Shown: piece after piece, positions 1 to 64,000 of the stretch
How the letters are laid out: each line of letters opens with the position of its first letter
Position numbering within the stretch: the first letter of the stretch is position 1
Assembly: GCF_025717005.1 (NCBI RefSeq)
Contig: NZ_JAOVZU010000003.1
Location: forward strand, 174,348 to 238,347
Origin: Actinotalea endophytica
Lineage (GTDB): Bacteria > Actinomycetota > Actinomycetes > Actinomycetales > Cellulomonadaceae
Direction: 5' to 3'
DNA: 64,000 bases
The notes under the pieces: model-generated
Databases searched by the model: none
What the model was told of the DNA's origin: nothing
The model's input: the letters and a program-made list of their open reading frames with translations, nothing else
Made by a program: the position numbers and the translations under genes

Positions 1-80
1 CCCCCCCCCCCCCCCCCGCCCCGCGCCCCCCGGGCCCCCCCCCCCCGCCCCCCCCGCGCGCCCCCCCCCCCGCCGCGCGC
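1..80. repeat. C-homopolymer-rich contig edge
   Basis: These 80 bases contain only C and G, nearly all C, with a first run of 17 C. No credible frame or site can be read. It looks like a sequencing or assembly artefact at a contig end rather than biology. Confidence 0.8.
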
Positions 81-836
81 TCAGCTGTCCAGGTCCACGC
101 AGTAGTTGCCCGTGTTGGCGTCCTGGCGCCCGCCGCACGTGTCGCCGAAGGTCTCGTACTCCGAGCCGAACGGGGAGTCGTTGTAGAGCTGGTCGCACGC
201 CGCCATGTCGCCGCCGTCGCACGCGTACCAGAGCGCGTCGAGCGACGGGTCGTCGCCCGGTGCGTCGCTGCCGAACGTGGTCGAGGTGCTGGACGGGAGG
301 TTGTTCGAGATGTCGTCCGCGACGTTCCCGATGATGCTCCGGAGCAGGAAGAACGCGCCGAGGCCGAGCCCGATGATGACGACCACGACGATGGTGATGA
401 TGATCGCGATCTTGCTGCCGTTGGACTTCGTGGGCGGCGTGCCCGCATACGGCTGGGTGCCGTAGGGCTGGCCCGGCTGGGGGTAGGGCTGGCCCGGGTA
501 GGGCTGACCGGCCGGAGGCTGGCCGCCCTGGTACGGCTGCCCCGCATAGGGCTGCGGCTGCATACCAGGGGGCGCCTGCTCGGGCGACTGCTGCCACCCG
601 GCCGGCGGCTGCTCGGCAGGCGGGGCGGCGGGTGCGGCCGACCGGGCGGCCAGCGCGGCGTCGACCTGCGGGTCGCCGAGGCCGCCGAGCCACTCGAGCA
701 GACCCGGGTAGGCCGAGGGGTTCGCCGCGACCGCGGGCCTCAGGTCGGGACGCAGCGCCGCGATGTCCGCCAGCGTCTGCGCCGGGGTCGTCGGATCGGA
801 GGCCTGCTGGGCGGTGAACTCCTGGGGCTCGGACAT
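81..836 (-). CDS. Pro/Gln-rich single-pass membrane protein with variant leucine-rich repeat N-terminus
   Basis: A 251-residue protein. Residues 5-65 resemble the variant leucine-rich repeat domain found at the N-terminus of many actinobacterial proteins (alternating short helices with DPTTPAQTLADIA). Residues 70-138 are a low-complexity Pro/Gln/Gly/Tyr linker built on QPY and GQP. One strongly hydrophobic segment spans about 142-167. The outer tail has four cysteines (about 206, 214, 234, 246) that could pair as disulfides. The ATG at 836 is chosen over an upstream start because GAAAGG lies just before it and the domain begins there. Function is unknown; inferred topology is cytoplasmic LRV, outer Cys domain. 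It lies downstream of the hydrolase gene on the same strand. Confidence 0.8.
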   Translation of the reverse strand: MSEPQEFTAQQASDPTTPAQTLADIAALRPDLRPAVAANPSAYPGLLEWLGGLGDPQVDAALAARSAAPAAPPAEQPPAGWQQSPEQAPPGMQPQPYAGQPYQGGQPPAGQPYPGQPYPQPGQPYGTQPYAGTPPTKSNGSKIAIIITIVVVVIIGLGLGAFFLLRSIIGNVADDISNNLPSSTSTTFGSDAPGDDPSLDALWYACDGGDMAACDQLYNDSPFGSEYETFGDTCGGRQDANTGNYCVDLDS

Positions 837-924
837 CTGTGTGCCTTTCGGGTGCGCGGGGGTCGCTCGTAGTGTGGCACGCATCACCCGGGACCTGGGG
901 CCGTTCCAGGGGTGTCGCACCCGG

Positions 925-2418
925 TCAGAGCAGTGCCGGGAACACGTTCCAGTACGCGAGGAGCACCAGCAGGATCCCGCTGCCGACCAACGAGCCGGAC
1001 AGGCACCAGTACCCGCCGGCCGTCCGTGCCGCGGGCTTCCCGGACCGGCGCCGACCGTCCTTGATCCGGTAGGCGAGCACCACGCCGGCGATGACGCTCG
1101 CGAGCGCGAGCAACCGCACGGCGAGCCAACCGCCCTGCACCACGATCGTGCTGGTCCGGTAGTTCTGCGCGAGGTTCGCCACCACCAGCAGGTACACCAC
1201 GAACCCGAGGAACGAGAGCACGGCGGACACCGCCATCACCACGAGCGGCAGCACCACGCCGTCGGCCAGCGCCTTCGTCCGGCGCCCGCGCAGCCGCCTG
1301 GCGACCCAGACCACCGGCCCCGTGACCAGAGCGACCACCACGAGGACGAGATAGGCGACCAGCAGGTCGCCCTCGGCGTACCACCGGGGACGTTCGACCG
1401 GCGCGGCGAGGAAGCGCTGGTAGGGCTCGGCGCCGGCGATCCGCGGCGCCACGTCGCCGGTCTCCGGCAGGCCGGACACCCACACCGCGAGGTCGCGCAG
1501 GAAGTCGTGCACCACGACGTCGTCCACCCGGATGCCGTGGTCGGCGCCCTCGTAGTACCGCACCGTCCAGTCCGGGTTGCCCGCCGTCGTCACGTCGTCG
1601 ATGACCTGCAGGGCGCCCTGGACCGTCGGCATCGCCGAGTCCCCGGTGCCGTAGACGATCATGACGGGCTGGCGCATCCGCTGCTGGAACGCCTCGACGT
1701 CGAAGTCCGCGTAGCTGAACCCACCGCCGGGGAACTCCATCCCGACGAACCGAGGGATCGCCCGCAGGACATCCTCGGGCACACCGGTGTTGCGCAGGTA
1801 CGAGTCGACCGCGAAGGCCGCCTGCTCGCGCGGTGGCACCACCGGGGCCGCGACCAGCGCCGTGAAGGCGACCGACGGGTTGTCGGCCGCCATCACCGGC
1901 ACGATCCAGCAGCCCTCGCTCTCGCCGTAGACGCCGACCCGCGACGGGTCGACGCCCGGCCAGGCGCGCAGGGCGTCGACGCTGCGCAGGTAGTCGTTCG
2001 CCATCGCCACGTAGTCGCGGCTGCGGGTGCTGTAGGTGTCGAGACGCTTGTTCGGCACGAGCGTGACGATCCCCGCGGACGCGAGCGCCCGGGCCTGGTC
2101 GACGAACGCGTCGGTGAACTTCCCGGTCCCGGCACCGTGCACGAACACCACCCCGGGGCGGTCACCGGGCGCGCCGATCGGTTGAGTGATCTGGGCCTCG
2201 ACACTGGTGCCGGCCAGCTCGACCGTGATGACGGTCGACTCGACCTCGTACGTGCCGATCGGATCCATGTCGTCGGCACCGTCGATCGCAGTGTCCGGCG
2301 ACGCGACGTCGATGGTCGCGGTCATCGGCACCGGGTCCCAGCCCGGGCCCGACACCGCGCCGAGCACCCCGAGCCCGACGACCACGAGTGCGCTGGTCAG
2401 GGCGATCCGATAGCGCAC
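925..2418 (-). CDS. alpha/beta hydrolase with C-terminal four-helix membrane domain
   Basis: A 497-residue protein with an N-terminal hydrophobic anchor (about 5-23), an alpha/beta-hydrolase domain (about 60-315) and four predicted membrane helices (about 352-373, 388-414, 430-450, 472-493). The oxyanion motif HGAG is at 94-97, the nucleophile elbow is GESEG (Ser167), and a likely acid (Asp260 in GTGDS) and base (His294 in ADHG) complete the triad. The catalytic domain would face outside. Such folds act as esterases or peptidases; the substrate cannot be read. The GTG start has no ribosome site but sits six bases after TAGAAT, consistent with a leaderless mRNA. The C-terminal membrane block is unusual for this fold. 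Confidence 0.8.
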   Translation of the reverse strand: MRYRIALTSALVVVGLGVLGAVSGPGWDPVPMTATIDVASPDTAIDGADDMDPIGTYEVESTVITVELAGTSVEAQITQPIGAPGDRPGVVFVHGAGTGKFTDAFVDQARALASAGIVTLVPNKRLDTYSTRSRDYVAMANDYLRSVDALRAWPGVDPSRVGVYGESEGCWIVPVMAADNPSVAFTALVAAPVVPPREQAAFAVDSYLRNTGVPEDVLRAIPRFVGMEFPGGGFSYADFDVEAFQQRMRQPVMIVYGTGDSAMPTVQGALQVIDDVTTAGNPDWTVRYYEGADHGIRVDDVVVHDFLRDLAVWVSGLPETGDVAPRIAGAEPYQRFLAAPVERPRWYAEGDLLVAYLVLVVVALVTGPVVWVARRLRGRRTKALADGVVLPLVVMAVSAVLSFLGFVVYLLVVANLAQNYRTSTIVVQGGWLAVRLLALASVIAGVVLAYRIKDGRRRSGKPAARTAGGYWCLSGSLVGSGILLVLLAYWNVFPALL

Positions 2419-2424
2419 CCGGGG

Positions 2425-2430
2425 ATTCTA
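2425..2430 (-). promoter_or_regulatory. -10 element TAGAAT, leaderless hydrolase promoter
   Basis: TAGAAT on the minus strand is followed by exactly six bases and then the GTG of the hydrolase gene, placing the expected transcription start on the start codon. Confidence 0.55.
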
Positions 2431-2470
2431 GTGCCGCGAGGTCCCGGGGCCGCGCAGGCCGCGGCGCGCC

Positions 2471-3388
2471 TCAGAAGCCGAGCCGGCCCAGCTGCTTGGG
2501 GTCACGCTGCCAGTCCTTCGCGACCTTGACGTGCAGGTCGAGGTGCACCTGGGACCCGAGCAGCGCCTCGATGCCCCGCCTGGCCCGCGTGCCGACCTCG
2601 CGCAGCCGGGACCCACCACGGCCGATCACGATGGCCTTCTGGCTCGATCGTTCGACGAACAGGTTGACCCGCACGTCCAGCAGCGCAGGACGGCCGTCGG
2701 AGCCGTCACGCCCCTCCCGCGGCAGGATCTCGTCGACCACCACGGCGAGCGAGTGCGGCAGCTCGTCGCGCACGCCTTCCAGGGCCGCCTCGCGGACGAG
2801 TTCGGCGACCATGACGGCCTCGGGCTCGTCGGTGAGCTCCCCGTCGGGGTACAGCGGCGGGCCGGGCGGCACGTGCCCCACCAGGACGTCCACGAGCGTG
2901 TCGACCTGGAACCCGGACGACGCACTGACCGGCACGATGTCCGCCCACTCGCCGAGCTCGGCCACCGCGACCAGGTGCTCGGCCATCCGCGCCGGGCTCA
3001 CCAGGTCCGCCTTGGTCGCCACCGCGATCACCGGCGTCGTCTGGCGGCCCGCGGACAGCTCGGCGAGCTGCGAGGCGATGTACCGGTCCCCCGGCCCGAC
3101 CTTCTGGTCGGCGGGCAGGCAGAACACGACCGCGTCGACCTCGCCGAGCGTCGCCATCACGAGGTCGTTGAGGCGCTCACCGAGCAGCGTGCGCGGGCGG
3201 TGCAACCCCGGGGTGTCCACCAGCACCAGCTGGGCGTCGGGGCGGTGCACGACGCCGCGGATCACGTGCCGGGTGGTCTGCGGCCGTCCCGAGGTGATGG
3301 CGACCTTCTGCCCGACCAGCGCGTTGGTCAGCGTGGACTTCCCCGCGTTGGGGCGCCCGACGACGCACACGAACCCTGAGCGGAACAT
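2471..3388 (-). CDS. era: GTPase Era
   Basis: A 305-residue Ras-like GTPase with a C-terminal KH domain that binds 16S rRNA and helps 30S maturation. The P-loop GRPNAGKST lies near the N-terminus, the G3 motif DTPG around residue 56 and the G4 motif TKAD around 126. The KH region carries the GRGGSRLREVG helix turn (IGRGG form). Length is normal for Era. The ATG at 3388 follows a GGAGGAGGA ribosome site; a GTG at 3391 overlapping the upstream stop as GTGA is the alternative. It is the last member of the phoH-ybeY-CBS protein-era run, a common ribosome-maturation grouping. Confidence 0.95.
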   Translation of the reverse strand: MFRSGFVCVVGRPNAGKSTLTNALVGQKVAITSGRPQTTRHVIRGVVHRPDAQLVLVDTPGLHRPRTLLGERLNDLVMATLGEVDAVVFCLPADQKVGPGDRYIASQLAELSAGRQTTPVIAVATKADLVSPARMAEHLVAVAELGEWADIVPVSASSGFQVDTLVDVLVGHVPPGPPLYPDGELTDEPEAVMVAELVREAALEGVRDELPHSLAVVVDEILPREGRDGSDGRPALLDVRVNLFVERSSQKAIVIGRGGSRLREVGTRARRGIEALLGSQVHLDLHVKVAKDWQRDPKQLGRLGF

Positions 3389-4617
3389 CACTCCTCCTCC
3401 ACCCGGGAGACCAGCAGCGTGGACACCTGCTTGCGACGCCCCTCGACGCGGTCCGCGACGAGCTCGAGCCCCGAGACCTCGGCGCGCGCCCCGGCGAGCG
3501 GAACCTTGCCGAGCGCCTTGGCGAGCAGGCCCGCGGCCGTGTCGACGTCCTCGTCCTCGAGATCGAGGTCGAACAGCTCGCCGAGCTCGTCCACCGGTAG
3601 CCGGGCAGGCACCCGGAACCTGCCGTCGCCGAGGTCCTCGACCTCGGGGCCGGTGCGGTCGTGCTCGTCGGTCAACTCGCCCACGATCTCCTCGAGCGCG
3701 TCCTCCATGGTGACCAGCCCGGCGATCCCACCGAACTCGTCGACGACCAGCGCGAGGTGGCTGGACCCGCGCTGCATCTCGCGCAGCAGCTCGTCGACCG
3801 GCTTGGACTCGGGGACGAACACCGCCGGCCGGGCCAGGCTGTCCACCGGCGCGCTGTCGGAGCGCTCGACCAGGTGACGGTGGCGGACGAGGTCCTTGAG
3901 GTACAGCACGCCGAGCACGTCGTCGTCGGAGTCACCCACCAACGGCACGCGCGAGTAGCCGGACCGCAGGAAGAGCGACAGCGCCTTGCGCACCGGGGTG
4001 CCGCGCGGCAACGTGATCATCTCGGTCCGCGGCACCATGACGGCGCGGGTCAGGGTCTCGCCGAGCTCGAGGACGGCGTGGAACAGCTCGCGTTCGTCGT
4101 CCTCGATCGCCTCCGACTCCGAGACCCGGTCGACCATGTCCCGGAGCTCGTCGTCCGAGAGCTCCTGCTGCTCCGCCGCGGTGCGGCCGGACAAGCGCAC
4201 CCTGCTCGCCACCAGCAGCGCGGCGGTGAGCAGGCCGGAGCTCGCGAGCACGACCGCGGCGGGATGCGTCCGCCCGAGGCGGCGCGGCAGGTGGCGCACC
4301 ACGACCAGCGCGAGCGCCGACACCAGGGGCAGGGCGAGCAGGAGCACCTGCCACCAGCTCCACCCGAGCATCGCGAGCGAGAGGGTGACCAGTACAGCGG
4401 TCGCCACCTCGAGCAGCACCTGCACGGTCGCGGCAGCGGCCGCGGCGCTCTGCGGGTCGTGCGCGAACCGTGCGACGCGCCGGCCGGACGGCGTCGGCGT
4501 CGCGAGCGCGGCGATCGCGGACCGGCTCAACCGGTGCAGGCCGGCCTCACCGGCCGAGAGCCCCGCGGCGAGCAGGACCGCGACGAGCGCACCCGCCGCG
4601 AGCCAGGCAGCCGTCAT
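3388..4617 (-). CDS. hemolysin-family CNNM/CBS-domain membrane protein (CorC/HlyC type)
   Basis: A 409-residue protein with a DUF21/CNNM transmembrane domain (hydrophobic stretches near 4-23, 60-82, 86-106 and 115-135), two CBS domains (about 195-320) and a C-terminal CorC_HlyC domain (about 335-405). Relatives are called hemolysin or Mg/Co efflux proteins; the transported ion is not evident here. The ATG at 4617 overlaps the ybeY stop by four bases and begins the first membrane helix; a longer upstream frame reads as Arg/Pro-rich shadow sequence and is rejected. Its stop touches the era start, so the two are probably translationally coupled. Confidence 0.9.
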
Positions 4618-5066
4618 CGGCCCGCGAGGAAGGTGAGCAGGAGCCGTCGCTGCAGCGCGAACATCTCCTTCTCCTCCTCCGGCTCGGCGTGGTCGTAGCC
4701 GAGCAGGTGGAGGATCCCGTGCGTGGTGAGGAGCAGGAGCTCCTCCGCGGTCGAGTGGCCCGCCGCGACGGCCTGTCGCGCCGCGACCGCGGGGCACAGC
4801 ACGACGTCACCGAGCAGTCCGGCGGCCGAGACCTGGCCGTCGTCGCCCGGACGCAGCTCGTCCATCGGGAAGGACAGCACGTCGGTGGGGCCGGGCTCGT
4901 CCATCCAGCGCTCGTGCAGCTCGGACATCACGTCCTCGTCGACGAGCAGGATGGACAGCTCGGCCTGCGGGTGCACCCGCATGGCGTCGAGCACGTGCCG
5001 ACCCAGCGCGGCGAACTCGGCCTCGTCGACCGGGTGGCCGCTCTCGTTGTTGACCTCGATGCTCAT
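4614..5066 (-). CDS. ybeY: endoribonuclease YbeY
   Basis: A 150-residue single-domain zinc metalloprotein used in 16S rRNA 3'-end maturation and 70S quality control. The signature H3xH5xH appears as [11 protein letters not shown] (His116, His120, His126), the predicted zinc ligands. The conserved block [10 protein letters not shown] is at 61-70. The ATG at 5066 begins two bases after the phoH stop; a GTG at 5072 that overlaps the stop as GTGA would add two residues. phoH immediately upstream and the CBS-protein and era genes downstream form the usual cluster. Confidence 0.95.
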
Positions 5067-5068
5067 GA

Positions 5069-6067
5069 TCACCCGCGGTTGCTGCGCGCGTCCCAGTGGG
5101 CGTACGCGTCGATGATGTCGCTGACGAGTCGATGGCGGACCACGTCGGTCGAGGTCAGCCGGCAGAACATGACGTCATCCACCCCGGAGAGGATGTCCTC
5201 GACGACCCGCAGGCCGGAGACGGTGGCCCCGGGCAGGTCGACCTGCGTGACGTCCCCGGTGACGACCATGGTCGACCCGAAGCCCAGGCGCGTCAGGAAC
5301 ATCTTCATCTGCTCGGTCGAGGTGTTCTGCGCCTCGTCGAGGATGATGAACGCGTCGTTGAGGGTGCGGCCGCGCATGTAGGCCAGCGGCGCGACCTCGA
5401 CCGTGCCGGACTCGATCAGCCGCGGGATCGAGTCCGGGTCGACCATGTCGTGCAGCGCGTCGTACAGCGGGCGCAGGTACGGGTCGATCTTCTCCGCGAG
5501 CGTGCCGGGCAGGAAACCGAGCCGCTCGCCGGCCTCGACCGCCGGGCGCGTCAGCACGATCCGGTTGACCCGCTTCGACTGCAGCGCCTGGACCGCCTTG
5601 GCCATCGCCAGGTAGGTCTTGCCGGTGCCGGCGGGGCCGATCCCGAAGGTCACCGTGTGCCGGTCGATCGCGTCGACGTACGTCTTCTGGCCCGCGGTCT
5701 TGGGCCGGATGGTGCGCCCCCGGCTGGACAGGATGTTCTGGGTCAGCACCTCCGAGGGCCGCGCGCTCTGGCTGCGCAGCATCTGCACCGCGCGGCCCAC
5801 GACGTCGCGGTCGAGCGTCGCGCCCGACTCGGCGACCTCGACGAGCTCGTCGACGAGGCGCCCGACGAGCTCGACGTCGGTGTGCGGGCCCTGGAGCGTG
5901 ACCTGGTCGCCGCGAACGTGGATGCGGACCGCGGGGAAGCCGTCCTCGACGGCACGGAGCACCTCGTCCCGCGGGCCGAGGATGGCCACACCGAGGTGTG
6001 CCGGGACGACGATGCGGTGCTCGGCCACGGTGGGTGTGGAGCCTGATCCGCGCGTGGGTGCTGTCAT
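5069..6067 (-). CDS. phoH: PhoH-family ATPase
   Basis: A 332-residue PhoH-like P-loop ATPase. The N-terminal part (about 18-100) is a KH-like region, then the Walker A motif GPAGTGKT at 144-151 and Walker [10 protein letters not shown] around 241. Proteins of this family are linked to RNA metabolism and nearly always sit next to ybeY, as here; the precise activity is not established. Start: ATG at 6067, preceded by a purine-rich AGGAGGGCACAAGG stretch some distance upstream. A TAGGAT hexamer at 6113-6118 could drive the phoH-ybeY-CBS-era unit. Confidence 0.92.
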
Positions 6068-6112
6068 GGGTGCGGCCGTGCGGCCTTGTGCCCTCCTGGT
6101 TCCGGGGCCTTC

Positions 6113-6118
6113 ATCCTA
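6113..6118 (-). promoter_or_regulatory. possible -10 element TAGGAT for phoH operon
   Basis: TAGGAT on the minus strand, about 45 bases before the phoH ATG and inside the 86-base gap after the HIT gene; no clear -35 was found. Confidence 0.4.
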
Positions 6119-6153
6119 TGCGGCCGGCCCCGGCTGGTCCTCGGGGAAATCCG

Positions 6154-6507
6154 TCACGCCGGGCTCCAGCCCAGCTGCGCCCCCGCCAGCACGTGCGCGT
6201 GGACGTGGAAGACCGACTGACCGGACCGGGTCCCGGTGTTGAAGATCATCCGGAACTGGCCGTCGGCCAGGTCCTCGGCCACCTCGTTGGCGGTGCGCAC
6301 CAGGTCCGCCAGGAGCTCGGGGTCGGCGGCCGCGAGCTGGGCGACGTCCGCGTGGTGGTCCCGTGGGGTGACGAGCACGTGGACGGGGGCCTGCGGTGCG
6401 ATGTCGCGGAACGCGACCATCGTGTCCGTGCTGATCACGACCTCGGCGGGCACCTCCCCTGCGACGATCCGGCAGAACAGGCAGTCGGGTGCGGTCAGCG
6501 GCGACAT
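6154..6507 (-). CDS. HIT-family (histidine triad) nucleotide-binding protein
   Basis: A 117-residue HINT-like hydrolase. The catalytic triad motif HVHAHV is at 101-106 and the N-terminal zinc-type CLFC at 9-12. HINT enzymes hydrolyse purine nucleotide phosphoramidates such as adenylated-lysine or aminoacyl-AMP adducts in the cytoplasm. The ATG has no ribosome site; a TAGCCT hexamer lies exactly six bases upstream and begins with the stop codon of rsmE, so it probably has its own leaderless transcript in addition to readthrough from rsmE. Confidence 0.93.
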   Translation of the reverse strand: MSPLTAPDCLFCRIVAGEVPAEVVISTDTMVAFRDIAPQAPVHVLVTPRDHHADVAQLAAADPELLADLVRTANEVAEDLADGQFRMIFNTGTRSGQSVFHVHAHVLAGAQLGWSPA

Positions 6508-6513
6508 GACGCC

Positions 6514-6519
6514 AGGCTA
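6514..6519 (-). promoter_or_regulatory. -10 element TAGCCT overlapping the rsmE stop codon
   Basis: TAGCCT on the minus strand is six bases before the HIT ATG. Its TAG is the rsmE stop codon (6517-6519), so the promoter is embedded in the previous gene's end. Confidence 0.55.
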
Positions 6520-7299
6520 GTGCGCTCCGGCCCGCGGCGCTCCGCCCCACCGCCCCAGGCGCTCGGCGACCAGCGCCGCGGCGACCGGCCCCGCGGTCGA
6601 GGTGCGCAGCACGTGCGGGCCGAGCCGCACCGCGACGGCGCCGGCACCGGTGAGCGCGGCGAGCTCGTCGTCGTCGATCCCGCCCTCCGGACCGACGACG
6701 AGCAGCACGTCGCCCGCGTCCGGAAGCGCCGCGTCGCGCAACGGCGTCGTCGCGGACTCGTGCAGCACGAGCACCGCGCCACCGTCCCCGACGACCTGTG
6801 CGGTCAGCGCGGCGAGGCCTGCCGTGGTCACCGCCTCGGCGACCTCCGGCACCGCGGCCCGCCGGGACTGCTTCGTCGCCGAACGCACCGTGGCCAGCCA
6901 CTTCGCACGGCTCCGCGCCGCTCGGTCGCCGCGCCACACGACGATGGATCGCTGCGCCTGCCACGGCACGATCCCGTCGACGCCGACCTCGGTGGCCGCC
7001 TCGATCGCGAGCTCGTCGCGGTCGCCCTTGGCCAGCGCCTGCACGAGCACGACCCGCACGGCGGGTCGTGCCTCGACCACGCGCTCGGCGACCTGCAGGA
7101 CGAGCCGCCCCGGCTCGACGTCGGCGATCGTGCAGCACAGCCGGACACCGGCGCCGTCGACGACGTCCACGGCCTCGCCCGGCCGGCGGCGCTGCACCAC
7201 GCCCGCGTGCCGCGCCTCGGCGCCCTCGAGGACGTAGCGCGCACCCGGCTCGAGCCCGTCGAGAACGCCGGGCTCGGCCAGGAACACCGGGGCGGTCAC
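6517..7299 (-). CDS. rsmE: 16S rRNA (uracil(1498)-N(3))-methyltransferase RsmE
   Basis: A 260-residue SPOUT-class methyltransferase using S-adenosylmethionine to methylate U1498 of 16S rRNA. An N-terminal PUA-like domain (HLxRVLR-type region, here YVLEGAEARHAGVVQRR) is followed by the knotted SPOUT domain with the conserved LLVVGPEGGIDDDE segment and a C-terminal LGPHVLRTSTA motif, both typical of RsmE. Two GTG codons are adjacent; the one at 7299 has GGGAG five bases upstream, the one at 7302 only two, so 7299 is preferred. It follows dnaJ by 31 bases, a common actinobacterial pairing. Confidence 0.94.
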   Translation of the reverse strand: MTAPVFLAEPGVLDGLEPGARYVLEGAEARHAGVVQRRRPGEAVDVVDGAGVRLCCTIADVEPGRLVLQVAERVVEARPAVRVVLVQALAKGDRDELAIEAATEVGVDGIVPWQAQRSIVVWRGDRAARSRAKWLATVRSATKQSRRAAVPEVAEAVTTAGLAALTAQVVGDGGAVLVLHESATTPLRDAALPDAGDVLLVVGPEGGIDDDELAALTGAGAVAVRLGPHVLRTSTAGPVAAALVAERLGRWGGAPRAGAH

Positions 7300-7330
7300 C
7301 ACGTCTCCCGGCCGGCGGTCCGGCGTCGGC

Positions 7331-8467
7331 TCATCGCCCAGAGAGCTTGTCGCGCAAGCGCGAGAACACCCCGGCGTGCACCGGGGCGAGGCGGGAGGCG
7401 GGGCGCTCCTCGCCGCGCGCCGCGGCCAGCTCGCGCAGCAGGCGCTCCTGGTCCTCGTCGAGCGCCGTCGGCACCTGCACCTCGACGTGGATGTGCAGGT
7501 CGCCCCGCCCGCCCACGTGCAGGCGGCCGACCCCGAGGCCCTTCTGGGTCAGGACGTCGCCGGGCTGCGTGCCGGGTCGCACGTCGATCGAGCGCGCGCC
7601 GTCCAGGGTCTCCAGCTCGACCGTGGTGCCCAGGGCTGCGGCGGTCATCGGCAGCGGGAGCGTGCAGTGCAGGTCGTCGCCGTCCCGGACGAAGACCTCG
7701 TGCTGGCGCTCGCGCACCTCGAGGAAGACGTCGCCGGGCGGGCCGCCGGCCGGGCCGACCTCGCCCTGACCGGTGAGCCGGATGCGCGTGCCGGTCTCGA
7801 CCCCGGCCGGAACGTCCACCGTGAGCGTGCGGCGGCTGCGGACCCGACCCTCGCCCGAGCACTCCGGGCACGGCTCGGGGATGACGGTGCCGAAGCCGTG
7901 GCAGGCCGCGCACGGGCTGGTCGTCATCACCTGGCCGAGGAACGACCGCGCGACCCGCTGCACCACGCCGCGCCCGCCGCACACGTCGCAGGTGCGCGGG
8001 CTGGTGCCCGGCCGGCAGCAGGTGCCCTGGCAGGTCGTACAGACGACGGCGGTGTCCACCTGGATCTCGCGCTGCACGCCGAACACGGCCTCGGCGAGGT
8101 CGAGGTCGAGCCGGACCAGCGCGTCCTGGCCGCGACGGGCGCGCGGCACGGGGCCGCGCTGGGCCGAGCCGCCGGCCGCCGCACCGAAGAACGTCTCGAA
8201 GATGTCCTGGAAGCCGAACCCGGCCCCGAAGCCGGCGTTGCCCCCGCCCGGAGCGGTCGGGTCGACGCCGGCGTCGTACATCTGGCGCTTCTCGGGGTTG
8301 GACAGCACCTCGTAGGCGCGCGAGACGTCCTTGAACCGCTCGGCCGCACCGTCGCCCTCGGCCACGTCGGGGTGCAGCTCGCGGGCCAGCTTGCGGTAGG
8401 CCTTCTTGATCTGGTCCTGGGTGGCGTCCCTCGGCACACCCAGGATCGAGTAGTAGTCGCTGCTCAC
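7331..8467 (-). CDS. dnaJ: molecular chaperone DnaJ (type I)
   Basis: A 378-residue Hsp40. The J domain has the HPD tripeptide at 32-34, which stimulates DnaK ATPase; a short Gly/Phe-rich segment follows; four CxxC zinc-finger repeats (CTTC, CDVC, CAAC, CPEC) lie near 144-205; the rest is the substrate-binding beta domain. The real start is GTG at 8467 with GAGAGG five bases before it; an apparent upstream extension lacks J-domain homology. Position directly after hrcA identifies it as the second DnaJ (DnaJ2) of actinobacteria, expected to be under HrcA/CIRCE heat-shock control. Confidence 0.95.
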   Translation of the reverse strand: MSSDYYSILGVPRDATQDQIKKAYRKLARELHPDVAEGDGAAERFKDVSRAYEVLSNPEKRQMYDAGVDPTAPGGGNAGFGAGFGFQDIFETFFGAAAGGSAQRGPVPRARRGQDALVRLDLDLAEAVFGVQREIQVDTAVVCTTCQGTCCRPGTSPRTCDVCGGRGVVQRVARSFLGQVMTTSPCAACHGFGTVIPEPCPECSGEGRVRSRRTLTVDVPAGVETGTRIRLTGQGEVGPAGGPPGDVFLEVRERQHEVFVRDGDDLHCTLPLPMTAAALGTTVELETLDGARSIDVRPGTQPGDVLTQKGLGVGRLHVGGRGDLHIHVEVQVPTALDEDQERLLRELAAARGEERPASRLAPVHAGVFSRLRDKLSGR

Positions 8468-8519
8468 TCGTGCCTCTCGTGGGTCGCGCGCGCCGCGCGC
8501 GCCCGGTCGTGCGCCGGGG

Positions 8520-9539
8520 TCATCCGGCGAGGATCCTCGACAGGTAGCGCGCCACGGCTCGCACCGCGGCGATGGTCCCGGCGTAGTCCATCCGGGTCGG
8601 ACCGAGCGCGCCGATCCGGGCGACGGTCTGGCCGTCGGCACCGTACCCCGCGGCGACCACGCTGGCCTCCGCAAGGCCGACGTGGGTGTTCTCGTGGCCG
8701 ATCCGCACCGCGACGTCGGCCGAGTCCTCGGCCATCTCGGTCAGCAGCCTGAGCAGCACCACCTGCTCCTCGAGCGCCTCGAGCACCGGGCGGACCGTGC
8801 CCGGGAAGTCCGGCTCGGCCCGGACGAGGTTCGACGCCCCGGCCATGACGATCCGCTCCTCGGTCGACTCGGCCAGGGTGTCGGCGACCGCGGACGCCAC
8901 GGCGCGGACGGCCTCCTGGTCGGCGGGCTGGAACGCGTCGATGAGCTCGCCGAGCGGGCGCGCGAGCTGGCTGAGCCGCCGTCCCGCGGCCGTGACGTTC
9001 AGGCGCGCGCGCAGCTCGGGCACGAGGTGGTCGCCGAACGGCGCCTCCAGCTCGAGCACGCGCTGCTCGACCCGGCCGGTCTCGGTGATGATCACCACGA
9101 GCAGCCGCCGGTCGCTCACCGGGACCAGCTCGACGTGCCGCAGCGCCGACCTGCTCAGCGAGGGGTACTGCACGACGGCGACCTGGTGGGTCAGCTGGGA
9201 CAGCAGCCGGACCGAACGGTCGACCACGTCGTCCAGGTCCACCGCGTCCTCGAGGAACGTGGCGATCGCCTTGCGCTCGGCGACCGACAGCGGCTTGACC
9301 GAGGACAGCCGGTCGACGAACAGCCGATAGCCCTTGTCGGTCGGGACCCGCCCGGCCGAGGTGTGCGGCTGTGCGATGTACCCGGACTCCTCGAGCACGG
9401 CCATGTCGTTGCGGATCGTCGCCGGCGACACCCCGAGAGCGTGCCGCTCGACGAGCGAACGGGAGCCGACCGGCTCCTGGGTGACCACGTAGTCCTCGAC
9501 GATCGCGCGCAGCACCGCGAGGCGGCGTTCGTCACTCAT
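8520..9539 (-). CDS. hrcA: heat-inducible transcription repressor HrcA
   Basis: A 339-residue repressor with an N-terminal winged helix (about 1-75, including [27 protein letters not shown]-type motifs) and a GAF-like inserted dimerisation domain. HrcA binds CIRCE and is kept active by GroEL. The ATG at 9539 follows GAGGAG at good spacing; a longer upstream frame is rejected. A CIRCE element is 17 bases upstream of the start, so the gene is autoregulated and co-controls dnaJ downstream. Confidence 0.96.
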
Positions 9540-9556
9540 GGCGCCTCCTCCGATCG

Positions 9557-9583
9557 ATGGCACTCGCGGGTCCTGAGTGCTAA
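9557..9583. promoter_or_regulatory. CIRCE element (HrcA operator)
   Basis: The two 9-base arms are ATGGCACTC and GAGTGCTAA separated by nine bases. The right arm is the exact CIRCE consensus and the left has two mismatches. A TACGAT -10-like hexamer (9583-9588, minus strand) abuts it, so HrcA bound here would block transcription start. Confidence 0.93.
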
Positions 9584-9630
9584 TCGTACGACGCCCCGGC
9601 CCGGGCGGCAGCCGTGACGTGCCGCCGATC

Positions 9631-9651
9631 TCTGACTATGGTCAGACAATG
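9631..9651 (+). promoter_or_regulatory. operator-like dyad over a leaderless -10 element
   Basis: TCTGAC and GTCAGA form a perfect six-base inverted repeat around TATG (9631-9646). The same bases include TATGGT (9637-9642), a -10-like hexamer exactly six bases before the ATG at 9649. A repressor on the dyad would cover the promoter; the MarR-type protein encoded here is the natural candidate. Confidence 0.6.
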
Positions 9652-10530
9652 GCTGGAGACCTCGGGACGACCTCCGCGGCAGCTGCATCGACCCTGCGCC
9701 GCTTCAACCGCACCTACACCCAGCGCATCGGGGTGCTCGACGAGTCGTTCCTCGGCACCGGCCGGCCCCTCGCCGTCTCGCGCCTGCTCTTCGAGACCGG
9801 CCCGGAGGGCGCCACGGTCCGCGAGCTCCGGGACCGGCTGGACCTCGACTCCGGCTACCTGTCGCGGCTCCTCGCCCGCCTCACCGAGGACGGGCTGGTC
9901 GAGGTGCGGCCGGACCCCGCCGACCGCCGCCGGCGCAGGGTCACGCTCACCGCGGCCGGGACCGCCGCCTGGCACGAGCTCGAGCAGCGCTCCCAGCTGC
10001 TCGCCGAGCGCCTCGTGGCCCCCCTCACCGACCGCCAGCGCGATCGGCTCGCTGACGCGCTCGCGACGGCCGACCTGCTGGTCCGCGCCGCGACCGTGCA
10101 CCTGCACGAGGCCCCGCCCGGCGACCCTCGCGTGCGCGCCGCCACCGCGCAGTACTTCGCCGAGCTGGACCGCCGCTTCCCGCACGGGTTCGACGTCGAG
10201 GCCCCGGACACCGAGGGCATCTACGTGGTCGCGGTGTCCGACGGCGAGCCGGTGGCCTGCGGCGGGGTCCTCGACCTCGGTGACGGCACCGCGGAGGTCA
10301 AGCGCATGTGGGTGCACGACGCGTGGCGCGGCGCCGGCCTGGGCTCCCGCCTGCTGCGCCACCTCGAGCAGCTCGCCGCACGGCAGGGCCACCACCGGGT
10401 CGTCCTGGACACCAACGCCACATTGACCGAGGCGATCGCGATGTACCGGCGCGCGGGCTACACCGAGGTCGGGCGCTACAACGACAACCCCTACGCCGAG
10501 CTGTTCTTCACCAAGCCGCTCGACGCCTGA
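9649..10530 (+). CDS. bifunctional MarR-family regulator / GNAT acetyltransferase
   Basis: A 293-residue fusion. Residues 1-150 form a MarR-type winged helix (recognition region LDLDSGYLSRLLARLTEDGLV, wing with DPADRRRR); residues about 160-293 form a GNAT acetyltransferase with the acetyl-CoA loop WRGAGLGSRLL and the LDTNATLTEAIAMYRRAGY segment near the end. Such two-domain proteins are widespread in actinobacteria, but substrates are mostly unknown. The ATG at 9649 has no ribosome site and fits the leaderless promoter and dyad just upstream, suggesting autoregulation. It is divergent from hrcA. Confidence 0.88.
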   Translation: MAGDLGTTSAAAASTLRRFNRTYTQRIGVLDESFLGTGRPLAVSRLLFETGPEGATVRELRDRLDLDSGYLSRLLARLTEDGLVEVRPDPADRRRRRVTLTAAGTAAWHELEQRSQLLAERLVAPLTDRQRDRLADALATADLLVRAATVHLHEAPPGDPRVRAATAQYFAELDRRFPHGFDVEAPDTEGIYVVAVSDGEPVACGGVLDLGDGTAEVKRMWVHDAWRGAGLGSRLLRHLEQLAARQGHHRVVLDTNATLTEAIAMYRRAGYTEVGRYNDNPYAELFFTKPLDA

Positions 10531-10557
10531 CCGGCGCGCCGCCGTCCGCGCCCGGTC
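10529..10557 (+). terminator. possible terminator after MarR-GNAT gene
   Basis: GACCGGCGCG and CGCGCCCGGTC can pair with a one-base bulge around an eight-base loop. The left arm overlaps the stop codon; there is no T tract. Confidence 0.35.
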
Positions 10558-10596
10558 ACCCTCGGGGGATCATCGAGGCCCCGACCGGAGGTGCCG

Positions 10597-11439
10597 ATGG
10601 ACCGCTACGGACCCGACGTGCTCGCCGCGGCCGCCGCACCACGCGCGCCGCGCTCGCGGCCCGTGCCCGCCGAGCTCGGACTCGTCGTCGAGGAGGTCAC
10701 CACCGGCTGGGTCGGCGCGGTGCTGCGCGTCGAACGGTCCGGCGGGATGCGTGTGGTCGTCCTCGAGGACCGCCGCGGTGCGGTCCGGACCTTCCCGCTC
10801 GGTCCCGGGTTCTGGGTCGACGGCGAACCCGTCGTGCTGGTCCCGCCGGTGGGACGCACGGCGCCCACCGCCCCGGCGCGCACGGCCTCCGGGTCGCGTG
10901 CCGTGCCGGACGCCCCGGCCCGCGTGGCTCGGGCGAGCCGGATCTGGGTCGAGGGCCGCCACGACGCCGAGCTCGTCGAGCAGGTCTGGGGCGACGACCT
11001 GCGCGTCGAGGGCGTGGTCGTCGAGATGCTCGACGGCGTGGACGACCTGGTGCGCGAGGTCGCCGCGTTCGGACCCGGCCCGGGCCGCCGGCTCGGGGTG
11101 CTGGTCGACCACCTGGTCCCCGGGTCCAAGGAGTCCCGGATCGCCGCAGACGCCGTGCGCGCCGCGCCGGTCGGCTCGGTGCTCGTGCTCGGCCACCCGT
11201 ACGTGGACGTGTGGCAGGCAGTGCGACCCGAACGCCTCGGGCTCGAGCACTGGCCCGACATCCCCCGAGGCACGTCGTGGAAGCACGGGATCCTCGCCGC
11301 GCTCGGCTGGCCGCACGCCGACCAGGCCGACGTCGCGGCGGGCTGGCGCCGGATCCGCGGCGCGGTGCGGGACTACCGGGATCTCGAGCCCAGCCTGCTC
11401 GGACGGATGGAAGAGCTCATCGACTTCGTCACAACCTGA
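10597..11439 (+). CDS. DUF3097 family protein
   Basis: A 280-residue cytoplasmic protein matching the actinobacterial DUF3097 family as I recall it: an N-terminal beta-rich part (about 25-90) followed by a TOPRIM-like core with IWVEGRHDAELVEQVWGDDLR, VLVDHLVPGSKESRIA and VLVLGHPYVDVWQAV. The acidic motifs (VEGRHDAE, VDH) resemble TOPRIM metal-binding segments, suggesting nucleic-acid or nucleotide chemistry; this is inference. Start ATG at 10597 is preferred over GTG at 10591 because GGAGGT is spaced correctly for the ATG. Confidence 0.85.
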   Translation: MDRYGPDVLAAAAAPRAPRSRPVPAELGLVVEEVTTGWVGAVLRVERSGGMRVVVLEDRRGAVRTFPLGPGFWVDGEPVVLVPPVGRTAPTAPARTASGSRAVPDAPARVARASRIWVEGRHDAELVEQVWGDDLRVEGVVVEMLDGVDDLVREVAAFGPGPGRRLGVLVDHLVPGSKESRIAADAVRAAPVGSVLVLGHPYVDVWQAVRPERLGLEHWPDIPRGTSWKHGILAALGWPHADQADVAAGWRRIRGAVRDYRDLEPSLLGRMEELIDFVTT

Positions 11440-11476
11440 TCCCGCGATGCTCCCACGTGAGCAGGAGGGCTTTCGC

Positions 11477-11482
11477 TAGGGT
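11477..11482 (+). promoter_or_regulatory. possible -10 element TAGGGT
   Basis: TAGGGT about 79 bases before the DUF4870 gene start, in the gap after the DUF3097 gene; no clear -35. Confidence 0.35.
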
Positions 11483-11560
11483 CAGCCCAGCGGCCGTCCT
11501 GCGGCCCCGGTCGGCACCGACCCCGGCCGCCCGTCCCTGCGACACATGGTGGTGAACCCG

Positions 11561-12124
11561 ATGACCACGACCCCTCCCGAGGAACCCCAGCAGCCCACCC
11601 CCGAGCCCACGCCCGAGCCGCCCACGCCCCCGGCGCCCGCCCCTGAGCAGACCACTCCCCCGGCACCCGCCGCCCAGACGCCGCCGCCCGGCTACGCCCC
11701 GCCGCCCGCCGGTGGGTACGCCCCGCCGCCGGCTGGTGGATACGCGCCGCCGCCCGCAGGCGGATACGCGTCGGCACCGGGCTACGGTGCCCCGATGCCG
11801 CTGAGCGACTCCGACCAGCGGCTGTGGGCGACACTCGCCCACGCCGGCGCCATCTTCCTCAGCTTCATCGCCCCACTCGTCGTGTGGCTGGTCCAGAAGG
11901 GCAAGGGCCAGTTCGTCGAGGAGCAGGCCAAGGAGGCCCTGAACTTCCAGATCCTCGTGACGATCCTCTACATCGTCTCGTTCATCCTGAGCTTCATCGG
12001 GATCGGCGTCATCCTCACCTTCGTGGTGTGGATCGGGAACCTGGTGTTCTGCATCATGGCCGCGGTCGCGTCGAACAAGGGCGAGGCGTACCGCTACCCG
12101 ATCAACTGGCGGATCATCAAGTGA
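11561..12124 (+). CDS. DUF4870 domain membrane protein with Pro-rich repeat N-terminus
   Basis: A 187-residue protein. Residues 1-70 are Pro/Glu/Ala-rich and contain three tandem copies of GYAPPPAG encoded by a 24-base repeat. The C-terminal DUF4870 domain (about 78-187) has three hydrophobic segments: HAGAIFLSFIAPLVVWLV, the ILVTILYIVSFIL region and a VILTFVVWIGNLVFCIMAAV segment, with the conserved EEQAKEALNFQI between the first two. Family function is unknown. The start at 11561 has GGTGG eight bases upstream; an in-frame ATG at 11546 does not have one. Confidence 0.87.
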   Translation: MTTTPPEEPQQPTPEPTPEPPTPPAPAPEQTTPPAPAAQTPPPGYAPPPAGGYAPPPAGGYAPPPAGGYASAPGYGAPMPLSDSDQRLWATLAHAGAIFLSFIAPLVVWLVQKGKGQFVEEQAKEALNFQILVTILYIVSFILSFIGIGVILTFVVWIGNLVFCIMAAVASNKGEAYRYPINWRIIK

Positions 12125-12144
12125 GCCGCTGAGCACGTTCCTGG

Positions 12145-12172
12145 GGGCCGGTCACCGTCGGGTGGCCGGCCC
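12145..12172. terminator. bidirectional terminator hairpin
   Basis: A 12-bp stem with one G-T pair and a four-base loop, between the convergent DUF4870 and GNAT genes. Confidence 0.7.
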
Positions 12173-12242
12173 TCGGTGTTCTCGCCACCGGGCGCCCCGC
12201 CCGGTCCCACCGCGCCCGCACCCGGCCGCGAGGCATCGACTG

Positions 12243-12701
12243 TCAGTCCAGGGCGAGCGTCATGAAGACGCTGTTCGGGTCGTCCCGGTAGCCGGCGAAC
12301 GGACCGCACTCGACGAACCCGTGCCTCGCGTAGAGCCGCCGGGCCGGCGCGAAGAACTCGTACGACCCGGTCTCCAGGCTCAGCCGTCGATACCCCCTGG
12401 CCCGCGCGGCCGCCATGATCGTGCCGAGCACCGCAGCCGCCACACCACGCCCGCGGGCGTGCGCCGCGGTGCGCATCGACTTGAGCTCACCGTGCGTCGC
12501 GTCCAGCTCGCTGAGCGCCCCGGCACCGAGCAGCTCCACCCCGTCGCGCGCGGCCCACACGGTCACGTGCGGCGCGCTCAGCCCGTCCAGGTCCAGCGCG
12601 TGCACGCTGCACGCCGGCGTCGTCGCACGCATCTCGGCCAGGTGCCCGGCGAGCAGCGCGCGCACGTCGTCACCGGACAGGTCGTCGATCTCGACCCGCA
12701 T
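12243..12701 (-). CDS. GNAT-family N-acetyltransferase
   Basis: A 152-residue single-domain GNAT enzyme. The acetyl-CoA pyrophosphate loop is ARGRGVAAAVL (about 82-92); ELKSMRT precedes it and LSLETGSYEFFAPARRLYARHGF follows, as in members related to putative acetyltransferase YafP/ElaA types. The acceptor is unknown. The ATG at 12701 follows GAGGAAGGGG; a GTG immediately before it is the alternative. It lies just downstream of hemW's stop on the same strand and probably forms a separate short unit, ending at the shared terminator. Confidence 0.88.
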   Translation of the reverse strand: MRVEIDDLSGDDVRALLAGHLAEMRATTPACSVHALDLDGLSAPHVTVWAARDGVELLGAGALSELDATHGELKSMRTAAHARGRGVAAAVLGTIMAAARARGYRRLSLETGSYEFFAPARRLYARHGFVECGPFAGYRDDPNSVFMTLALD

Positions 12702-12714
12702 CACGGCCCCTTCC

Positions 12715-13947
12715 TCAGTCGGTCAACGAACGCACCACAGCGTCGGCGAGCAGCCGGCCACGCCGGGTCAGCACGGCCCGCCCGCGCACCGCAGCGACAC
12801 CCTCGAGCAGGCCGTCGGCCACCAGACCCGCCACCGCGTGCCGGCCCGCAGCGGAGAGCTCGTCGAGCGCCAGCCCGCCGCTCATCCGGACACCGAGCAG
12901 CACACGCTCCAGCGCGACCTCGTCCGCCCCGAGGACCTCGCGCCCCGCCGCGGGCGTGCGCCCGTCGGCCAGCGCCTCGGCGTACGGGCGCGGGTGCTTG
13001 ACGTTCCACCACCGGACCGAGGCGTCCGGACCGCCGACGTGCGAGTGCGCGCCCGGCCCCACGCCCCACCAGTCGGCGCCTCGCCAGTACGCCTCGTTGT
13101 GCCGGCACGCCGCACCCGGGCGGGCCCAGTTGCTGACCTCGTACCAGTCGAGCCCCGCTGCGGTCAGCAGGTCGTCGGCGAGCTCGTACTTCGCGGCCTG
13201 GTCGTCCGGGTCGGGCGCCGCGAGCACCCCGCGCCGCACCAGGGCACCCATCCGGGTGCCCTCCTCGATCACGAGCGCGTAGGCGGAGACGTGGTCCACA
13301 CCGGTCTCGAGCGCGGCCTCGACGCTGGTCCGCCAGTCGTCCACCGACTCACCGGGGGTGCCGTAGATCAGGTCCAGCGACACGGCGAGCCCGGCGTCGC
13401 GCGCCCAGCGGACCACCTCGGGCACACGGGCCGGGTCGTGCGTGCGGTCGAGCACACCGAGCACGTGCGTGACCGCGGACTGCATGCCGAACGAGACCCG
13501 CGTGAACCCGGCCTCGGCGAGCGCCTCGAGATCGGCCGCGCCGACCGAGTCGGGGTTCGCCTCGGTCGTGACCTCCGCGTCCGGCTCGACGCCCAGCTCG
13601 TCGCGCACCGCGCCGAGCAGCACGGCGAGGCCGCCCGGCGGCAGGAGGGTCGGCGTGCCACCGCCGAAGAAGACCGAGGTCACCGGCCGAGCGCGGCCGA
13701 CAGCACCGAGCACCCCGGCTGCGAGCGCCACCTCGCGCGCCGCGGTCTGCGCGTAGCGGGCCTGGTCGCCGCCGCCGCCGAGCTCCGCTGCGGTGTAGGT
13801 GGTGAAGTCGCAGTACCCGCACCGCACCCGGCAGAACGGGACGTGCAGGTACAGCCCGAGCCCGGCCGCCGCCGGCGGGACGTCGGCCAGCCACGGCGGC
13901 AGGGCGCCGTCGGACGGGACGGGCTCGCCGTCGGGCAGTCGCGCCAC
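12715..13947 (-). CDS. hemW: radical SAM heme chaperone HemW
   Basis: A 410-residue radical-SAM protein. The iron-sulfur motif is CRVRCGYC (Cys39, Cys43, Cys46), followed by the phenylalanine-containing DF typical of HemN/HemW. The region FGGGTPTLLP and the C-terminal HemN_C domain are present. Lacking the CPDH oxidase-specific N-terminus, it is better called the heme carrier HemW than coproporphyrinogen dehydrogenase. The GTG at 13947 overlaps the MOSC stop by one base (TAGTG). lepA upstream is its classical neighbour. Confidence 0.93.
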   Translation of the reverse strand: MARLPDGEPVPSDGALPPWLADVPPAAAGLGLYLHVPFCRVRCGYCDFTTYTAAELGGGGDQARYAQTAAREVALAAGVLGAVGRARPVTSVFFGGGTPTLLPPGGLAVLLGAVRDELGVEPDAEVTTEANPDSVGAADLEALAEAGFTRVSFGMQSAVTHVLGVLDRTHDPARVPEVVRWARDAGLAVSLDLIYGTPGESVDDWRTSVEAALETGVDHVSAYALVIEEGTRMGALVRRGVLAAPDPDDQAAKYELADDLLTAAGLDWYEVSNWARPGAACRHNEAYWRGADWWGVGPGAHSHVGGPDASVRWWNVKHPRPYAEALADGRTPAAGREVLGADEVALERVLLGVRMSGGLALDELSAAGRHAVAGLVADGLLEGVAAVRGRAVLTRRGRLLADAVVRSLTD

Positions 13948-14600
13948 TACCGCCCGTCCCGGGCGGCGGCGCTCTCGAGCGGCCTGCGCAGGTAGTCGGC
14001 GAGGTCGAAGCCGTCGTCGGCGAGCACCGCGGACGCCGGACCGGGGCCGAGCCCGGCGAACACCTCGGCGACCGTCACGCCGTGACCCGGCCGGCTCACG
14101 CGGGTCACGTCGTCGCCGGCGGCGAGCGTCCCCCCGCGCCGCACGCGCAGGTACACGCCGGGCCGCCCACGCTCGGTGTACCGCCGGACCCAGCCGTCCT
14201 GGCCCAGCCACCGCGCGAACGTGGCGCACGGCGTGCGCGGACCGGTCACCTCGACCTCGACCTCCGCGCCGATCAGCCACCGCTCGCCGATCACGGCGTC
14301 GTCGACGGCCAGCCCGGACATCCTCAGGTTCTCCCCGAAGAGTCCCGGCGGGACGTCACGGCCGAGCTCCGCGCTCCAGTACTCGCCCTCGGCGTCGTCG
14401 ACGACGTACAGCGCCTTGTCGTGACCGCCGTGGTGCTTGCGGTCCGCCTGCACGTCCCCGCGCAGGCCGTACGGGCCGACGCGCACCGGCCGGGTCACCG
14501 GTCGCTTGTCGATCGCCGTGACCCCGAAGATGCCGTCATCCGCGTGCAGCGCTTGGACCGCGCAGACCGCGGTCACCGTCCCGACGACACTCGGCTCCAT
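13947..14600 (-). CDS. MOSC domain-containing protein (YiiM-like)
   Basis: A 217-residue MOSC protein related to the C-terminal domain of molybdenum-cofactor sulfurases and to E. coli YiiM. Conserved features are GLRGDVQADRKHHGGHDKALYVV and the candidate catalytic cysteine Cys125 in PRTPCATF. Such proteins may handle pterin-linked sulfur or detoxify N-hydroxylated compounds; the substrate is not known. Start ATG at 14600 lies two bases beyond the lepA stop; GTG at 14606 overlapping it as GTGA is an equally plausible coupled start. It sits between lepA and hemW, an uncommon insertion in that pair. Confidence 0.88.
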   Translation of the reverse strand: MEPSVVGTVTAVCAVQALHADDGIFGVTAIDKRPVTRPVRVGPYGLRGDVQADRKHHGGHDKALYVVDDAEGEYWSAELGRDVPPGLFGENLRMSGLAVDDAVIGERWLIGAEVEVEVTGPRTPCATFARWLGQDGWVRRYTERGRPGVYLRVRRGGTLAAGDDVTRVSRPGHGVTVAEVFAGLGPGPASAVLADDGFDLADYLRRPLESAAARDGR

Positions 14601-14602
14601 GG

Positions 14603-16480
<1,878 letters not shown>

Positions 16481-16692
16481 CGTGCTCCTGGTCGGATCGG
16501 TCTGCTCGTCGGTCTGCCCGTCGGCGCGCCGGTCGGGCTCCGCCCGCGACGGAACGCACGGCGGGCGTCCCATATGGTCCCACGACCCGGCAGCATCAGC
16601 CGCACGGCCGGTCGCTCGGCCGGCCGCGAACCTGCCGCACAGCCGGCTCGAGGCCGGCGAGCATCGGCCGCACGCGTGTCCTCGGCGCCTGC

Positions 16693-16698
16693 CAGGAT
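16693..16698 (+). promoter_or_regulatory. -10 element CAGGAT, leaderless
   Basis: CAGGAT is followed by six bases and the GTG at 16705. The 224-base gap from lepA also contains imperfect CGGTCTG and GCCGG repeats near 16490-16650, but no other site was recognised. Confidence 0.45.
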
Positions 16699-16704
16699 GT
16701 CGCG

Positions 16705-17418
16705 GTGAGCCTTGATCACCTCGACCGCCTCGCCGCGGCCCAGTCCGCCTTCGCCGACCTGCTCGCTGCCGCCGACCCCGAGGCGCCGGTGGTCTCGTGC
16801 GACCCGTGGCGGGTCGCGGACCTCGCGCTGCACCTCGGCGGCGTGCACTGGTGGGCGTCCGCGATGAGCCTCGGCGTCGACCTCGACCCGCACGAGCCGC
16901 CCGGTCCGCGCGACACGCCCACGCTGCTGGCGTTCTACACCTGGTCCGCCGCGCACCTGCGCGAGACCCTCGCGGCGCGGCCCACCGACGCGCCGGCGCT
17001 CACCCTCGACGGCCCGGGCACGGCGGGTTTCTGGCGTCGGCGCCAGCTGCACGAGACGCTCGTCCACCTCGCCGACCTGGCGCTGGCGACCGGCACCGAC
17101 CTGCGTGCGATCGACGACCGGTACGGCCTCACGGCATCGGACTGGACGGACACCGTCGCCGAGCTCCTCGACACCATGACCCCGCGCCAGGTCCGCCTCG
17201 GCCGGATCGAGCCACCGGCCGACACCGCAGAGCTCGTCACGGAGGACGCCGACGTCCTGCGACTCGGTGACGGCGAACCGGTCGTCCGGGTCGTGGGTCC
17301 CGCGCGGAGCCTCGCGCTGCTGCTCTGGCACCGGACGGGCCCGGACGACGCCTCGCTCGCGGTCTCCGGGGACCGGGCGGCACTGGACCGTCTCCTGGCG
17401 CTCCGCCTGACGCCCTGA
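16705..17418 (+). CDS. maleylpyruvate isomerase family mycothiol-dependent enzyme (DinB fold)
   Basis: A 237-residue protein with the MDMPI N-terminal DinB-like four-helix bundle. Motifs typical of the family include [19 protein letters not shown] (about 32-50) and [14 protein letters not shown], whose histidines would bind the divalent metal; a C-terminal sterol-carrier-like segment follows. The family uses mycothiol, so it supports an actinobacterial source; the particular reaction is unknown. Start GTG at 16705 lacks a good ribosome site and fits a leaderless transcript. It converges on the transglutaminase gene across a terminator. Confidence 0.85.
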
Positions 17419-17448
17419 GGCGCCCCGCGGTCAGGCCCGCGGGGCGCC
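17419..17448. terminator. bidirectional terminator hairpin
   Basis: A perfect 12-bp GC-rich stem with a six-base loop directly after the stop at 17418 and 29 bases before the convergent transglutaminase stop. Confidence 0.75.
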
Positions 17449-17476
17449 CGGCGGTCCCGTCGGAGCGACCGGGCGC

Positions 17477-18319
17477 TCAGGCCTCGCGGGTGATCCGGAC
17501 CTGGACGTCCATCGCCTGCGTGCCGCCCCCCGCGAAGATGCCCCGCACCGGAGGCACGTCCGAGTACTCGCGGCCCCGTCCGACGACCACGTGGTGCTCG
17601 CCGACGTCGATGTCGTTGGTCGGGTCGTGGCCCACCCAGTGGCCGACCCACCACTCGACCCACGCGTGCGACTCACCCACGACGGTGCGCCCGACCTCAC
17701 CTTCGCCGGCCGGGTGCAGGTAGCCCGACACGTAGCGGGCCGGGATCCCGATGCTGCGCAGCGCACCGACGCTGAGGTGTGCCATGTCCTGGCACACCCC
17801 CTTCCGCTCGGTCCAGGCGTGGGCCGCGGTCGAGTGGACGGCGGTGACGCCGGGGACGTACTCCATGCCCCCGTGCACGGCCGCGCAGATGGCACGCGCG
17901 ACGTCGTCGGGGGTGGAGTCCGGCCGGCCGGCCGACTCGCGCGCCAGCTCCGCGAGCTCGTCCGGCACCTCGGTGGTCGGGGACAGCTCGAGGAACTCGG
18001 CCATCGCGTCGACCGCCATGTCCGACCGCACGACGTCCCAGCCGAGCGGGGCCGGCAGGGCGGGCTGGCGGACCTCCACCCGCGACACCGCGGAGAGGGT
18101 CAGCGACCGGTGGGGCGTGCCGCACTCGAACGCCGTGGTGGCGGTGTTCCAGTAGTCGAGGAAGTCGTGCCGCCATGTGCTCGGGTCGATCTCCAGCGTC
18201 GCGGACAGCACCGTCTGGCGGGGTTCGGAGCGCGGCAGCATCCGGACCTCGTTGTAGGACGCGCCGACCAGCCCGTCGTAGCCGAAGGTCGTCGTGTGCA
18301 CCACGTGGAGCCGACTCAC
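17477..18319 (-). CDS. transglutaminase-like cysteine protease-fold protein
   Basis: A 280-residue protein with an N-terminal bacterial transglutaminase-associated beta domain (about 1-85) and a transglutaminase core. The catalytic triad is Cys176 (KGVCQDMAH), His218 (ESHAWVEWW) and Asp232 (GHDPTND). In the ATP-grasp/alpha-E context, family analyses propose it makes or cleaves amide or isopeptide bonds on peptide substrates; no substrate is known. The GTG at 18319 has a perfect GGAGGT ribosome site and overlaps the alpha-E stop as GTGA. Confidence 0.9.
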   Translation of the reverse strand: MSRLHVVHTTTFGYDGLVGASYNEVRMLPRSEPRQTVLSATLEIDPSTWRHDFLDYWNTATTAFECGTPHRSLTLSAVSRVEVRQPALPAPLGWDVVRSDMAVDAMAEFLELSPTTEVPDELAELARESAGRPDSTPDDVARAICAAVHGGMEYVPGVTAVHSTAAHAWTERKGVCQDMAHLSVGALRSIGIPARYVSGYLHPAGEGEVGRTVVGESHAWVEWWVGHWVGHDPTNDIDVGEHHVVVGRGREYSDVPPVRGIFAGGGTQAMDVQVRITREA

Positions 18320-19245
18320 AGCACACCTCCGGCCCAGTGGGTCAGCGCGCCGGACGGGAAGTAGCGCTCCCGGATCAAGGAGCTCGCAGTGGCACAGGCG
18401 CGCTGCACGGTGAGCATCACCTCGGGCAGGTTGTCCATCAGGTCGGGCAGCACGCCGTACTCCAGGATCGTGCGGGCATGACCCAGCGTGCGGCGCACGT
18501 CGTCCAGCGGGGCCTGCGCGGCGGCCGGGTCCAGCGCGTCGAGGCAGGCCTGCGCCTGACCCAGCGCGTGCACGACCGAACGCGGGAACAGCCGGTCGCT
18601 GAGCAGGAACTCGGCGGCGCTCTCGTCGGAACCGATCGAGCGGTACCGGCGCAGGTAGGCCTCGTGCGCGCCGCACGAGCGCAGCAGCGTGCTCCAGTCC
18701 GGCCCGGTCGAGCCCGCGAGCGCGCGGGTCGCCAGCAGCCGTGCGGTCATGTCGGCCCGTTCGAGCGAACGCCCCAGGATCAGGAAGTTCCACGAGTCGT
18801 CCCGGGACAGCGACCCCGCGGCGACCCCGGTGACGAGCGCCGAGCGTTCGATCGCCCACGCGAAGAAGGCGTGCGGCCGGCGGGTACGGACCTGCCCGGG
18901 AAGCTGGTTCCAGGTCGCGTTGATCGACTCCCAGAGCTCGGTCGAGATGACCTCCCGGGCCCGGCGGGCGTTCTCCCGGGCCGCCACCCAGGCGCCCGCG
19001 ATGGCCGACGGCGTGCTCTGGTCCCACGCGAGAGCGCCGAGCACCTGGTCGCGGCCCACCATGACCTCGGGGTCCGGTGTGCCACGGTCCATCACGAGCA
19101 GCAGCGTGCGGCAGACCAGGTCCTCCTCGGCCCACGGGTCCTCGAGGAGCATCTGGACGTGGACGTCGAGCATGCGCGCCGTGTCGTCGGCGCGCTCGAC
19201 GTAGCGGCCGATCCAGAACAGGGACTCCGCGATCCGGCTCAGCAT
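18316..19245 (-). CDS. alpha-E domain-containing protein
   Basis: A 309-residue all-helical protein of the alpha-E (DUF403) family. It begins with the signature MLSRIAESLFWIGRYVERADDTARMLDV and repeats a related helix near 168-190 (LGRSLERADMTARLL), showing internal duplication. Alpha-E proteins are always encoded with a permuted ATP-grasp and often a transglutaminase, and are thought to be a partner of the ligase. The ATG at 19245 has GGGGAG upstream and overlaps the ATP-grasp gene by seven bases. Confidence 0.92.
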   Translation of the reverse strand: MLSRIAESLFWIGRYVERADDTARMLDVHVQMLLEDPWAEEDLVCRTLLLVMDRGTPDPEVMVGRDQVLGALAWDQSTPSAIAGAWVAARENARRAREVISTELWESINATWNQLPGQVRTRRPHAFFAWAIERSALVTGVAAGSLSRDDSWNFLILGRSLERADMTARLLATRALAGSTGPDWSTLLRSCGAHEAYLRRYRSIGSDESAAEFLLSDRLFPRSVVHALGQAQACLDALDPAAAQAPLDDVRRTLGHARTILEYGVLPDLMDNLPEVMLTVQRACATASSLIRERYFPSGALTHWAGGVL

Positions 19246-20828
19246 GGGCCGGCTCCCCGCGCGCACCGAGCCTGCTGCTGTTGCTGCTGTTGCTGCTGGG
19301 TCCCTGCCTCGTCGAGCGGGCTCGACGACACGGGCACCGACTCTCCGCTGATCGTCCGGCGCACCGGCGCGATCGCCGAGGTGTTCGGGGCGCGCCGGGC
19401 GCGCCCGAGCACCCAGGTGTCCTTCGACCCGCCGCCCTGCGAGCTGTTCACGACCAGCTGCCCCTCCGGCAGCGCGACCCGGGTCAGCCCACCGGGCAGC
19501 ACGTAGACCTGGTCGCCGTCGTTGACCGCGAACGGGCGCAGGTCGACGTGTCGCGGGCGCAACCCGTCGTCGACGAGCGTGGGCACCGTCGACAGCTGGA
19601 TCACCGGCTGCGCGATCCAGCCGCGCGGGTCCGCCCGGAGCCGGTCGCGCAGTGTCGCGAGCTCGCTGCGGCTCGCGCGTGGGCCGATCACGATGCCCTT
19701 GCCGCCGGAGCCGTCGACGGGCTTGACCACGAGCTCCTCGAGCCGGTCGAGCACCTCGGTGAGCGCCTCGGGCTCCTCGAGCCGCCAGGTGTCCACGCTC
19801 GCCAGGAGCGGTTCCTCACCGAGGTAGTAGCGGATCAGGTCGGGCACGTAGGAGTAGACGAGCTTGTCGTCGGCCACCCCGTTGCCGACCGCGTTGGCGA
19901 TCGTCACCGCACCGTTGCGCGCGCACGCGATCACGCCCGGGCTGCCGAGCAGCGAGTCCTCACGGAAGACGACCGGGTCGAGGAAGTCGTCGTCCACCCG
20001 GCGATAGATCACGTCCACCCGGCGCCGGCCGTCGGTGGTGCGCATCCAGACCCGGCCACCCGAGCAGAACAGGTCGCGGCCCTCGACGAGCTCGACACCC
20101 ATCGTGCGGGCGAGCAGCGAGTGCTCGAAGTACGCCGAGTTGTAGACGCCCGGGGTGAGCACCACGACCGTCGGGTCGTCGACCCCGGCCGGCGCGGCCG
20201 CGCGGAGCGCACCGAGCAGCCGCCGCGGGTAGTCCGCGACCGGCCGGATCCGCAGGGCGGCGAACAGCTCGGGGAACACCTGGGCCATGGCCCGACGGTT
20301 CGACAGGACGTAGCTCACGCCGCTGGGGACCCGGACGTTGTCCTCGAGCACCCGGAAGGTCCCGTCGGCGTCCCGGATCAGGTCGATGCCGGCGACGTGG
20401 ATGCGCACACCGTTCGGCGGGTTGATGCCCTGCGCGGCCCGATGGAAGTGCGTCGAGGACGTCACCAGCCGACGGGGAATGACGCCGTCGGACACGGCTC
20501 GCTGAGCGCCGTACACGTCGTCGAGGAACGCCTCGAGCGCCCGGACCCGCTGAGCGACCCCCGGCGCGACCCCGTCCCACTCCGCCTCGGTCAGGACGCG
20601 CGGCGCGACGTCGATCGGGAAGGGCCGCTCCTCGCCCCCGATGTCGAACGTCACCCCCTGGGTGAGGTACGACCGCGCGAGGGTCTCGGCACGAGCCCGG
20701 AGCTCCTGCTCGGACATCTCCGCGAGCGCTTCCTGGACGTGCCGGTACGACGGACGCACGGCACCCGCGTCGTCGATCACTTCGTCCCACGCCTGCCCGC
20801 GTGGGTAGCCGGTGAACAGGTCGCTCAT
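19239..20828 (-). CDS. circularly permuted ATP-grasp protein (amidoligase-like)
   Basis: A 529-residue member of the circularly permuted ATP-grasp type 2 family, predicted to form amide bonds using ATP. Recognisable parts are the N-terminal region with QGINPPNGVRIHVAGIDLIRD, the acidic FRVLEDNVRVPSGVSYVL (metal ligands), and VVKPVDGSGGKGIVIGP, the glycine-rich nucleotide loop near residue 370. The C-terminus is odd: nine consecutive glutamines followed by a Cys/Arg-rich tail, not conserved in the family as far as I recall. Start ATG at 20828 follows TACGGT by six bases with no clear ribosome site. First gene of the three-gene operon. Confidence 0.9.
   Translation of the reverse strand: MSDLFTGYPRGQAWDEVIDDAGAVRPSYRHVQEALAEMSEQELRARAETLARSYLTQGVTFDIGGEERPFPIDVAPRVLTEAEWDGVAPGVAQRVRALEAFLDDVYGAQRAVSDGVIPRRLVTSSTHFHRAAQGINPPNGVRIHVAGIDLIRDADGTFRVLEDNVRVPSGVSYVLSNRRAMAQVFPELFAALRIRPVADYPRRLLGALRAAAPAGVDDPTVVVLTPGVYNSAYFEHSLLARTMGVELVEGRDLFCSGGRVWMRTTDGRRRVDVIYRRVDDDFLDPVVFREDSLLGSPGVIACARNGAVTIANAVGNGVADDKLVYSYVPDLIRYYLGEEPLLASVDTWRLEEPEALTEVLDRLEELVVKPVDGSGGKGIVIGPRASRSELATLRDRLRADPRGWIAQPVIQLSTVPTLVDDGLRPRHVDLRPFAVNDGDQVYVLPGGLTRVALPEGQLVVNSSQGGGSKDTWVLGRARRAPNTSAIAPVRRTISGESVPVSSSPLDEAGTQQQQQQQQQARCARGAGPC
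19272..19298. repeat. CAG/CAA microsatellite encoding nine glutamines
   Basis: Twenty-seven bases of (CAG)2-3/CAA on the minus strand, forming three near-identical nine-base units in the ATP-grasp C-terminus, 27 bases before the alpha-E start codon. Confidence 0.9.
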
Positions 20829-20834
20829 GACCGC

Positions 20835-20840
20835 ACCGTA
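20835..20840 (-). promoter_or_regulatory. -10 element TACGGT, leaderless ATP-grasp operon promoter
   Basis: TACGGT on the minus strand ends exactly six bases before the ATP-grasp ATG. The opposite promoter for the PemK-like gene lies 150 bases away in the same gap. Confidence 0.5.
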
Positions 20841-20990
20841 GCGACCGGGTGCTACGCGCGCGTTTCGAACGGGCACCCGGCGGTCGCGCCCGGTCCGAGC
20901 ACCGCCGGCGCCCTGGCGCCACCACCTGCCCCGTTCCGCAGACCGAGTCCCGGCGGCTGGGACCGGTTCGGGCGACCCGTCGGAGCCCGC

Positions 20991-20996
20991 TAGCGT
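20991..20996 (+). promoter_or_regulatory. -10 element TAGCGT, leaderless PemK-like promoter
   Basis: TAGCGT followed by six bases and the ATG at 21003. Confidence 0.55.
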
Positions 20997-21002
20997 GACC
21001 GC

Positions 21003-21545
21003 ATGGCGAGGGCGACGGTCGGGCGGCTGCTGGGCTCGGCACTGCGCGCGGTGGCGCGCGGCACGCGGGACGGCATCCGCGCGGCAGGCCGCGCCGGCCG
21101 TACCGGGGCGGGCCGTGCGCGGCCGGCCGACACCAGGCGGCCGGGCAGCGCCTACCCGGGGGACTTCGCCGGCGTCGTGACGCCGAGGTACGCACCGGAC
21201 CTGGACGGGGCACCGGACCCCGGCGAGATCGTCTGGACCTGGGTGCCCTACGAGGAGGATCACAGCCAGGGCAAGGACCGCCCGGTCCTGCTGGTCGGGC
21301 ACGACGGGCCGTGGCTGCTCGGACTCATGCTGTCCAGCCGGGACCACGACACCAGACCGGGCCCGAACGGTCAGGCCTGGCTCGACATCGGCACCGGCAG
21401 CTGGGACGCACGGCGCCGGCCGAGCGAGGTGCGCCTGGACCGCGTGATCAGGATCGATCCGCAGTCGGTTCGGCGCGAGGGCGCGGTGCTGGACCGCACG
21501 AGGTTCGACGCCGTGGTCGGTTCGCTGGGCGGGCCACGCGCCTGA
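21003..21545 (+). CDS. PemK/MazF-like toxin-family protein (orphan)
   Basis: A 180-residue protein. Residues 1-50 are basic and Arg/Gly/Ala-rich; residues about 55-180 resemble the PemK/MazF SH3-like fold, with PGEIVWTWVPYEEDHSQGKDRPVLLVG corresponding to the G-I-V-W/RPVLVV core of MazF ribonucleases. No antitoxin gene is adjacent, and the family branch found next to rpsT in actinobacteria is not proven to be toxic. It is leaderless by promoter spacing. Its stop overlaps the region where the rpsT promoter would be, so the two may be co-transcribed or interfere. Confidence 0.72.
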   Translation: MARATVGRLLGSALRAVARGTRDGIRAAGRAGRTGAGRARPADTRRPGSAYPGDFAGVVTPRYAPDLDGAPDPGEIVWTWVPYEEDHSQGKDRPVLLVGHDGPWLLGLMLSSRDHDTRPGPNGQAWLDIGTGSWDARRRPSEVRLDRVIRIDPQSVRREGAVLDRTRFDAVVGSLGGPRA

Positions 21546-21585
21546 TATCATCGTCGACCGCGTGTCCGCCCAGGTCGGCGGGCAC
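21546..21585 (+). promoter_or_regulatory. possible rpsT promoter and leader hairpin
   Basis: TATCAT (21546-21551) directly follows the PemK-like stop and could be the rpsT -10; the best -35 candidate TTCGCT is 19 bases away. A nine-pair stem (21562-21585, one G-T pair) begins near the expected start of the 130-base rpsT leader. Confidence 0.35.
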
Positions 21586-21689
21586 AGGCTCGGAACCTCT
21601 CCGCGGGTGTCCCCACGCCCCAGTCCCGGTCCCGAGCTCGCCCTCTACGACCTGTCAGATCGCTTCGGCGAACACAAAGAGAGTCAAAC

Positions 21690-21950
21690 GTGGCCAACAT
21701 CAAGTCCCAGATCAAGCGGATCCGCACCAACGAGGCGGCCCGCCTGCGCAACAAGGCAGTCAAGTCCGAGCTCAAGACGCACGTGCGCCGGGTGCGCGAG
21801 GCCGTCGCCGCCGGCGACAAGGAGGCGGCCGACGCTGCGCTCCGCAGCGCGTCGACGAAGCTCGACAAGGCGGTCAGCAAGGGCGTCATCCACGCCAACC
21901 AGGCTGCCAACCGCAAGTCGAGCCTGGCCAAGCAGGTCGCCGCACTCTGA
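21690..21950 (+). CDS. rpsT: 30S ribosomal protein S20
   Basis: An 86-residue basic protein with the S20 start [29 protein letters not shown] and end [17 protein letters not shown], binding 16S rRNA early in 30S assembly. The GTG start at 21690 is preceded by AAAGAGAG. S20 often lies near holA and lepA; here it is separated from holA by the peptide/HTH-TPR locus. A strong terminator follows 21 bases after its stop. Confidence 0.97.
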
Positions 21951-21971
21951 GCGACGCACCCTGACTACGAC

Positions 21972-22004
21972 AGAGGGCGCCTCCCCCGACGGGAGGCGCC
22001 CTCT
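21972..22004. terminator. bidirectional intrinsic terminator
   Basis: A perfect 14-bp GC-rich stem with a five-base loop and a CTCGTT tail, between the convergent rpsT and HTH-TPR genes. Confidence 0.9.
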
Positions 22005-22074
22005 CTCGTTCGCGACGTGACCGCCCCGACTCCCCCAGCAAGCCGGGAGGGCTGGGCCGCAGTGTTCGCGGCCG

Positions 22075-23421
22075 TCAGCTCTCGTTCGGCTCGCTGAACC
22101 CGACTGTGAGCGGATGCCGCGTGGTCATCGAGAAAGTCGTCGGCCGGATGCCTGCTTCGTCCAGGCCTGTCGCATACGCGCGGGCCGCAGCGGCCTGGTC
22201 GCCCATCGTGACGAGGCGGTCGCCGAGGGAGCGCCACACCGACGCCGACTGACGACCGGCCGAGAGCATGGCGAGCCGGTCGGCCGCCCAGCGGTACTCG
22301 TCGAGGGCTTCGTCGAGCCGACCCGTCGCGGCCAGCGCGTCGCCGAGCACGATGTGGGCGTCACAGGCGTCGAAGTCGCCGCTGTCGCCGATGCGCTCGA
22401 GGCTCGCCCGGGTCAGCTCCTCGGCGCGAGCGGCGTCACCGAGCAGCAGGTGGGCCCGGCCCGTCTCGAAGAGGCAACGCCCGATCTCGAGCTCGGTCCC
22501 GACGTTCGCGAGGCCTTCCATGGCAAGGCCCAGCTGCTCGAGCGCCGCGACGGGCTCCGGCGGGTTCGACCGCAGCAGGAGCCAGCCGTAGTGCAGCCGC
22601 AGCCGCGGCACGTCACGGTTCGGGGTCTCCTCGCTCAGGTAGGCGATCGCCCGCTCGGTGAGCCGTCGGGCCTCGGCGTACTCACCGCGGCCCTCGGCGA
22701 CGAGCGAGGCGTTCCAGTAGACGCTGCCCCGGCCACGCCGGGTGCCGTCCCGCTCCGCGAGCTCGATCAGCCCCGAGGCACGGTGCGCCGCGAACAGCAG
22801 GTCGCCACGCTGGTAGTACGACCAGAGGATCGACGACGCGAGGCGCAGGTGCTCGTCGGTCGCCGAGAGGCCGGCCTCGTCGAGCTCGGTCAGCACTTCC
22901 TCACCGAGCTCGATCGAGTGGCTCAGGTCACCGGCCTCGACGTAGATGCCGCACAGCAGCGCGGCGACCACGGCGGCCTGCAGCCACCGTGCGTGCTCAC
23001 GCGCCTCCGCCAGCAGCGGCTCGAGGACCGCGACGGCAGCGTCGAGGTCGCCCAGTGCCTCGTGCGCGTGGGCCAGGGCGAGGAGCGCCTCGGCCTGGTG
23101 CCGTGGCGCGATCGAGCTGAGGTCGAGCGCGAGCAGACGGTTGCGAGCCTCCGCCGCTTCTCCGTTCGCCAACGCGATGCGCGCGTAGCCGAGCTCGAGG
23201 CGCGCACGCTCCTCGCTCGGCGCCTTGTCGCCGTAGCGCAGGTAGTCGGCCGTGGTACCGAGCCGTTCCGCAAGGACGGCGAGCGCCTTGTCGGTCGGCG
23301 TACGCCGCCCGGCCTCGATCAGGGAGACGTACGACGGCGAGAAGTCGTCGCCCGCGAGGGCTGTCTGGGACAGCCCAGCACGCACGCGCTCGGCGCGAAG
23401 GCGATCGGAGAGTTCAGTCAC
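22075..23421 (-). CDS. HTH (XRE) - TPR regulator, RRNPP-like
   Basis: A 448-residue protein. Residues 3-62 are a Cro/C1-type helix-turn-helix (LRAERVRAGLSQTALA, SPSYVSLIEAGRRTPTDKAL); residues about 72-430 are degenerate tetratricopeptide repeats, for example LGYARIALANGEAAEARNRLL, HAHEALGDLDAAVAVLEPLL and LGDALAATGRLDEALDEYRW. This build is that of RRNPP receptors, which bind a re-imported peptide through the TPR surface. A secreted mini-peptide gene lies upstream on the same strand. The GTG start lacks a ribosome site; TATGGT is eight bases before it and TACCGGTA at 23445-23452 is an operator candidate. The target genes are not known. Confidence 0.87.
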   Translation of the reverse strand: MTELSDRLRAERVRAGLSQTALAGDDFSPSYVSLIEAGRRTPTDKALAVLAERLGTTADYLRYGDKAPSEERARLELGYARIALANGEAAEARNRLLALDLSSIAPRHQAEALLALAHAHEALGDLDAAVAVLEPLLAEAREHARWLQAAVVAALLCGIYVEAGDLSHSIELGEEVLTELDEAGLSATDEHLRLASSILWSYYQRGDLLFAAHRASGLIELAERDGTRRGRGSVYWNASLVAEGRGEYAEARRLTERAIAYLSEETPNRDVPRLRLHYGWLLLRSNPPEPVAALEQLGLAMEGLANVGTELEIGRCLFETGRAHLLLGDAARAEELTRASLERIGDSGDFDACDAHIVLGDALAATGRLDEALDEYRWAADRLAMLSAGRQSASVWRSLGDRLVTMGDQAAAARAYATGLDEAGIRPTTFSMTTRHPLTVGFSEPNES

Positions 23422-23429
23422 AACTCATC

Positions 23430-23458
23430 ACCATACCCATGACTTACCGGTATTGACA
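23430..23458 (-). promoter_or_regulatory. candidate promoter and palindrome of the HTH-TPR gene
   Basis: TATGGT (23430-23435) lies eight bases before the GTG. Seventeen bases further is TGTCAA, a weak -35 match. The 8-base palindrome TACCGGTA (23445-23452) falls between them, where an autoregulator could bind. Confidence 0.4.
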
Positions 23459-23550
23459 GAACGTGCACAGACCTGGGACCACGCGACAACGGACGAATCG
23501 GACGCGCATCCCCCGTTCGGCCCAACGAGCTCGCGACGGCGCGGGCCGAA

Positions 23551-23578
23551 GCGCGACCGCGGAGGGACGCGGTCGCGC
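23551..23578. repeat. perfect 11-bp inverted repeat (hairpin)
   Basis: GCGCGACCGCG and CGCGGTCGCGC flank the six-base loop GAGGGA. It is the second of two strong hairpins in the 237-base gap between the peptide gene and the HTH-TPR gene; the rest of the gap shows no gene. Confidence 0.8.
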
Positions 23579-23597
23579 CACCGCACTGCCGACGCCC

Positions 23598-23630
23598 CGC
23601 GAGGGTCGTCGGCAGCCGACGACCCTCGGG
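23598..23630 (-). terminator. strong hairpin terminator of the mini-peptide gene
   Basis: Two perfect 16-base arms separated by one base, 28 bases after the peptide stop. It should end the peptide transcript before the HTH-TPR gene, or act as an attenuator between them. Confidence 0.75.
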
Positions 23631-23658
23631 AGCCGGGGCGAGCCCGGCGGGCGCGTTG

Positions 23659-23778
23659 TCACATCCGGCAGCAGCCGGTGCTCGCCGGCGCGACGGCGTC
23701 GCCGGTGAGCGGAAGACCGATGATGGCGAGCGAAGCAGAGACGAGGGCGATCGCAGCAGCCTTGACGATGCGGGTCAT
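23659..23778 (-). CDS. secreted 39-residue mini-peptide precursor
   Basis: A 39-residue peptide: a positive start (MTRIVK), a hydrophobic core of about 18 residues (7-24), then TGDAVAPASTGCCRM. It reads as a Sec-type signal sequence with a tiny exported tail carrying adjacent cysteines (36 and 37). The ATG at 23778 has a strong GAGGAG ribosome site at ideal spacing, a promoter with TGGTCA-N17-CATAGT, and a hairpin terminator, so this is a real gene despite its size. Next to an HTH-TPR regulator it could be a pheromone-type signal; a bacteriocin-like or structural peptide is the alternative. No homologue is named. Confidence 0.72.
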   Translation of the reverse strand: MTRIVKAAAIALVSASLAIIGLPLTGDAVAPASTGCCRM

Positions 23779-23801
23779 TGTAATACTCCTCGGATCGGGC
23801 T

Positions 23802-23840
23802 TGTCATGACCACTATGACAGAGCCGATCATCTCTGACCA
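23802..23840 (-). promoter_or_regulatory. mini-peptide promoter with overlapping dyad
   Basis: Minus-strand TGGTCA (23835-23840) and CATAGT (23812-23817) are 17 bases apart. A perfect inverted repeat TGTCAT-N7-ATGACA (23802-23820) covers the -10 and the expected start site, placed as a repressor operator. Confidence 0.6.
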
Positions 23841-23895
23841 CCCCCATTCCCGTGGCGAATCGGGACGAATCGCCCCAAATCGCACCAACCGCGAC

Positions 23896-23911
23896 TGTGA
23901 GATGTGTCACA
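23896..23911. promoter_or_regulatory. consensus CRP/GlxR box
   Basis: TGTGA-GATGTG-TCACA is an exact match to the TGTGA-N6-TCACA consensus of CRP/GlxR regulators. Its centre is about 98 bases upstream of the inferred peptide start site. Confidence 0.72.
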
Positions 23912-23928
23912 TCGGACCGTTTGACTCG

Positions 23929-23944
23929 TCATCCGATCGGATGA
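23929..23944. promoter_or_regulatory. perfect 16-base palindrome
   Basis: TCATCCGATCGGATGA is self-complementary over all 16 bases and is itself bracketed by TGACTC and GAGTCA. It lies between holA and the peptide promoter; the binding protein is unknown. Confidence 0.7.
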
Positions 23945-23991
23945 GTCACAAGGGCTATGACTCCTGGGACTCCGACCGATTGCCGAGCGGC

Positions 23992-24969
23992 TCAGCCCTG
24001 GGCCGCCTGCGAGACCCGGAGCACCGCGCGCTCGACCGCGAACACCGGGTCGCGCCCCGCGCCCTTGACCTCGGCGTCCGCCTGGGCGACAGCGGTGATC
24101 GCCGCCGCGAGCGTCTCCGGGCGCCAGCCGACGAGCTCGCGGCGCGCCCGGTCGAGCTGCCAGGGGGCCATGCCGAGATCCTGGGCGGTCAGGCCGCGCC
24201 CACGGGCCGCAGCCACCTTGGCCAAGGTGCGCAGTCGTGCGGCGAGTGCGGCGACCAGGGGCACCGGGTCGGTGCCCGTGGCGAGAGCGTGGCGGAGCAT
24301 CGCCACCGCCTCCCCCGCGTTGCCCTCGACGGCAGCATCGGCCACCCGGAACCCGGTGGCCTCGACACGTCCGCCGTAGTAGCGGCCGACGACGTCCGCC
24401 GAGATCAGACCCGTGGTGTCCGCAAGCAGCTGCTGGCAGGCCGCGGCCAGCTCACGCAGGTCCGCGCCGCACGCCTCGACGAGGGCGTGCACCGCAGCGG
24501 GCTCCGCACGCCGGCGACCGCGGGAGAGCTCTGCCGAGACGAACGCCACCTTGTCCGCGTCGCGCTTGACCGGGGCGCAGACGACCTGCGTCGCACCGGC
24601 CGCCCGTACGGCGTCGAGCACGGGCTTGCCGCGGTTGCCGCCGGCATGGACCAGCAGGAGCACCGCGTCGGCCTCCGGCGCCTCGAGATAGGCGCGCACA
24701 TCGGCGAAGGCGGCGTCGGTACCGGACTCGAGGCCGGCCAGGACGACGACCCTGGCCTCGCCGAAGAGCGACGGGCTGGTCGCGACCGCCAGCTGCCCCG
24801 ACTCGTAACCCGCGGCCTCGAGACGGGTCACCTCGACCTCGGGATCGGCCTCGCGGGCCAGAGCGATCACGCGATCGACGGCCCGCTCGCCGAGCAGACC
24901 CTCCGGACCCGAGACGAGCACCACGGGAGCTGGTGTCACCTGGTCCCAGGTGATGGTCGGTGCCGGCAC
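23992..24969 (-). CDS. holA: DNA polymerase III subunit delta
   Basis: A 325-residue clamp-loader subunit that opens the sliding clamp. The N-terminal AAA+-like fold without a functional P-loop reads VVLVSGPEGLLGERAVDRVI; the lid and collar domains follow with DLRELAAACQQLL. Length and order fit HolA. Start GTG at 24969 (MPAPTITWDQ) is chosen; the longer frame upstream is Arg-rich shadow sequence. It follows comEC by 25 bases, the usual comEA-comEC-holA order. Confidence 0.93.
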   Translation of the reverse strand: MPAPTITWDQVTPAPVVLVSGPEGLLGERAVDRVIALAREADPEVEVTRLEAAGYESGQLAVATSPSLFGEARVVVLAGLESGTDAAFADVRAYLEAPEADAVLLLVHAGGNRGKPVLDAVRAAGATQVVCAPVKRDADKVAFVSAELSRGRRRAEPAAVHALVEACGADLRELAAACQQLLADTTGLISADVVGRYYGGRVEATGFRVADAAVEGNAGEAVAMLRHALATGTDPVPLVAALAARLRTLAKVAAARGRGLTAQDLGMAPWQLDRARRELVGWRPETLAAAITAVAQADAEVKGAGRDPVFAVERAVLRVSQAAQG

Positions 24970-24994
24970 GGGGACAGCCTGCCACGGACCGCCG

Positions 24995-26632
24995 TCACGC
25001 CGCCCCGTGGCGCGACGCCCGCGCGGTCGCCGGGACCAGCAGCACCCGCCCCGCCAGCCACGCCGCGGCGAGCAGCGCCGCGAGACCGAGCGCTCCGAGA
25101 GCGCCCTCACGCCACGGGGTCGCCGCGCCGGGCAGTCCGGCGGTCGCCCGCGCGACGGTCCCGAGCCACGCCGCCGGGTACGCCGCGACGCGGGCGACCA
25201 TCACGGCGCCGCCGGACCAGACCGGCTCAAGGACCGTCGCGGTGAGCCCGAGAAGGGTCGCCGGGACCACGGCCGGTGCCGCGACCACGTTCGCCGGGAC
25301 GGCCCACGGCGAGACGACCGGGTCCACGAGGACCAGCACGGGCGCCACCGCGCTCTGCGCCGCGAGCGGCACGGTGAGCACCGCGAGCGCCCCCACCGAC
25401 GGCCTCGTGCGAAGCTGCGGCGGCCACCGCTCGTGCACGGCGCGGGCGCTCGGACCGGCGAGGAGGACGATGGCCACGGTGGCCAGCACCGAGAGCTGAA
25501 AGCCCAGGGAGCCCGCCGCCCACGGGTCGGCCACCAGGAGGCCGACCACGGCGACGCCCAGCGCCGGTAGCGGCCAGGACGGCCGTCCGAGCGCCAGCGC
25601 GAGAGCGCCGACGCCACCCATGACGGCCGCCCGGAGCACGCTCGCGCCCGGCCCGACGAGGAGCGCGAAGGAGATCACGGCGGCGCCTGCGAGGACCGCC
25701 CGCAGCCACCGCGGCGCGCGCGCCGCGCCGGCCAGCGCCATCACCGCGAGCAGCACGATCGCGACATGCTGACCGGACACCGCCACCAGGTGGCTCAGAC
25801 CCGCGACCCGCATGGCCTGGGTGAGCTCGGGGGTCACGCGGGAGACGTCGCCGATCGCGACGCCGGGCACGAGCGCGGCCGCGTCACCATCGAGCGACGC
25901 CGTCGCGGTGCGCAGCCCGGAGCGCAGCCGGGCCACGGCACCGAGCGCGGCACCCGGCGCGGCGAGCACCTCGAACGCACCGGTCGCGAGCACCGCGGGC
26001 CGCCGTCCGTCGAGCGGTGCGAGCCGTCCGAGGACGCTGACCCGAGCGCCGAGCGGGACGTCCAGCCACGCGGCGTCCCCCGTGACGAGGACCTCGGCCG
26101 CGGCGCGTCCCGTGCGCCCCCGAGCGGCGACCTGGTCGACCAGGACCACGGCACTGACCCGTTCGCGGTCCCACGCCACCGGGGCGGGAGCCGCCTCGCC
26201 GACGACGACGCCCTCCACGACCGCGGTGGCCCGCTGCTCGGCGGCCTCCAGCAGGGGCCCGTCGGCACGGGCCTCGAGGTGCGCGGCGCAGGACACCAGG
26301 ACGGCCGTCACCGCCGCCACGGCCACCAGCGTGGCCCCCGCGACATCCCTGACCGGTGCGGGCCTACGGTGGCGCGGACGCGGCCGACGGCTCCGCCGGA
26401 GCTCGTCCCGGGAACCGGCAGCGCGCCGAGCACCGCGACCGACGCCGCCCGCCGACGGGCGACGTGCGCAGACCACGACGAGCGCCAGGGCGATCATCCC
26501 GAGGACGACGATCACCGCGAGCAGAGCCGGTGTCGGCCCGGCCGCGCCCTGAGCGTGAACCCCGAGCCCTGCCGCGCACCAGGAGCCGACGGCGGCGGGC
26601 AGCAGCCGCAGGTCGACGGGACGCTCAGACAC
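24995..26632 (-). CDS. comEC: ComEC/Rec2-family competence membrane protein, lacking the metallo-beta-lactamase domain
   Basis: A 545-residue polytopic protein. It has an N-terminal hydrophobic region, the soluble OB-like loop (VVEGVVVGEAAP onward) and the Competence transmembrane domain, with the conserved AGLSHLVAVSGQHVAIVLL. Full-length ComEC proteins usually continue with a metallo-beta-lactamase domain of about 250 residues; here the frame ends soon after the last membrane helix and holA begins 25 bases later, so that domain is absent. It would form the DNA-import channel in transformation. The GTG at 26632 overlaps the comEA stop by eight bases. Confidence 0.88.
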   Translation of the reverse strand: MSERPVDLRLLPAAVGSWCAAGLGVHAQGAAGPTPALLAVIVVLGMIALALVVVCARRPSAGGVGRGARRAAGSRDELRRSRRPRPRHRRPAPVRDVAGATLVAVAAVTAVLVSCAAHLEARADGPLLEAAEQRATAVVEGVVVGEAAPAPVAWDRERVSAVVLVDQVAARGRTGRAAAEVLVTGDAAWLDVPLGARVSVLGRLAPLDGRRPAVLATGAFEVLAAPGAALGAVARLRSGLRTATASLDGDAAALVPGVAIGDVSRVTPELTQAMRVAGLSHLVAVSGQHVAIVLLAVMALAGAARAPRWLRAVLAGAAVISFALLVGPGASVLRAAVMGGVGALALALGRPSWPLPALGVAVVGLLVADPWAAGSLGFQLSVLATVAIVLLAGPSARAVHERWPPQLRTRPSVGALAVLTVPLAAQSAVAPVLVLVDPVVSPWAVPANVVAAPAVVPATLLGLTATVLEPVWSGGAVMVARVAAYPAAWLGTVARATAGLPGAATPWREGALGALGLAALLAAAWLAGRVLLVPATARASRHGAA

Positions 26633-27374
26633 GGACCAGCTCACGGAGCCCGGACAGCAGCGACGGGCCGATGCCACTGACCTCGGCGAGCTCGTCGACG
26701 GTGCTGAACCTGCCGTGCTCGTCACGCCAGGCGACGATCCGCGCCGCGAGGACCGGGCCGATCCCAGGCAGCGCGTCGAGCTCCTCGGCGGTCGCCGAGT
26801 TGAGGTCGAGTGTCGACGGCCCGACGTCGTCGGCGGTCTGCGGCCCCGGCACGACGATCTGCTCACCGTCGCTCAGCACGCGGGCGAGGTTCACCGCGGC
26901 GAGGTCGGCCTCCTCGGTCGGGCCCCCGGCGGCATCGATCGCGTCCGTGACCCGCGCACCCGTCGCCAGCCGGACGACTCCGGGCTCGCGCACCTCGCCC
27001 ACCACGTGCACCACGAGCTCGCTGCCGGCGTCAGCAGCGGGATCTGCCGGGCCGCCGCCCGCCGCGGCCGACGAGCTCGACGAGGCGAGTGACACGACGA
27101 CGGGTTGCCCGGCCGGGCGGAGCTGCCACCACAGGACCAACGCGGCGACCGCGAGCAGCGCGGCGGCCGCGCCGGCGGCCCTCGGACGCACGGACCACCG
27201 CAGCGAGCGACGACGCCTGGCGGCGGGCACCGAGGACCGCCGTGCCGCCGCCGCCAGCGCCTCCTGGGTGCGCAGCCGTGCGCCGGTCAGGAGCTCCGGC
27301 TCGCCCACGGGGTCCGCCCCGGTACCGTCGCGCACCGCGAGGGACGCGAGCCGGTCCGTCGCCTCGGGTGTCAC
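26625..27374 (-). CDS. comEA: ComEA-type DNA-binding competence protein
   Basis: A 249-residue protein with a cytoplasmic N-terminus (1-68), one membrane anchor (about 68-87), an SLBB domain (VVHVVGEVREPGVVRL, about 120-175) and a C-terminal helix-hairpin-helix pair (LDLNSATAEELDALPGIGPVLAARIVAWR and ELAEVSGIGPSLL) that binds duplex DNA outside the cell. It works with ComEC in DNA uptake. The GTG start has TAGCGT six bases before it and no ribosome site. Confidence 0.92.
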   Translation of the reverse strand: MTPEATDRLASLAVRDGTGADPVGEPELLTGARLRTQEALAAAARRSSVPAARRRRSLRWSVRPRAAGAAAALLAVAALVLWWQLRPAGQPVVVSLASSSSSAAAGGGPADPAADAGSELVVHVVGEVREPGVVRLATGARVTDAIDAAGGPTEEADLAAVNLARVLSDGEQIVVPGPQTADDVGPSTLDLNSATAEELDALPGIGPVLAARIVAWRDEHGRFSTVDELAEVSGIGPSLLSGLRELVRV

Positions 27375-27380
27375 GCCGCG

Positions 27381-27386
27381 ACGCTA
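27381..27386 (-). promoter_or_regulatory. -10 element TAGCGT, leaderless comEA promoter
   Basis: TAGCGT on the minus strand, six bases before the comEA GTG, in the 107-base gap after leuS; nothing else was recognised in that gap. Confidence 0.5.
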
Positions 27387-27481
27387 GGCGCGCGGGCACC
27401 GAGCGACCCGTCCGCCCGCACCCGCTGTGCACGGTTCCGCGGGTGGCGGCCTTGTGGACGTCCCGTACGCCGCGGGAGCGC

Positions 27482-30403
27482 TCAGACGACGATGTTCACC
27501 AGACCGGGCGGCCGGGCGATCACCCGCCGGGCCGGCTTGCCGTCCATCGCGCGCTGGGCACCGGCGCTGGCCAGCGCGAGGGCCACCAGCTCGTCCTCGG
27601 CGATCCCCGGCGCCACCTCGATCCGGTCGCGGACCTTGCCCTGCACCTGCACGACGCAGGTCACGGTCTCCTCGACCAGGTACGCGGGGTCGGCCACCGG
27701 GTACGACTCGTACGCGAGGCTCTGCTCGTGCCCCAGGCGCGACCACAGCTCCTCGGCGATGTGCGGCGCGAACGGTGCCGCGAGCAGCACCGCGGTCGCC
27801 GCGACCGACCGCGGGACCTCGGCGAGCCCGGTCAGGTGGTTGTTGAGCACGATGAGGCGCGCGATCGCGGTGTTGAACCGCATGCCGTCCATCTCGGTGC
27901 GCACCTCGTCGATCGCGCGGTGCAGCGCCCGGAGCGTCTCCTGGTCCGGCTCGACGTCGACGACGGTCACCTCGCCGGTCGTCTCGTCCACGACGTTGCG
28001 CCACAGCCGCTGCAGGAACCGCTGCGACCCGACCACGGCACGCGTGTCCCACGGCCGTGACAGGTCCAGCGGGCCCATCGACATCTCGTAGAGCCGGAAG
28101 GTGTCCGCGCCGTAGGCGGCGTACATCTCGTCCGGGGTCACCATGTTCTTCAGCGACTTGCCGATCTTGCCGTACTCCTGCGTGACCGGTTGCCCCTGCC
28201 AGGTGAAGCCGGTCGACGCCTCGGCGTCCTCGACCACCTCGGCGGCCGGGACCGGCTGCCCGCGGTCGTCGCGGTACGCGAACGCCTGGATGTAGCCCTG
28301 GTTGAACAACGTGCGGAACGGCTCCACGGCGGAGACGCGTCCCAGGTCGTAGAGCACCTTGTGCCAGAACCTCGAGTACAGCAGGTGGAGCACCGCGTGC
28401 TCGACACCGCCGACGTACAGGTCCACGCCGCCCGAGACGCCCGCGAGGTCGTCGTGGCCGGCGCCCATCCAGTACCGCTCCAGCTCCGGGTCGACGACCA
28501 CGTCGCGCCGGCCCGGGTCCAGGTAGTTCAGGTAGTACCAGCACGAGCCGGCCCAGTTGGGCATCGTGTTCGTGTCGCGCCGGTAGGTCTTCGGGCCGTC
28601 GCCCAGGTCCAGCGTGACGTTGACCCACTCCTCGTTGCGCCCGAGCGGCGGCTCCGGCTCGGAGTGCACGTCGTCCGCCTCATAGGTGCGCGGCGAGTAG
28701 TCCGGGACCTCCGGCAGCTCGACCGGGAGCAGCTCGTCCGGCAGCGCGATCGGCAGGTCGTGCTCGTCGTACACCACCGGGAACGGCTCGCCCCAGTAGC
28801 GCTGCCGGCTGAACAGCCAGTCCCGCAGCCGGTAGGTGACGGTCCCCCGGCCGATGCCGTGCTCCTCGAGCCACGCGATGATCGTCCGCTTCGCCTCGGT
28901 CACCGCCAGGCCGTCCAGCGACAGGTCGTCGTGCGACGAGCTCATCGCGACTCCGTCGCCGGTGTACGCCTCGACCTCGATGTCGCCGGGTCCGTCGATC
29001 ACCCGGACGACGGGGAGCTCGAAGTCCCGCGCGAAGTCCCAGTCGCGCTGGTCGTGGGCCGGGACCGCCATGATCGCGCCGGTCCCGTAGCCCATCAGCA
29101 CGTAGTCCGCGGTGAACACCGGGATCAGCTCGTGGTTCGTCGGGTTGATCGCCACGTGCCCGGTGAAGACACCGGTCTTGCGACCGGCGTCGGCCTGGCG
29201 CTCGACGGCGGACTTCGCGGCGGTCTGGGCGCGGTACGCGGCGACGGCCGCCAGCGGCGAGTCGTGTCCGCCGGTCCATGCCCCGTGCGTCCCGTCCGGC
29301 CACTGCGCGGGCACCTCGTCGAGCAGCGGGTGCTCGGGCGCGACGACCATGAACGTGGCGCCGAACAGCGTGTCGGGCCGGGTCGTGAAGACCGTGACCT
29401 CGTCACCGCCGATGATCTCGAAGCGCACCTCGGCGCCCTCGGACCGGCCGATCCAGTTGCGCTGCATCAGGCGCACCTTCTCGGGCCAGTCGATCAGGTC
29501 CAGGTCGTCCGCGAGCCGGTCGGCGTACGCCGTGATCCGCATCTGCCACTGCCGCAGGTTCCGCTTGAACACCGGGAAGTTCCCGCGCTCGGAGCGGCCG
29601 TCGACGGTGACCTCCTCGTTGGCCAGCACCGTGCCCAGGCCGGGGCACCAGTTGACCGGGGTCTCCGACACGTAGGCCAGGCGGTGGGCGTCCAGCACCC
29701 GACGACGCCCGACCGAGTCCAGCTCGGCCCAGGAGGTCGCCGGCGCATCCGCCGGCAGCGACCGGGTGCCCGCCTCGTACTGCTCGACCAGCTCACCGAT
29801 CCGGCGGGCCCGGCCGCGACCGCCGTCCGGCCGCACCGCGTCCTCGTCGTACCAGGAGTCGAAGATCTGCAGGAAGATCCACTGGGTCCAGCGGACGTAG
29901 TCCGCGTCGATCGTCGCGAACGAGCGCCGCGGGTCGTGCGCCAGGCCGAGCCGACGAAGCTGGCGGCGCATGATCTCGATGTTCGCCTCGGTCGTCACCC
30001 GCGGGTGCTGACCGGTCTGCACCGCGTACTGCTCGGCCGGCAGGCCGAAGGCGTCGTAGCCCAGCGCGTGCAGCACGTTGTCGCCGCACATCCGGCGGTA
30101 CCGACCCACGACGTCGGTGCCGATGTAGCCCAGCGGGTGACCGACGTGCAGGCCCGCGCCCGAGGGGTACGGGAACATGTCCATGAGGAAGAAGGAACGC
30201 TTCGCCGGGTCGGCGTTCGCGCCGTTCCCATCGGTCAGCGGGCCGCTCGGGTTCGGCGTGTGGAACGTCCCGAGCTCGTCCCACCGGTCCTGCCAGCGCA
30301 GCTCGATCTGCTCGGCCAGGGCTGCGGTGTAGCGGAACGGAACCTCGTTGCCGCCCTCGGCGGCGGCGTCGGAGGCTGGCTCGGGAGACGTCGGCGTAGG
30401 CAC
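27482..30403 (-). CDS. leuS: leucine--tRNA ligase
   Basis: A 973-residue class I aminoacyl-tRNA synthetase that charges tRNA-Leu. The HIGH motif is HVGH within [17 protein letters not shown] near the N-terminus, the editing (CP1) domain follows, and the KMSKS-type loop reads KIGKS near residue 746; the anticodon-binding domain is C-terminal. Length is normal for actinobacterial LeuRS. The GTG at 30403 is preferred to GTG at 30409 because TAGCCT stands exactly six bases upstream, implying a leaderless message. Confidence 0.97.
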
Positions 30404-30409
30404 CCGCAC

Positions 30410-30415
30410 AGGCTA
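30410..30415 (-). promoter_or_regulatory. -10 element TAGCCT, leaderless leuS promoter
   Basis: TAGCCT on the minus strand, six bases before the GTG at 30403. Confidence 0.5.
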
Positions 30416-30511
30416 CCCGCGCACGCCGGGCACCCGCGCCGACCCTCCCTCGCGCGGACGCCCGGCCGTTCCGGCCGGCCCGACTCCATGATCGGTCCGC
30501 GGGCGCCGCAC

Positions 30512-30517
30512 TACTCT
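30512..30517 (+). promoter_or_regulatory. -10 element TACTCT, leaderless DUF853 gene promoter
   Basis: TACTCT with six bases to the ATG at 30524; it is divergent from the leuS promoter about 97 bases away. Confidence 0.5.
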
Positions 30518-30523
30518 CGGCGC

Positions 30524-32377
30524 ATGAGCCCCGAGGACCCCGCCGTCGCACTCGCCCAGGCCGAGGCCGAGGCCGCAGCCGCGCGCGCCGCAGCCGCCCA
30601 GGCAGCGGCCGAGGCCGCGGAGGCGAAGCTCAACGCCCTTCGGGTCGCCGCCGCGGCCGGCGCGGCCACCGACGGGTCCGGCGACGTCGCCGATGCCCCG
30701 GCCGCACCCCCCACGCCCGCGGACGCCGCCGCCCCCGACCCCGTGAGCGACGCGCCGGCCGCACCCGCCACGGAGGTCTCCGGGTGGGCCCGCGAGGTGG
30801 CCGAGGCCTACACCTTCGACCACACGCTCCCGCTCGGCGCACTGGTCGAGGACGGCACTGCGTCCCCCACGGCCCAGGTCGGCCTCCCGCTGGGCATGAT
30901 GAACCGGCACGGACTCATCGCAGGCGCCACCGGAACCGGCAAGACCAAGACCCTCCAGGGCATGGCCGAAGGCCTGTCCGCCACCGGTGTGCCGGTGTTC
31001 GTCGCGGACGTCAAGGGCGACCTCTCCGGCCTGGCCGTGCCCGGCACCGACTCCCCCAAGCTCGCGGCGCGCTGCACGAGCATCGGGCAGTCGTGGCGTG
31101 CCACCGCGTTCCCGGTGGAGTTCTACACGCTCGGCGGCCTGGGCACCGGCACCCCGATCCGGACCACCGTGACCGACTTCGGCCCGCTGCTGCTGTCGAA
31201 GGTGCTCGGCCTGAACGACACCCAGGAGTCCAGCCTCGGACTGATCTTCCACTGGGCGGACCAGCAGGGGCTCGCGCTGCTCGACCTCAAGGACCTCCAG
31301 GCGGTGATCGCCTACCTCGTGTCCGACGACGGCAAGGCGGAGCTCAAGGGCATCGGCGGCCTGTCGGCGGCGACCGCCGGGGTGATCCTGCGCGAGATCG
31401 TCGGGCTCCAGGCCCAGGGCGCGGACGTGTTCTTCGGCGAACCTGCCTTCGAGACCGCCGACCTGCTGCGCACCGCGGCCGACGGCCGAGGTGTCATCTC
31501 CGCGCTGGAGCTGCCGAGCGTGCAGGACCGCCCGGCGCTCTTCTCGACGTTCCTCATGTGGCTGCTCGCCGACCTCTTCTCCGAGCTTCCGGAGGTCGGT
31601 GACGTCGACAAGCCCCGGCTGGTGTTCTTCTTCGACGAGGCGCACCTGCTGTTCACCGACGCGAGCAAGGACTTCCTGACCCAGGTCACCCAGACCGTGC
31701 GGCTCATCCGGTCCAAGGGCGTCGGCGTCTTCTTCGTCACCCAGACCCCGAAGGACGTCCCCGAGGACGTGCTCGCCCAGCTCGGCAACCGCGTCCAGCA
31801 CGCCCTGCGCGCCTACACCCCGGACGACGCCAAGGCCCTGCGTGCCACCGCCCGGACGTTCCCGAACACCGACTACGACCTCGAGGAGCTCCTGACCACC
31901 CTCGGCACCGGCGAGGCGGTCGTGACCGTCCTGTCCGAGAAGGGTGCGCCGACGCCGGTCGCCTGGACCCGGCTGCGGGCGCCGCAGTCCTCGATGGACC
32001 CGATGGACCATGCCGCGATGAACGCCCAGGTCGCCGCGTCACCGTTGCGGCCGCGGTACGCGACCGCCGTGGACCGGGAGTCCGCGTACGAGCTGCTCAC
32101 GGCGCGCGCCGCGCGGGTCGAGGCCGACGCGAAGGCCGCGGCCGCCGCCGAGCAGGCCCGCAAGGAGGCCGAAGCCGCCGCCAAGGCCGCCGAGAAGGAG
32201 GCGGCCGCCCGGGCCAAGGAGCTCGAACGGATCGAGCGCGAGATGCGCAAGGGCTCGACGACGCGCACGACGCGGTCCTCACGCACGTCGGACCCGCTGG
32301 ACTCGTTCCTGCGCTCCGCGGGCACGCAGCTCGGCCGCGAGATCACGCGGACGATCTTCGGGACCCGTCGGCGCTGA
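30524..32377 (+). CDS. DUF853 family HerA-like ATPase
   Basis: A 617-residue protein. Residues 5-45 form an Ala-rich coiled coil; a Pro/Ala linker follows; the DUF853 (HerA/VirD4-like helicase C-terminal) ATPase has Walker A GATGTGKT (134-141) and Walker B RLVFFFDEAHLLF (about 365). The FVTQTPKDVPEDVLAQLGNRVQHALRAYTPDD segment is the sensor/arginine-finger region. Residues about 530-580 are a charged coiled coil and the C-terminus is basic. These proteins are expected to move DNA or DNA-bound proteins as hexamers; the partner nuclease or process is unknown. Confidence 0.9.
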   Translation: MSPEDPAVALAQAEAEAAAARAAAAQAAAEAAEAKLNALRVAAAAGAATDGSGDVADAPAAPPTPADAAAPDPVSDAPAAPATEVSGWAREVAEAYTFDHTLPLGALVEDGTASPTAQVGLPLGMMNRHGLIAGATGTGKTKTLQGMAEGLSATGVPVFVADVKGDLSGLAVPGTDSPKLAARCTSIGQSWRATAFPVEFYTLGGLGTGTPIRTTVTDFGPLLLSKVLGLNDTQESSLGLIFHWADQQGLALLDLKDLQAVIAYLVSDDGKAELKGIGGLSAATAGVILREIVGLQAQGADVFFGEPAFETADLLRTAADGRGVISALELPSVQDRPALFSTFLMWLLADLFSELPEVGDVDKPRLVFFFDEAHLLFTDASKDFLTQVTQTVRLIRSKGVGVFFVTQTPKDVPEDVLAQLGNRVQHALRAYTPDDAKALRATARTFPNTDYDLEELLTTLGTGEAVVTVLSEKGAPTPVAWTRLRAPQSSMDPMDHAAMNAQVAASPLRPRYATAVDRESAYELLTARAARVEADAKAAAAAEQARKEAEAAAKAAEKEAAARAKELERIEREMRKGSTTRTTRSSRTSDPLDSFLRSAGTQLGREITRTIFGTRRR

Positions 32378-32420
32378 CGGGACTTCGGCGCGCGGTCCTC
32401 TTGTCTGCGCTGCGTCGGCG

Positions 32421-32505
32421 GAGGTGCCTTGCGTACGCGGTGCGTTGCGTCAGCGGTGCGTTGCGTCAGCAGTGCGTTGCGTCGGCGGAGGTGCGTTGCG
32501 TCAGC
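32421..32505. repeat. 16-base tandem repeats (GTGCGTTGCGTCAGCG type)
   Basis: Five units: two identical GGTGCGTTGCGTCAGC copies (32439-32454, 32455-32470), a variant (32471-32486), and flanking variants with an extra GAG. They fill the gap between the convergent DUF853 and YceI genes, and the last unit contains the YceI stop codon. Confidence 0.85.
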
Positions 32506-33247
32506 GCGACAGCAGCAGGAGCGTCTCGACCGAGCCTTCCGGGTCGACCGTCACGAAGCCGAGCGACGGCGCGGGCAGGCCGAGGTCGGACAGCGCGACC
32601 GGGATGGTGCCCGCGACCTCCAGACCGTCGGCCGTGCGCTGCACGCTCAGCGCAGCCGTGACGTCCACGGTCGACTCGCCGATCGTCAGGCGCCCCGGCA
32701 CGGACAGCTCGACCGGGCCCGGCTCGGTGCCGACGGCCGACACGTCGACCGGTGCCCCGAGCTCGAAGTACGCGTCGGGGTGCTCCGACGTGTTGATCGC
32801 CCGCCGGAAGTACAGGTCCCGCGCGGACTGGTCGGTGGCGATCGACGCGGTGTCCACCGTGATGTCCGCCGCCGAGAGCATCCCGTCGGCGATGGTCACC
32901 GTGCCGGTCACCTGGTCGGTGCGGCCGACGACCTCGACCTCCGCACCGTTGAGCACCTCACCGATCCGGTACCCCGCCTGCGACCCCTCGGCGACCTGCC
33001 AGGTCCCGTTCGGGTCGATCGGGGCGTCCGGGTCGAACGTCTGCTCCGGGGTGGGCGTGGACAGCTCGAGCGGCTCGGCAGGTTCACCGGTGGTCATCCG
33101 CGCGTACAGCCAGGGCCCACCGGTGACCGCCAGGACGGCGAGCAGGAGCCCGACGATCGTGGTGATCAGCCAGCGCCGCCGGTGCTCGGGTGGGATCTGG
33201 TAGTGGTGCGGGTGACGCTGCTCGCGTCCGTGCCGCATCCCTTCCAC
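32501..33247 (-). CDS. YceI family protein, membrane-anchored
   Basis: A 248-residue protein with a His/Arg-rich cytoplasmic start, one membrane segment (about 25-46) and an external YceI lipocalin-like domain (about 80-248), with GTWQVAEGSQAGYRIGEVL near its start and ADITVDTASIATDQSARDLYFR typical of YceI. The family binds isoprenoid lipids in a beta barrel. GTG at 33247 is chosen because GGAGGTGAGG is correctly spaced; ATG at 33238 is crowded by purines. A TACCCT hexamer at 33280-33285 gives a leader of about 26 bases. Confidence 0.86.
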   Translation of the reverse strand: MEGMRHGREQRHPHHYQIPPEHRRRWLITTIVGLLLAVLAVTGGPWLYARMTTGEPAEPLELSTPTPEQTFDPDAPIDPNGTWQVAEGSQAGYRIGEVLNGAEVEVVGRTDQVTGTVTIADGMLSAADITVDTASIATDQSARDLYFRRAINTSEHPDAYFELGAPVDVSAVGTEPGPVELSVPGRLTIGESTVDVTAALSVQRTADGLEVAGTIPVALSDLGLPAPSLGFVTVDPEGSVETLLLLSR

Positions 33248-33279
33248 GACCTCACCTCCTCGTCCTCGGCGCCGGAGAA

Positions 33280-33285
33280 AGGGTA
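33280..33285 (-). promoter_or_regulatory. -10 element TACCCT for the YceI gene
   Basis: TACCCT on the minus strand places transcription start near 33273, just before the ribosome site that supports the GTG start. Confidence 0.45.
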
Positions 33286-33347
33286 GCCCGCACTCCGTGG
33301 TGCCCCGGCCCTCGACCGGGCTCCCGAACCCCGGTGGCGCGCGTCGC

Positions 33348-33361
33348 GTGACGAACGTCAC
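33348..33361 (-). terminator. small hairpin after the metallophosphoesterase gene
   Basis: GTGACG-AA-CGTCAC, ten bases downstream of the stop at 33372; a weak terminator or an operator. Confidence 0.35.
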
Positions 33362-33371
33362 CGCGGCCGGA

Positions 33372-34991
33372 TCAGACCGGCGCGTCCAGCGGCGGCATGA
33401 CCACGGGCGAGGACGGCCAGCGCAGGGCAGGGCCGACGACCGCCTCGCCCGACGGGAACACCTGGATCAGCCGGTAGTCCCGGATCCGGTGCGTCTCGGC
33501 GTCGAACCTGAGGATCGTCATCTCGGCGGTGCCGACCAACGGACCGACGGTCGGCTCGTACAGCCGCGCTCCGGCGGTCGACGAGGAGATGTAGCGCACC
33601 CCCTCACCGAACGGGAACGGCCCCTGCCGGCTGTGCAGGTGACCGGAGACCTGCGCGGGCACGCAGCCGCGTTCGAGCGCGTCGGTCCCGACCACCGGCG
33701 TGTGGATCAGCAGCAGGTCCACGTCGCCGTCCTCGCACGCCACGTCCGCGAGCCGGGCGCTCTCGTCCGCGGCACTCTCCTCACCGACGGGGTGCGTTCC
33801 CTCGCCGATCCGCGTCTCGTTCGGGTCGCTGTCCCCCAGGATCCGTAGCCCCTCGACCTCGACGACCTGACCGGACAGCACCACGGCGCCGGCGGCGGCC
33901 TCCTGCTGCGAGGTCAGCGCGCTGTCGTGGTTGCCGTCGGCGACGACGTACCCGACGCCGTCGGGCACGGCCTGGGCGAAGCTCTGCACGCAGTACGACT
34001 CGACGGCGGTGCCGTCGATCGTGGAGTCACCCGCGTTCAGCACGAGGTCCAGCTCGGCGAGCTCCGCCACCCGGGTGATCACTCGCGCCATGCCGACGTT
34101 GCAGTGCAGGTCGCTGATCACGAGCGCGTCGATCGTGTCCGCGGTCGGCGCGTGCGGCCCGTTCAGCAGGACGTCGGCCTCGTCCCGCAGGCTCTGGTCG
34201 GCCCACGCAAGGCTCACCGCGTCGGCCGCGTTGGTGTAGAACTGCTCGTTCTCGCGATATAGGTCCAGCGCGTACCCGCCGTAGGTGTCGATCAGGCCGG
34301 CCAGCCGGCCCGTGATCCGGGCACCTTCGAGCGGTGTGCCGTCGAAGACCGCCGAGGCGTGCCGTTCACCGACGGCGACGCTCGCTCGTCGCTCGCTCGC
34401 AGACACGGTGCCCACCACCAGGAGCGCGGCGGCGGTCCCGGCCGCGATCACCCCCTGGTGTGCCCGGGCCGACCCGGCCAGCTCGTGGCGCCGTACCGGG
34501 CCGAGCAGGCGGCGCAGGAGGTACCACGCGCCCACCAGCACGACCATGGCGGTGAGCGTGCGCCGCAGCGCGTCGAGCAGCAGCGCGCGGGCCGCCGCCT
34601 CGAGCGTCACCTGCGGCGAGCCGAAGAACTGCAGGTACTTCTGCAGGTCGCCCGAGATCGCTGCGATCGTCGCGGACTGGTCGAGGGCACTCAGCTCGGC
34701 GGGGATCTCCTCGACGGTCACCCGCGCGCCCAGCACGAACGGCAACGGCGAGTCGATCACGAGCGTGCCGAGCGGTCCCAGGTCGATCGTGACCTCGTGG
34801 TCGACCGTCATCTGGTAGCGAGCGAGGTGCGGACCGAGCGTCCCGGGCGCCTCGGCGGTGGTCACGCCGAAGGTCACCGACGCGACCACCAGGAGCACGA
34901 CGGCGAGAAGGCGGACGACGACGCGGCGCGGCCTGGCCTGCCGCACCTCGGGAACCGGCGCCGAGGGCGCGCCGTCGTGGTCGTCGTGCAT
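33372..34991 (-). CDS. membrane-associated metallophosphoesterase
   Basis: A 539-residue protein. Hydrophobic segments near 23-43, 160-180 and 193-213 anchor it; the C-terminal half is a calcineurin-like phosphoesterase with the metal motifs ISDLHC (near 290), NAGDS (GD, near 318), GNHD (near 350), IHTP and GHLHS (near 450). The catalytic domain is probably external, followed by a beta-rich tail. Relatives are annotated only as metallophosphoesterases. The ATG at 34991 with GGAGG four bases away is chosen over in-frame starts at 35012 and 35030. Confidence 0.88.
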   Translation of the reverse strand: MHDDHDGAPSAPVPEVRQARPRRVVVRLLAVVLLVVASVTFGVTTAEAPGTLGPHLARYQMTVDHEVTIDLGPLGTLVIDSPLPFVLGARVTVEEIPAELSALDQSATIAAISGDLQKYLQFFGSPQVTLEAAARALLLDALRRTLTAMVVLVGAWYLLRRLLGPVRRHELAGSARAHQGVIAAGTAAALLVVGTVSASERRASVAVGERHASAVFDGTPLEGARITGRLAGLIDTYGGYALDLYRENEQFYTNAADAVSLAWADQSLRDEADVLLNGPHAPTADTIDALVISDLHCNVGMARVITRVAELAELDLVLNAGDSTIDGTAVESYCVQSFAQAVPDGVGYVVADGNHDSALTSQQEAAAGAVVLSGQVVEVEGLRILGDSDPNETRIGEGTHPVGEESAADESARLADVACEDGDVDLLLIHTPVVGTDALERGCVPAQVSGHLHSRQGPFPFGEGVRYISSSTAGARLYEPTVGPLVGTAEMTILRFDAETHRIRDYRLIQVFPSGEAVVGPALRWPSSPVVMPPLDAPV

Positions 34992-35098
34992 CGCCCCTCC
35001 AGCCTCATGCATCGGGACGCCGACGGCCACACACGAGGGACAGGAGTTACGCCGTCAGTGAAGCCGGGCCGCCCCGGCCGGGTCGCGGACCGGACGGG

Positions 35099-35335
35099 TC
35101 ACGCGCTTCGGCGCCCGGCCGCGCTCTCCTCGATCGCCTCCAGCCCTTCGAGCGCCCGGGCGAGCAGCACGTCGTCCGCGTCGCTCAGCGGGTCGGCGAA
35201 GGCGGGAGCGCCGATCACCACGAACTGGCCGTCGGCCTCGCCGTCCTGTCGCACGGCGACCAACCCGCACGCACAGCTCCACTCGTCCCCGTCGGCGTCG
35301 TCGGCGAAGAACACGTGGCGGTGCGGCAAGCTCAT
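35099..35335 (-). CDS. small acidic protein with a CxC motif
   Basis: A 78-residue protein: SLPHRHVFFADDADGDEWSC, then ACGLVAVRQDG, followed by an acidic helix (DPLSDADDVLLARALEGLEAIEE). The CxCG pair with nearby histidines (6 and 8) could be half of a zinc site. I do not recognise a named family. The ATG at 35335 is supported by TACCGT exactly six bases upstream and by codon usage like its neighbours. It is 107 bases upstream of the phosphoesterase on the same strand. Confidence 0.7.
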   Translation of the reverse strand: MSLPHRHVFFADDADGDEWSCACGLVAVRQDGEADGQFVVIGAPAFADPLSDADDVLLARALEGLEAIEESAAGRRSA

Positions 35336-35341
35336 GCCCCG

Positions 35342-35347
35342 ACGGTA
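35342..35347 (-). promoter_or_regulatory. -10 element TACCGT, leaderless
   Basis: TACCGT on the minus strand, six bases before the ATG at 35335. Confidence 0.5.
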
Positions 35348-35354
35348 GGCGTGC

Positions 35355-35403
35355 GTCCGGACCGGACACACCAGGACACGCCGGGCGGCCGTGAGGACCT
35401 CAC
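35355..35403. promoter_or_regulatory. pair of 13-base palindromes centred on GGACC
   Basis: GTCCGGACCGGAC (35355-35367) and GTGAGGACCTCAC (35391-35403) are each perfect odd-centred dyads, with centres 36 bases apart, between two divergent genes. They could be operators for either gene. Confidence 0.5.
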
Positions 35404-35535
35404 GAGGCCCAACGACCCTGGCGTCCCCGGACCTCCAGGCGTAGGCCTGAAGGTGCACCACAAAGAGGAGCCGTGGGATCCCCGCGGACCTTCCCGGGGG
35501 CGGATCGGCTCCGATCGTGTCCTGGGGAGGACGGC

Positions 35536-36411
35536 ATGAGGACGTCACTGTGGCGAGGGGTGGGGGTGCTCGCGGGCGCAACGCTGGTGCTCGCGGCAAC
35601 CATGACGGGCGCAGGTGCGGCCCAAGGAGACAACGGCCCGCCGTCGGGGTCGGGCCGCGGTGGCGATGATGCCTCCGCGGCCAACAGCCTCTCGGTCCCG
35701 ACGGTCATGGTCGACGGCGGGTTCGCCGACGTGAGCTGCCCGGACGCAGCACCCGGTGCCCTGGAGACACCGACCGGCGAGCCGTCCACCGGCTACCTCA
35801 TCGACCCCACCGCGTACTTCTACGTGCAGGGGCTCAACCGCTGGCAGGCGCAGTGCTACACGGCGCCGACCGCGACGGCGGACGCAGCCTGGGGCGACAA
35901 CCTCACGGGCGCCGCAGCGCTGACGGTCAACAGCCCGATCCGCGTCGAGCTGGGCCTACTCAACTCCGACGGTGAGGCACCGTCGATGACCGGCTACACG
36001 GTGGACAAGCTGAGCCCCAGCGCACTCGACCGCGAGTCGGACTACGGGACCCTTGCGACGGGATCCGTCGAGGACGGGTTCTCGGCGACGCCGACCACGT
36101 TCGCGGCCACCGAGCAGCGGGTCTACGACGGCGGCGTGACGTTCAGTGTCCGGAACGACACGACCGGTGCCTTCGTGGTGCACGAAGGCACCGCGGCGAC
36201 CGCCGAGATCAACGCCACCGGCAAGGTCGTGTACGGCTACAACCTGCGGGTCACGAGCGCCGGCTCGTACACGATCACGTTCGTGATCCCCACGGTGACC
36301 GTCACGGGGACCGACGCGGGGACCTTCCTCGCGCACTCGGTCGCCCTGCAGATCACCGTCACCGGCGGACATGGCGGCGGCGGTGGCGGCGGCCACGGGC
36401 CGGTGCGCTGA
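35536..36411 (+). CDS. secreted protein of unknown function
   Basis: A 291-residue exported protein with a signal peptide (1-28, positive start, hydrophobic core, cleavage probably after AGA before AQ). The mature part begins with a Ser/Gly-rich stretch, contains two cysteines that could pair (SCPDA and AQCYTA), and ends with beta-strand-rich sequence (SAGSYTITFVIPTVTVTGT, HSVALQITVTGG) and a Gly/His tail GGHGGGGGGGHGPVR. No family was recognised; it may be a cell-surface or adhesive protein. The ATG at 35536 has GGAGG five bases upstream. An in-frame GTG at 35473 also has a purine tract but would spoil the signal peptide. Confidence 0.8.
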   Translation: MRTSLWRGVGVLAGATLVLAATMTGAGAAQGDNGPPSGSGRGGDDASAANSLSVPTVMVDGGFADVSCPDAAPGALETPTGEPSTGYLIDPTAYFYVQGLNRWQAQCYTAPTATADAAWGDNLTGAAALTVNSPIRVELGLLNSDGEAPSMTGYTVDKLSPSALDRESDYGTLATGSVEDGFSATPTTFAATEQRVYDGGVTFSVRNDTTGAFVVHEGTAATAEINATGKVVYGYNLRVTSAGSYTITFVIPTVTVTGTDAGTFLAHSVALQITVTGGHGGGGGGGHGPVR

Positions 36412-36421
36412 CCCACCTCCA

Positions 36422-36441
36422 TGGGGCGCCGCCGCGCCCCA
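36422..36441 (+). terminator. terminator of the secreted-protein gene
   Basis: A perfect 8-bp stem TGGGGCGC/GCGCCCCA with a four-base loop, ten bases after the stop codon. Confidence 0.65.
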
Positions 36442-36502
36442 CGGGTGACGCCGCTCAGGTGAGCGCGACATCTCACAGGCGCAAACCCGCCCGAACGACG
36501 AA

Positions 36503-36531
36503 GGACCCGGCACCTCAGCGGTGTCGGGTCC
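36503..36531. terminator. terminator downstream of tRNA-Ala
   Basis: A 12-bp stem with one G-T pair and a TCAGC loop; on the minus strand it follows the tRNA by about 60 bases. Confidence 0.7.
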
Positions 36532-36591
36532 GTTCACATGCCCTTCGAGTCCTGGCCCCGCCCGAGGCGGGCAGTCCTCAGGACCTCTCGG

Positions 36592-36664
36592 TGGAGCTGA
36601 GGGGACTCGAACCCCTGACCCCCTGCATGCCATGCAGGTGCGCTACCAGCTGCGCCACAGCCCC
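36592..36664 (-). tRNA. tRNA-Ala (anticodon GGC)
   Basis: A 73-base cloverleaf on the minus strand. The acceptor stem starts GGGGCTG and ends CAGCTCC with discriminator A; the D arm is GCGCAGCTGGTAGCGC; the anticodon stem is CCTGC/GCAGG with loop ATGGCAT (GGC); and the T loop is GTTCGAGTC. CCA is not encoded. It decodes GCC, the most frequent alanine codon here. Confidence 0.97.
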
Positions 36665-36688
36665 GTTCCGCCCCGGAGGGCGGCGGCC

Positions 36689-36719
36689 AGTCTAGGCCAC
36701 GCGTGGCCCTCAGGGCCAA
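36689..36719 (-). promoter_or_regulatory. tRNA-Ala promoter
   Basis: Minus-strand TTGGCC (36714-36719) and TAGACT (36689-36694) with a 19-base spacer; transcription would begin about 20 bases before the tRNA. Confidence 0.5.
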
Positions 36720-36724
36720 TCCGC

Positions 36725-37417
36725 TCAGGCCCGCCAGGCGTCGGCGGTGCTCGACGGCAACGCCTCGCCGGGCAGTCCCGAGTTCCAGTCGTCCACCGCG
36801 ACCGCCGGGCCGAGGTTGTGCGACTCGAGGTACCACGTGCCCGGGTGCCGGCCACTCGGCCGGAGCAGCGACCAGTGCGCGTTGTGCAGGCCACCCATGC
36901 CGCGCCAGGACGCGTCGAGGCCAAGCAGCCCGGCGATCCCGAGGGTGATCGCAGCGCCGTGCGAGACGGCGACGATCGTCTCGTCGTCGCCGAGCGCCTC
37001 GGCGTGCTCGCGGACTGCCGCCGAGACGCGGTCGGCCACCTCCGTGCGGGTCTCCGCCCCGGTTCGCAACGGCTCCTCACGGCCGCGCCAGAGGGCGTAG
37101 TCCTCGGGCCACCGCTCGCGGATCTCGGCGAGGGTGCATCCCTCCCAGGCGCCGAAGGACCGCTCACGCAGGCGGGCGTCGACGTGCAGGGCGGCACCGG
37201 TCAGGTCGGCGAGGGCCGAGGCGGTCGCGAAGGCTCTGCCGAGGTCGGACGCCACGATCGTCGCCGGGCGGTGGCGCTGGGCGATGTGCTGCGCGCCCTG
37301 AGCGGCCTGCCACCGCCCCACGTCGTCCAGGGGGATGTCGATCTGGCCCTGCATCCGGCCCTCGGCGTTGTATGCGGTCCTGCCGTGCCGCCAGAGCACC
37401 ACCGCCCGAGCCGTCAC
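36725..37417 (-). CDS. histidine phosphatase family protein
   Basis: A 230-residue phosphoglycerate-mutase-fold phosphatase. The phospho-acceptor motif is RHG (His11) in VVLWRHGRTAYN, the acidic catalytic residue lies in RERSFGAWEG, and the second histidine is in VAVSHGAAI. Such enzymes dephosphorylate small metabolites; its position behind rsfS is common in actinobacteria but does not reveal the substrate. The GTG at 37417 overlaps the rsfS stop as GTGA and is read as translationally coupled. Confidence 0.92.
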   Translation of the reverse strand: MTARAVVLWRHGRTAYNAEGRMQGQIDIPLDDVGRWQAAQGAQHIAQRHRPATIVASDLGRAFATASALADLTGAALHVDARLRERSFGAWEGCTLAEIRERWPEDYALWRGREEPLRTGAETRTEVADRVSAAVREHAEALGDDETIVAVSHGAAITLGIAGLLGLDASWRGMGGLHNAHWSLLRPSGRHPGTWYLESHNLGPAVAVDDWNSGLPGEALPSSTADAWRA

Positions 37418-37797
37418 TCGGGCCCGTCCCCGACGTGCACGTCCTCCGGGAGCGTGACGAGTGGGCAGTCGGCCCACAGCCGCTCGAGCGCGTAGTAGAC
37501 GCGGTCCTCCGCGTGCTGCACGTGCACCACGACGTCACCGAAGTCGAGCAGCGCCCAGCGGCCCTCGCGCACGCCCTCGCGGCGGATCGCCTTGACGCCG
37601 ATCGCGTGCAGCGCCTCCTCGACCGCGTCGACGATCGCGACGACCTGACGCTCGTTCGTCCCGGACGCGATCAGGAACACGTCGGTCAGCACCAGGCGTT
37701 CGCTCACGTCGAGCGCGATGATCTCCTCGGCCTTGCGCGAGGACGCAGCTCGCGCGGCGGCATGGGCGACCTCCAGCGCGTGGCCGGATGCCGTCAT
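37414..37797 (-). CDS. rsfS: ribosomal silencing factor RsfS
   Basis: A 127-residue protein that binds ribosomal protein L14 and blocks subunit joining when nutrients fall. Family hallmarks are LDVSERLVLTDVFLIASGTNERQV, a VKAIRREGVREGRWALLDFGDVVVHV block and YYALERLW. The ATG at 37797 overlaps the previous stop by four bases. nadD lies one gene upstream, the usual arrangement with one insertion. Confidence 0.95.
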   Translation of the reverse strand: MTASGHALEVAHAAARAASSRKAEEIIALDVSERLVLTDVFLIASGTNERQVVAIVDAVEEALHAIGVKAIRREGVREGRWALLDFGDVVVHVQHAEDRVYYALERLWADCPLVTLPEDVHVGDGPE

Positions 37798-39623
37798 GAG
37801 GTGGGTGTCCAGGCGCTCGTCGCGACCGGCCCGGCCCCGGCGACGCTGCCGTCGGTGCCGTCGTCGCCACCACGGTCGACCACCATGGCGATGAGCACGC
37901 CGAGCACGAACGCCACGAGTGCGAGCGCGACCCAGTGCAGCCACGAGTACGGCCGCGACGGCGGGAGGTCCTCGTCGGCCTCGTCGTCCATCGGGTCGGG
38001 GTCCGCGCCCGCGACGCCGACCGTGCCGTGCGGCGCACCCCCGACGTCGCGGCGCTGACCGTTCCTCGCCGCCGGGACCTCGTCGACCCGGCCCGAGTCG
38101 AGCGTGGGCCACTGCGGCACCCCGATCTCCTCGGCCGACTCCGTCTCACCCAGCTCGGTCGAGCCGACATCCGTCCGGGCGCGATCGGTCGCCGCACCGC
38201 CACGTCCGAAACCGTTCGCGGGCGCGCCGCGGGACGGGACGTCCCGTGAGGGCGTGTCGACGGGAGGTGCCTGCCGCGAGGGCGTGGCCGCCGGCACCGC
38301 TGCGATCGGCTCCGGCGTGATGGTCGCCACGAACCCGGGACCCGCACCGGCACGCGGAGACGCCGCCGGCGCTCGTGCCGCCGACGCGGCAGCCGCCGCG
38401 GCACCGGCCGCGAACGCGGTGGTCGCCGTGGCGGCGTTGGCCGGGGTCCGCCGGACCGAAGGCGCCGTCGGGGACGCGCCCGGTGCGCCGGACTCCGACG
38501 AGCCTGATCCGGCGCCGTCGTCGGCGGACCCGCCCGGAGTCACGCGGTGACCCCGGTTCGGCCGCCCCTTCTCGGCTGCGATCCGCTCACGCTCGGCCGC
38601 GAGCACCCGCTCGCGTTCGGCGCGCTCGCGCATGATCTGGGCGGCCCGCTCCCGGGCGATCCGCGCGCGCTCCTCGTCGGTGGCCGTGCCGTCCGTGCCT
38701 GGCTGCGTCCCACCGGCGGCCTCGGAGCTGCCACCCGGCGCGGCCGCGCGCTCGCCCGGACGAGGCTGGCCGGGACGCCCCTGCCCGGTCTGGGCACTCC
38801 CGATGCCGGAGCCCTGGCGGGCCACCCGTGCGGCTCGTTCCTGCCGCTCGACCTCGGCCCGCTCTCGCTCGGAGCGCTCCCGCGCGGCGCGCTCCTGCGC
38901 GGCACGGACCCGCTCCAGCGCGACCTGCTCGCGCTCGGCCTGGGCCCGCGCGGCCTGGGCCCGGAGGGCCGCGGCGCGCTCCTCGGCGCTCGGCAGCTCG
39001 CCGGACGGCGGCGCCTCGACACCCGAGAGCCGCCCGTCGGCGCCGACCCGGCGGACGCCGCCGCTCACCCCCGGCGGGGTGACGGCGCTGCCCGGGATGG
39101 CCGGTGTCGCCGTGCGACGATCGCGCCGGGACGGCGAGGCGTCGGCGCGATGGCCGTTGCCCGTCGTCTGCTGAGGTGCGGGAGCCTGCTGACGCGCGGG
39201 TGCCTGCTGCACGCCGGGGCGTGCGAGCTCGGCGCTCGGCCTCACCGACACCCGAGGGGTCGGCGTGGTGGGCAGGTGCGGGGTCGGCGGGGGCTGCGAC
39301 CAGATCAGGCCGCCGGTGCCCTCGGCACGCGACGTCGGCTGCGCCCCGGTGTCCGGCTCGGGCTTCTGACGAAGCTCGCGTCGCGATGCCGGACGACTCA
39401 CCGGCGCCGGGCTCGCGCTCGGGGGGCCCGGGTTCGGGCGTGCGTCATCCGTCCGCGGACGCGGCCGGACCGCGTCCGTCTCGACTGCGTGGGTGCCCGT
39501 GCGGCCGTTCGCCGGCGGCGTGGGCGTGCCGGGGCTCGCGGCTGTCTGCGCCGCGAGGCGCCGCCGCTCCTCCTCACGCCGCCGTCGGCGCTCACCCCAG
39601 TCGCTGGGGAACTCCTCAACCAT
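37794..39623 (-). CDS. long disordered Arg/Ala/Pro-rich protein with C-terminal membrane helix
   Basis: A 609-residue protein of unknown function. It starts with a charged helix ([24 protein letters not shown]), followed by Pro/Ser/Thr linkers, a central Arg/Glu coiled coil (about 245-300 and 335-385, e.g. [12 protein letters not shown]-like runs) and more Ala/Pro-rich sequence. One membrane segment ([21 protein letters not shown], about 565-586) and a short outer tail end it. The start ATG at 39623 follows GAGGTC and overlaps nadD by eight bases. It resembles no domain I know; the topology suggests a cytoplasmic scaffold tied to the membrane. Confidence 0.75.
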
Positions 39624-40218
39624 TCTGACCTCGATAAAGACCGTGCTTCGCGATGTACTGGACCACACCGTCGGGCACGAGGTACCAGACCGGTTCCCCG
39701 GCGCGCGCACGTCGACGGCAGTCCGTCGACGAGATCGCAAGCGCCGGGATCTCGACCTCGGTCACAGCATCAGGGGGGACGCCGTCGAGCGTCAGAGCGT
39801 GACCTGGTCGCGTGACCGCGACGAAGTGGGCCATGGACCACAGGCGCTCGACGTCACGCCACGCAAGGATCTGCGCGACTGCGTCCGCACCGGTGATGAA
39901 GTAGATGTCGGCATCCGGGCGCTGCGACCTGAGGTCAGAAAGTGTGTCGATCGTGTAGGTGATCCCTGGACGATCGAGGTCGACGCGGCTCACCGTGAAG
40001 CGTGGGTTCGCTGCGGTGGCGATCACCGCCATGAGGTAGCGGTGCTCCGGCTCGGTGACCACCGGGTGGTCCTTCATCGTCGGCCGGCCGGTCGGGACGA
40101 ACACGACCTCGTCGAGGTCGAGGCGATGGGCGACCTCGCTCGCGGCCACCAGGTGTCCGTGGTGAATGGGGTCGAAGGTGCCCCCCATCACCCCCACCCT
40201 GGGTCGTCGCTCGGTCAT
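39616..40218 (-). CDS. nadD: nicotinate-nucleotide adenylyltransferase
   Basis: A 200-residue nucleotidyltransferase making deamido-NAD from nicotinate mononucleotide and ATP. The dinucleotide motif [10 protein letters not shown] is at 13-22 and the second substrate motif ISSTDCRRR near 170. Length and motifs fit NadD well. The ATG at 40218 is 45 bases after the small membrane-protein stop. Confidence 0.96.
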
Positions 40219-40263
40219 CCGATTGCGCCTGCCCCGCTCTCGTGGTCGTCGGTGCTTGTGTCC

Positions 40264-40413
40264 TCAGTGCTTGTTGCCCGCGTTGCGGAACGCGTAGGTC
40301 AGGGCGAGCAGACCCAGCAGGATCCCCCCGGCGACCAGGCCGAACCCGACCGGCGACAGGACCGCTGTGCCGGCGGCCTCCGACTCGACGGCGGCGAACA
40401 GGGCGATCGTCAC
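40264..40413 (-). CDS. small single-pass membrane protein
   Basis: A 49-residue protein: MTIALFAAVESEAAGTAVLS, then a membrane segment (VGFGLVAGGILLGLLALTYAF) and the end RNAGNKH. The same kind of tail (LALTYAFRN..NKH) is familiar from small proteins between proA and nadD in actinobacteria. GTG at 40413 is chosen because GGAGG stands five bases before it; a longer frame from GTG at 40476 lacks a ribosome site. The role is unknown. The 123 bases between it and proA show no other feature. Confidence 0.72.
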   Translation of the reverse strand: MTIALFAAVESEAAGTAVLSPVGFGLVAGGILLGLLALTYAFRNAGNKH

Positions 40414-40536
40414 ATCGACCTCCAGGTCGGGGGGCTCGCCCGCAGATGCGGGCACGACAAGACGAAAGTCTCTCACGACCGGGCCGAGGACGACCGCACC
40501 CGACTCGGTCAGTCGGGTGACACGAGACGAACTGGG

Positions 40537-41838
40537 TCAGGGCCGGACGTGACCGTCGCCCAGCACGTGCCAGACCGTCGTGGTGAGCTCCGCGAGGCCC
40601 ATCGGACCGCGGGCGTGCATCTTCTGGGTGGAGATGCCGATCTCCGCCCCGAGCCCGAACTGCCCCCCGTCGGTGAACCGCGTCGAGGCGTTCACCGCCA
40701 CGACGGCGGAGTCGAGCTCGGTCGTGAACCGCTCGGCCGAGGCGAGATCCGCCGTCACGATCGCCTCGGTGTGACCCGAGGACCACCGCAGGATGTGCTC
40801 GATCGCGTCGTCCAGGCTGTCCACCACACGCACCGCGAGGTCCAGGGAGAGGTACTCGGTCGCCCAGTCCTCCTCGGTCGCGGGCACCGTCGGCACGCCA
40901 CCGGCCGCCTCCCGCGCCACGGCGGCAGTGCGGTCGTCGACGTGCAGCGTGACGCCGGCGTCGTGCAGCGCGCGCAGCGCCGCGGGCAGGAAGGCGTCCA
41001 CCGCGTCGCCGTGCACCAGCAGCGTCTCGGCAGCGTTGCACACGCCGACGCGCTGGGTCTTGGAGTTCAGCACGATCGGCAGGGCCATCGCCGGGTCCGC
41101 GCCGGCATCGACGTACACGTGGCAGTTGCCGACGCCGGTCTCGACCACCGGGACGCTGGACTCGCGCACGACCGTCTGGATCAGGTCGGCGCCGCCGCGG
41201 GGCACCAGCAGGTCCACCAGGCCCCGGGCGTGCATCAGGGCGACGGCGCCCGGGCGGCCGAAGGCGTCGATCGACTGGACGGCGTCGGCCGGCAGCCCGA
41301 CCTTCTCCAGCGCGCCGCGGAGCACCTCGACGATCACCGTGTTCGAGTGCAGCGCGGCCGACCCGCCGCGCAGGATCGCCGCGTTGCCGCTCTTGAGCGC
41401 GAGCCCGGCGGCGTCCACGGTGACGTTCGGGCGCGCCTCGTAGATCATCCCGACCACGCCCATCGGCACCCGCACCTGCCGCAGGCGGATCCCGTTCGGC
41501 AGCGTGGAGCCGCGCACCACCTCTCCCACGGGGTCCGGGAGCCCCGCGAGCTCGCGCAGTGCGTCGGCGATGGCCCCGACCCGTGCCGTGGTCAGCGCGA
41601 GCCGGTCCAGCAGACCCGGGGACATCCCGCCCGCACGGCCGGCCTCGAGGTCGAGCGCGTTGGCCGCGACGATCTCGTCCGCCGCGGCGACCAGAGCGTC
41701 GGCCATCGTGTGCAGGGCCGCGTCCTTGGTGGCCCGCGTCGCACGGCCGAGCACCCGGCCGGCCACCTTGGCGCGCCGCGCGACGTCGCGCACCGCCTGC
41801 TCGACGTCGGTCTTCTGCGGCTCGGCCGTGGTGGTCAT
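40537..41838 (-). CDS. proA: glutamate-5-semialdehyde dehydrogenase
   Basis: A 433-residue NADPH-dependent enzyme reducing glutamyl-5-phosphate, the second step of proline synthesis. Recognisable motifs are [44 protein letters not shown] and the catalytic cysteine in [11 protein letters not shown] (near 267). The ATG at 41838 stands six bases after TACCCT with no ribosome site, so it appears to have its own leaderless promoter besides any readthrough from proB. Confidence 0.96.
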
Positions 41839-41844
41839 GGCCCC

Positions 41845-41850
41845 AGGGTA
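41845..41850 (-). promoter_or_regulatory. -10 element TACCCT, leaderless proA promoter
   Basis: TACCCT on the minus strand in the 43-base gap after proB, six bases before the proA ATG. Confidence 0.5.
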
Positions 41851-41881
41851 GACAGCACGGGCCGAGGGCGGTCCGGACCGT

Positions 41882-43009
41882 TCACCGACGGTGGTGCCGG
41901 ACGACGGCCAGGTGATCGCGGTGCACGACCTCCCGGTCGTGGCCGAGCTCGTCGCGCAGCGTCGCCGACGACTTCCCGAGCACTCGCGGCAGCTCCGCCG
42001 AGGCGTACCCGACGACGCCACGCGCGACCACCACGCCGTCGACGTCCGTGAGCTCGACCACGTCACCGGCGTCGAAGTCGCCGTCCACCCCCACGATGCC
42101 GGCCGCGAGCAGCGACTTCTTGCCGACCGTGATGGCCCGCACCGCCCCGTCGTCCAGGACCACGCGGCCCGCGGCCCGCGCTGCGTGCGCGACCCACAGC
42201 CGCCGCGCGTTCTTGCGCGAGCCGGTCGCCGCGAACCAGGTGCCCACCTGCTCGCCGGCGAGCGCGGCGCCGACGTTGGCCGCCGAGGTGAGCAGCACCG
42301 GGATGCCCGAACCGGTGGCGATCGACGCGGCGTCGAGCTTGGTGACCATGCCGCCGGTGCCGACGTCGCTCCCGCTCCCGCCGATCTCGACCTCGGCGAG
42401 GTCCTCCGGCCCGGTGACCGTCTCGATCCGGCGGGCGCCCTCGTGGTCCGGCGGCGCGTCGTAGAGGGCGTCGACGTCGGACAGCAGCACGAGCGCATCT
42501 GCCCTGGTCAGGTGCGAGACCAGCGCGGCGAGCCGGTCGTTGTCGCCGAACCGGATCTCGTGCGTGGCCACGGTGTCGTTCTCGTTGACGATCGGCAGCA
42601 CGCCGAGGTCGAGCAGACGGTCGAGCGTGCGCAGCGCGTTGCGGTAGTGGGCTCGGCTCACGACGTCCTCGACGGTGAGCAGCACCTGGCCGACCTGCTG
42701 CCCGTGGTGCGCGAACGCCTCGGTGTAGTGCGCCATCAGGAGCCCCTGGCCGACGCTCGCGGCCGCCTGCGCGGTGGCGAGGTCCCGCGGGCGGCCGTTC
42801 ATGCCGAGCGGCCCGAGGCCCGCCGCGATCGCACCGGACGAGACCAGGACCAGCTGCTGGCCGCTCGCCCGGTGCTCGGCGAGCACGTCGGACAGCGCCT
42901 CGACCGCGGCGACGTCGAGCCGCCCATCCGCACCGGTGAGCGAGGACGAGCCGACCTTCACCACGACGCGGTGCGCGCCGGCGAGGGTCTCACGAGTCAC
43001 GCGCCGCAT
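41882..43009 (-). CDS. proB: glutamate 5-kinase
   Basis: A 375-residue enzyme for the first proline step. The amino-acid kinase domain (about 10-260) has [25 protein letters not shown] and the [12 protein letters not shown] loop; the C-terminal PUA domain (about 280-370) is present, as in feedback-inhibited forms. ATG at 43009 lacks a good ribosome site; GTG at 43000 (MTRETLAG) is an alternative. The genes expected upstream (obg) are 4.9 kb away because of an inserted segment. Confidence 0.95.
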
Positions 43010-43095
43010 TCTGCCGCGTCACGGCACCGGCGCGCCGAGGCGTCCGTCGCTCGGTCGCCGCCCGGTCCCCGATCGGTCGTCGCCCAGCCCTCGCT

Positions 43096-43139
43096 CGATC
43101 GAGGCTCGATCGAGGCTCGGTCGACGCTCGGTCGACGCT
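43096..43139. repeat. four 11-base tandem repeats
   Basis: Two CGATCGAGGCT units followed by two CGGTCGACGCT units. They lie in the 181-base gap between the divergent proB and glycerate kinase genes, near one end of the inserted segment. Confidence 0.85.
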
Positions 43140-43190
43140 CCAGCCGTGCCGGTCGTCGCCGCGACCGCGGAGCGTGCCAGGCTGACCCCC

Positions 43191-44279
43191 GTGCGGGTCG
43201 TGCTGGCGCCGGACTCCTTCAAGGAGTCGATGACGGCCGCGGAGGCGGTCGCCGCGATGGCCCGTGGGGTAGCTCGGGGCCGGCCGGACGCCACGGTGGT
43301 CGCCGCGCCGATGGCCGACGGCGGCGAGGGCACCGCCGCGACCCTGGTCGACGCGCTGGGCGGCCGGATGCTCGAGACCGGGGCGAGGGACGCCCTCGGC
43401 CGACCCCGCCTCGCCCGGATCGGCCTGACGCGCACCGGGCTGGCCGTGGTGGAGAGCGCGGAGGCGATCGGCCTCGCTCTGCTCGCGCCGTCCGAACGGG
43501 ACCCGGTCGCCGCGTCGAGCGTCGGTCTGGCGGACCTGTTGCACGCGGCCTGGCGGGCGGGCGCCGACCGCGTGCTGGTCGGGCTCGGCGGGTCGGCGAC
43601 GACGGACGCAGGCGTCGGGATGCTCGCCGAGCTCGGTGCGCGGGTGCTGCCCGGCCCGGAGGTCCTGGTCGAGGACTGGTCGGAGCTCGGCGGGCTCGAC
43701 CTGACCGGCCTGGACGAACGGCTCGGGCGGGTCCGGGTGGCCGTGGACGTCACGAACCCGCTGCTGGGCCCTCGGGGCGCGGCCGCGGTGTTCGCCCCGC
43801 AGAAGGGTGCCGACGCCGGTCAGGTGGCGCTGCTCGAGCGCCGGTTGGCCCGCGTCGAGGAGGCTCTGCGCGCCGCGGGGCACGACGTCGCGGGCCGGCC
43901 CGGGGCCGGCGCCGCAGGTGGCCTCGGCGCCGCCTTCCTCGCCGCGGGCGCGCCGACCGCTCCGGGCGTGGACCTCGTCGCGGACGCGGTCGGGCTCACC
44001 GCGGCGCTGCGGGGGGCCGATCTCGTGCTCACCGGGGAGGGCCGGGTGGACGCGCAGACGCCGCACGGCAAGGTGGTCTCCGGGGTGGCCCGACGGGCCC
44101 GCGAGGCGGGTGCCCGGGTGGTCGTCCTGGCCGGCAGTCTCGGGCCGGGCTGGGAGGCCGTCACCTCGCTGGTCGACGACGTGGTCGCGATCGGCCGGCC
44201 CGACCGCCCGCTCGCCGAGGCCCTCGCGACCGGGCCGGACGACCTCGCCGATGCCGCGGCGGCCGTCGTGACCGGTTAG
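43191..44279 (+). CDS. glycerate kinase
   Basis: A 362-residue member of the bacterial glycerate kinase family 1 (GarK/GlxK type), phosphorylating glycerate with ATP. Family motifs are LAPDSFKESMTAAEAVAAM at the start, PMADGGEGTAATLV, GGSATTDAGVGMLAELGA and LTGEGRVDAQTPHGKVVSGVA. GTG at 43191 is chosen because the conserved VVLAPDSFK begins there; CAGGCT seven bases upstream suggests a leaderless start. Its stop overlaps the convergent hydantoinase stop in TTAG. Confidence 0.92.
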   Translation: MRVVLAPDSFKESMTAAEAVAAMARGVARGRPDATVVAAPMADGGEGTAATLVDALGGRMLETGARDALGRPRLARIGLTRTGLAVVESAEAIGLALLAPSERDPVAASSVGLADLLHAAWRAGADRVLVGLGGSATTDAGVGMLAELGARVLPGPEVLVEDWSELGGLDLTGLDERLGRVRVAVDVTNPLLGPRGAAAVFAPQKGADAGQVALLERRLARVEEALRAAGHDVAGRPGAGAAGGLGAAFLAAGAPTAPGVDLVADAVGLTAALRGADLVLTGEGRVDAQTPHGKVVSGVARRAREAGARVVVLAGSLGPGWEAVTSLVDDVVAIGRPDRPLAEALATGPDDLADAAAAVVTG

Positions 44280-45838
44280 GCGGGGCTCTCCCCCGGCTCG
44301 CTCCCGTCCGTCACGCCACCTGACGACGGTCCCCAACCACCCCCGCCCGGCGTGACCACCGTCACCACGTCACCGGCACCCAGGTGCGTGGCCACCTTCG
44401 GCGGCAGGTCGACCGCACCGGTGCCGTCGTCCACCAGGTTGCGGCCCATCGCGCCGTCCGCTCCCCCCGCGAGCCCGGCCGGGGCGTGTCGACGCCGGTC
44501 GGTGAGCAGGTTCAGGTTCGCCTCCTCCAGCACCCGGATCGCCCGGATCACACCGTCGCCGCCGCGGTGCGCACCGGGACCTCCCGAGCCGTCGGCCAGC
44601 TCGTAGCGCTCCACCCGCATCGGGTACTCGAGCTCGAGGGCCTCGATCGGCGTGTTCAGCGTGTTCGTCATGCCCACGTGCACACCGGACGGGCCGTCCG
44701 CCGAGCTCGAGGCTCCCTGCCCCCCGGCGACGGTCTCGTAGTACGTCCAGCCGCGCCCGCCGATGACCGTGTTGTTCATCGTCCCGGCGCCGCCCGCCGG
44801 GACGTCGGCGACCTGCGCGAGCGCGGCGAGGACCGCGTCGGCCACGCGCTGGCTGGTCTCGACGTTCCCCGCCACCACGGCGTGCGGCGGACGCGCGTTG
44901 ACCAGCGACCCCTCGGGCGCCCGGATCTCCAGCGGCACGTACGTCCCGGCGCAGGCCGGCACGTCGTCGGGCAGGAGGACGCGCAGCGCGAAGAAGCAGG
45001 CCGACCTGGTCACCGCGAGCGGGCAGTTGACGTTGCCCTCGACCGCGTCCGACGTGCCGGCGAGGTCGATCGTCGCCGCGTCGCCGTCGATCGTCACGGC
45101 CACCCGGATCGGGATGTCGGCGTCGGTCACGCCGTCGCCCTCGAGCTCGGTCTCGGCCCGGTAGACGCCGTCCGGCAGGGCGCGCAGCGCCTCGCGGGTG
45201 CGCCGCTCGGCGTACGCCAGGACCTCGTCGAACCCGGCCAGCAACGTCGGCAGGCCGAACCGGTCGACCAGCTGCACGACCCGGCGGGCACCGGTCCGGT
45301 TCGCCGCGGCCTGAGCCCGGAAGTCGCCCCGCCGCAGCCGCGGCGTACGGGAGTTGGCGCAGACCAGCTCGAGCACCTCGTCGGTCAGCCTGACCGGCGG
45401 GATGACCAGGCCCTCCTGCCACAGGTCGCGTGACGCGGCAGGCATCGATCCCGGGGACATCCCGCCGACGTCGGAGTGGTGCGCGCGGGTCACCGCGTAG
45501 GCGACGACCTCACCGTCGACGCCCACGGGCGTCACGAGCGTCACGTCGGGCAGGTGGGTGCCGCCGGTGTACGGGTCGTTGAGGATCCAGGTCTCCCCCG
45601 GCCGGGCGCCCCGCTCGCGCACCGCCGCCACGGACTCGGGCATGGCGCCGAGGTGCACCGGGATGTGCTCGGCCTGGGCCACGAGGCGCGCCTGTGCGTC
45701 GAAGACCGCTGCCGAGCAGTCCCGTCGCTCCTTGATGTTCGACGAGTACGCCGACCGCACCAGGACGGTCCCCATCTCCTCGGCGATCCCGGCGAGCGCG
45801 CTGCGCAGCACCGACAGGGTGATCGGGTCGAGGCTCAC
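44276..45838 (-). CDS. hydantoinase B / oxoprolinase family protein
   Basis: A 520-residue HyuB-type subunit. The family start LDPITLSVLRSALAGIAEEMGTVLVRSAYSSNIKERRDCS and the metal-binding-type segments WILNDPYTGGTHLPDVTLV and HHSDVGGMSPGSM are clear. With HyuA it hydrolyses cyclic amides using ATP (hydantoins, 5-oxoproline or acetophenone-type carboxylation cannot be told apart here). The GTG at 45838 follows a perfect GGAGGAGG ribosome site and overlaps the HyuA stop. Confidence 0.92.
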   Translation of the reverse strand: MSLDPITLSVLRSALAGIAEEMGTVLVRSAYSSNIKERRDCSAAVFDAQARLVAQAEHIPVHLGAMPESVAAVRERGARPGETWILNDPYTGGTHLPDVTLVTPVGVDGEVVAYAVTRAHHSDVGGMSPGSMPAASRDLWQEGLVIPPVRLTDEVLELVCANSRTPRLRRGDFRAQAAANRTGARRVVQLVDRFGLPTLLAGFDEVLAYAERRTREALRALPDGVYRAETELEGDGVTDADIPIRVAVTIDGDAATIDLAGTSDAVEGNVNCPLAVTRSACFFALRVLLPDDVPACAGTYVPLEIRAPEGSLVNARPPHAVVAGNVETSQRVADAVLAALAQVADVPAGGAGTMNNTVIGGRGWTYYETVAGGQGASSSADGPSGVHVGMTNTLNTPIEALELEYPMRVERYELADGSGGPGAHRGGDGVIRAIRVLEEANLNLLTDRRRHAPAGLAGGADGAMGRNLVDDGTGAVDLPPKVATHLGAGDVVTVVTPGGGGWGPSSGGVTDGSEPGESPA

Positions 45839-47829
45839 GACACCTCCTCCGCTCGGCTCAGCACCAGCGTGCCCACGTCGTCGACGACGCCCCGCCAGCC
45901 GGGGCGGACCAGGCAGGTCGCCTCGGGCATCTCCACCACGGCCGGCCCGGTCACGACGCTGCCCGGGCCCATCGCCGTCCGGTCGTGCACCTGGGCGTCG
46001 ACCTCGCCGACGTCGAGCAGCAGCCGTCGCACCGGCAGCTGGGCGGGGGCGGTCAGGGCGTGCTCCGCACCCCGCAGGTCGGGCACCGCGCCGGCCCGGG
46101 TCGCGACGACCCTGACGTTGACGATCTCGATCGGCTCGTCGTCGATCCGGTGGCCGTACCGGCGCTCGTGCGCCTCGCCGAACGCCGCCTCGAGCTCGCC
46201 GCGCGTCTCGCCGGGGACCGTCAGCTCGAAGGACTGCCCGGCGTAGCGCAGGTCGGCCTGCCTGCTGAGCGTGGCTCCGGGCAGCGCCGCGAGCGCGACG
46301 GCGGCCAGGTCTGCGAACGCCGCCTCGAGCTCGCCGTCCCCGCGCGCGGCGAACGTGCGCACGTGGTCGTGCCGGACGTCGGAGATCGCCAGGCCGAGCG
46401 CGGAGAGCACGCCGGCCGCCCGAGGCACCAGGACGGTGCGGCAGCCCAGCTCCTCGGCGAGGGAGCACGCGTGCAGCCCGCCGGCCCCGCCGAACGCGAC
46501 GAGGGCGAAGTCCCGCGGGTCCAGGCCGCGCTCGACGCTGATCAGGCGCAGCGCACGGACCATCTCGGTGTCGGCGACGCGGACCACCCCGAGCGCGGAG
46601 GCGCGGGCATCGAGGCTCAGCCGCGCGCCCACACGGGCGAGCGCCGCCTCGGCGAGATCACGCCGAAGGACCACGTCACCGCCCAGCCGCGCTCCGTCGG
46701 GCAGCGCGCCCAGGACGAGGTTCGCGTCGGTCACGGTGGCCTCGACCCCGCCGAGCCCGTAGCACGCCGGCCCCGGGTCGGCGCCCGCCGAGTGCGGACC
46801 GACCCGCAGCGCCCCGCCCTCGTCGACCCACGCGACCGAGCCGCCGCCGGCGCTGACGGTGTGCACGTCGACCATCGGCAGACGCAGCGGCACCCCAGCG
46901 ACCACGGACTCGGTGGTGAGCTGGGCCTCGCCCGCGACCACCGGAGCCACGTCGGTGCTCGTGCCGCCCATGTCGAACGTCAGCACGTCCGGGAAACCCG
47001 ACAGCCCGGCCACGTGCGAGGCCCCGACGACCCCGCCGGCCGGCCCGGACAGCACGAATCGTGCGGGATGGCGGGCGGCGACCGACACGTCCAGCACGCC
47101 GCCGGAGGACTGCATCACGGCTGGTTCGGGCAGCCCGGCGCGCGACGCGCGGCCCTCGAGGTGCTCGAGGTAGTCGGCCATCCGTGGGCGCAGGTACGCG
47201 TCGGCCACCGTGGTCGAGGTCCGCTCGTACTCCCGGAACTCGGGCAGGACCTCGTGGGACATCGAGACCGGGATGCCGAGCCGGGCCCGCAGGGCCGCGC
47301 CGACCGCCTGCTCGTGCTCGGGGTGCAGGAAGCCGAAGAGCAGGCACACCGCCACCGCGTCGACCTTCGCCGCGGCGATCGCGTCGACCACCGCGTCGAG
47401 CCCGGTGAGGTCGAGCGGTGTGACGACCCCGTCCGGCCCCATCCGCTCGCGCACCACGAACCGCAGCTCGCGCGGCACGAGCGGGGCAGGACGCGCCCGG
47501 GTCAGGTCGTACAACGCGACGCGGTCCTGCCTGCCGATCTCGATCAGGTCCCGGAAGCCCTCGGTCGTGACCAGCGCGGTGCGGCCGCCGCGCCGTTCGA
47601 GCAGGGCGTTCGTCGCGACCGTGGTGCCGTGCGCGAAGGCCAGGACGTCGGCGGGATCGGCGCCGAGTGCCGCCCACCCCGACAGGACCCCTTCGGACTG
47701 GTCCCGCGGGGTCGAGGGCACCTTGGCGATCCGCACGGTGCCGTCCGCGGCGACCGCGACCACGTCGGTGAAGGTGCCCCCGACGTCGACGCCGAGGCGC
47801 AGCCCGTCGGGTCCCCCGGCTGCGCTCAC
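45835..47829 (-). CDS. hydantoinase A / oxoprolinase family protein
   Basis: A 664-residue HyuA-type subunit of the ASKHA fold. The nucleotide loop LGVDVGGTFTDVV is at 12-24, followed by HGTTVATNALLERRGGRTALVTTEGFRDLIEIGRQ, DMGGTSTDVAPV and a VAFGGAGGLHACSLAEELG block. It supplies the ATP-dependent part of the ring-opening reaction. GTG at 47829 has GGGAGG upstream, and TAGCAT at 47859-47864 is a likely -10. It forms a two-gene operon with the HyuB partner. Confidence 0.93.
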   Translation of the reverse strand: MSAAGGPDGLRLGVDVGGTFTDVVAVAADGTVRIAKVPSTPRDQSEGVLSGWAALGADPADVLAFAHGTTVATNALLERRGGRTALVTTEGFRDLIEIGRQDRVALYDLTRARPAPLVPRELRFVVRERMGPDGVVTPLDLTGLDAVVDAIAAAKVDAVAVCLLFGFLHPEHEQAVGAALRARLGIPVSMSHEVLPEFREYERTSTTVADAYLRPRMADYLEHLEGRASRAGLPEPAVMQSSGGVLDVSVAARHPARFVLSGPAGGVVGASHVAGLSGFPDVLTFDMGGTSTDVAPVVAGEAQLTTESVVAGVPLRLPMVDVHTVSAGGGSVAWVDEGGALRVGPHSAGADPGPACYGLGGVEATVTDANLVLGALPDGARLGGDVVLRRDLAEAALARVGARLSLDARASALGVVRVADTEMVRALRLISVERGLDPRDFALVAFGGAGGLHACSLAEELGCRTVLVPRAAGVLSALGLAISDVRHDHVRTFAARGDGELEAAFADLAAVALAALPGATLSRQADLRYAGQSFELTVPGETRGELEAAFGEAHERRYGHRIDDEPIEIVNVRVVATRAGAVPDLRGAEHALTAPAQLPVRRLLLDVGEVDAQVHDRTAMGPGSVVTGPAVVEMPEATCLVRPGWRGVVDDVGTLVLSRAEEVS

Positions 47830-47858
47830 CGGACCTCCCGCACCGTGATCACCGGGCC

Positions 47859-47864
47859 ATGCTA
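47859..47864 (-). promoter_or_regulatory. -10 element TAGCAT for the hydantoinase operon
   Basis: TAGCAT on the minus strand gives a leader of about 22 bases that includes the GGGAGG site. Confidence 0.45.
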
Positions 47865-47880
47865 GGCGGCGCGGACCGGC

Positions 47881-49395
47881 TCAGTCCTCGCCGGCGGGGT
47901 CCGACCAGTGGCCCTGCTCACGCTCGGTCCACAGCTCGGCGCGGGCCTCGGCCTTCGCGTCCATCCGATCGTGGTGCTCGCGCCGCTTGTCGGCGCGGCT
48001 CGGCCGGTGGTGGTCCTCCAGGCGCAGGTCCGTGCCCCGCGCGCCGAGCAGCTCGGGCCCGGTCATCAGGGTCGGCTCCCAGTCGAACACCACCGCGGAG
48101 TCGCCGTCGCCGATGACCACCTCGGCACCCGGCGTGGCACCTGCGGTGAACAGCTCCTCCTCGACACCGAGCCGCGCGAGCCGGTCGGCGAGGTAGCCCA
48201 CGGCCTCGTCGTTGCTGAAGTCGGTCTGGCGGACCCAGCGCTCGGGCTTGCGGCCACGCACCTGGAACCACACGTGGCCGGCGTCCTCGCGACGGCTCAC
48301 CGTGAACGTCTGCTCGTCGACCGCAGCAGGGCGCAGCACGATCCGCTCGGGCGGCGGCGGCGCGGCGGCGCGGGCCTTGGAGACCAGCTCGGCCAACGCG
48401 AACGTCAAGGGACGCAACCCCTCGTGGCTCGCGGTGGAGATCTCGAACACCCGGTAGCCGCGGGCCTCGAGATCGGGCCGCACGAGCTCGGCGAGCTCGC
48501 GCGCCTCGGGCACGTCGATCTTGTTCAGCACGACCACGGCGGGGCGCTCGGTGAGCGGCGTCTCGCCGCCGGAGACGAGGTCCTCGGAGTAGGCCGCGAG
48601 CTCGGCCAGCAGCACGTCGAGATCGGTCACCGGGTCACGGTTGGGCTCGAGCGTCGCGCAGTCCAGCACGTGCACGATCACCGCGCACCGCTCGATGTGA
48701 CGGAGGAACTCCAGGCCGAGCCCCTTGCCCTCGCTCGCACCGGGGATCAGGCCGGGGACGTCCGCGACCGTGTAGCGAGCCTCGCCCGCCTGGACCACGC
48801 CGAGGTGCGGGACCAGGGTGGTGAAGGGGTAGTCGGCGACCTTGGGCCGCGCCGCGGAGATCGCCGAGACCAGGCTCGACTTGCCGGCGCTCGGGAACCC
48901 GACGAGCGCGACGTCGGCGATCGACTTCAGCTCGAGGACGACGTCGGCCTCCTCGCCGGGCTCGCCGAGCAGCGCGAAGCCCGGGGCCTTGCGCTTGGTC
49001 GAGGCGAGCGCCGCGTTCCCGAGCCCACCGCGACCGCCGGCCGCGACCACGAACCGGGTACCGATGCCGACGAGGTCCGCGACCACCTCCCCGTCGGGCG
49101 TCTTGACGACGGTGCCGTCGGGGACGCCGATCTCGAGGTCGCCACCGTTGGCACCCTGCCGGTCGTCGCCCATCCCCGCGGTGCCCGACACGGCACGACG
49201 GTGCGGCGCATGGTGCAGATCGAGCAGCGTGGTGACCTGCGGGTCCACGACGAGGACGACGTCGCCGCCGTGCCCGCCGTTGCCGCCGTCCGGGCCGGCG
49301 AGCGGCTTGAACTTCTCGCGGCGGATCGAGGCGCAGCCGTGCCCGCCGTCACCGCCGTGCGCGTGCAGCACGACGCGGTCGACGAAGCTGGCCAT
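47881..49395 (-). CDS. obg: GTPase ObgE/CgtA
   Basis: A 504-residue ribosome-associated GTPase for 50S maturation and stress control. The glycine-rich Obg fold (2-158), the G domain with GFPSAGKSS (166-174), [10 protein letters not shown] and NKID, and an OCT-type C-terminal domain (about 360-440) are all present; a basic/acidic tail follows. The ATG at 49395 has GGAGG six bases before it. It follows rpmA across a strong hairpin. Confidence 0.97.
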
Positions 49396-49470
49396 CAGAT
49401 CCTCCGGAGGTGGTGGGTGGGACGCGGGCGGGCGGCGGAGCCGCTGCCGGCGGGTCGAGCCCGGAAATGC

Positions 49471-49502
49471 CGAAGGGGCGCACCGCACGGTGCGCCCCTT
49501 CG
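49471..49502 (-). terminator. terminator/attenuator between rpmA and obg
   Basis: A perfect 15-bp stem with a two-base loop, 12 bases after the rpmA stop. Confidence 0.85.
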
Positions 49503-49513
49503 CAGCATGTCGG

Positions 49514-49768
49514 TCAGCCGGCCGCCACGACGTCGACGACCTTGCGGCCCCGCCGCACGCCGAACTGGACGGCGCCGGCCTCCAGGGCGAACAGCGTGTC
49601 GTCGCTACCGCGGCCGACGTTGACGCCCGGGTGGAAGTGGGTGCCGCGCTGGCGGACGATGATCTCGCCGGCGTTGACCTGCTGGCCGCCGAAGCGCTTG
49701 ACGCCCAGGCGCTGGGCGTTCGAGTCCCGCCCGTTGCGCGAGGAGCTCGCGCCCTTCTTGTGAGCCAT
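49514..49768 (-). CDS. rpmA: 50S ribosomal protein L27
   Basis: An 84-residue basic protein starting [28 protein letters not shown], whose N-terminus reaches the peptidyl-transferase centre. No N-terminal extension needing cleavage is present. The ATG has GGGAG six bases upstream. It is co-transcribed with rplU, 55 bases earlier. Confidence 0.98.
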
Positions 49769-49823
49769 CGCTTACTCCCTGATCACTGCTGGTGGATGTC
49801 TGGTGCGGCCGAGGCCGCGCTGG

Positions 49824-50129
49824 TCACTTGATGCCGGTGACCTTGAGGCGGGTCAGCTTCTGACGGTGACCCTGACGCTTGCGGTAGCCGGTCTTGTTCT
49901 TGTACCGGAGGATGGTGATCTTCGGGCCCTTCTCGTCACGCACGACCTCGGCGGTCACAGTGACCTTCGCGAGGGCGTCGGCGTCGGACGTGACGGTCGA
50001 GCCGTCGACGAGGAGCAGAGCGGGCAGCTGGACGGTCTCGCCGGCCTCGGCCTGCATCCGGTCCACGACGACGATGTCGCCCACGGAGACCTTCTCCTGG
50101 CGGCCACCGGCCTTGACGATCGCGTACAC
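49824..50129 (-). CDS. rplU: 50S ribosomal protein L21
   Basis: A 101-residue 23S rRNA-binding protein with [17 protein letters not shown] at the start and [21 protein letters not shown] near the end. The GTG at 50129 is chosen from family alignment; AGAGAGAG lies upstream. A strong promoter 95 bases away starts the rplU-rpmA unit. Confidence 0.97.
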
Positions 50130-50231
50130 CACGTTGTTGCTCTCTCTCGTTCGGGACGTCTCCAGCCCGCTCGTTGCTCGGGGGCCATGGACACGTGAGA
50201 ACGGCGCGCTCGCACGGCGCACCGACGTTCT

Positions 50232-50260
50232 AGGGTACGGAGCCAGACGCGGCGGGTCAA
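50232..50260 (-). promoter_or_regulatory. rplU-rpmA promoter
   Basis: TTGACC (50255-50260) and TACCCT (50232-50237) on the minus strand with a 17-base spacer, the best housekeeping promoter in the window. The leader to rplU is about 95 bases. Confidence 0.8.
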
Positions 50261-50271
50261 ACGCGGAGGTC

Positions 50272-50289
50272 CACGCGGTGTGCCGCGTG
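50272..50289 (-). terminator. terminator of rne
   Basis: CACGCGG/CCGCGTG stem with a TGTG loop, 24 bases after the rne stop and just before the rplU promoter. Confidence 0.6.
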
Positions 50290-50312
50290 ACCGGCCGCCC
50301 GCCGGCCCGGTC

Positions 50313-53240
50313 TCAGCCCTCGCTCGGCTCGGGCACCTCCTCGGCCTCCCCTGCCTCGCTCGGGGTCGCCTCGTCGGCGAGAGCCGGATCGGGGTCGACC
50401 GCGTCGAGCTCGATCTCGACGACCTCGACGACCTCGACGACCTCGGTCTCGACGTCGACGGCCGGCTCGACCACGTCCAGGGTCTCGGCGTCCAGACCGG
50501 CCGCCTCCAGCGCCTCGACGTCGAGCGGCTCGGCGTCCGCACCGGGCTCGTGATCGTGCTCGTGCGCGTGCGCCGCCGCTGCCGCGATGGTCGCGAGGGT
50601 CGCCTTGACCGCCTCGCGCGCCTCGGGGAGCACGGGCACGGCCGGGCTGGGCGCTGCCGGCTGCCGCTTGCCGCGACGAGACCGCTTGGGCTCGGCGCCG
50701 GCGTCCGGCTGCTCGCCACCGCGCCCGTCGACGGGCTCGGAGCGGATCAGGTACCCGCGGCCCGAGCAGTGCTGGCAGGTCTCGCTGAAGGCCTCCACGA
50801 GGCCCTGGCCGACCCGCTTGCGGGTCATCTGCACCAGGCCGAGCGAGGTGACCTCGGCGACCTGGTGCTTGGTGCGGTCCCGGCCGAGGCACTCGACCAG
50901 CCGTCGCAGCACCAGGTCACGGTTCGACTCCAGGACCATGTCGATGAAGTCGATGACGATGATCCCGCCGATGTCGCGCAGCCGGAGCTGGCGGACGATC
51001 TCCTCGGCGGCCTCGAGGTTGTTGCGGGTGACCGTCTCCTCGAGCGTGCCACCGGTGCCGGTGAACTTGCCCGTGTTGACGTCGATCACGGTCATCGCCT
51101 CGGTGCGGTCGATCACCAGCGACCCGCCGGAGGGCAGCCAGACCTTCCGGTCCATCGCCTTCGAGAGCTGCTCGTCGATGCGGTGCTCGGCGAAGGCGTC
51201 GCCGTCGGCGGTCCACCGGCTGACCCGGTCGGCCAGGTCCGGCGCCATCGCGTCGACGTACTCCCGGATCAGGCGCCAGACCCCGTCGCCCTGGACCACG
51301 AGCGAGCTGAAGTCGTCGTTGAAGATGTCCCGGACCACCCGGATCGCGAGGTCCGGCTCGCCCTGCAGGAGCGCCGGGGCCGAGGCCGTGGCCTGCTTCT
51401 TCTCGATCGCGGCCCACTGGTCCTGGAGCCGCTTCACGTCTCGGCGCAGCTCGTCCTCGGAGGCACCTTCCGCGGCGGTCCGCACGATCACACCGGCGCC
51501 GTCCGGGACGATCTCGCGGAGCAGCTTCTTCAGCCGGGCACGCTCGTTCTCGGGCAGCTTGCGCGAGATCCCGGTCATGCCGCCGGCCGGGACGTACACG
51601 AGGTAGCGGCCGGCGAGCGTGACCTGCGAGGTCAGCCGCGCGCCCTTGTGGCCGATCGGGTCCTTGGTGACCTGCACCAGCACGCTGTCACCGGACTTGA
51701 GGGCCTGCTCGATCCGGCGCGGCTGCCCCTCGAGGCCCGCCGCGTCCCAGTTGACCTCACCCGCGTACAGCACCGCGTTGCGGCCCTTGCCGATGTCGAC
51801 GAAGGCCGCCTCCATGCTCGGCAGCACGTTCTGCACGCGACCGAGGTAGACGTTGCCGATCATCGTCGGCGAGCTGTGGCCGTCACCGGCCCTCGACACG
51901 AAGTGCTCGACCAGGACCCCGTCCTCGAGGACGGCGATCTGCACCCGGCCACCGGCCTCGCGGACGATCATGGTCCGCTCGACCGACTCGCGGCGCGCGA
52001 GGAACTCCGCCTCGGTGATGACCGCCCGACGCCGACCCGCGTCACGACCCTCCCGGCGACGCTGGCGCTTGGCCTCCAGACGGGTCGAGCCCTTGAGCGC
52101 CGTGACCTCGTCCGAGCGCCGCTCCGGCTCACCTCGGCCGGAGGACCGACGCCGACGCCGACGCCGACGGCTGCCGTCCTTCGACTCCTCGCCCTGCTCG
52201 TCGTCGGACTCGGGCTGGTCGTCGTCGCCTGCCTCGCCCGACTCGTCGGCCGGCTCCGACCCGCCCTGGTCGTCCTGGTCGGCGGCACCCGAGCGGCGTC
52301 GACCGCGACCACCGCGCCGGCGGCGCCGACGGCGGCTGCCCTCGCGACCGTCCTCGGTCTGCTCCTCGTCGCCCTGGCCCTCGGTGCCCTCGGTCTCGAT
52401 CTCGTCGTCCGCCTGGGTCTCGGGCGCGTCGCCCTCGGCCGCCTCGTCGTCCGGTTCGCCACTCGTCGGCGCACCCGCGGGGGCCTGTGCACGGCGCGAG
52501 CGGGTCGGCTCGGGCGCCTGGAACAGGAGCGCTGTCGCCGAGCGGGCACCGAGCTCCGCGAGCACGTCGAGCTCGGTGGCGTCCCCGGAGCCCGCCTCGT
52601 CGGTCGCCGCCTTGGAACGGCTGCGCTTGCGCCGCGGCGCAGGGGTCTCGGGTGCCGCCTCGGGCTCGGGCTCGCCGCCCTGCTCCGCATCACCGGCCGC
52701 CTCCGGCTCGGGAGCCGGCGCCTCCTTCTTCTTCCTGCTCTTGGTCGTCCTGGTGGACTTGGCGCCCTTCTTCGCGGGCTTCGCCGCCTCCGCTTCGGGC
52801 TCGGCCTCGGCGGGCTCCGCCGCGGCCGGCTCCTCGGGCGCGACGGGCGCCTCCTCCGCCGCGGCGGACGGCTTGCGCCGGCGACGCGAGCGGGGCGCCG
52901 GCTCCTCGGCGGCGACAGCGTCTGCCGCGGGTTCCTCGACAGCCGGTTCCTCTGCGGGTTCCTCGACAGCGGGGACCTCGTCGGCGGTCGGCTCCTCCTC
53001 GGCGGCGGAGTCCGCCTCGACCTGGGCGTCCGACTCCTCGCCCTGCAGCTGATCGGCGGCCTGCGCCTCGACCGGAGAGCCGTCAGCGCTCGCGTCGGCC
53101 GCGGCCGACGGCTCGTCGACCGGCTCGCTCGGGACGGCGTCCTGAGGTGGCGTCACCGGCGCAGGGCTGCCGGCCGGTGCGGTCGCGCGACGGCGACGTC
53201 GGGTAGGAGTGGGGGTGGTCTCAACGGTCTCGTCGCTCAC
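50313..53240 (-). CDS. rne: ribonuclease E/G family protein
   Basis: A 975-residue endoribonuclease central to mRNA decay and rRNA/tRNA processing. Residues 1-430 are low-complexity, alternating acidic and Arg-rich blocks (disordered scaffold); the S1 domain is near 455-500, the catalytic metal-binding regions are DVNTGKFTG (near 717) and IDFIDM (near 762), and the zinc-link CQHC lies near 820. The C-terminal 120 residues are again acidic. The N-terminal extension is typical of actinobacterial RNase E. GTG at 53240 with TGGAG is preferred to the GTG 30 bases upstream. Confidence 0.95.
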   Translation of the reverse strand: MSDETVETTPTPTRRRRRATAPAGSPAPVTPPQDAVPSEPVDEPSAAADASADGSPVEAQAADQLQGEESDAQVEADSAAEEEPTADEVPAVEEPAEEPAVEEPAADAVAAEEPAPRSRRRRKPSAAAEEAPVAPEEPAAAEPAEAEPEAEAAKPAKKGAKSTRTTKSRKKKEAPAPEPEAAGDAEQGGEPEPEAAPETPAPRRKRSRSKAATDEAGSGDATELDVLAELGARSATALLFQAPEPTRSRRAQAPAGAPTSGEPDDEAAEGDAPETQADDEIETEGTEGQGDEEQTEDGREGSRRRRRRRGGRGRRRSGAADQDDQGGSEPADESGEAGDDDQPESDDEQGEESKDGSRRRRRRRRSSGRGEPERRSDEVTALKGSTRLEAKRQRRREGRDAGRRRAVITEAEFLARRESVERTMIVREAGGRVQIAVLEDGVLVEHFVSRAGDGHSSPTMIGNVYLGRVQNVLPSMEAAFVDIGKGRNAVLYAGEVNWDAAGLEGQPRRIEQALKSGDSVLVQVTKDPIGHKGARLTSQVTLAGRYLVYVPAGGMTGISRKLPENERARLKKLLREIVPDGAGVIVRTAAEGASEDELRRDVKRLQDQWAAIEKKQATASAPALLQGEPDLAIRVVRDIFNDDFSSLVVQGDGVWRLIREYVDAMAPDLADRVSRWTADGDAFAEHRIDEQLSKAMDRKVWLPSGGSLVIDRTEAMTVIDVNTGKFTGTGGTLEETVTRNNLEAAEEIVRQLRLRDIGGIIVIDFIDMVLESNRDLVLRRLVECLGRDRTKHQVAEVTSLGLVQMTRKRVGQGLVEAFSETCQHCSGRGYLIRSEPVDGRGGEQPDAGAEPKRSRRGKRQPAAPSPAVPVLPEAREAVKATLATIAAAAAHAHEHDHEPGADAEPLDVEALEAAGLDAETLDVVEPAVDVETEVVEVVEVVEIELDAVDPDPALADEATPSEAGEAEEVPEPSEG

Positions 53241-53561
53241 GACGTGCTCCAGGCCCGGTGCCGTCCACACTCGCCGGCGCCGGGCGGTCCGGTCGTCGCC
53301 TGCACCTGGGGTGCCGCGACGGAAGTCGTCTGTGCCTACCGGTCGGAGGTCCGTGTCGGTACCGGCCGGCGCCTGCCGTCCCAGCTACGGGAGGCGGCGC
53401 ACGGCGGGTCGCGAACCCGGCCCGGCGGGAAGTCCTCGATCCAGCCTCCGGTGTGGCAGAAGCTGTGACCGCCGTCAGTATCGCACAGCGACCCCGTCCC
53501 TCCCAGCGGACGCGCAGGTTCCGCGGATCGGACGCGAGTGCAGCCCGACACGCCGGGGCCA
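53241..53561. other. intergenic region, probable rne leader
   Basis: About 320 bases upstream of rne with no convincing gene on either strand; short frames found here lack ribosome sites. It is probably the 5' leader and promoter of rne, which is often self-regulated; no specific element was recognised. Confidence 0.4.
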
Positions 53562-53575
53562 GATGATCGATCATC
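53562..53575. promoter_or_regulatory. perfect 14-base palindrome
   Basis: GATGATCGATCATC, self-complementary, between the divergent rne and cydA genes. Confidence 0.6.
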
Positions 53576-53606
53576 ACCGAAGCGCGCGCATGCTTGCGCA
53601 GGGAAA

Positions 53607-53619
53607 TGACGCGGCGTCA
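53607..53619. promoter_or_regulatory. 13-base dyad upstream of cydA
   Basis: TGACGC-G-GCGTCA, a perfect odd-centred dyad five bases before the DosR-like box. Confidence 0.55.
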
Positions 53620-53623
53620 GGAA

Positions 53624-53670
53624 AGAGGGACGAAAGTCCTAACCGGCCGCCAGCGCCTCTTCCCTACGGT
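53624..53670 (+). promoter_or_regulatory. cydA promoter with DosR/DevR-box-like dyad
   Basis: GGGAC-GAAA-GTCC (53627-53639) keeps the core of the DosR consensus GGGACT-WW-AGTCCC. TACGGT at 53665-53670 is a -10, so transcription would begin near 53677 and the box centre is about 43 bases upstream, overlapping the -35 position as at DosR-activated promoters. Confidence 0.6.
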
Positions 53671-53723
53671 CGTCCCGACGGCCCCGTCGTCGTTCCATCC
53701 GCGCGCCCCACCGAGGAGACACC

Positions 53724-55229
53724 GTGGACGCACTTGACCTGGCCCGATGGCAGTTCGGCATCACCACGGTCTACCACTTCATCTTCGTCCCCCTGACGAT
53801 CGGGCTGTCCCCGCTCGTCGCCCTCATGCAGACGTTCTGGTACCGCACGGGCAACCAGCGCTGGCTCCGGCTGACGAAGTTCTTCGGCAAGCTCCTGCTG
53901 ATCAACTTCGCGATCGGCGTCGCGACCGGCATCGTCCAGGAGTTCCAGTTCGGCATGAACTGGTCGGAGTACAGCCGGTTCGTGGGCGACATCTTCGGCG
54001 CGCCGCTCGCGATGGAGGCGCTCGCCGCGTTCTTCATCGAGTCCACGTTCCTCGGCCTGTGGATCTTCGGCTGGGACAAGCTGCCGAAGAAGCTGCACCT
54101 CGCGATGATCTGGCTGGTCGCGTTCGGGACGAACCTGTCCGCGTACTTCATCCTCGCGGCCAACTCGTGGATGCAGCACCCGACCGGCGCCATCTACAAC
54201 CCGGAGACCGGCCGCGCCGAGATGGTGTCCATCGGCGACGTGCTGTTCAACCCGACGGCCCTGGCCACCTTCCCGCACGTGATCATGACCTCGCTGATCA
54301 CCGCGGGCACCTTCATCGCCGGCATCGCCGCGTGGTGGATGGTGAAGGACGCCAAGGAACGTCCCGACCGGGCCAAGGACATCTGGCGCCCCGCACTCGT
54401 GTTCGCGACGATCGTCCTGGTCATCGCGGGCATCGGGATCGGTGCGACCGGTGACTGGCAGGCCAAGATGATGTTCGACCAGCAGCCGATGAAGATGGCC
54501 GCTGCCGAGGCGCTCACCGAGGACTCCCCCAACGGGGCCGACTTCTCGCTGCTGGCGATCGGCGACCTGAACAACGACCCCGACTCGGTCCGGCACCTGC
54601 TCGCGATCCCCGGCCTGACGTCGTTCCTCGCCAAGGGCGACTTCTCGGCCCCGCTGGACGGCATCAACACACTGCAGCAGACCTACACCGACAACTACGT
54701 GACCAACCCGGACCTGCCCGAGGGCACCGCACTGCCCGAAGGCCAGGACTTCGTGCCGAACCTGGCGGTCACCTACTGGTCGTTCCGGCTGATGATCGGC
54801 TTCGCGGTGTTCTCCGCGCTGCTGGCCCTCGCGTCCCTCTGGTACACCCGACGCGGCCAGATCGTCGACAAGCCGTGGTTCGGCAAGCTCGGCCTCCTGG
54901 CGCTGCCCATGCCGTTCCTCGCAGCCTCGTTCGGCTGGATCTTCACCGAGATGGGGCGCCAGCCGTGGATCGTGGCGCCGAACCCGAACCCGGCCGGCGT
55001 GGACGGCGTCTGGCTCGCCACCGTGATGGGCGTCTCGCAGGTCGTCAGCCCGACGTCGGTGATCATCTCGCTCGTCTCGTTCACGCTGCTGTACGCGGTC
55101 TGCGCGGTGATCTGGTTCAAGCTGCTCTACCGCTACGTGCTCAACGGCGTGGCTGACACCGAGCCGGACGTCTCCCCCGATGCCAACCCGGACTCCGACG
55201 CCTCGCGTCCGATGTCCTTCGCCTACTGA
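53724..55229 (+). CDS. cydA: cytochrome bd oxidase subunit I
   Basis: A 501-residue membrane protein, the heme-bearing subunit of the quinol oxidase. Likely axial ligands are His18 (VYHF), His185 (TFPHVIM) and Met410 (EMGRQPW). The quinol loop is short, with the conserved DQQPMKMAAAEAL near 252-264. The oxidase reduces oxygen with high affinity and supports growth at low oxygen or under respiratory stress. GTG at 53724 has GAGGAG five bases before it. First gene of a five-gene run ending in a sensor kinase. Confidence 0.97.
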   Translation: MDALDLARWQFGITTVYHFIFVPLTIGLSPLVALMQTFWYRTGNQRWLRLTKFFGKLLLINFAIGVATGIVQEFQFGMNWSEYSRFVGDIFGAPLAMEALAAFFIESTFLGLWIFGWDKLPKKLHLAMIWLVAFGTNLSAYFILAANSWMQHPTGAIYNPETGRAEMVSIGDVLFNPTALATFPHVIMTSLITAGTFIAGIAAWWMVKDAKERPDRAKDIWRPALVFATIVLVIAGIGIGATGDWQAKMMFDQQPMKMAAAEALTEDSPNGADFSLLAIGDLNNDPDSVRHLLAIPGLTSFLAKGDFSAPLDGINTLQQTYTDNYVTNPDLPEGTALPEGQDFVPNLAVTYWSFRLMIGFAVFSALLALASLWYTRRGQIVDKPWFGKLGLLALPMPFLAASFGWIFTEMGRQPWIVAPNPNPAGVDGVWLATVMGVSQVVSPTSVIISLVSFTLLYAVCAVIWFKLLYRYVLNGVADTEPDVSPDANPDSDASRPMSFAY

Positions 55230-55243
55230 GAGCTGGAGTCATC

Positions 55244-56263
55244 GTGGAACTCTCGACCGTCTGGTTCCTGCTCATCGCGGTCCTGTGGACCGGCTACCTC
55301 GTCCTCGAGGGCTTCGACTTCGGCGTCGGCATGCTCCTGCCCGTGCTCGGGCGCAACGACAAGGAGCGCCGGGTGATGATCAACACAATCGGCCCGGTCT
55401 GGGACGGCAACGAGGTGTGGCTGCTCACCGCGGGCGGCGCCACCTTCGCGGCGTTCCCCGAGTGGTACGCGACCCTGTTCTCCGGCTTCTACCTCGCACT
55501 GCTGCTGATCCTGCTCGCGCTGATCGCCCGGATCGTCGCCTTCGAGTGGCGCGGGAAGATCAACGACGACCGGTGGCGCGCCTGGTTCGACCGAGGCCTG
55601 GTCATCGGCTCCTGGGTGCCGTCGGTGCTCTGGGGGGTCGCGTTCGGCAACATCGTGCGCGGTGTGGCCCTCGACGAGGGCTTCCAGTACGTCGGGTCCT
55701 TCTTCGACCTGCTGAACCCGTTCGCCCTGGTCGGCGGCGCCGTCACGACGCTGATCTTCCTCACCCACGGTGCGATCTACCTCACGATGAAGACCGACGG
55801 TGAGATCCGGCAGCGCGCCGGCGCCCTCGCCGAGAAGCTCGCACTGGCGACGCTCGTGGTCGCCGGTGCCTGGGCCGTCTGGCTCCAGCTCGCCTACTCC
55901 GTGGGCTGGACGTGGGTCGCCACCGGGATCGCCGCGGTCGCCCTGATCGGCGTCGCGCTGTTCACCCGGCAGCGCAAGGAGGGCTTCGCGTTCATCGCCT
56001 CCGCGGTCGCGATCGTGTTCGCCGTGGTGCTGATCTTCGGCTCGCTCTATCCCGACGTCCTGCCGGACATCAACGGCGTCAACTCGCTCACGGTCCACAA
56101 CGCGTCGTCCACGGACTACACGCTCACCGTGATGACCTGGGTGGCTGTGCTGCTGACCCCGGTCGTGCTCGCGTACCAGGCCTGGACGTACTGGGTGTTC
56201 CGCAAGCGGATCACCGTCGAGCAGATCCCGGAGCACACCGGCCTGCCCTACGCGAAGGTGTGA
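55244..56263 (+). CDS. cydB: cytochrome bd oxidase subunit II
   Basis: A 339-residue membrane protein with about eight to nine helices that pairs with CydA. Typical parts are TGYLVLEGFDFGVGMLLPVLGR at the start and GPVWDGNEVWLLTAGGATFAAFPEWYA. GTG at 55244 has GGAG five bases upstream, 14 bases after the cydA stop. It overlaps cydD as GTGA. Confidence 0.97.
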   Translation: MELSTVWFLLIAVLWTGYLVLEGFDFGVGMLLPVLGRNDKERRVMINTIGPVWDGNEVWLLTAGGATFAAFPEWYATLFSGFYLALLLILLALIARIVAFEWRGKINDDRWRAWFDRGLVIGSWVPSVLWGVAFGNIVRGVALDEGFQYVGSFFDLLNPFALVGGAVTTLIFLTHGAIYLTMKTDGEIRQRAGALAEKLALATLVVAGAWAVWLQLAYSVGWTWVATGIAAVALIGVALFTRQRKEGFAFIASAVAIVFAVVLIFGSLYPDVLPDINGVNSLTVHNASSTDYTLTVMTWVAVLLTPVVLAYQAWTYWVFRKRITVEQIPEHTGLPYAKV

Positions 56264-57930
56264 GGCCGCTCGACCCGCGCCTCCTGCGCAGGGCCCAGTC
56301 AGCCCGCCGGTACGTCCTGCTCACCGCAGGGCTCGGCGGGCTGACGGCCGCCGTGGTGGTCGCGCAAGCCGTGCTGCTCGCGAGGGCGCTGTCCCCCGTG
56401 GTGCTGCGGACGGCGGACTGGCCGGACGTCGCCCCGACCGTCGGCTGGCTCGCCGTGGTCGTCGTCGCCCGCGCGGCGCTGGTCCTGGCCCAGGAGCGCT
56501 TCGCGCACCGCTCGGCCACCCGCGCCGTCGCCGAGCTGCGCGAGCAGGTCGTCGCCCACGCCGTCGCCCTCGGGCCGCGCTGGCTCGCCGCGAACCCCGG
56601 CGTCACCACGCTCGCCACCCGGGGCCTCGACGCCCTCGAGCCCTACTTCGTGCGGTACCTGCCCCAGCTGCTGCTCGCGGTCACGGTGACACCGGCAACG
56701 CTCGCCGTGGTGCTCACCCAGGACCTCATCGCCGCCGTGACGATCGCCGTCACCCTGCCGCTCATCCCGGTCTTCATGGTGCTGATCGGCCGGATGACCC
56801 AGGGGTACGCCGACGCCCGCCTCACCGCGATGACCAGGCTCGGCCACCAGGTGCTGGACCTGCTCGCCGGTCTGCCGACGCTGCGCGCCCTCGGCCGGGA
56901 GCGGGGGCCCGAGCGCCGGGTCGCCGAGCTCGGCGACGCGCACCGCAAGGCCACCATGGGAACCCTGCGCGTCGCGTTCCTGTCCGGGATGACCCTCGAG
57001 CTGCTGACCACGCTCTCGGTCGCGCTGGTCGCCGTCGGCGTGGGGTTCCGGCTCGTGTTCGGCGACCTCGACCTGGTCACCGGGCTCACCGTGCTGGTGC
57101 TCGCTCCCGAGGTGTACCTGCCGCTGCGCCAGGTCGGCGCGCACTTCCACGCCTCGGCCGACGGGGTCGCCGCCGCGGAACGCGCGTTCGAGGTGCTCGA
57201 GGCCGCCGCCCCCGAGCGCGGGAACGTCCCGGCGCCAGACCTGACCGGCACCACCGTCCGGCTGCGTGGCGTCACGGTCGCCGCACCGGACCGAGCGCAC
57301 CTCGCCCCCGCGGACCTCGACCTCGACCTGGCGCCGGGCGAGGTCGTCGCGCTCGCGGGTCCGAACGGCGCGGGCAAGTCCACCGCCGTCGCGGTGCTGC
57401 TCGGGCTGCTCTCCCCCGACCGGGGCGAGGTCACGCTGCAGGGCGACGGATCCGCACGGGCGTCCGTGCCGGTGTCCGAGGTCGACCCGTCGGGGTGGTG
57501 GTCCCAGATCTCGTGGGTGCCGCAACGACCCGTGATCGAGCCGGGTACGGTCCGCGACGCGGTCGGTCGGGGTGCGGCCGTCGACGACGCGCAGCTGACC
57601 CAGGCCGCCGCGCTCACCGGCCTCGACGCCGTCGTGGCCGCGCTGCCGGACGGCTGGCGCACCCGGGTCGGGCAGGGCGGCGTCGGCCTGTCGCTCGGTC
57701 AGCGCCAGCGCCTGGCCCTGACCCGCGCGCTGCTCGAACCCGCGCCGCTGGTCGTCCTGGACGAGCCGACCGCGCACCTGGACGCCGACGGCGAGCAGGT
57801 CGTGCTCGACACCGTCGCGCGCCTGCGCGACGAGGGGCGCACCGTGCTCCTCGTGGCGCACCGGGCGTCGCTGCTGCGACTCGCCGACCGCACCGTCGTG
57901 GTGCACTCCGCGCCGGTGGAGGTCCGATGA
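56260..57930 (+). CDS. cydD: thiol reductant ABC exporter subunit CydD
   Basis: A 556-residue half-transporter: six-helix ABC membrane domain (about 15-310) and an ATPase with Walker A GPNGAGKS (near 367), signature LSLGQRQR (near 478) and Walker B VVLDEPTAHLD. With CydC it exports cysteine/glutathione-type thiols (mycothiol-using hosts may differ) and is needed for bd oxidase assembly. The signature is LSLGQ rather than LSGGQ, so this half may be the weaker ATPase site. It overlaps both neighbours by four bases. Confidence 0.93.
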   Translation: MRPLDPRLLRRAQSARRYVLLTAGLGGLTAAVVVAQAVLLARALSPVVLRTADWPDVAPTVGWLAVVVVARAALVLAQERFAHRSATRAVAELREQVVAHAVALGPRWLAANPGVTTLATRGLDALEPYFVRYLPQLLLAVTVTPATLAVVLTQDLIAAVTIAVTLPLIPVFMVLIGRMTQGYADARLTAMTRLGHQVLDLLAGLPTLRALGRERGPERRVAELGDAHRKATMGTLRVAFLSGMTLELLTTLSVALVAVGVGFRLVFGDLDLVTGLTVLVLAPEVYLPLRQVGAHFHASADGVAAAERAFEVLEAAAPERGNVPAPDLTGTTVRLRGVTVAAPDRAHLAPADLDLDLAPGEVVALAGPNGAGKSTAVAVLLGLLSPDRGEVTLQGDGSARASVPVSEVDPSGWWSQISWVPQRPVIEPGTVRDAVGRGAAVDDAQLTQAAALTGLDAVVAALPDGWRTRVGQGGVGLSLGQRQRLALTRALLEPAPLVVLDEPTAHLDADGEQVVLDTVARLRDEGRTVLLVAHRASLLRLADRTVVVHSAPVEVR

Positions 57931-59714
57931 GGACCGACCCGCTGTGGCGGGCCGTCCGCCTGCTCGACGTCGACCCGAAGCGCGTGCTCGGAGCCGTGCT
58001 GGCCGGTGCCGGCGGCCTCGGCAGCGCGATCGCGCTCGCCGCGATCTCGGCCTGGCTCATCGCGCGGGCCGCCCAGATGCCCCCGGTGCCCGCGCTGTCC
58101 ATCGCGGCCGTCGCGGTCCGGCTGTTCGGCATCTCGCGTGGCGTCCTGCGCTACGTCGAGCGTCTGGTCTCCCACGACGTCGCGCTGCGCGGCATGGCCA
58201 ACCTCCGGGTCCGGCTCTACGAACGGCTCGCGTCGGGCTCCCCGGCGGGGATGCTCGCGCTCCGCCGGGGCGACCTCCTCGCCCGGGTCGGCGCCGACGT
58301 GGACGCCGTGGGCGACGTCGTGGTGCGCGGCCTGCTCCCGATGGCCGTCGCCGGTGTCGTCGGACTGGGCAGCGCGATCGCCATGGGCGTGTTCCTGCCG
58401 ACGGCCGGCGTCGCGCTGGCGGCGTGCCTGCTGCTCGCCGGTGTCGTCGCGCCCTGGTGGGCCTACCGGACGGCTCGGGCGACCGAGCGCGAGTCCGCCG
58501 CAGCTCGGTCCGACCTCGCCGCGACGACCCAGACCCTGCTCGACGGCGCGGGCGAGCTCACCGTCGCCGGCCGTGTCGCGCCGGCCCTGGACGAGCTTCG
58601 GGCCGCTGACGCACGGCTCGCCCGGGCCGTGGACCGGGGTGCCGGCCCGGCCGCCGTGGCGGCCGCGCTCGGGCCGCTCGCAACCGGGATCGCGATGCTC
58701 GCCGCGCTCGTGCTCGGCATCCCGGCGGTCACCGCAGGAGGCCTCGACCCGGTCGAGCTCGCGGTGGTCGTCCTCACGCCGCTCGCGGTGTTCGAGGCGA
58801 CGTCGGTGCTGCCCGGCGCCGCCGTGTCGCTGCTGCGCTCGCGCGAGGCGGCCCGCCGGGTCGTGGACCTGCTGGACAGCTCGGTCCAGGCTCCCGCGGC
58901 GACCCCGGCAGCGCCGGCCTCCGGTGACGCCACGGCCGATGTCCCCGCCGGCGTGGCCGTGCTCCGCGCCGAGGACCTCGCCTGCGGCTGGCCCGACGGA
59001 CCGGTGCTCGTCCGGGGCCTCGACCTCGAGCTCGTCCCGGGCCGGTCGACCGCGATCGTCGGGCCGAGCGGCCTCGGCAAGACGACCCTGCTGCTGACGC
59101 TCGCCGGCCTGCTCGAGGCGCGCGCAGGGCACGTGCTGGTCGACGGCCGACCGGTCCACGTGCTGGACCGAGCGGCAGCGGCCTCGCGCGTGGCCCTGAC
59201 CACCGAGGACGCCCACGTCTTCGACACCACGGTGCTGGAGAACCTGCGCGTCGCACGCGGAGACGTCACACCGGACGAGGCCACGGCCGTGCTCCGAGCG
59301 GTCGGGCTCGACGGATGGCTCGACGGTCTGCCCGACGGGCTCGACACCGTGCTCGGGTCGGACGCCGCGAGGGTCTCCGGTGGTGAGCGCCGCCGCCTGC
59401 TCGTCGCGCGGACCCTGCTCGCGGCCGCACCGGTGCTCCTGCTCGACGAGCCCACCGAGCACGTGGACGCCGGCGGCCGCGCTCTGCTCGCCGGGCTCCT
59501 GGACGGCACGCTCGCCCCGGGACGGGCCGTCGTCGTCGTCACACACCGCCTCGGTGGCCTCGACGCCGCCGACGAGGTGATCCTGCTCGATGCCACGGGT
59601 ACCGTCAGGGCACGAGGCCACCACCACGCCCTGCTGCACGGCGAGCACGCCGAGCCGGCCTACGCAGCGGCGTGGCGGGCCGAGCAGCAGGCCGAGCAGA
59701 CGGAAGGGGAATGA
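57927..59714 (+). CDS. cydC: thiol reductant ABC exporter subunit CydC
   Basis: A 595-residue half-transporter partner of CydD. The membrane domain spans about 15-320; the ATPase has Walker A GPSGLGKT (379-386), signature VSGGERRR (near 482) and Walker B LLLDEPTEHVD. The ATG overlaps the cydD stop as ATGA. Four bases separate its stop from the sensor kinase gene. Confidence 0.93.
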   Translation: MRTDPLWRAVRLLDVDPKRVLGAVLAGAGGLGSAIALAAISAWLIARAAQMPPVPALSIAAVAVRLFGISRGVLRYVERLVSHDVALRGMANLRVRLYERLASGSPAGMLALRRGDLLARVGADVDAVGDVVVRGLLPMAVAGVVGLGSAIAMGVFLPTAGVALAACLLLAGVVAPWWAYRTARATERESAAARSDLAATTQTLLDGAGELTVAGRVAPALDELRAADARLARAVDRGAGPAAVAAALGPLATGIAMLAALVLGIPAVTAGGLDPVELAVVVLTPLAVFEATSVLPGAAVSLLRSREAARRVVDLLDSSVQAPAATPAAPASGDATADVPAGVAVLRAEDLACGWPDGPVLVRGLDLELVPGRSTAIVGPSGLGKTTLLLTLAGLLEARAGHVLVDGRPVHVLDRAAAASRVALTTEDAHVFDTTVLENLRVARGDVTPDEATAVLRAVGLDGWLDGLPDGLDTVLGSDAARVSGGERRRLLVARTLLAAAPVLLLDEPTEHVDAGGRALLAGLLDGTLAPGRAVVVVTHRLGGLDAADEVILLDATGTVRARGHHHALLHGEHAEPAYAAAWRAEQQAEQTEGE

Positions 59715-59718
59715 GCCG

Positions 59719-61434
59719 GTGAGCACCCAGGTCGCCCACGGCGACGGCCACCGCGGACGCGAGGAGTCCCTGGCAGCTGCGGACCTGCTGCAGGCTGCCC
59801 TCGGGCTCGCCTCCGACCTCGACCTGCCGACCGTGCTGCACCGCTTCGTCACCGCGAGCGCCGAGCTCACCGGGGCGCGGTTCGGTGCGATCAACGTGCT
59901 CGACGCGCGCGGGCGGTCCACGACGTTCGTGCACACCGGTGTCGACGAGCGCCTCGCCGCGCTGCTCGGCCGGGCACCGCACGCCACGGGTGTCCTGGGC
60001 GCGATCCCCCCGCACGGCACGCTGCGCCTCGAGGACCTCCTGCAGCACCCGCAGTTCAAGGGCTTTCCCCCGCACCACCCGAAGATGGGCTCGTTCCTGG
60101 GGACCGCCGTGCGCGTGCGCAACCGGGTCTACGGCTACCTGTACCTCGCGGACAAGACCGGTGGGTTCACCGACGAGGACGACGAGGTCGTCCTCACCCT
60201 CGCGGCGGCCGCCGCCGTGGCCATCCAGAACGCCCAGATGTACGCCGAGTCCGAGCGACGCGAGCACTGGCTGCGAGCCGGCCAGCAGATCACCACGATG
60301 CTGCTCTCCGGGGCCGAGCAGGAGGAGGTGCTGCAGCAGATCGCGGCGTCCTCGCGGGAGGTCGCCGGCGCGGACACCGCCGCCCTCGTCCTTCCCGGTG
60401 TCGGCGACCAGTGGCTGATGGAGATCGTCGACGGCGTCGGCTCGGACGAGCTGATCGGCACGGTCATGCCCCCCGACGGCCGGGCCCAGACGGTGCTGCG
60501 GGACGGCAACGGCCTCGTGGTCGACTCGCTGTCCCGGGCCCGCGCCATGCGCGTGGAGTCGATGCGCCAGTTCGGGCCCGCCCTCTACGCGCCGATGCAG
60601 GCCCGCGGTCAGGGCGTCGGCGTGCTGATCCTGCTGCGCCGGGTCGGCTCGGCGCCGTTCGGACCGAGCGACCTCGCGACGGCCGAGACGTATGCGGCCC
60701 AGGCCGCGCTCGCCCTGGTGCTCGCCGAGGCCCGCCACGCCCAGGACGTCGCCGCGCTGCTCGACGAGCGCGAGCGGATCGCCCGGGACCTGCACGACCT
60801 CGCGATCCAGCAGCTGTTCGCGACCGGCATGCAGCTGGAGACGGTGCGCCGCCGGGCGGCGCGCGGCGTCGACCCGTCCGAGCTCACCGGGATCGTCGAG
60901 GACGCACTCGACAACGTCGACTCGACGGTCCGCCAGATCCGTTCGATCGTGCACGCGCTGCGCGACCCGGACGCCTCGGCCCCGCTTGCCGAACGGCTGC
61001 GTCGAGAGTCGAGCCTCGCCCGGACCGGCCTCGGCTTCGCGCCGTCGCTCGTCATCACGGTCGACGGCCGGGTGCTCGACTCCGCGGAGTCGCTCGACGG
61101 CGACGCCGGGGCACTGGACGACCGGGTCGGCGAGGACATGGCCGACGACGTCGTGGCGGTCGTGCGCGAAGGTCTGGCCAACGCCGCGCGGCACGCGCAG
61201 GCGACCGCCGTGACCGTGCGGGTCGACCTCGCGGGCGACGGGCCCGCCGGGACCATCACGATCGAGGTCGAGGACGACGGCGCCGGTCTGCCGCCGGAGC
61301 GCGACCGGCGCTCGGGCACGGACAACCTCGCCGCGCGGGCGCGGCGGCACGGCGGGACGTTCACGCTCGGCACCACGATCGAGGGGCGCGGCACGCTGCT
61401 CACCTGGACGGCGTCCCTGCACACCAGGTCCTGA
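59719..61434 (+). CDS. DevS/DosS-like GAF sensor histidine kinase
   Basis: A 571-residue cytoplasmic kinase: two GAF domains (about 35-175 and 195-335), a HisKA_3 dimerisation helix with the phospho-acceptor His359 in ERIARDLHDLAIQQLF, and an HATPase domain with REGLANAARHAQA, VEDDGAGLP and DNLAARARRHGG. In the first GAF, FPPHHPKM aligns with FPPYHPPM of M. tuberculosis DosS, so His120 matches the heme ligand His149 and Tyr142 matches the distal Tyr171. It is therefore a candidate oxygen/NO/redox sensor. GTG at 59719 has GGAAGGGG upstream and it is in the cydABDC transcript. Confidence 0.9.
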   Translation: MSTQVAHGDGHRGREESLAAADLLQAALGLASDLDLPTVLHRFVTASAELTGARFGAINVLDARGRSTTFVHTGVDERLAALLGRAPHATGVLGAIPPHGTLRLEDLLQHPQFKGFPPHHPKMGSFLGTAVRVRNRVYGYLYLADKTGGFTDEDDEVVLTLAAAAAVAIQNAQMYAESERREHWLRAGQQITTMLLSGAEQEEVLQQIAASSREVAGADTAALVLPGVGDQWLMEIVDGVGSDELIGTVMPPDGRAQTVLRDGNGLVVDSLSRARAMRVESMRQFGPALYAPMQARGQGVGVLILLRRVGSAPFGPSDLATAETYAAQAALALVLAEARHAQDVAALLDERERIARDLHDLAIQQLFATGMQLETVRRRAARGVDPSELTGIVEDALDNVDSTVRQIRSIVHALRDPDASAPLAERLRRESSLARTGLGFAPSLVITVDGRVLDSAESLDGDAGALDDRVGEDMADDVVAVVREGLANAARHAQATAVTVRVDLAGDGPAGTITIEVEDDGAGLPPERDRRSGTDNLAARARRHGGTFTLGTTIEGRGTLLTWTASLHTRS

Positions 61435-61469
61435 GCGGTCAGGACGCGGTCAGTCGATCCGGGGGTGCG

Positions 61470-62147
61470 TCACTCCCCCGGCTCGCTGCGCCACGAGCTG
61501 TGCTTGTGGCCGGCCACCCAGGCCGCGACCTGGGTGCGCCGCTGCAGACCCATCTTGGACAGCAGCGACGTGATGTGGTTCTTGACGGTCTTCTCCGCGA
61601 CGCCGAGCCGCTCGGCGATCTCACGGTTGGACATGCCCTCCCCGATCAGGTCGAGCACCTTGCGCTCGGACGGGGTCAGGTCGGCGGTCGGGTCGTCGTG
61701 GTCCGCCCGGCGGCGGGTGACGGTCCGCTCGTCCAGGAGCGTGCGACCCGCGGCCACCTGCCGGATGACCTCGGCGATCTCCGTGCCCCGGACCGACTTG
61801 AGGATGTAGGCCGCCGCGCCCGCCTGCAGCGCCGCGGCCAGCGCGTCGTCGTCGTCGAACGACGTCAGCACGATCGCGCGGGTGTCGGGCAGCGACTCGC
61901 GCAGCGCGATCATCAGATCGATGCCGGTGCCGTCCGGGAGCTGCAGGTCGACGAGCATGACCTGTGGTCGGACGAGGGTCGCACGGCGCACGCCTTCGGC
62001 CACCGTGCCGGCCTCTGCGACGACGCCCATGCCGTCGGAGCGGTCGATCACCTCCGCGATGCCCCGTCGCACGACCTCGTGGTCGTCGACGATCATCACG
62101 GCGATCTCGCTGGAACGGCCCGGTGCGGGCGGCACATTAGTCACCAC
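61470..62147 (-). CDS. NarL/DevR-family response regulator
   Basis: A 225-residue regulator: receiver domain with VDDHE (acidic pocket), phospho-acceptor Asp67 in LVDLQLPDG and the conserved lysine in YILKSV; then a LuxR-type helix-turn-helix (LTPSERKVLDLIGEGMSNREIAERLGVAEKTVKNHITSLLSKMGLQRRTQVAAWV) like that of DevR. It is the likely partner of the convergent kinase 35 bases away. TAGGAT seven bases before GTG 62147 supports a leaderless start there; ATG at 62156 would add three residues and overlap that hexamer. Confidence 0.9.
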   Translation of the reverse strand: MVTNVPPAPGRSSEIAVMIVDDHEVVRRGIAEVIDRSDGMGVVAEAGTVAEGVRRATLVRPQVMLVDLQLPDGTGIDLMIALRESLPDTRAIVLTSFDDDDALAAALQAGAAAYILKSVRGTEIAEVIRQVAAGRTLLDERTVTRRRADHDDPTADLTPSERKVLDLIGEGMSNREIAERLGVAEKTVKNHITSLLSKMGLQRRTQVAAWVAGHKHSSWRSEPGE

Positions 62148-62154
62148 GGCAGGC

Positions 62155-62160
62155 ATCCTA
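62155..62160 (-). promoter_or_regulatory. -10 element TAGGAT of the response regulator
   Basis: TAGGAT on the minus strand in the 37-base gap after mutM; TTATCT three bases upstream is an alternative hexamer. Confidence 0.45.
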
Positions 62161-62184
62161 GATAACACGGTGCAGGGCCTGCAC

Positions 62185-63090
62185 CTACCGTCCTCGGCGT
62201 GGTCGCGCCTGACATCGTGGGCAGGTGAACGATGACCGGTTCATGAACGCCGTGCGCACCACGGGTGCACCGCACCGGCGGCACGGCAGGCCGGCCCGGC
62301 CGTAGACCGCCAGCTCGCGGTCGAAGTACCCCGACGAGCCGTTGACGTCGACGTAGAGCGCGTCGAAGCTCGTGCCTCCGACCTGCAGCGCCGCACGCAT
62401 CACGGCCTCTGCCGCGGCGAGCACCGCGGCGATCTGCCCCGGGCGGAGCCGGTCGGTGGGTCGGGCGCCGTGCAGACGTGCCCGCCAGAGCGCCTCGTCC
62501 GCGTAGATGTTGCCGATCCCCGAGACCAGCGTCTGGTCCAGCAGCGCGCGCTTGAGCTCGGTGTGCCGCCGACGCAGGCCGGCGACGACCGCCGCGCGGT
62601 CCAGGTCCGGGTCGAGCAGGTCGCGCGCGATGTGGACGACCGAGGGCGGCAGCGCGGCGAGCGGGCTGCCGTACCCGCCCGGCCCGCCGTCTGGGGTCGG
62701 CACGAGCTCGGCGAGCCCCAGGTGACCGAAGGTGCGCTGGTCGACGAAGTCGAGCACCCGGTCGGGCTCGGCCGCGGCGGTGAGCGTCATCCGCACGCGC
62801 AGGTGCGGGTGCTCCGGGGCGTCCACCGCGTGGTGCACCAGCAGCTGGCCGCTCATCCCGAGGTGCGCGGTCAGTGCGTCGTCGCCACCGATCGTGAGCC
62901 ACAGGAACTTGCCGCGCCGGACCGCTGCCTCGAAGGTGCGCCCGGCCAGGCGCTCCGCGAAGTCGGCCGCTCCCGGCACGTGCCGGCGCACCGCACGCGG
63001 GTGATGCACCTGCACGGCGGTGACGGTGCGCCCGACCACGTGCCGGGCGAGGCCGTCACGAACGGTCTCGACCTCGGGCAGCTCGGGCAC
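62185..63090 (-). CDS. mutM: formamidopyrimidine-DNA glycosylase
   Basis: A 301-residue base-excision repair enzyme removing 8-oxoguanine. The catalytic N-terminus [10 protein letters not shown] begins directly after the initiator, the helix-two-turn-helix [14 protein letters not shown] is present, and a C-terminal zinc finger (CRRC ... CPRC) closes it. The GTG at 63090 abuts the rnc stop with no gap, the usual rpmF-rnc-mutM arrangement. Confidence 0.97.
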
Positions 63091-63831
63091 TCAGGCCCCG
63101 CCGGCGGCGCGCGCCACCATCTCGGGACCGCGCGCGCTCAGGCACTCGTAGGCGGCCGCCGCGGCCTCCTGCTCGGCGACCTTCTTCGCGGGACCGGTGC
63201 CCTCGCCGCACAGCTCGTCGGCGATCAGGATGCGGGCGTTGAACGTCCGTGCGTGGTCCGGCCCGCTGCCCTGGACGTCGTACTGCGGCGCGCCCAGACC
63301 GAGCCGGGCAGCGAGCTCCTGCAGGGACGTCTTCCAGTCCAGCCCCGCTCCGAGCTGAGCCGCTGCCTCGAGGGTCGGACCCACCAGGCGCTCGACCAGC
63401 TCCCGAGCCGGCTCCAGACCGTGGGTCAGGTAGACCGCACCGAACAGCGCCTCGAGCGTGTCGGACAGGATCGAGTCCTTCTCCCGACCACCCGTGGCCG
63501 TCTCGCCCTTGCCGAGCAGCAGGAAGTCGCCGAGGTCGATCGTTCGCGCGATGGCCGCGAGCGCCCGCTGGGACACCGTCGCGGCGCGCATCTTCGCGAG
63601 CTCGCCCTCGGCCTGGTTCGGGTAGCGCCGGTACAGCGCCTCGGTGACCACCAGGCCCAGAACCGTGTCGCCGAGGAACTCCAGACGCTCGTTGGTCGGC
63701 AGCCCGCCGGCCTCGTGCGCGAACGAGCGGTGCGTGAGCGCAAGCACGAGAAGCTCGGGGTCCAGGTGGACCCCGAGCGTCGTGATGAGCCTGGAGGCGG
63801 TGGTCACGGGCTCGTCACCGCCGGGAGGCAC
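63091..63831 (-). CDS. rnc: ribonuclease III
   Basis: A 246-residue double-strand-specific ribonuclease. The signature NERLEFLGDTVL and the second acidic site DTLEALFGAVYL are in the nuclease domain; a double-stranded RNA-binding domain fills the C-terminus (KTSLQELAARLGLGAPQYDV to KKVAEQEAAAAAYE). GTG at 63831 is three bases after the rpmF stop; a GTG eight codons in (VTTASRLI) is possible. Confidence 0.96.
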   Translation of the reverse strand: MPPGGDEPVTTASRLITTLGVHLDPELLVLALTHRSFAHEAGGLPTNERLEFLGDTVLGLVVTEALYRRYPNQAEGELAKMRAATVSQRALAAIARTIDLGDFLLLGKGETATGGREKDSILSDTLEALFGAVYLTHGLEPARELVERLVGPTLEAAAQLGAGLDWKTSLQELAARLGLGAPQYDVQGSGPDHARTFNARILIADELCGEGTGPAKKVAEQEAAAAAYECLSARGPEMVARAAGGA

Positions 63832-63834
63832 AGG

Positions 63835-64000
63835 TCAGCGGGCCTCGTGCTCGCTGCGCAGCGCCTCGGCGTACTGACGGCCGTTGTAGGCGCCGCACGC
63901 CGGGCACGCGACGTGCGGAAGCTTCTCGGCCTTGCAGCGCGGGCACGTGGTCAGCGTCGCTGCGGTCGTCTTCCACTGCGACCGACGCGCACGGGTGTTG
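63835..64000 (-). CDS. rpmF: 50S ribosomal protein L32 (5' end beyond window)
   Basis: Fifty-four C-terminal codons of L32, starting [20 protein letters not shown] and carrying the zinc pairs CPRC and CPAC, ending RSEHEAR. The first nine or so residues lie outside the window. The four cysteines mark the zinc-binding form of L32. It leads the rpmF-rnc-mutM unit. Confidence 0.96.

Follow-up and report, generated by a model that had tools for sequence, protein, structure and literature searches.

The cassette lies on the minus strand of the window (the whole 64-kb stretch of DNA that was analyzed) and comprises, in the direction of reading, a peptide gene, a 237-bp gap and a gene for a regulator with an XRE-type helix-turn-helix (HTH) and a TPR superhelix (Table 1). 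It is flanked by two ORFs, which we take to be holA-like and rpsT-like. The translated product of the 39-codon peptide gene, MTRIVKAAAIALVSASLAIIGLPLTGDAVAPASTGCCRM, has a basic N terminus, a hydrophobic core, the residues AVA and then the tail PASTGCCRM, the very end being STGCCRM. Although the ORF list places this peptide within an 83-codon GTG ORF (23659-23910), the internal ATG is favored by the Shine-Dalgarno sequence in front of it and by where the homologues start. Scans of the peptide against Pfam and NCBIfam gave zero matches. A small-ORF filter requiring 20–75 codons, a Shine-Dalgarno-like site, a hydrophobic core and a CC among the last nine residues is passed by exactly one ORF in the window, the peptide itself.

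Table 1. Coordinates of the cassette, its flanking genes and the sequence elements around it
Feature	Coordinates	Strand	Basis and remarks
rpsT-like ORF	21690-21950	plus	ORF list; flanks cassette
XRE-type HTH + TPR superhelix regulator, 448 aa, GTG start	22075-23421	minus	ORF, Pfam, model; proposed peptide receptor
GTCATGGGTATGGTGAT, one-mismatch copy of palindrome over -10-like TATGGT	23427-23443	minus	stops 5 nt before receptor start
GC hairpin, 13-bp arms, possible terminator	23600-23628	minus	~30 nt past peptide stop; no U tract
Propeptide gene, 39 aa, ATG start	23659-23778	minus	sequence, ORF list, homologues
Shine-Dalgarno GAGGAG	23786-23791	minus	sequence; 7 nt 5' of peptide ATG
Palindrome TGTCATAGTGGTCATGACA, peptide promoter, proposed receptor operator	23802-23820	minus	sequence pattern; no binding data
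Second palindrome GTCATAGCCCTTGTGAC, further upstream of peptide gene	23945-23961	minus	sequence pattern only
holA-like ORF	23992-25110	minus	ORF list; flanks cassette

Scans of the locus for a sigma-70 consensus promoter and for a U-tract terminator consensus found no match. The peptide promoter shows only CATAGT, a weak -10-like element inside the conserved palindrome, and the GC hairpin lies within a 93-nt stretch (23570-23662) with a fold z of -4.59; a promoter and a terminator of the peptide gene are possible and plausible, and have not been demonstrated. An earlier note had described this locus as a tiny gene with a strong ribosome site, promoter and terminator, encoding a signal-sequence-like peptide upstream of a 448-residue XRE-TPR protein. 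Its coordinates and both translations held, as did the ribosome site, whereas the promoter and the terminator remain unproven. The signal-sequence-like character is supported by residue rules, and on these alone the leader is described here as Sec-type-like; export is inferred.

In the 448-residue protein, Pfam identified HTH_31 (6.5e-10), HTH_3 (3.2e-8), TPR_2 (6.2e-9) and TPR_12 (1.7e-8), with TPR_2, TPR_12 and TPR_19 all above cut-off. The receptor has one match in its own genome at E ≤ 0.001, and its closest named relative, Actinotalea lenta, carries a receptor of 88% identity. An AlphaFold2 model built from four sequences (mean pLDDT 81, pTM 0.70) contains nine helix pairs; pLDDT is mostly above 80 in the TPR part and poor in the HTH and the C-terminal 22 residues.

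Receptor homologues and the peptides beside them

Receptor homologues were gathered without regard to peptides. An order survey (single-sequence search, E ≤ 1e-30) found the receptor in at least 23 of 396 genomes, and profile searches at E ≤ 1e-40 found it in at least 70 of 394 genomes at class level and at least 14 of 246 at phylum level, the own genome being included in both; most of these tallies are based on only 4–6 first-look candidates per genome. Three named loci were added to the survey set and the class-survey matches G634, G662, G736, and G737 were left out of the locus set. Exclusion before counting of L034 (the same as L001), L030 (overlapping L012), L027 and L137 (HTH only) gave 133 loci, of which 92 reach a profile-score limit of 285 that was chosen after the score listing had been viewed.

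A CC ORF passing the small-ORF filter was found within 700 bp, outside the receptor, at 73 of the 92 high-scoring loci. With other doubled residues in place of CC the same filter reached 14 of 92 loci at most (AA), shuffled flanks gave a mean of 0.4 loci of 92 over 20 rounds, and receptor bodies contained no CC ORF across 175,874 bp. The 92 loci are related, some of them near-identical (e.g. L010/L011 and L021/L022), and do not represent 92 independent events. Inspection of the 19 misses resulted in 76 high-scoring loci with a CC peptide, seven with a Cys-less peptide, two with a cut one and seven with none; for all 133 loci the corresponding numbers are 84, 7, 2, and 40, the loci scoring below 285 having a CC peptide in 8 of 41 cases and lacking it in 33. 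The inspected loci include two CC peptides without a detected Shine-Dalgarno sequence (L040 and L062), one in which PCCRGFQ is followed by a longer tail (L020) and two leader-like ORFs truncated by a contig end (L035 and L050). At seven loci (L084, L097, L098, L099, L100, L103, and L104) the same divergent position is occupied by an orthologous leader, and the tails are Cys-less, for example ...SFGWNHPG, ...YGWGWPG, and ...SPWQWPI. No peptide was found in the search range at L078, L079, L080, L086, L090, L092, and L105; at L092 a CC peptide lies ∼1.65 kb from the receptor. The 40 peptide-less loci include 19 of a second paralogue group in family f35 and all 13 phylum-survey loci, and the receptor fold is more widespread than its pairing with a peptide.

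The CC peptides span 14 coded families (f1, f15, f16, f18, f27, f32, f35, f38, f39, f44, f45, f46, f54, and f55), and the pair extends to families beyond the order of the window. In Nonomuraea gerenzanensis a divergent peptide ends in ...GDAGCC, which is the sole basis for possibly equating f35 with Streptosporangiaceae. Some of the 14 families have genomes of 7–10 Mb. The nearest peptide is in tandem upstream of the receptor in 17 cases, divergent in 60 (including the seven Cys-less), in tandem downstream in four and convergent downstream in 10. Seven of the last 10 belong to f45, and the f15 case (L024) concerns the peptide of a neighboring receptor, L024 also having a divergent one. The pair persists through gene rearrangement. 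Four consecutive peptides lie beside one receptor at L028 and L029. In each of four genomes there are two receptors, whose peptides differ in their tails: G302 (L010 and L028), G330 (L011 and L029), G374 (L008 and L026), and G392 (L009 and L025).

Among plasmids, 15 PLSDB records match the receptor, 14 of them from Streptomyces. On pADI95-16a an annotated hypothetical protein ending in DIPLCC adjoins the receptor, with no Shine-Dalgarno sequence detected by rule, and a leader-type CC peptide is absent from four of the five Streptomyces plasmid loci examined among those 14 records. CC ORFs at the plasmid loci L140, L141, and L143 were not counted, lacking either a Shine-Dalgarno sequence or a leader. 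Likewise, ORFs ending in ASCCAC at the f35 loci L084, L098, L099, L103, and L104 were not counted as partners because they lie ≥600 bp downstream and either lack a Shine-Dalgarno sequence or exceed 75 codons. A home of the family on mobile elements was considered and rejected: IMG/VR gave one match, to the HTH only, and the single partial match among GenBank phages, in an unannotated record, covers 44% of the query at 37% identity.

In the family of the window, the rpsT-like gene adjoins the cassette in 14 of 14 pairs with enough flank, the fifteenth (L009) stopping at a contig edge. Outside this family, the neighbors scanned (ten proteins from seven loci) include an EamA transporter, aminotransferases, ZnuA, alanine dehydrogenase, GDT1, a histidine kinase, and a tRNA ligase, among others, and no fixed adjacent target gene was seen among them. 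Since the neighbors vary among families, the peptide is the sole constant partner observed in this sample.

Divergence of peptides and conservation in the receptors

A total of 89 distinct CC peptides was analyzed, for which the CC and the hydrophobic core had been search conditions. They are 36–74 residues long (search window 20–75). A Lys or Arg is present among residues 1–10 in 88 of them, and in 78 an AxA motif follows the core and precedes the CC. The CC is terminal in 52 and trailed by 1–6 residues in 37, and it is the most constant element of an otherwise variable tail. Two groups of close relatives have a peptide pN/pS of 0.28 and 0.43, and three more distant groups have values of 0.77–0.95; receptor values for the same five groups are 0.10–0.49.

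The contrast between leader and tail was measured at 15 loci of f35 (eight CC and seven Cys-less), where mean identity is 53% for the leader, 21% for the tail and 59% for the receptor, and where the tail is less conserved than the leader in all 105 pairs. Gaps were scored as differences, and the mixing of CC and Cys-less tails lowers the tail value; the low tail identity is what would be expected of diverging pheromone codes, a reading that is itself an inference. In the same family, 36 receptor columns split the CC group from the Cys-less group, with receptor identities of 53% between the groups and 64 and 68% within them. As the two groups also differ by descent, these columns are no proof of co-adaptation. 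Because tails diversify while the CC is mostly kept, it is inferred that lineages probably use private codes.

The A helices of TPR domains line their concave groove. An alignment of 26 receptors has polar or aromatic positions with ≥85% conservation at 12 of 148 A-helix positions and at none of 143 B-helix positions (p = 0.0004). Retention of individual residues was scored on 131 labeled receptors, 91 paired with a peptide and 40 unpaired. Trp236 was retained in 91/91 paired and 27/40 unpaired receptors, Asn237 in 78/91 and 12/40, Thr188 in 68/91 and 5/40, Trp396 in 90/91 and 29/40, and Arg273 in 83/91 and 26/40; several other A-helix residues are not maintained in the paired receptors, namely Arg193 (53/91), Glu243 (60/91), Asp361 (31/91), and Arg402 (29/91). 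Arg273, Arg390, and Trp396 are frequent in unpaired receptors too. In RapJ, the conserved Asn225, which is shared across the Rap proteins of B. subtilis, contacts the peptide main chain (PMC3601965), and Asn237 is for this reason a candidate peptide clamp. This assignment is no more than a possibility, made by analogy to RapJ and with peptide binding inferred.

A palindrome shared by the two promoters

The peptide and receptor promoters were compared in 15 pairs with the peptide in tandem upstream (twelve from f1, two named Cellulomonadaceae and one unclassified MAG). With at most one mismatch allowed, the pattern GTCAY-N7-RTGAC was found on the peptide side in 13 of the 15 promoter stretches of 130 nt and on the receptor side in 14 of the 15 stretches of 60 nt; block-shuffled sequence gave means of 0.2 and 0.14, respectively. 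As the palindrome had been spotted by eye in the same sequences before counting, this null flatters the result, which moreover concerns one family only. On the peptide side the palindrome lies 22–42 nt from the start codon in 11 promoters and 71 nt from it in L008 and L009, and it is absent from the 130 nt searched in L010 and L011; CATNNT, a weaker likeness to a -10 element, is found in 10 of the 13 sites. On the receptor side, where the copy in L012 carries two mismatches, the site ends 4–5 nt before the start codon and contains TANNNT in all 15. In the window, only 5 nt separate the palindrome, with its -10-like TATGGT, from the start codon, and the receptor mRNA is therefore probably leaderless. 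Half-sites of a similar kind are visible, by eye only, between divergent pairs in other families.

The stricter pattern TGTCAYN7RTGACA is rare in three whole genomes, with two sites in the own genome and a single site each in G263 and the genome of Actinotalea lenta, in each case including the peptide promoter. The other site in the own genome (L145) adjoins a gene that we take to be upp-like, with no leader-type CC peptide nearby. GTCAYN7RTGAC occurs at 34 sites in the own genome, compared with three for the reversed pattern; of the 15 examined as loci, 11 lie within ORFs of ≥100 codons and four outside. Intergenic sites include one before a gene for a secreted protein (L151) and one before a gene that we take to be GlgX-like (L154), which are candidates only, and the sites in the own genome revealed no target gene beyond the cassette. 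As both promoters carry GTCAY-N7-RTGAC, the HTH-TPR protein is likely to bind the palindrome and to control both genes, although binding is inferred and there are no binding data.

Interpretation and relation to known RRNPP systems

Signaling by peptides that cytoplasmic TPR receptors recognize is known from Firmicutes and has been little documented in Actinobacteria. The RRNPP signature consists of five criteria: a propeptide of 10–100 aa, Sec export, a receptor of 250–500 aa, TPRs, and genes that are direct neighbors (PMC10075063). The cassette meets four of these, with a propeptide of 39 aa, a receptor of 448 aa, TPRs identified by Pfam and in the model, and an intergenic distance of 237 bp (default -60 to 400 bp); the fifth, Sec export, is suggested by residue rules alone, through AVA in the window peptide and the basic N termini and AxA motifs of the homologues. 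Receptor lengths are 431–505 aa in 30/33 loci with a complete ORF (L009, L027, and L030 set aside), L024 with 505 aa exceeding the limit. The RRNPP-like layout proposed in the earlier note is supported to this extent, with no known subfamily matched over the length of the receptor among PDB chains. The search it suggested for the peptide beside XRE-TPR homologues proved positive in the high-scoring and in the full set, and has been broadened from relatives to families outside the order; conservation of the C-terminal residues was confirmed for the CC, the remaining tail being variable. Its view of adjacent cysteines as unusual is revised, as CC is the usual form in this family, with seven orthologues lacking it. 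The link between the genes, which it had drawn from position and architecture only, is improved, because in the family of the window both genes share an operator-like palindrome.

Collectively, these data make it likely (probability roughly 0.73) that the locus is a two-gene peptide signaling cassette working like the RRNPP systems of Firmicutes, with export, import, binding and cell-cell signaling all inferred. The propeptide would leave the cell by the Sec route and be cleaved by signal peptidase, the most probable site being just behind AVA; the resulting tail, near PASTGCCRM, would re-enter the cell via an oligopeptide permease and bind in the concave groove of the TPR domain. Six PF00496 binding proteins in the own genome show only that peptide uptake is possible, import itself being inferred, and are weakly informative because 11 of 14 control genomes contain members of the family as well. 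The receptor would bind GTCAY-N7-RTGAC in its own and the peptide promoter, where the shared pattern is shown and the binding inferred, and since the palindromes overlap -10-like elements the bound receptor should repress both genes. Peptide binding would then change this, in the simplest case by releasing repression and producing positive feedback; release of repression is favored as the direction by a narrow margin only, again by inference.

The strongest of the rival explanations is that the peptide acts on its own cell, reporting Sec export, redox state or metal through its Cys pair, with the HTH-TPR protein reading it inside the cell. Adjacent cysteines do react with redox agents and metals, and the pair is kept in most tails. 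However, the seven orthologous Cys-less peptides, all of one family, still keep leader and position, and the strong divergence of the tail outside the CC is, by inference, better explained by recognition specificity than by chemistry, which renders this explanation unlikely. The peptide could also be a secreted antimicrobial or RiPP precursor with the HTH-TPR protein as a local regulator, for which the short leader, the Cys-containing tail and one Streptomyces plasmid copy among sugar-type genes and a BTAD-type regulator can be cited. Against this, no modifying-enzyme or exporter family is common to the neighbors (ten proteins, seven loci), and the locus adjoins rpsT in the window's family; with variable neighbors and no fixed adjacent target, a RiPP cluster is unlikely, and the explanation as a whole is very improbable.

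A small hydrophobic membrane toxin under an XRE-type antitoxin or repressor would account for a 40-residue hydrophobic peptide adjoining an XRE protein and for the operator-like palindrome common to both genes. Against it stand the AxA motif that 78 of 89 peptides have ahead of the CC, the conservation at the C terminus of the tail and the runs of four peptides next to a single receptor (L028 and L029), and a long TPR domain is not known to be typical of antitoxins; there is very little to recommend it. Finally, a chance ORF beside a common regulator might be suspected, given the small size of the ORF, the abundance of HTH-TPR proteins and a pN/pS that reaches 0.77–0.95 in the three more distant groups. 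This possibility is all but excluded by the shuffle control (0.4 compared with 73 of 92 loci), by the absence of such ORFs from receptor bodies and by the low pN/pS in the two groups of close relatives.

The signaling cassette thus remains the preferred reading, and the recurring pair likely points to a widespread peptide signaling system in Actinobacteria, inferred from sequence alone without transcript or translation data. Most descriptions of cell-cell signaling in Actinomycetota concern small molecules, gamma-butyrolactones among them (PMC4748050, PMC10075063); one review of quorum sensing in this group, which includes TPR in a table, regards communication other than by butyrolactones as scarcely explored (PMC4748050). 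In the open-license PMC literature searched, which excluded subscription papers and bioRxiv, no title or abstract opening dealt with a Cys-Cys peptide paired with an XRE-TPR receptor in Actinobacteria. If the reading is correct, Actinobacteria would have a peptide language of their own, embodied in a conserved and apparently self-regulated pair in 14 coded families, and synthetic peptides would be keys for probing whether it governs development and secondary metabolism. Searching for the Cys-Cys signature is expected to provide a simple handle for finding peptide genes small enough to escape annotation. In a bolder reading, which is less likely than not, Actinomycetota would be a second home of peptide quorum sensing by cytoplasmic receptors, with an old HTH-TPR lineage, self-regulated CC-tailed pheromones, many private codes and redox gating by vicinal cysteines that are oxidized outside and reduced inside the cell before receptor binding.

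The RRNPP_detector survey was restricted to complete genomes from Firmicutes and viruses, which leaves the present receptor family outside its range (PMC10075063). Compared with PlcR, NprR, Rap, Rgg, ComR, PrgX, and AimR (PDB chains only), the receptor has no match over most of its length. The NsdA-family TPR regulator of Streptomyces (NF053720) matches the TPR part weakly (E = 1.7e-4), and membership was rejected at 21.2 bits against a cut-off of 75. The 50 Foldseek matches examined, of 286 at E ≤ 0.001, are generic TPR proteins without any RRNPP receptor, the HTH being poorly modeled; with generic TPR proteins on top, this ranking was not used as evidence for RRNPP membership.

Rap/Phr and NprR/NprX resemble the cassette in combining a Sec-exported propeptide with a TPR receptor, but Rap lacks an HTH DNA-binding domain, their signals are not known to contain a Cys pair, and no Rap or NprR chain appears in the 60 of 185 PDB rows examined for the profile or in the 11 single-sequence rows. 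ComR/ComS and Rgg/SHP of Streptococcus likewise pair a short propeptide gene with a receptor in which an HTH is joined to helical repeats that bind peptide. The HTH of ComR is the top single-sequence PDB match of the receptor (E = 0.0062) and the only RRNPP chain so matched, although the match is limited to the HTH and the matched chain has 68 residues. ComS bears a doubled-residue signature, which is WW where the present peptides have CC, and SHPs use PptAB, unlike the Sec-type-like leader seen here (PMC10075063). To our knowledge, no described pheromone has a Cys-Cys tail.

PlcR/PapR of Bacillus is alike in its adjacent genes and its receptor with an XRE HTH and TPRs, and PapR, which is exported by Sec, is like the window peptide a short propeptide with a leader and a C-terminal signal. 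PlcR is also the best-scoring natural chain over HTH and TPR in the 60 of 185 profile PDB rows examined (E = 1.7e-7, profile positions 3–183 of 449), but it aligns to only ∼40% of the receptor profile, and the window receptor alone gave no PlcR match in the PDB at E up to 0.1. In contrast to PlcR/PapR, the TPR part of the window receptor is longer, the tail of its proposed ligand carries CC and the pair belongs to Actinomycetota. Taken together, these likenesses and differences suggest that the cassette is likely to represent a new family of the RRNPP kind, its function being inferred.

Peptide number and tail type

The arrays at two homologous loci (L028 and L029; see the table) encode peptides with similar tails, SPCCKQAIR, SPCCKSAIR and SPCCKSAGQ, and could possibly represent a multi-peptide signal set. 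Some genomes of family f38 (L048, L053, L055, and L056) encode, 3' to the receptor, an additional, longer CC peptide besides the divergent CC peptide, with C termini ...GGSDFCC, ...GGSDYCC and ...GGSLYCC.

Orthologous leader peptides at seven loci (L084, L097-L100, L103, and L104) have tails without cysteine, which we regard as a further tail type within a single receptor lineage. A Trp is located within the last six residues in six of the seven (e.g. GWNHPG, GWGWPG, and PWQWPI), with the remaining peptide ending in GPLNNAE.

Receptor array and plasmid locus

Four consecutive HTH-TPR receptor matches were observed on a single contig of genome G079 (C158; L027 and L018), three of which were reported within one open frame of 1444 codons. 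On the Streptomyces plasmid pADI95-16a, the first of the two small hypothetical proteins after the receptor has a C-terminal LCC, and a BTAD-type regulator gene is found close to both.

Palindrome and triplet run

The L145 palindrome, the strict form of the proposed receptor operator, adjoins what we take to be a upp-like gene; a search nearby for a leader-type CC peptide found none. The triplet run would be translated as poly-Gln in the enclosing frame, and a similar run is present in a relative (L032).

Coordinates of the features described
Locus	Positions	Strand	Feature	Setting
L028	3178-4053	+	Array of four different CC leader peptides	Downstream of single HTH-TPR receptor
L029	197-1132	-	Array of four different CC leader peptides	Downstream of single HTH-TPR receptor
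L139	4018-4525	+	Two small annotated hypothetical proteins, leader-like sequences	3' of receptor, plasmid pADI95-16a
L145	1501-1519		Perfect TGTCAYN7RTGACA site	Second in own genome (Actinotalea endophytica)
Window	19272-19298		Run of nine CTG-type triplets	Within long minus-strand ORF
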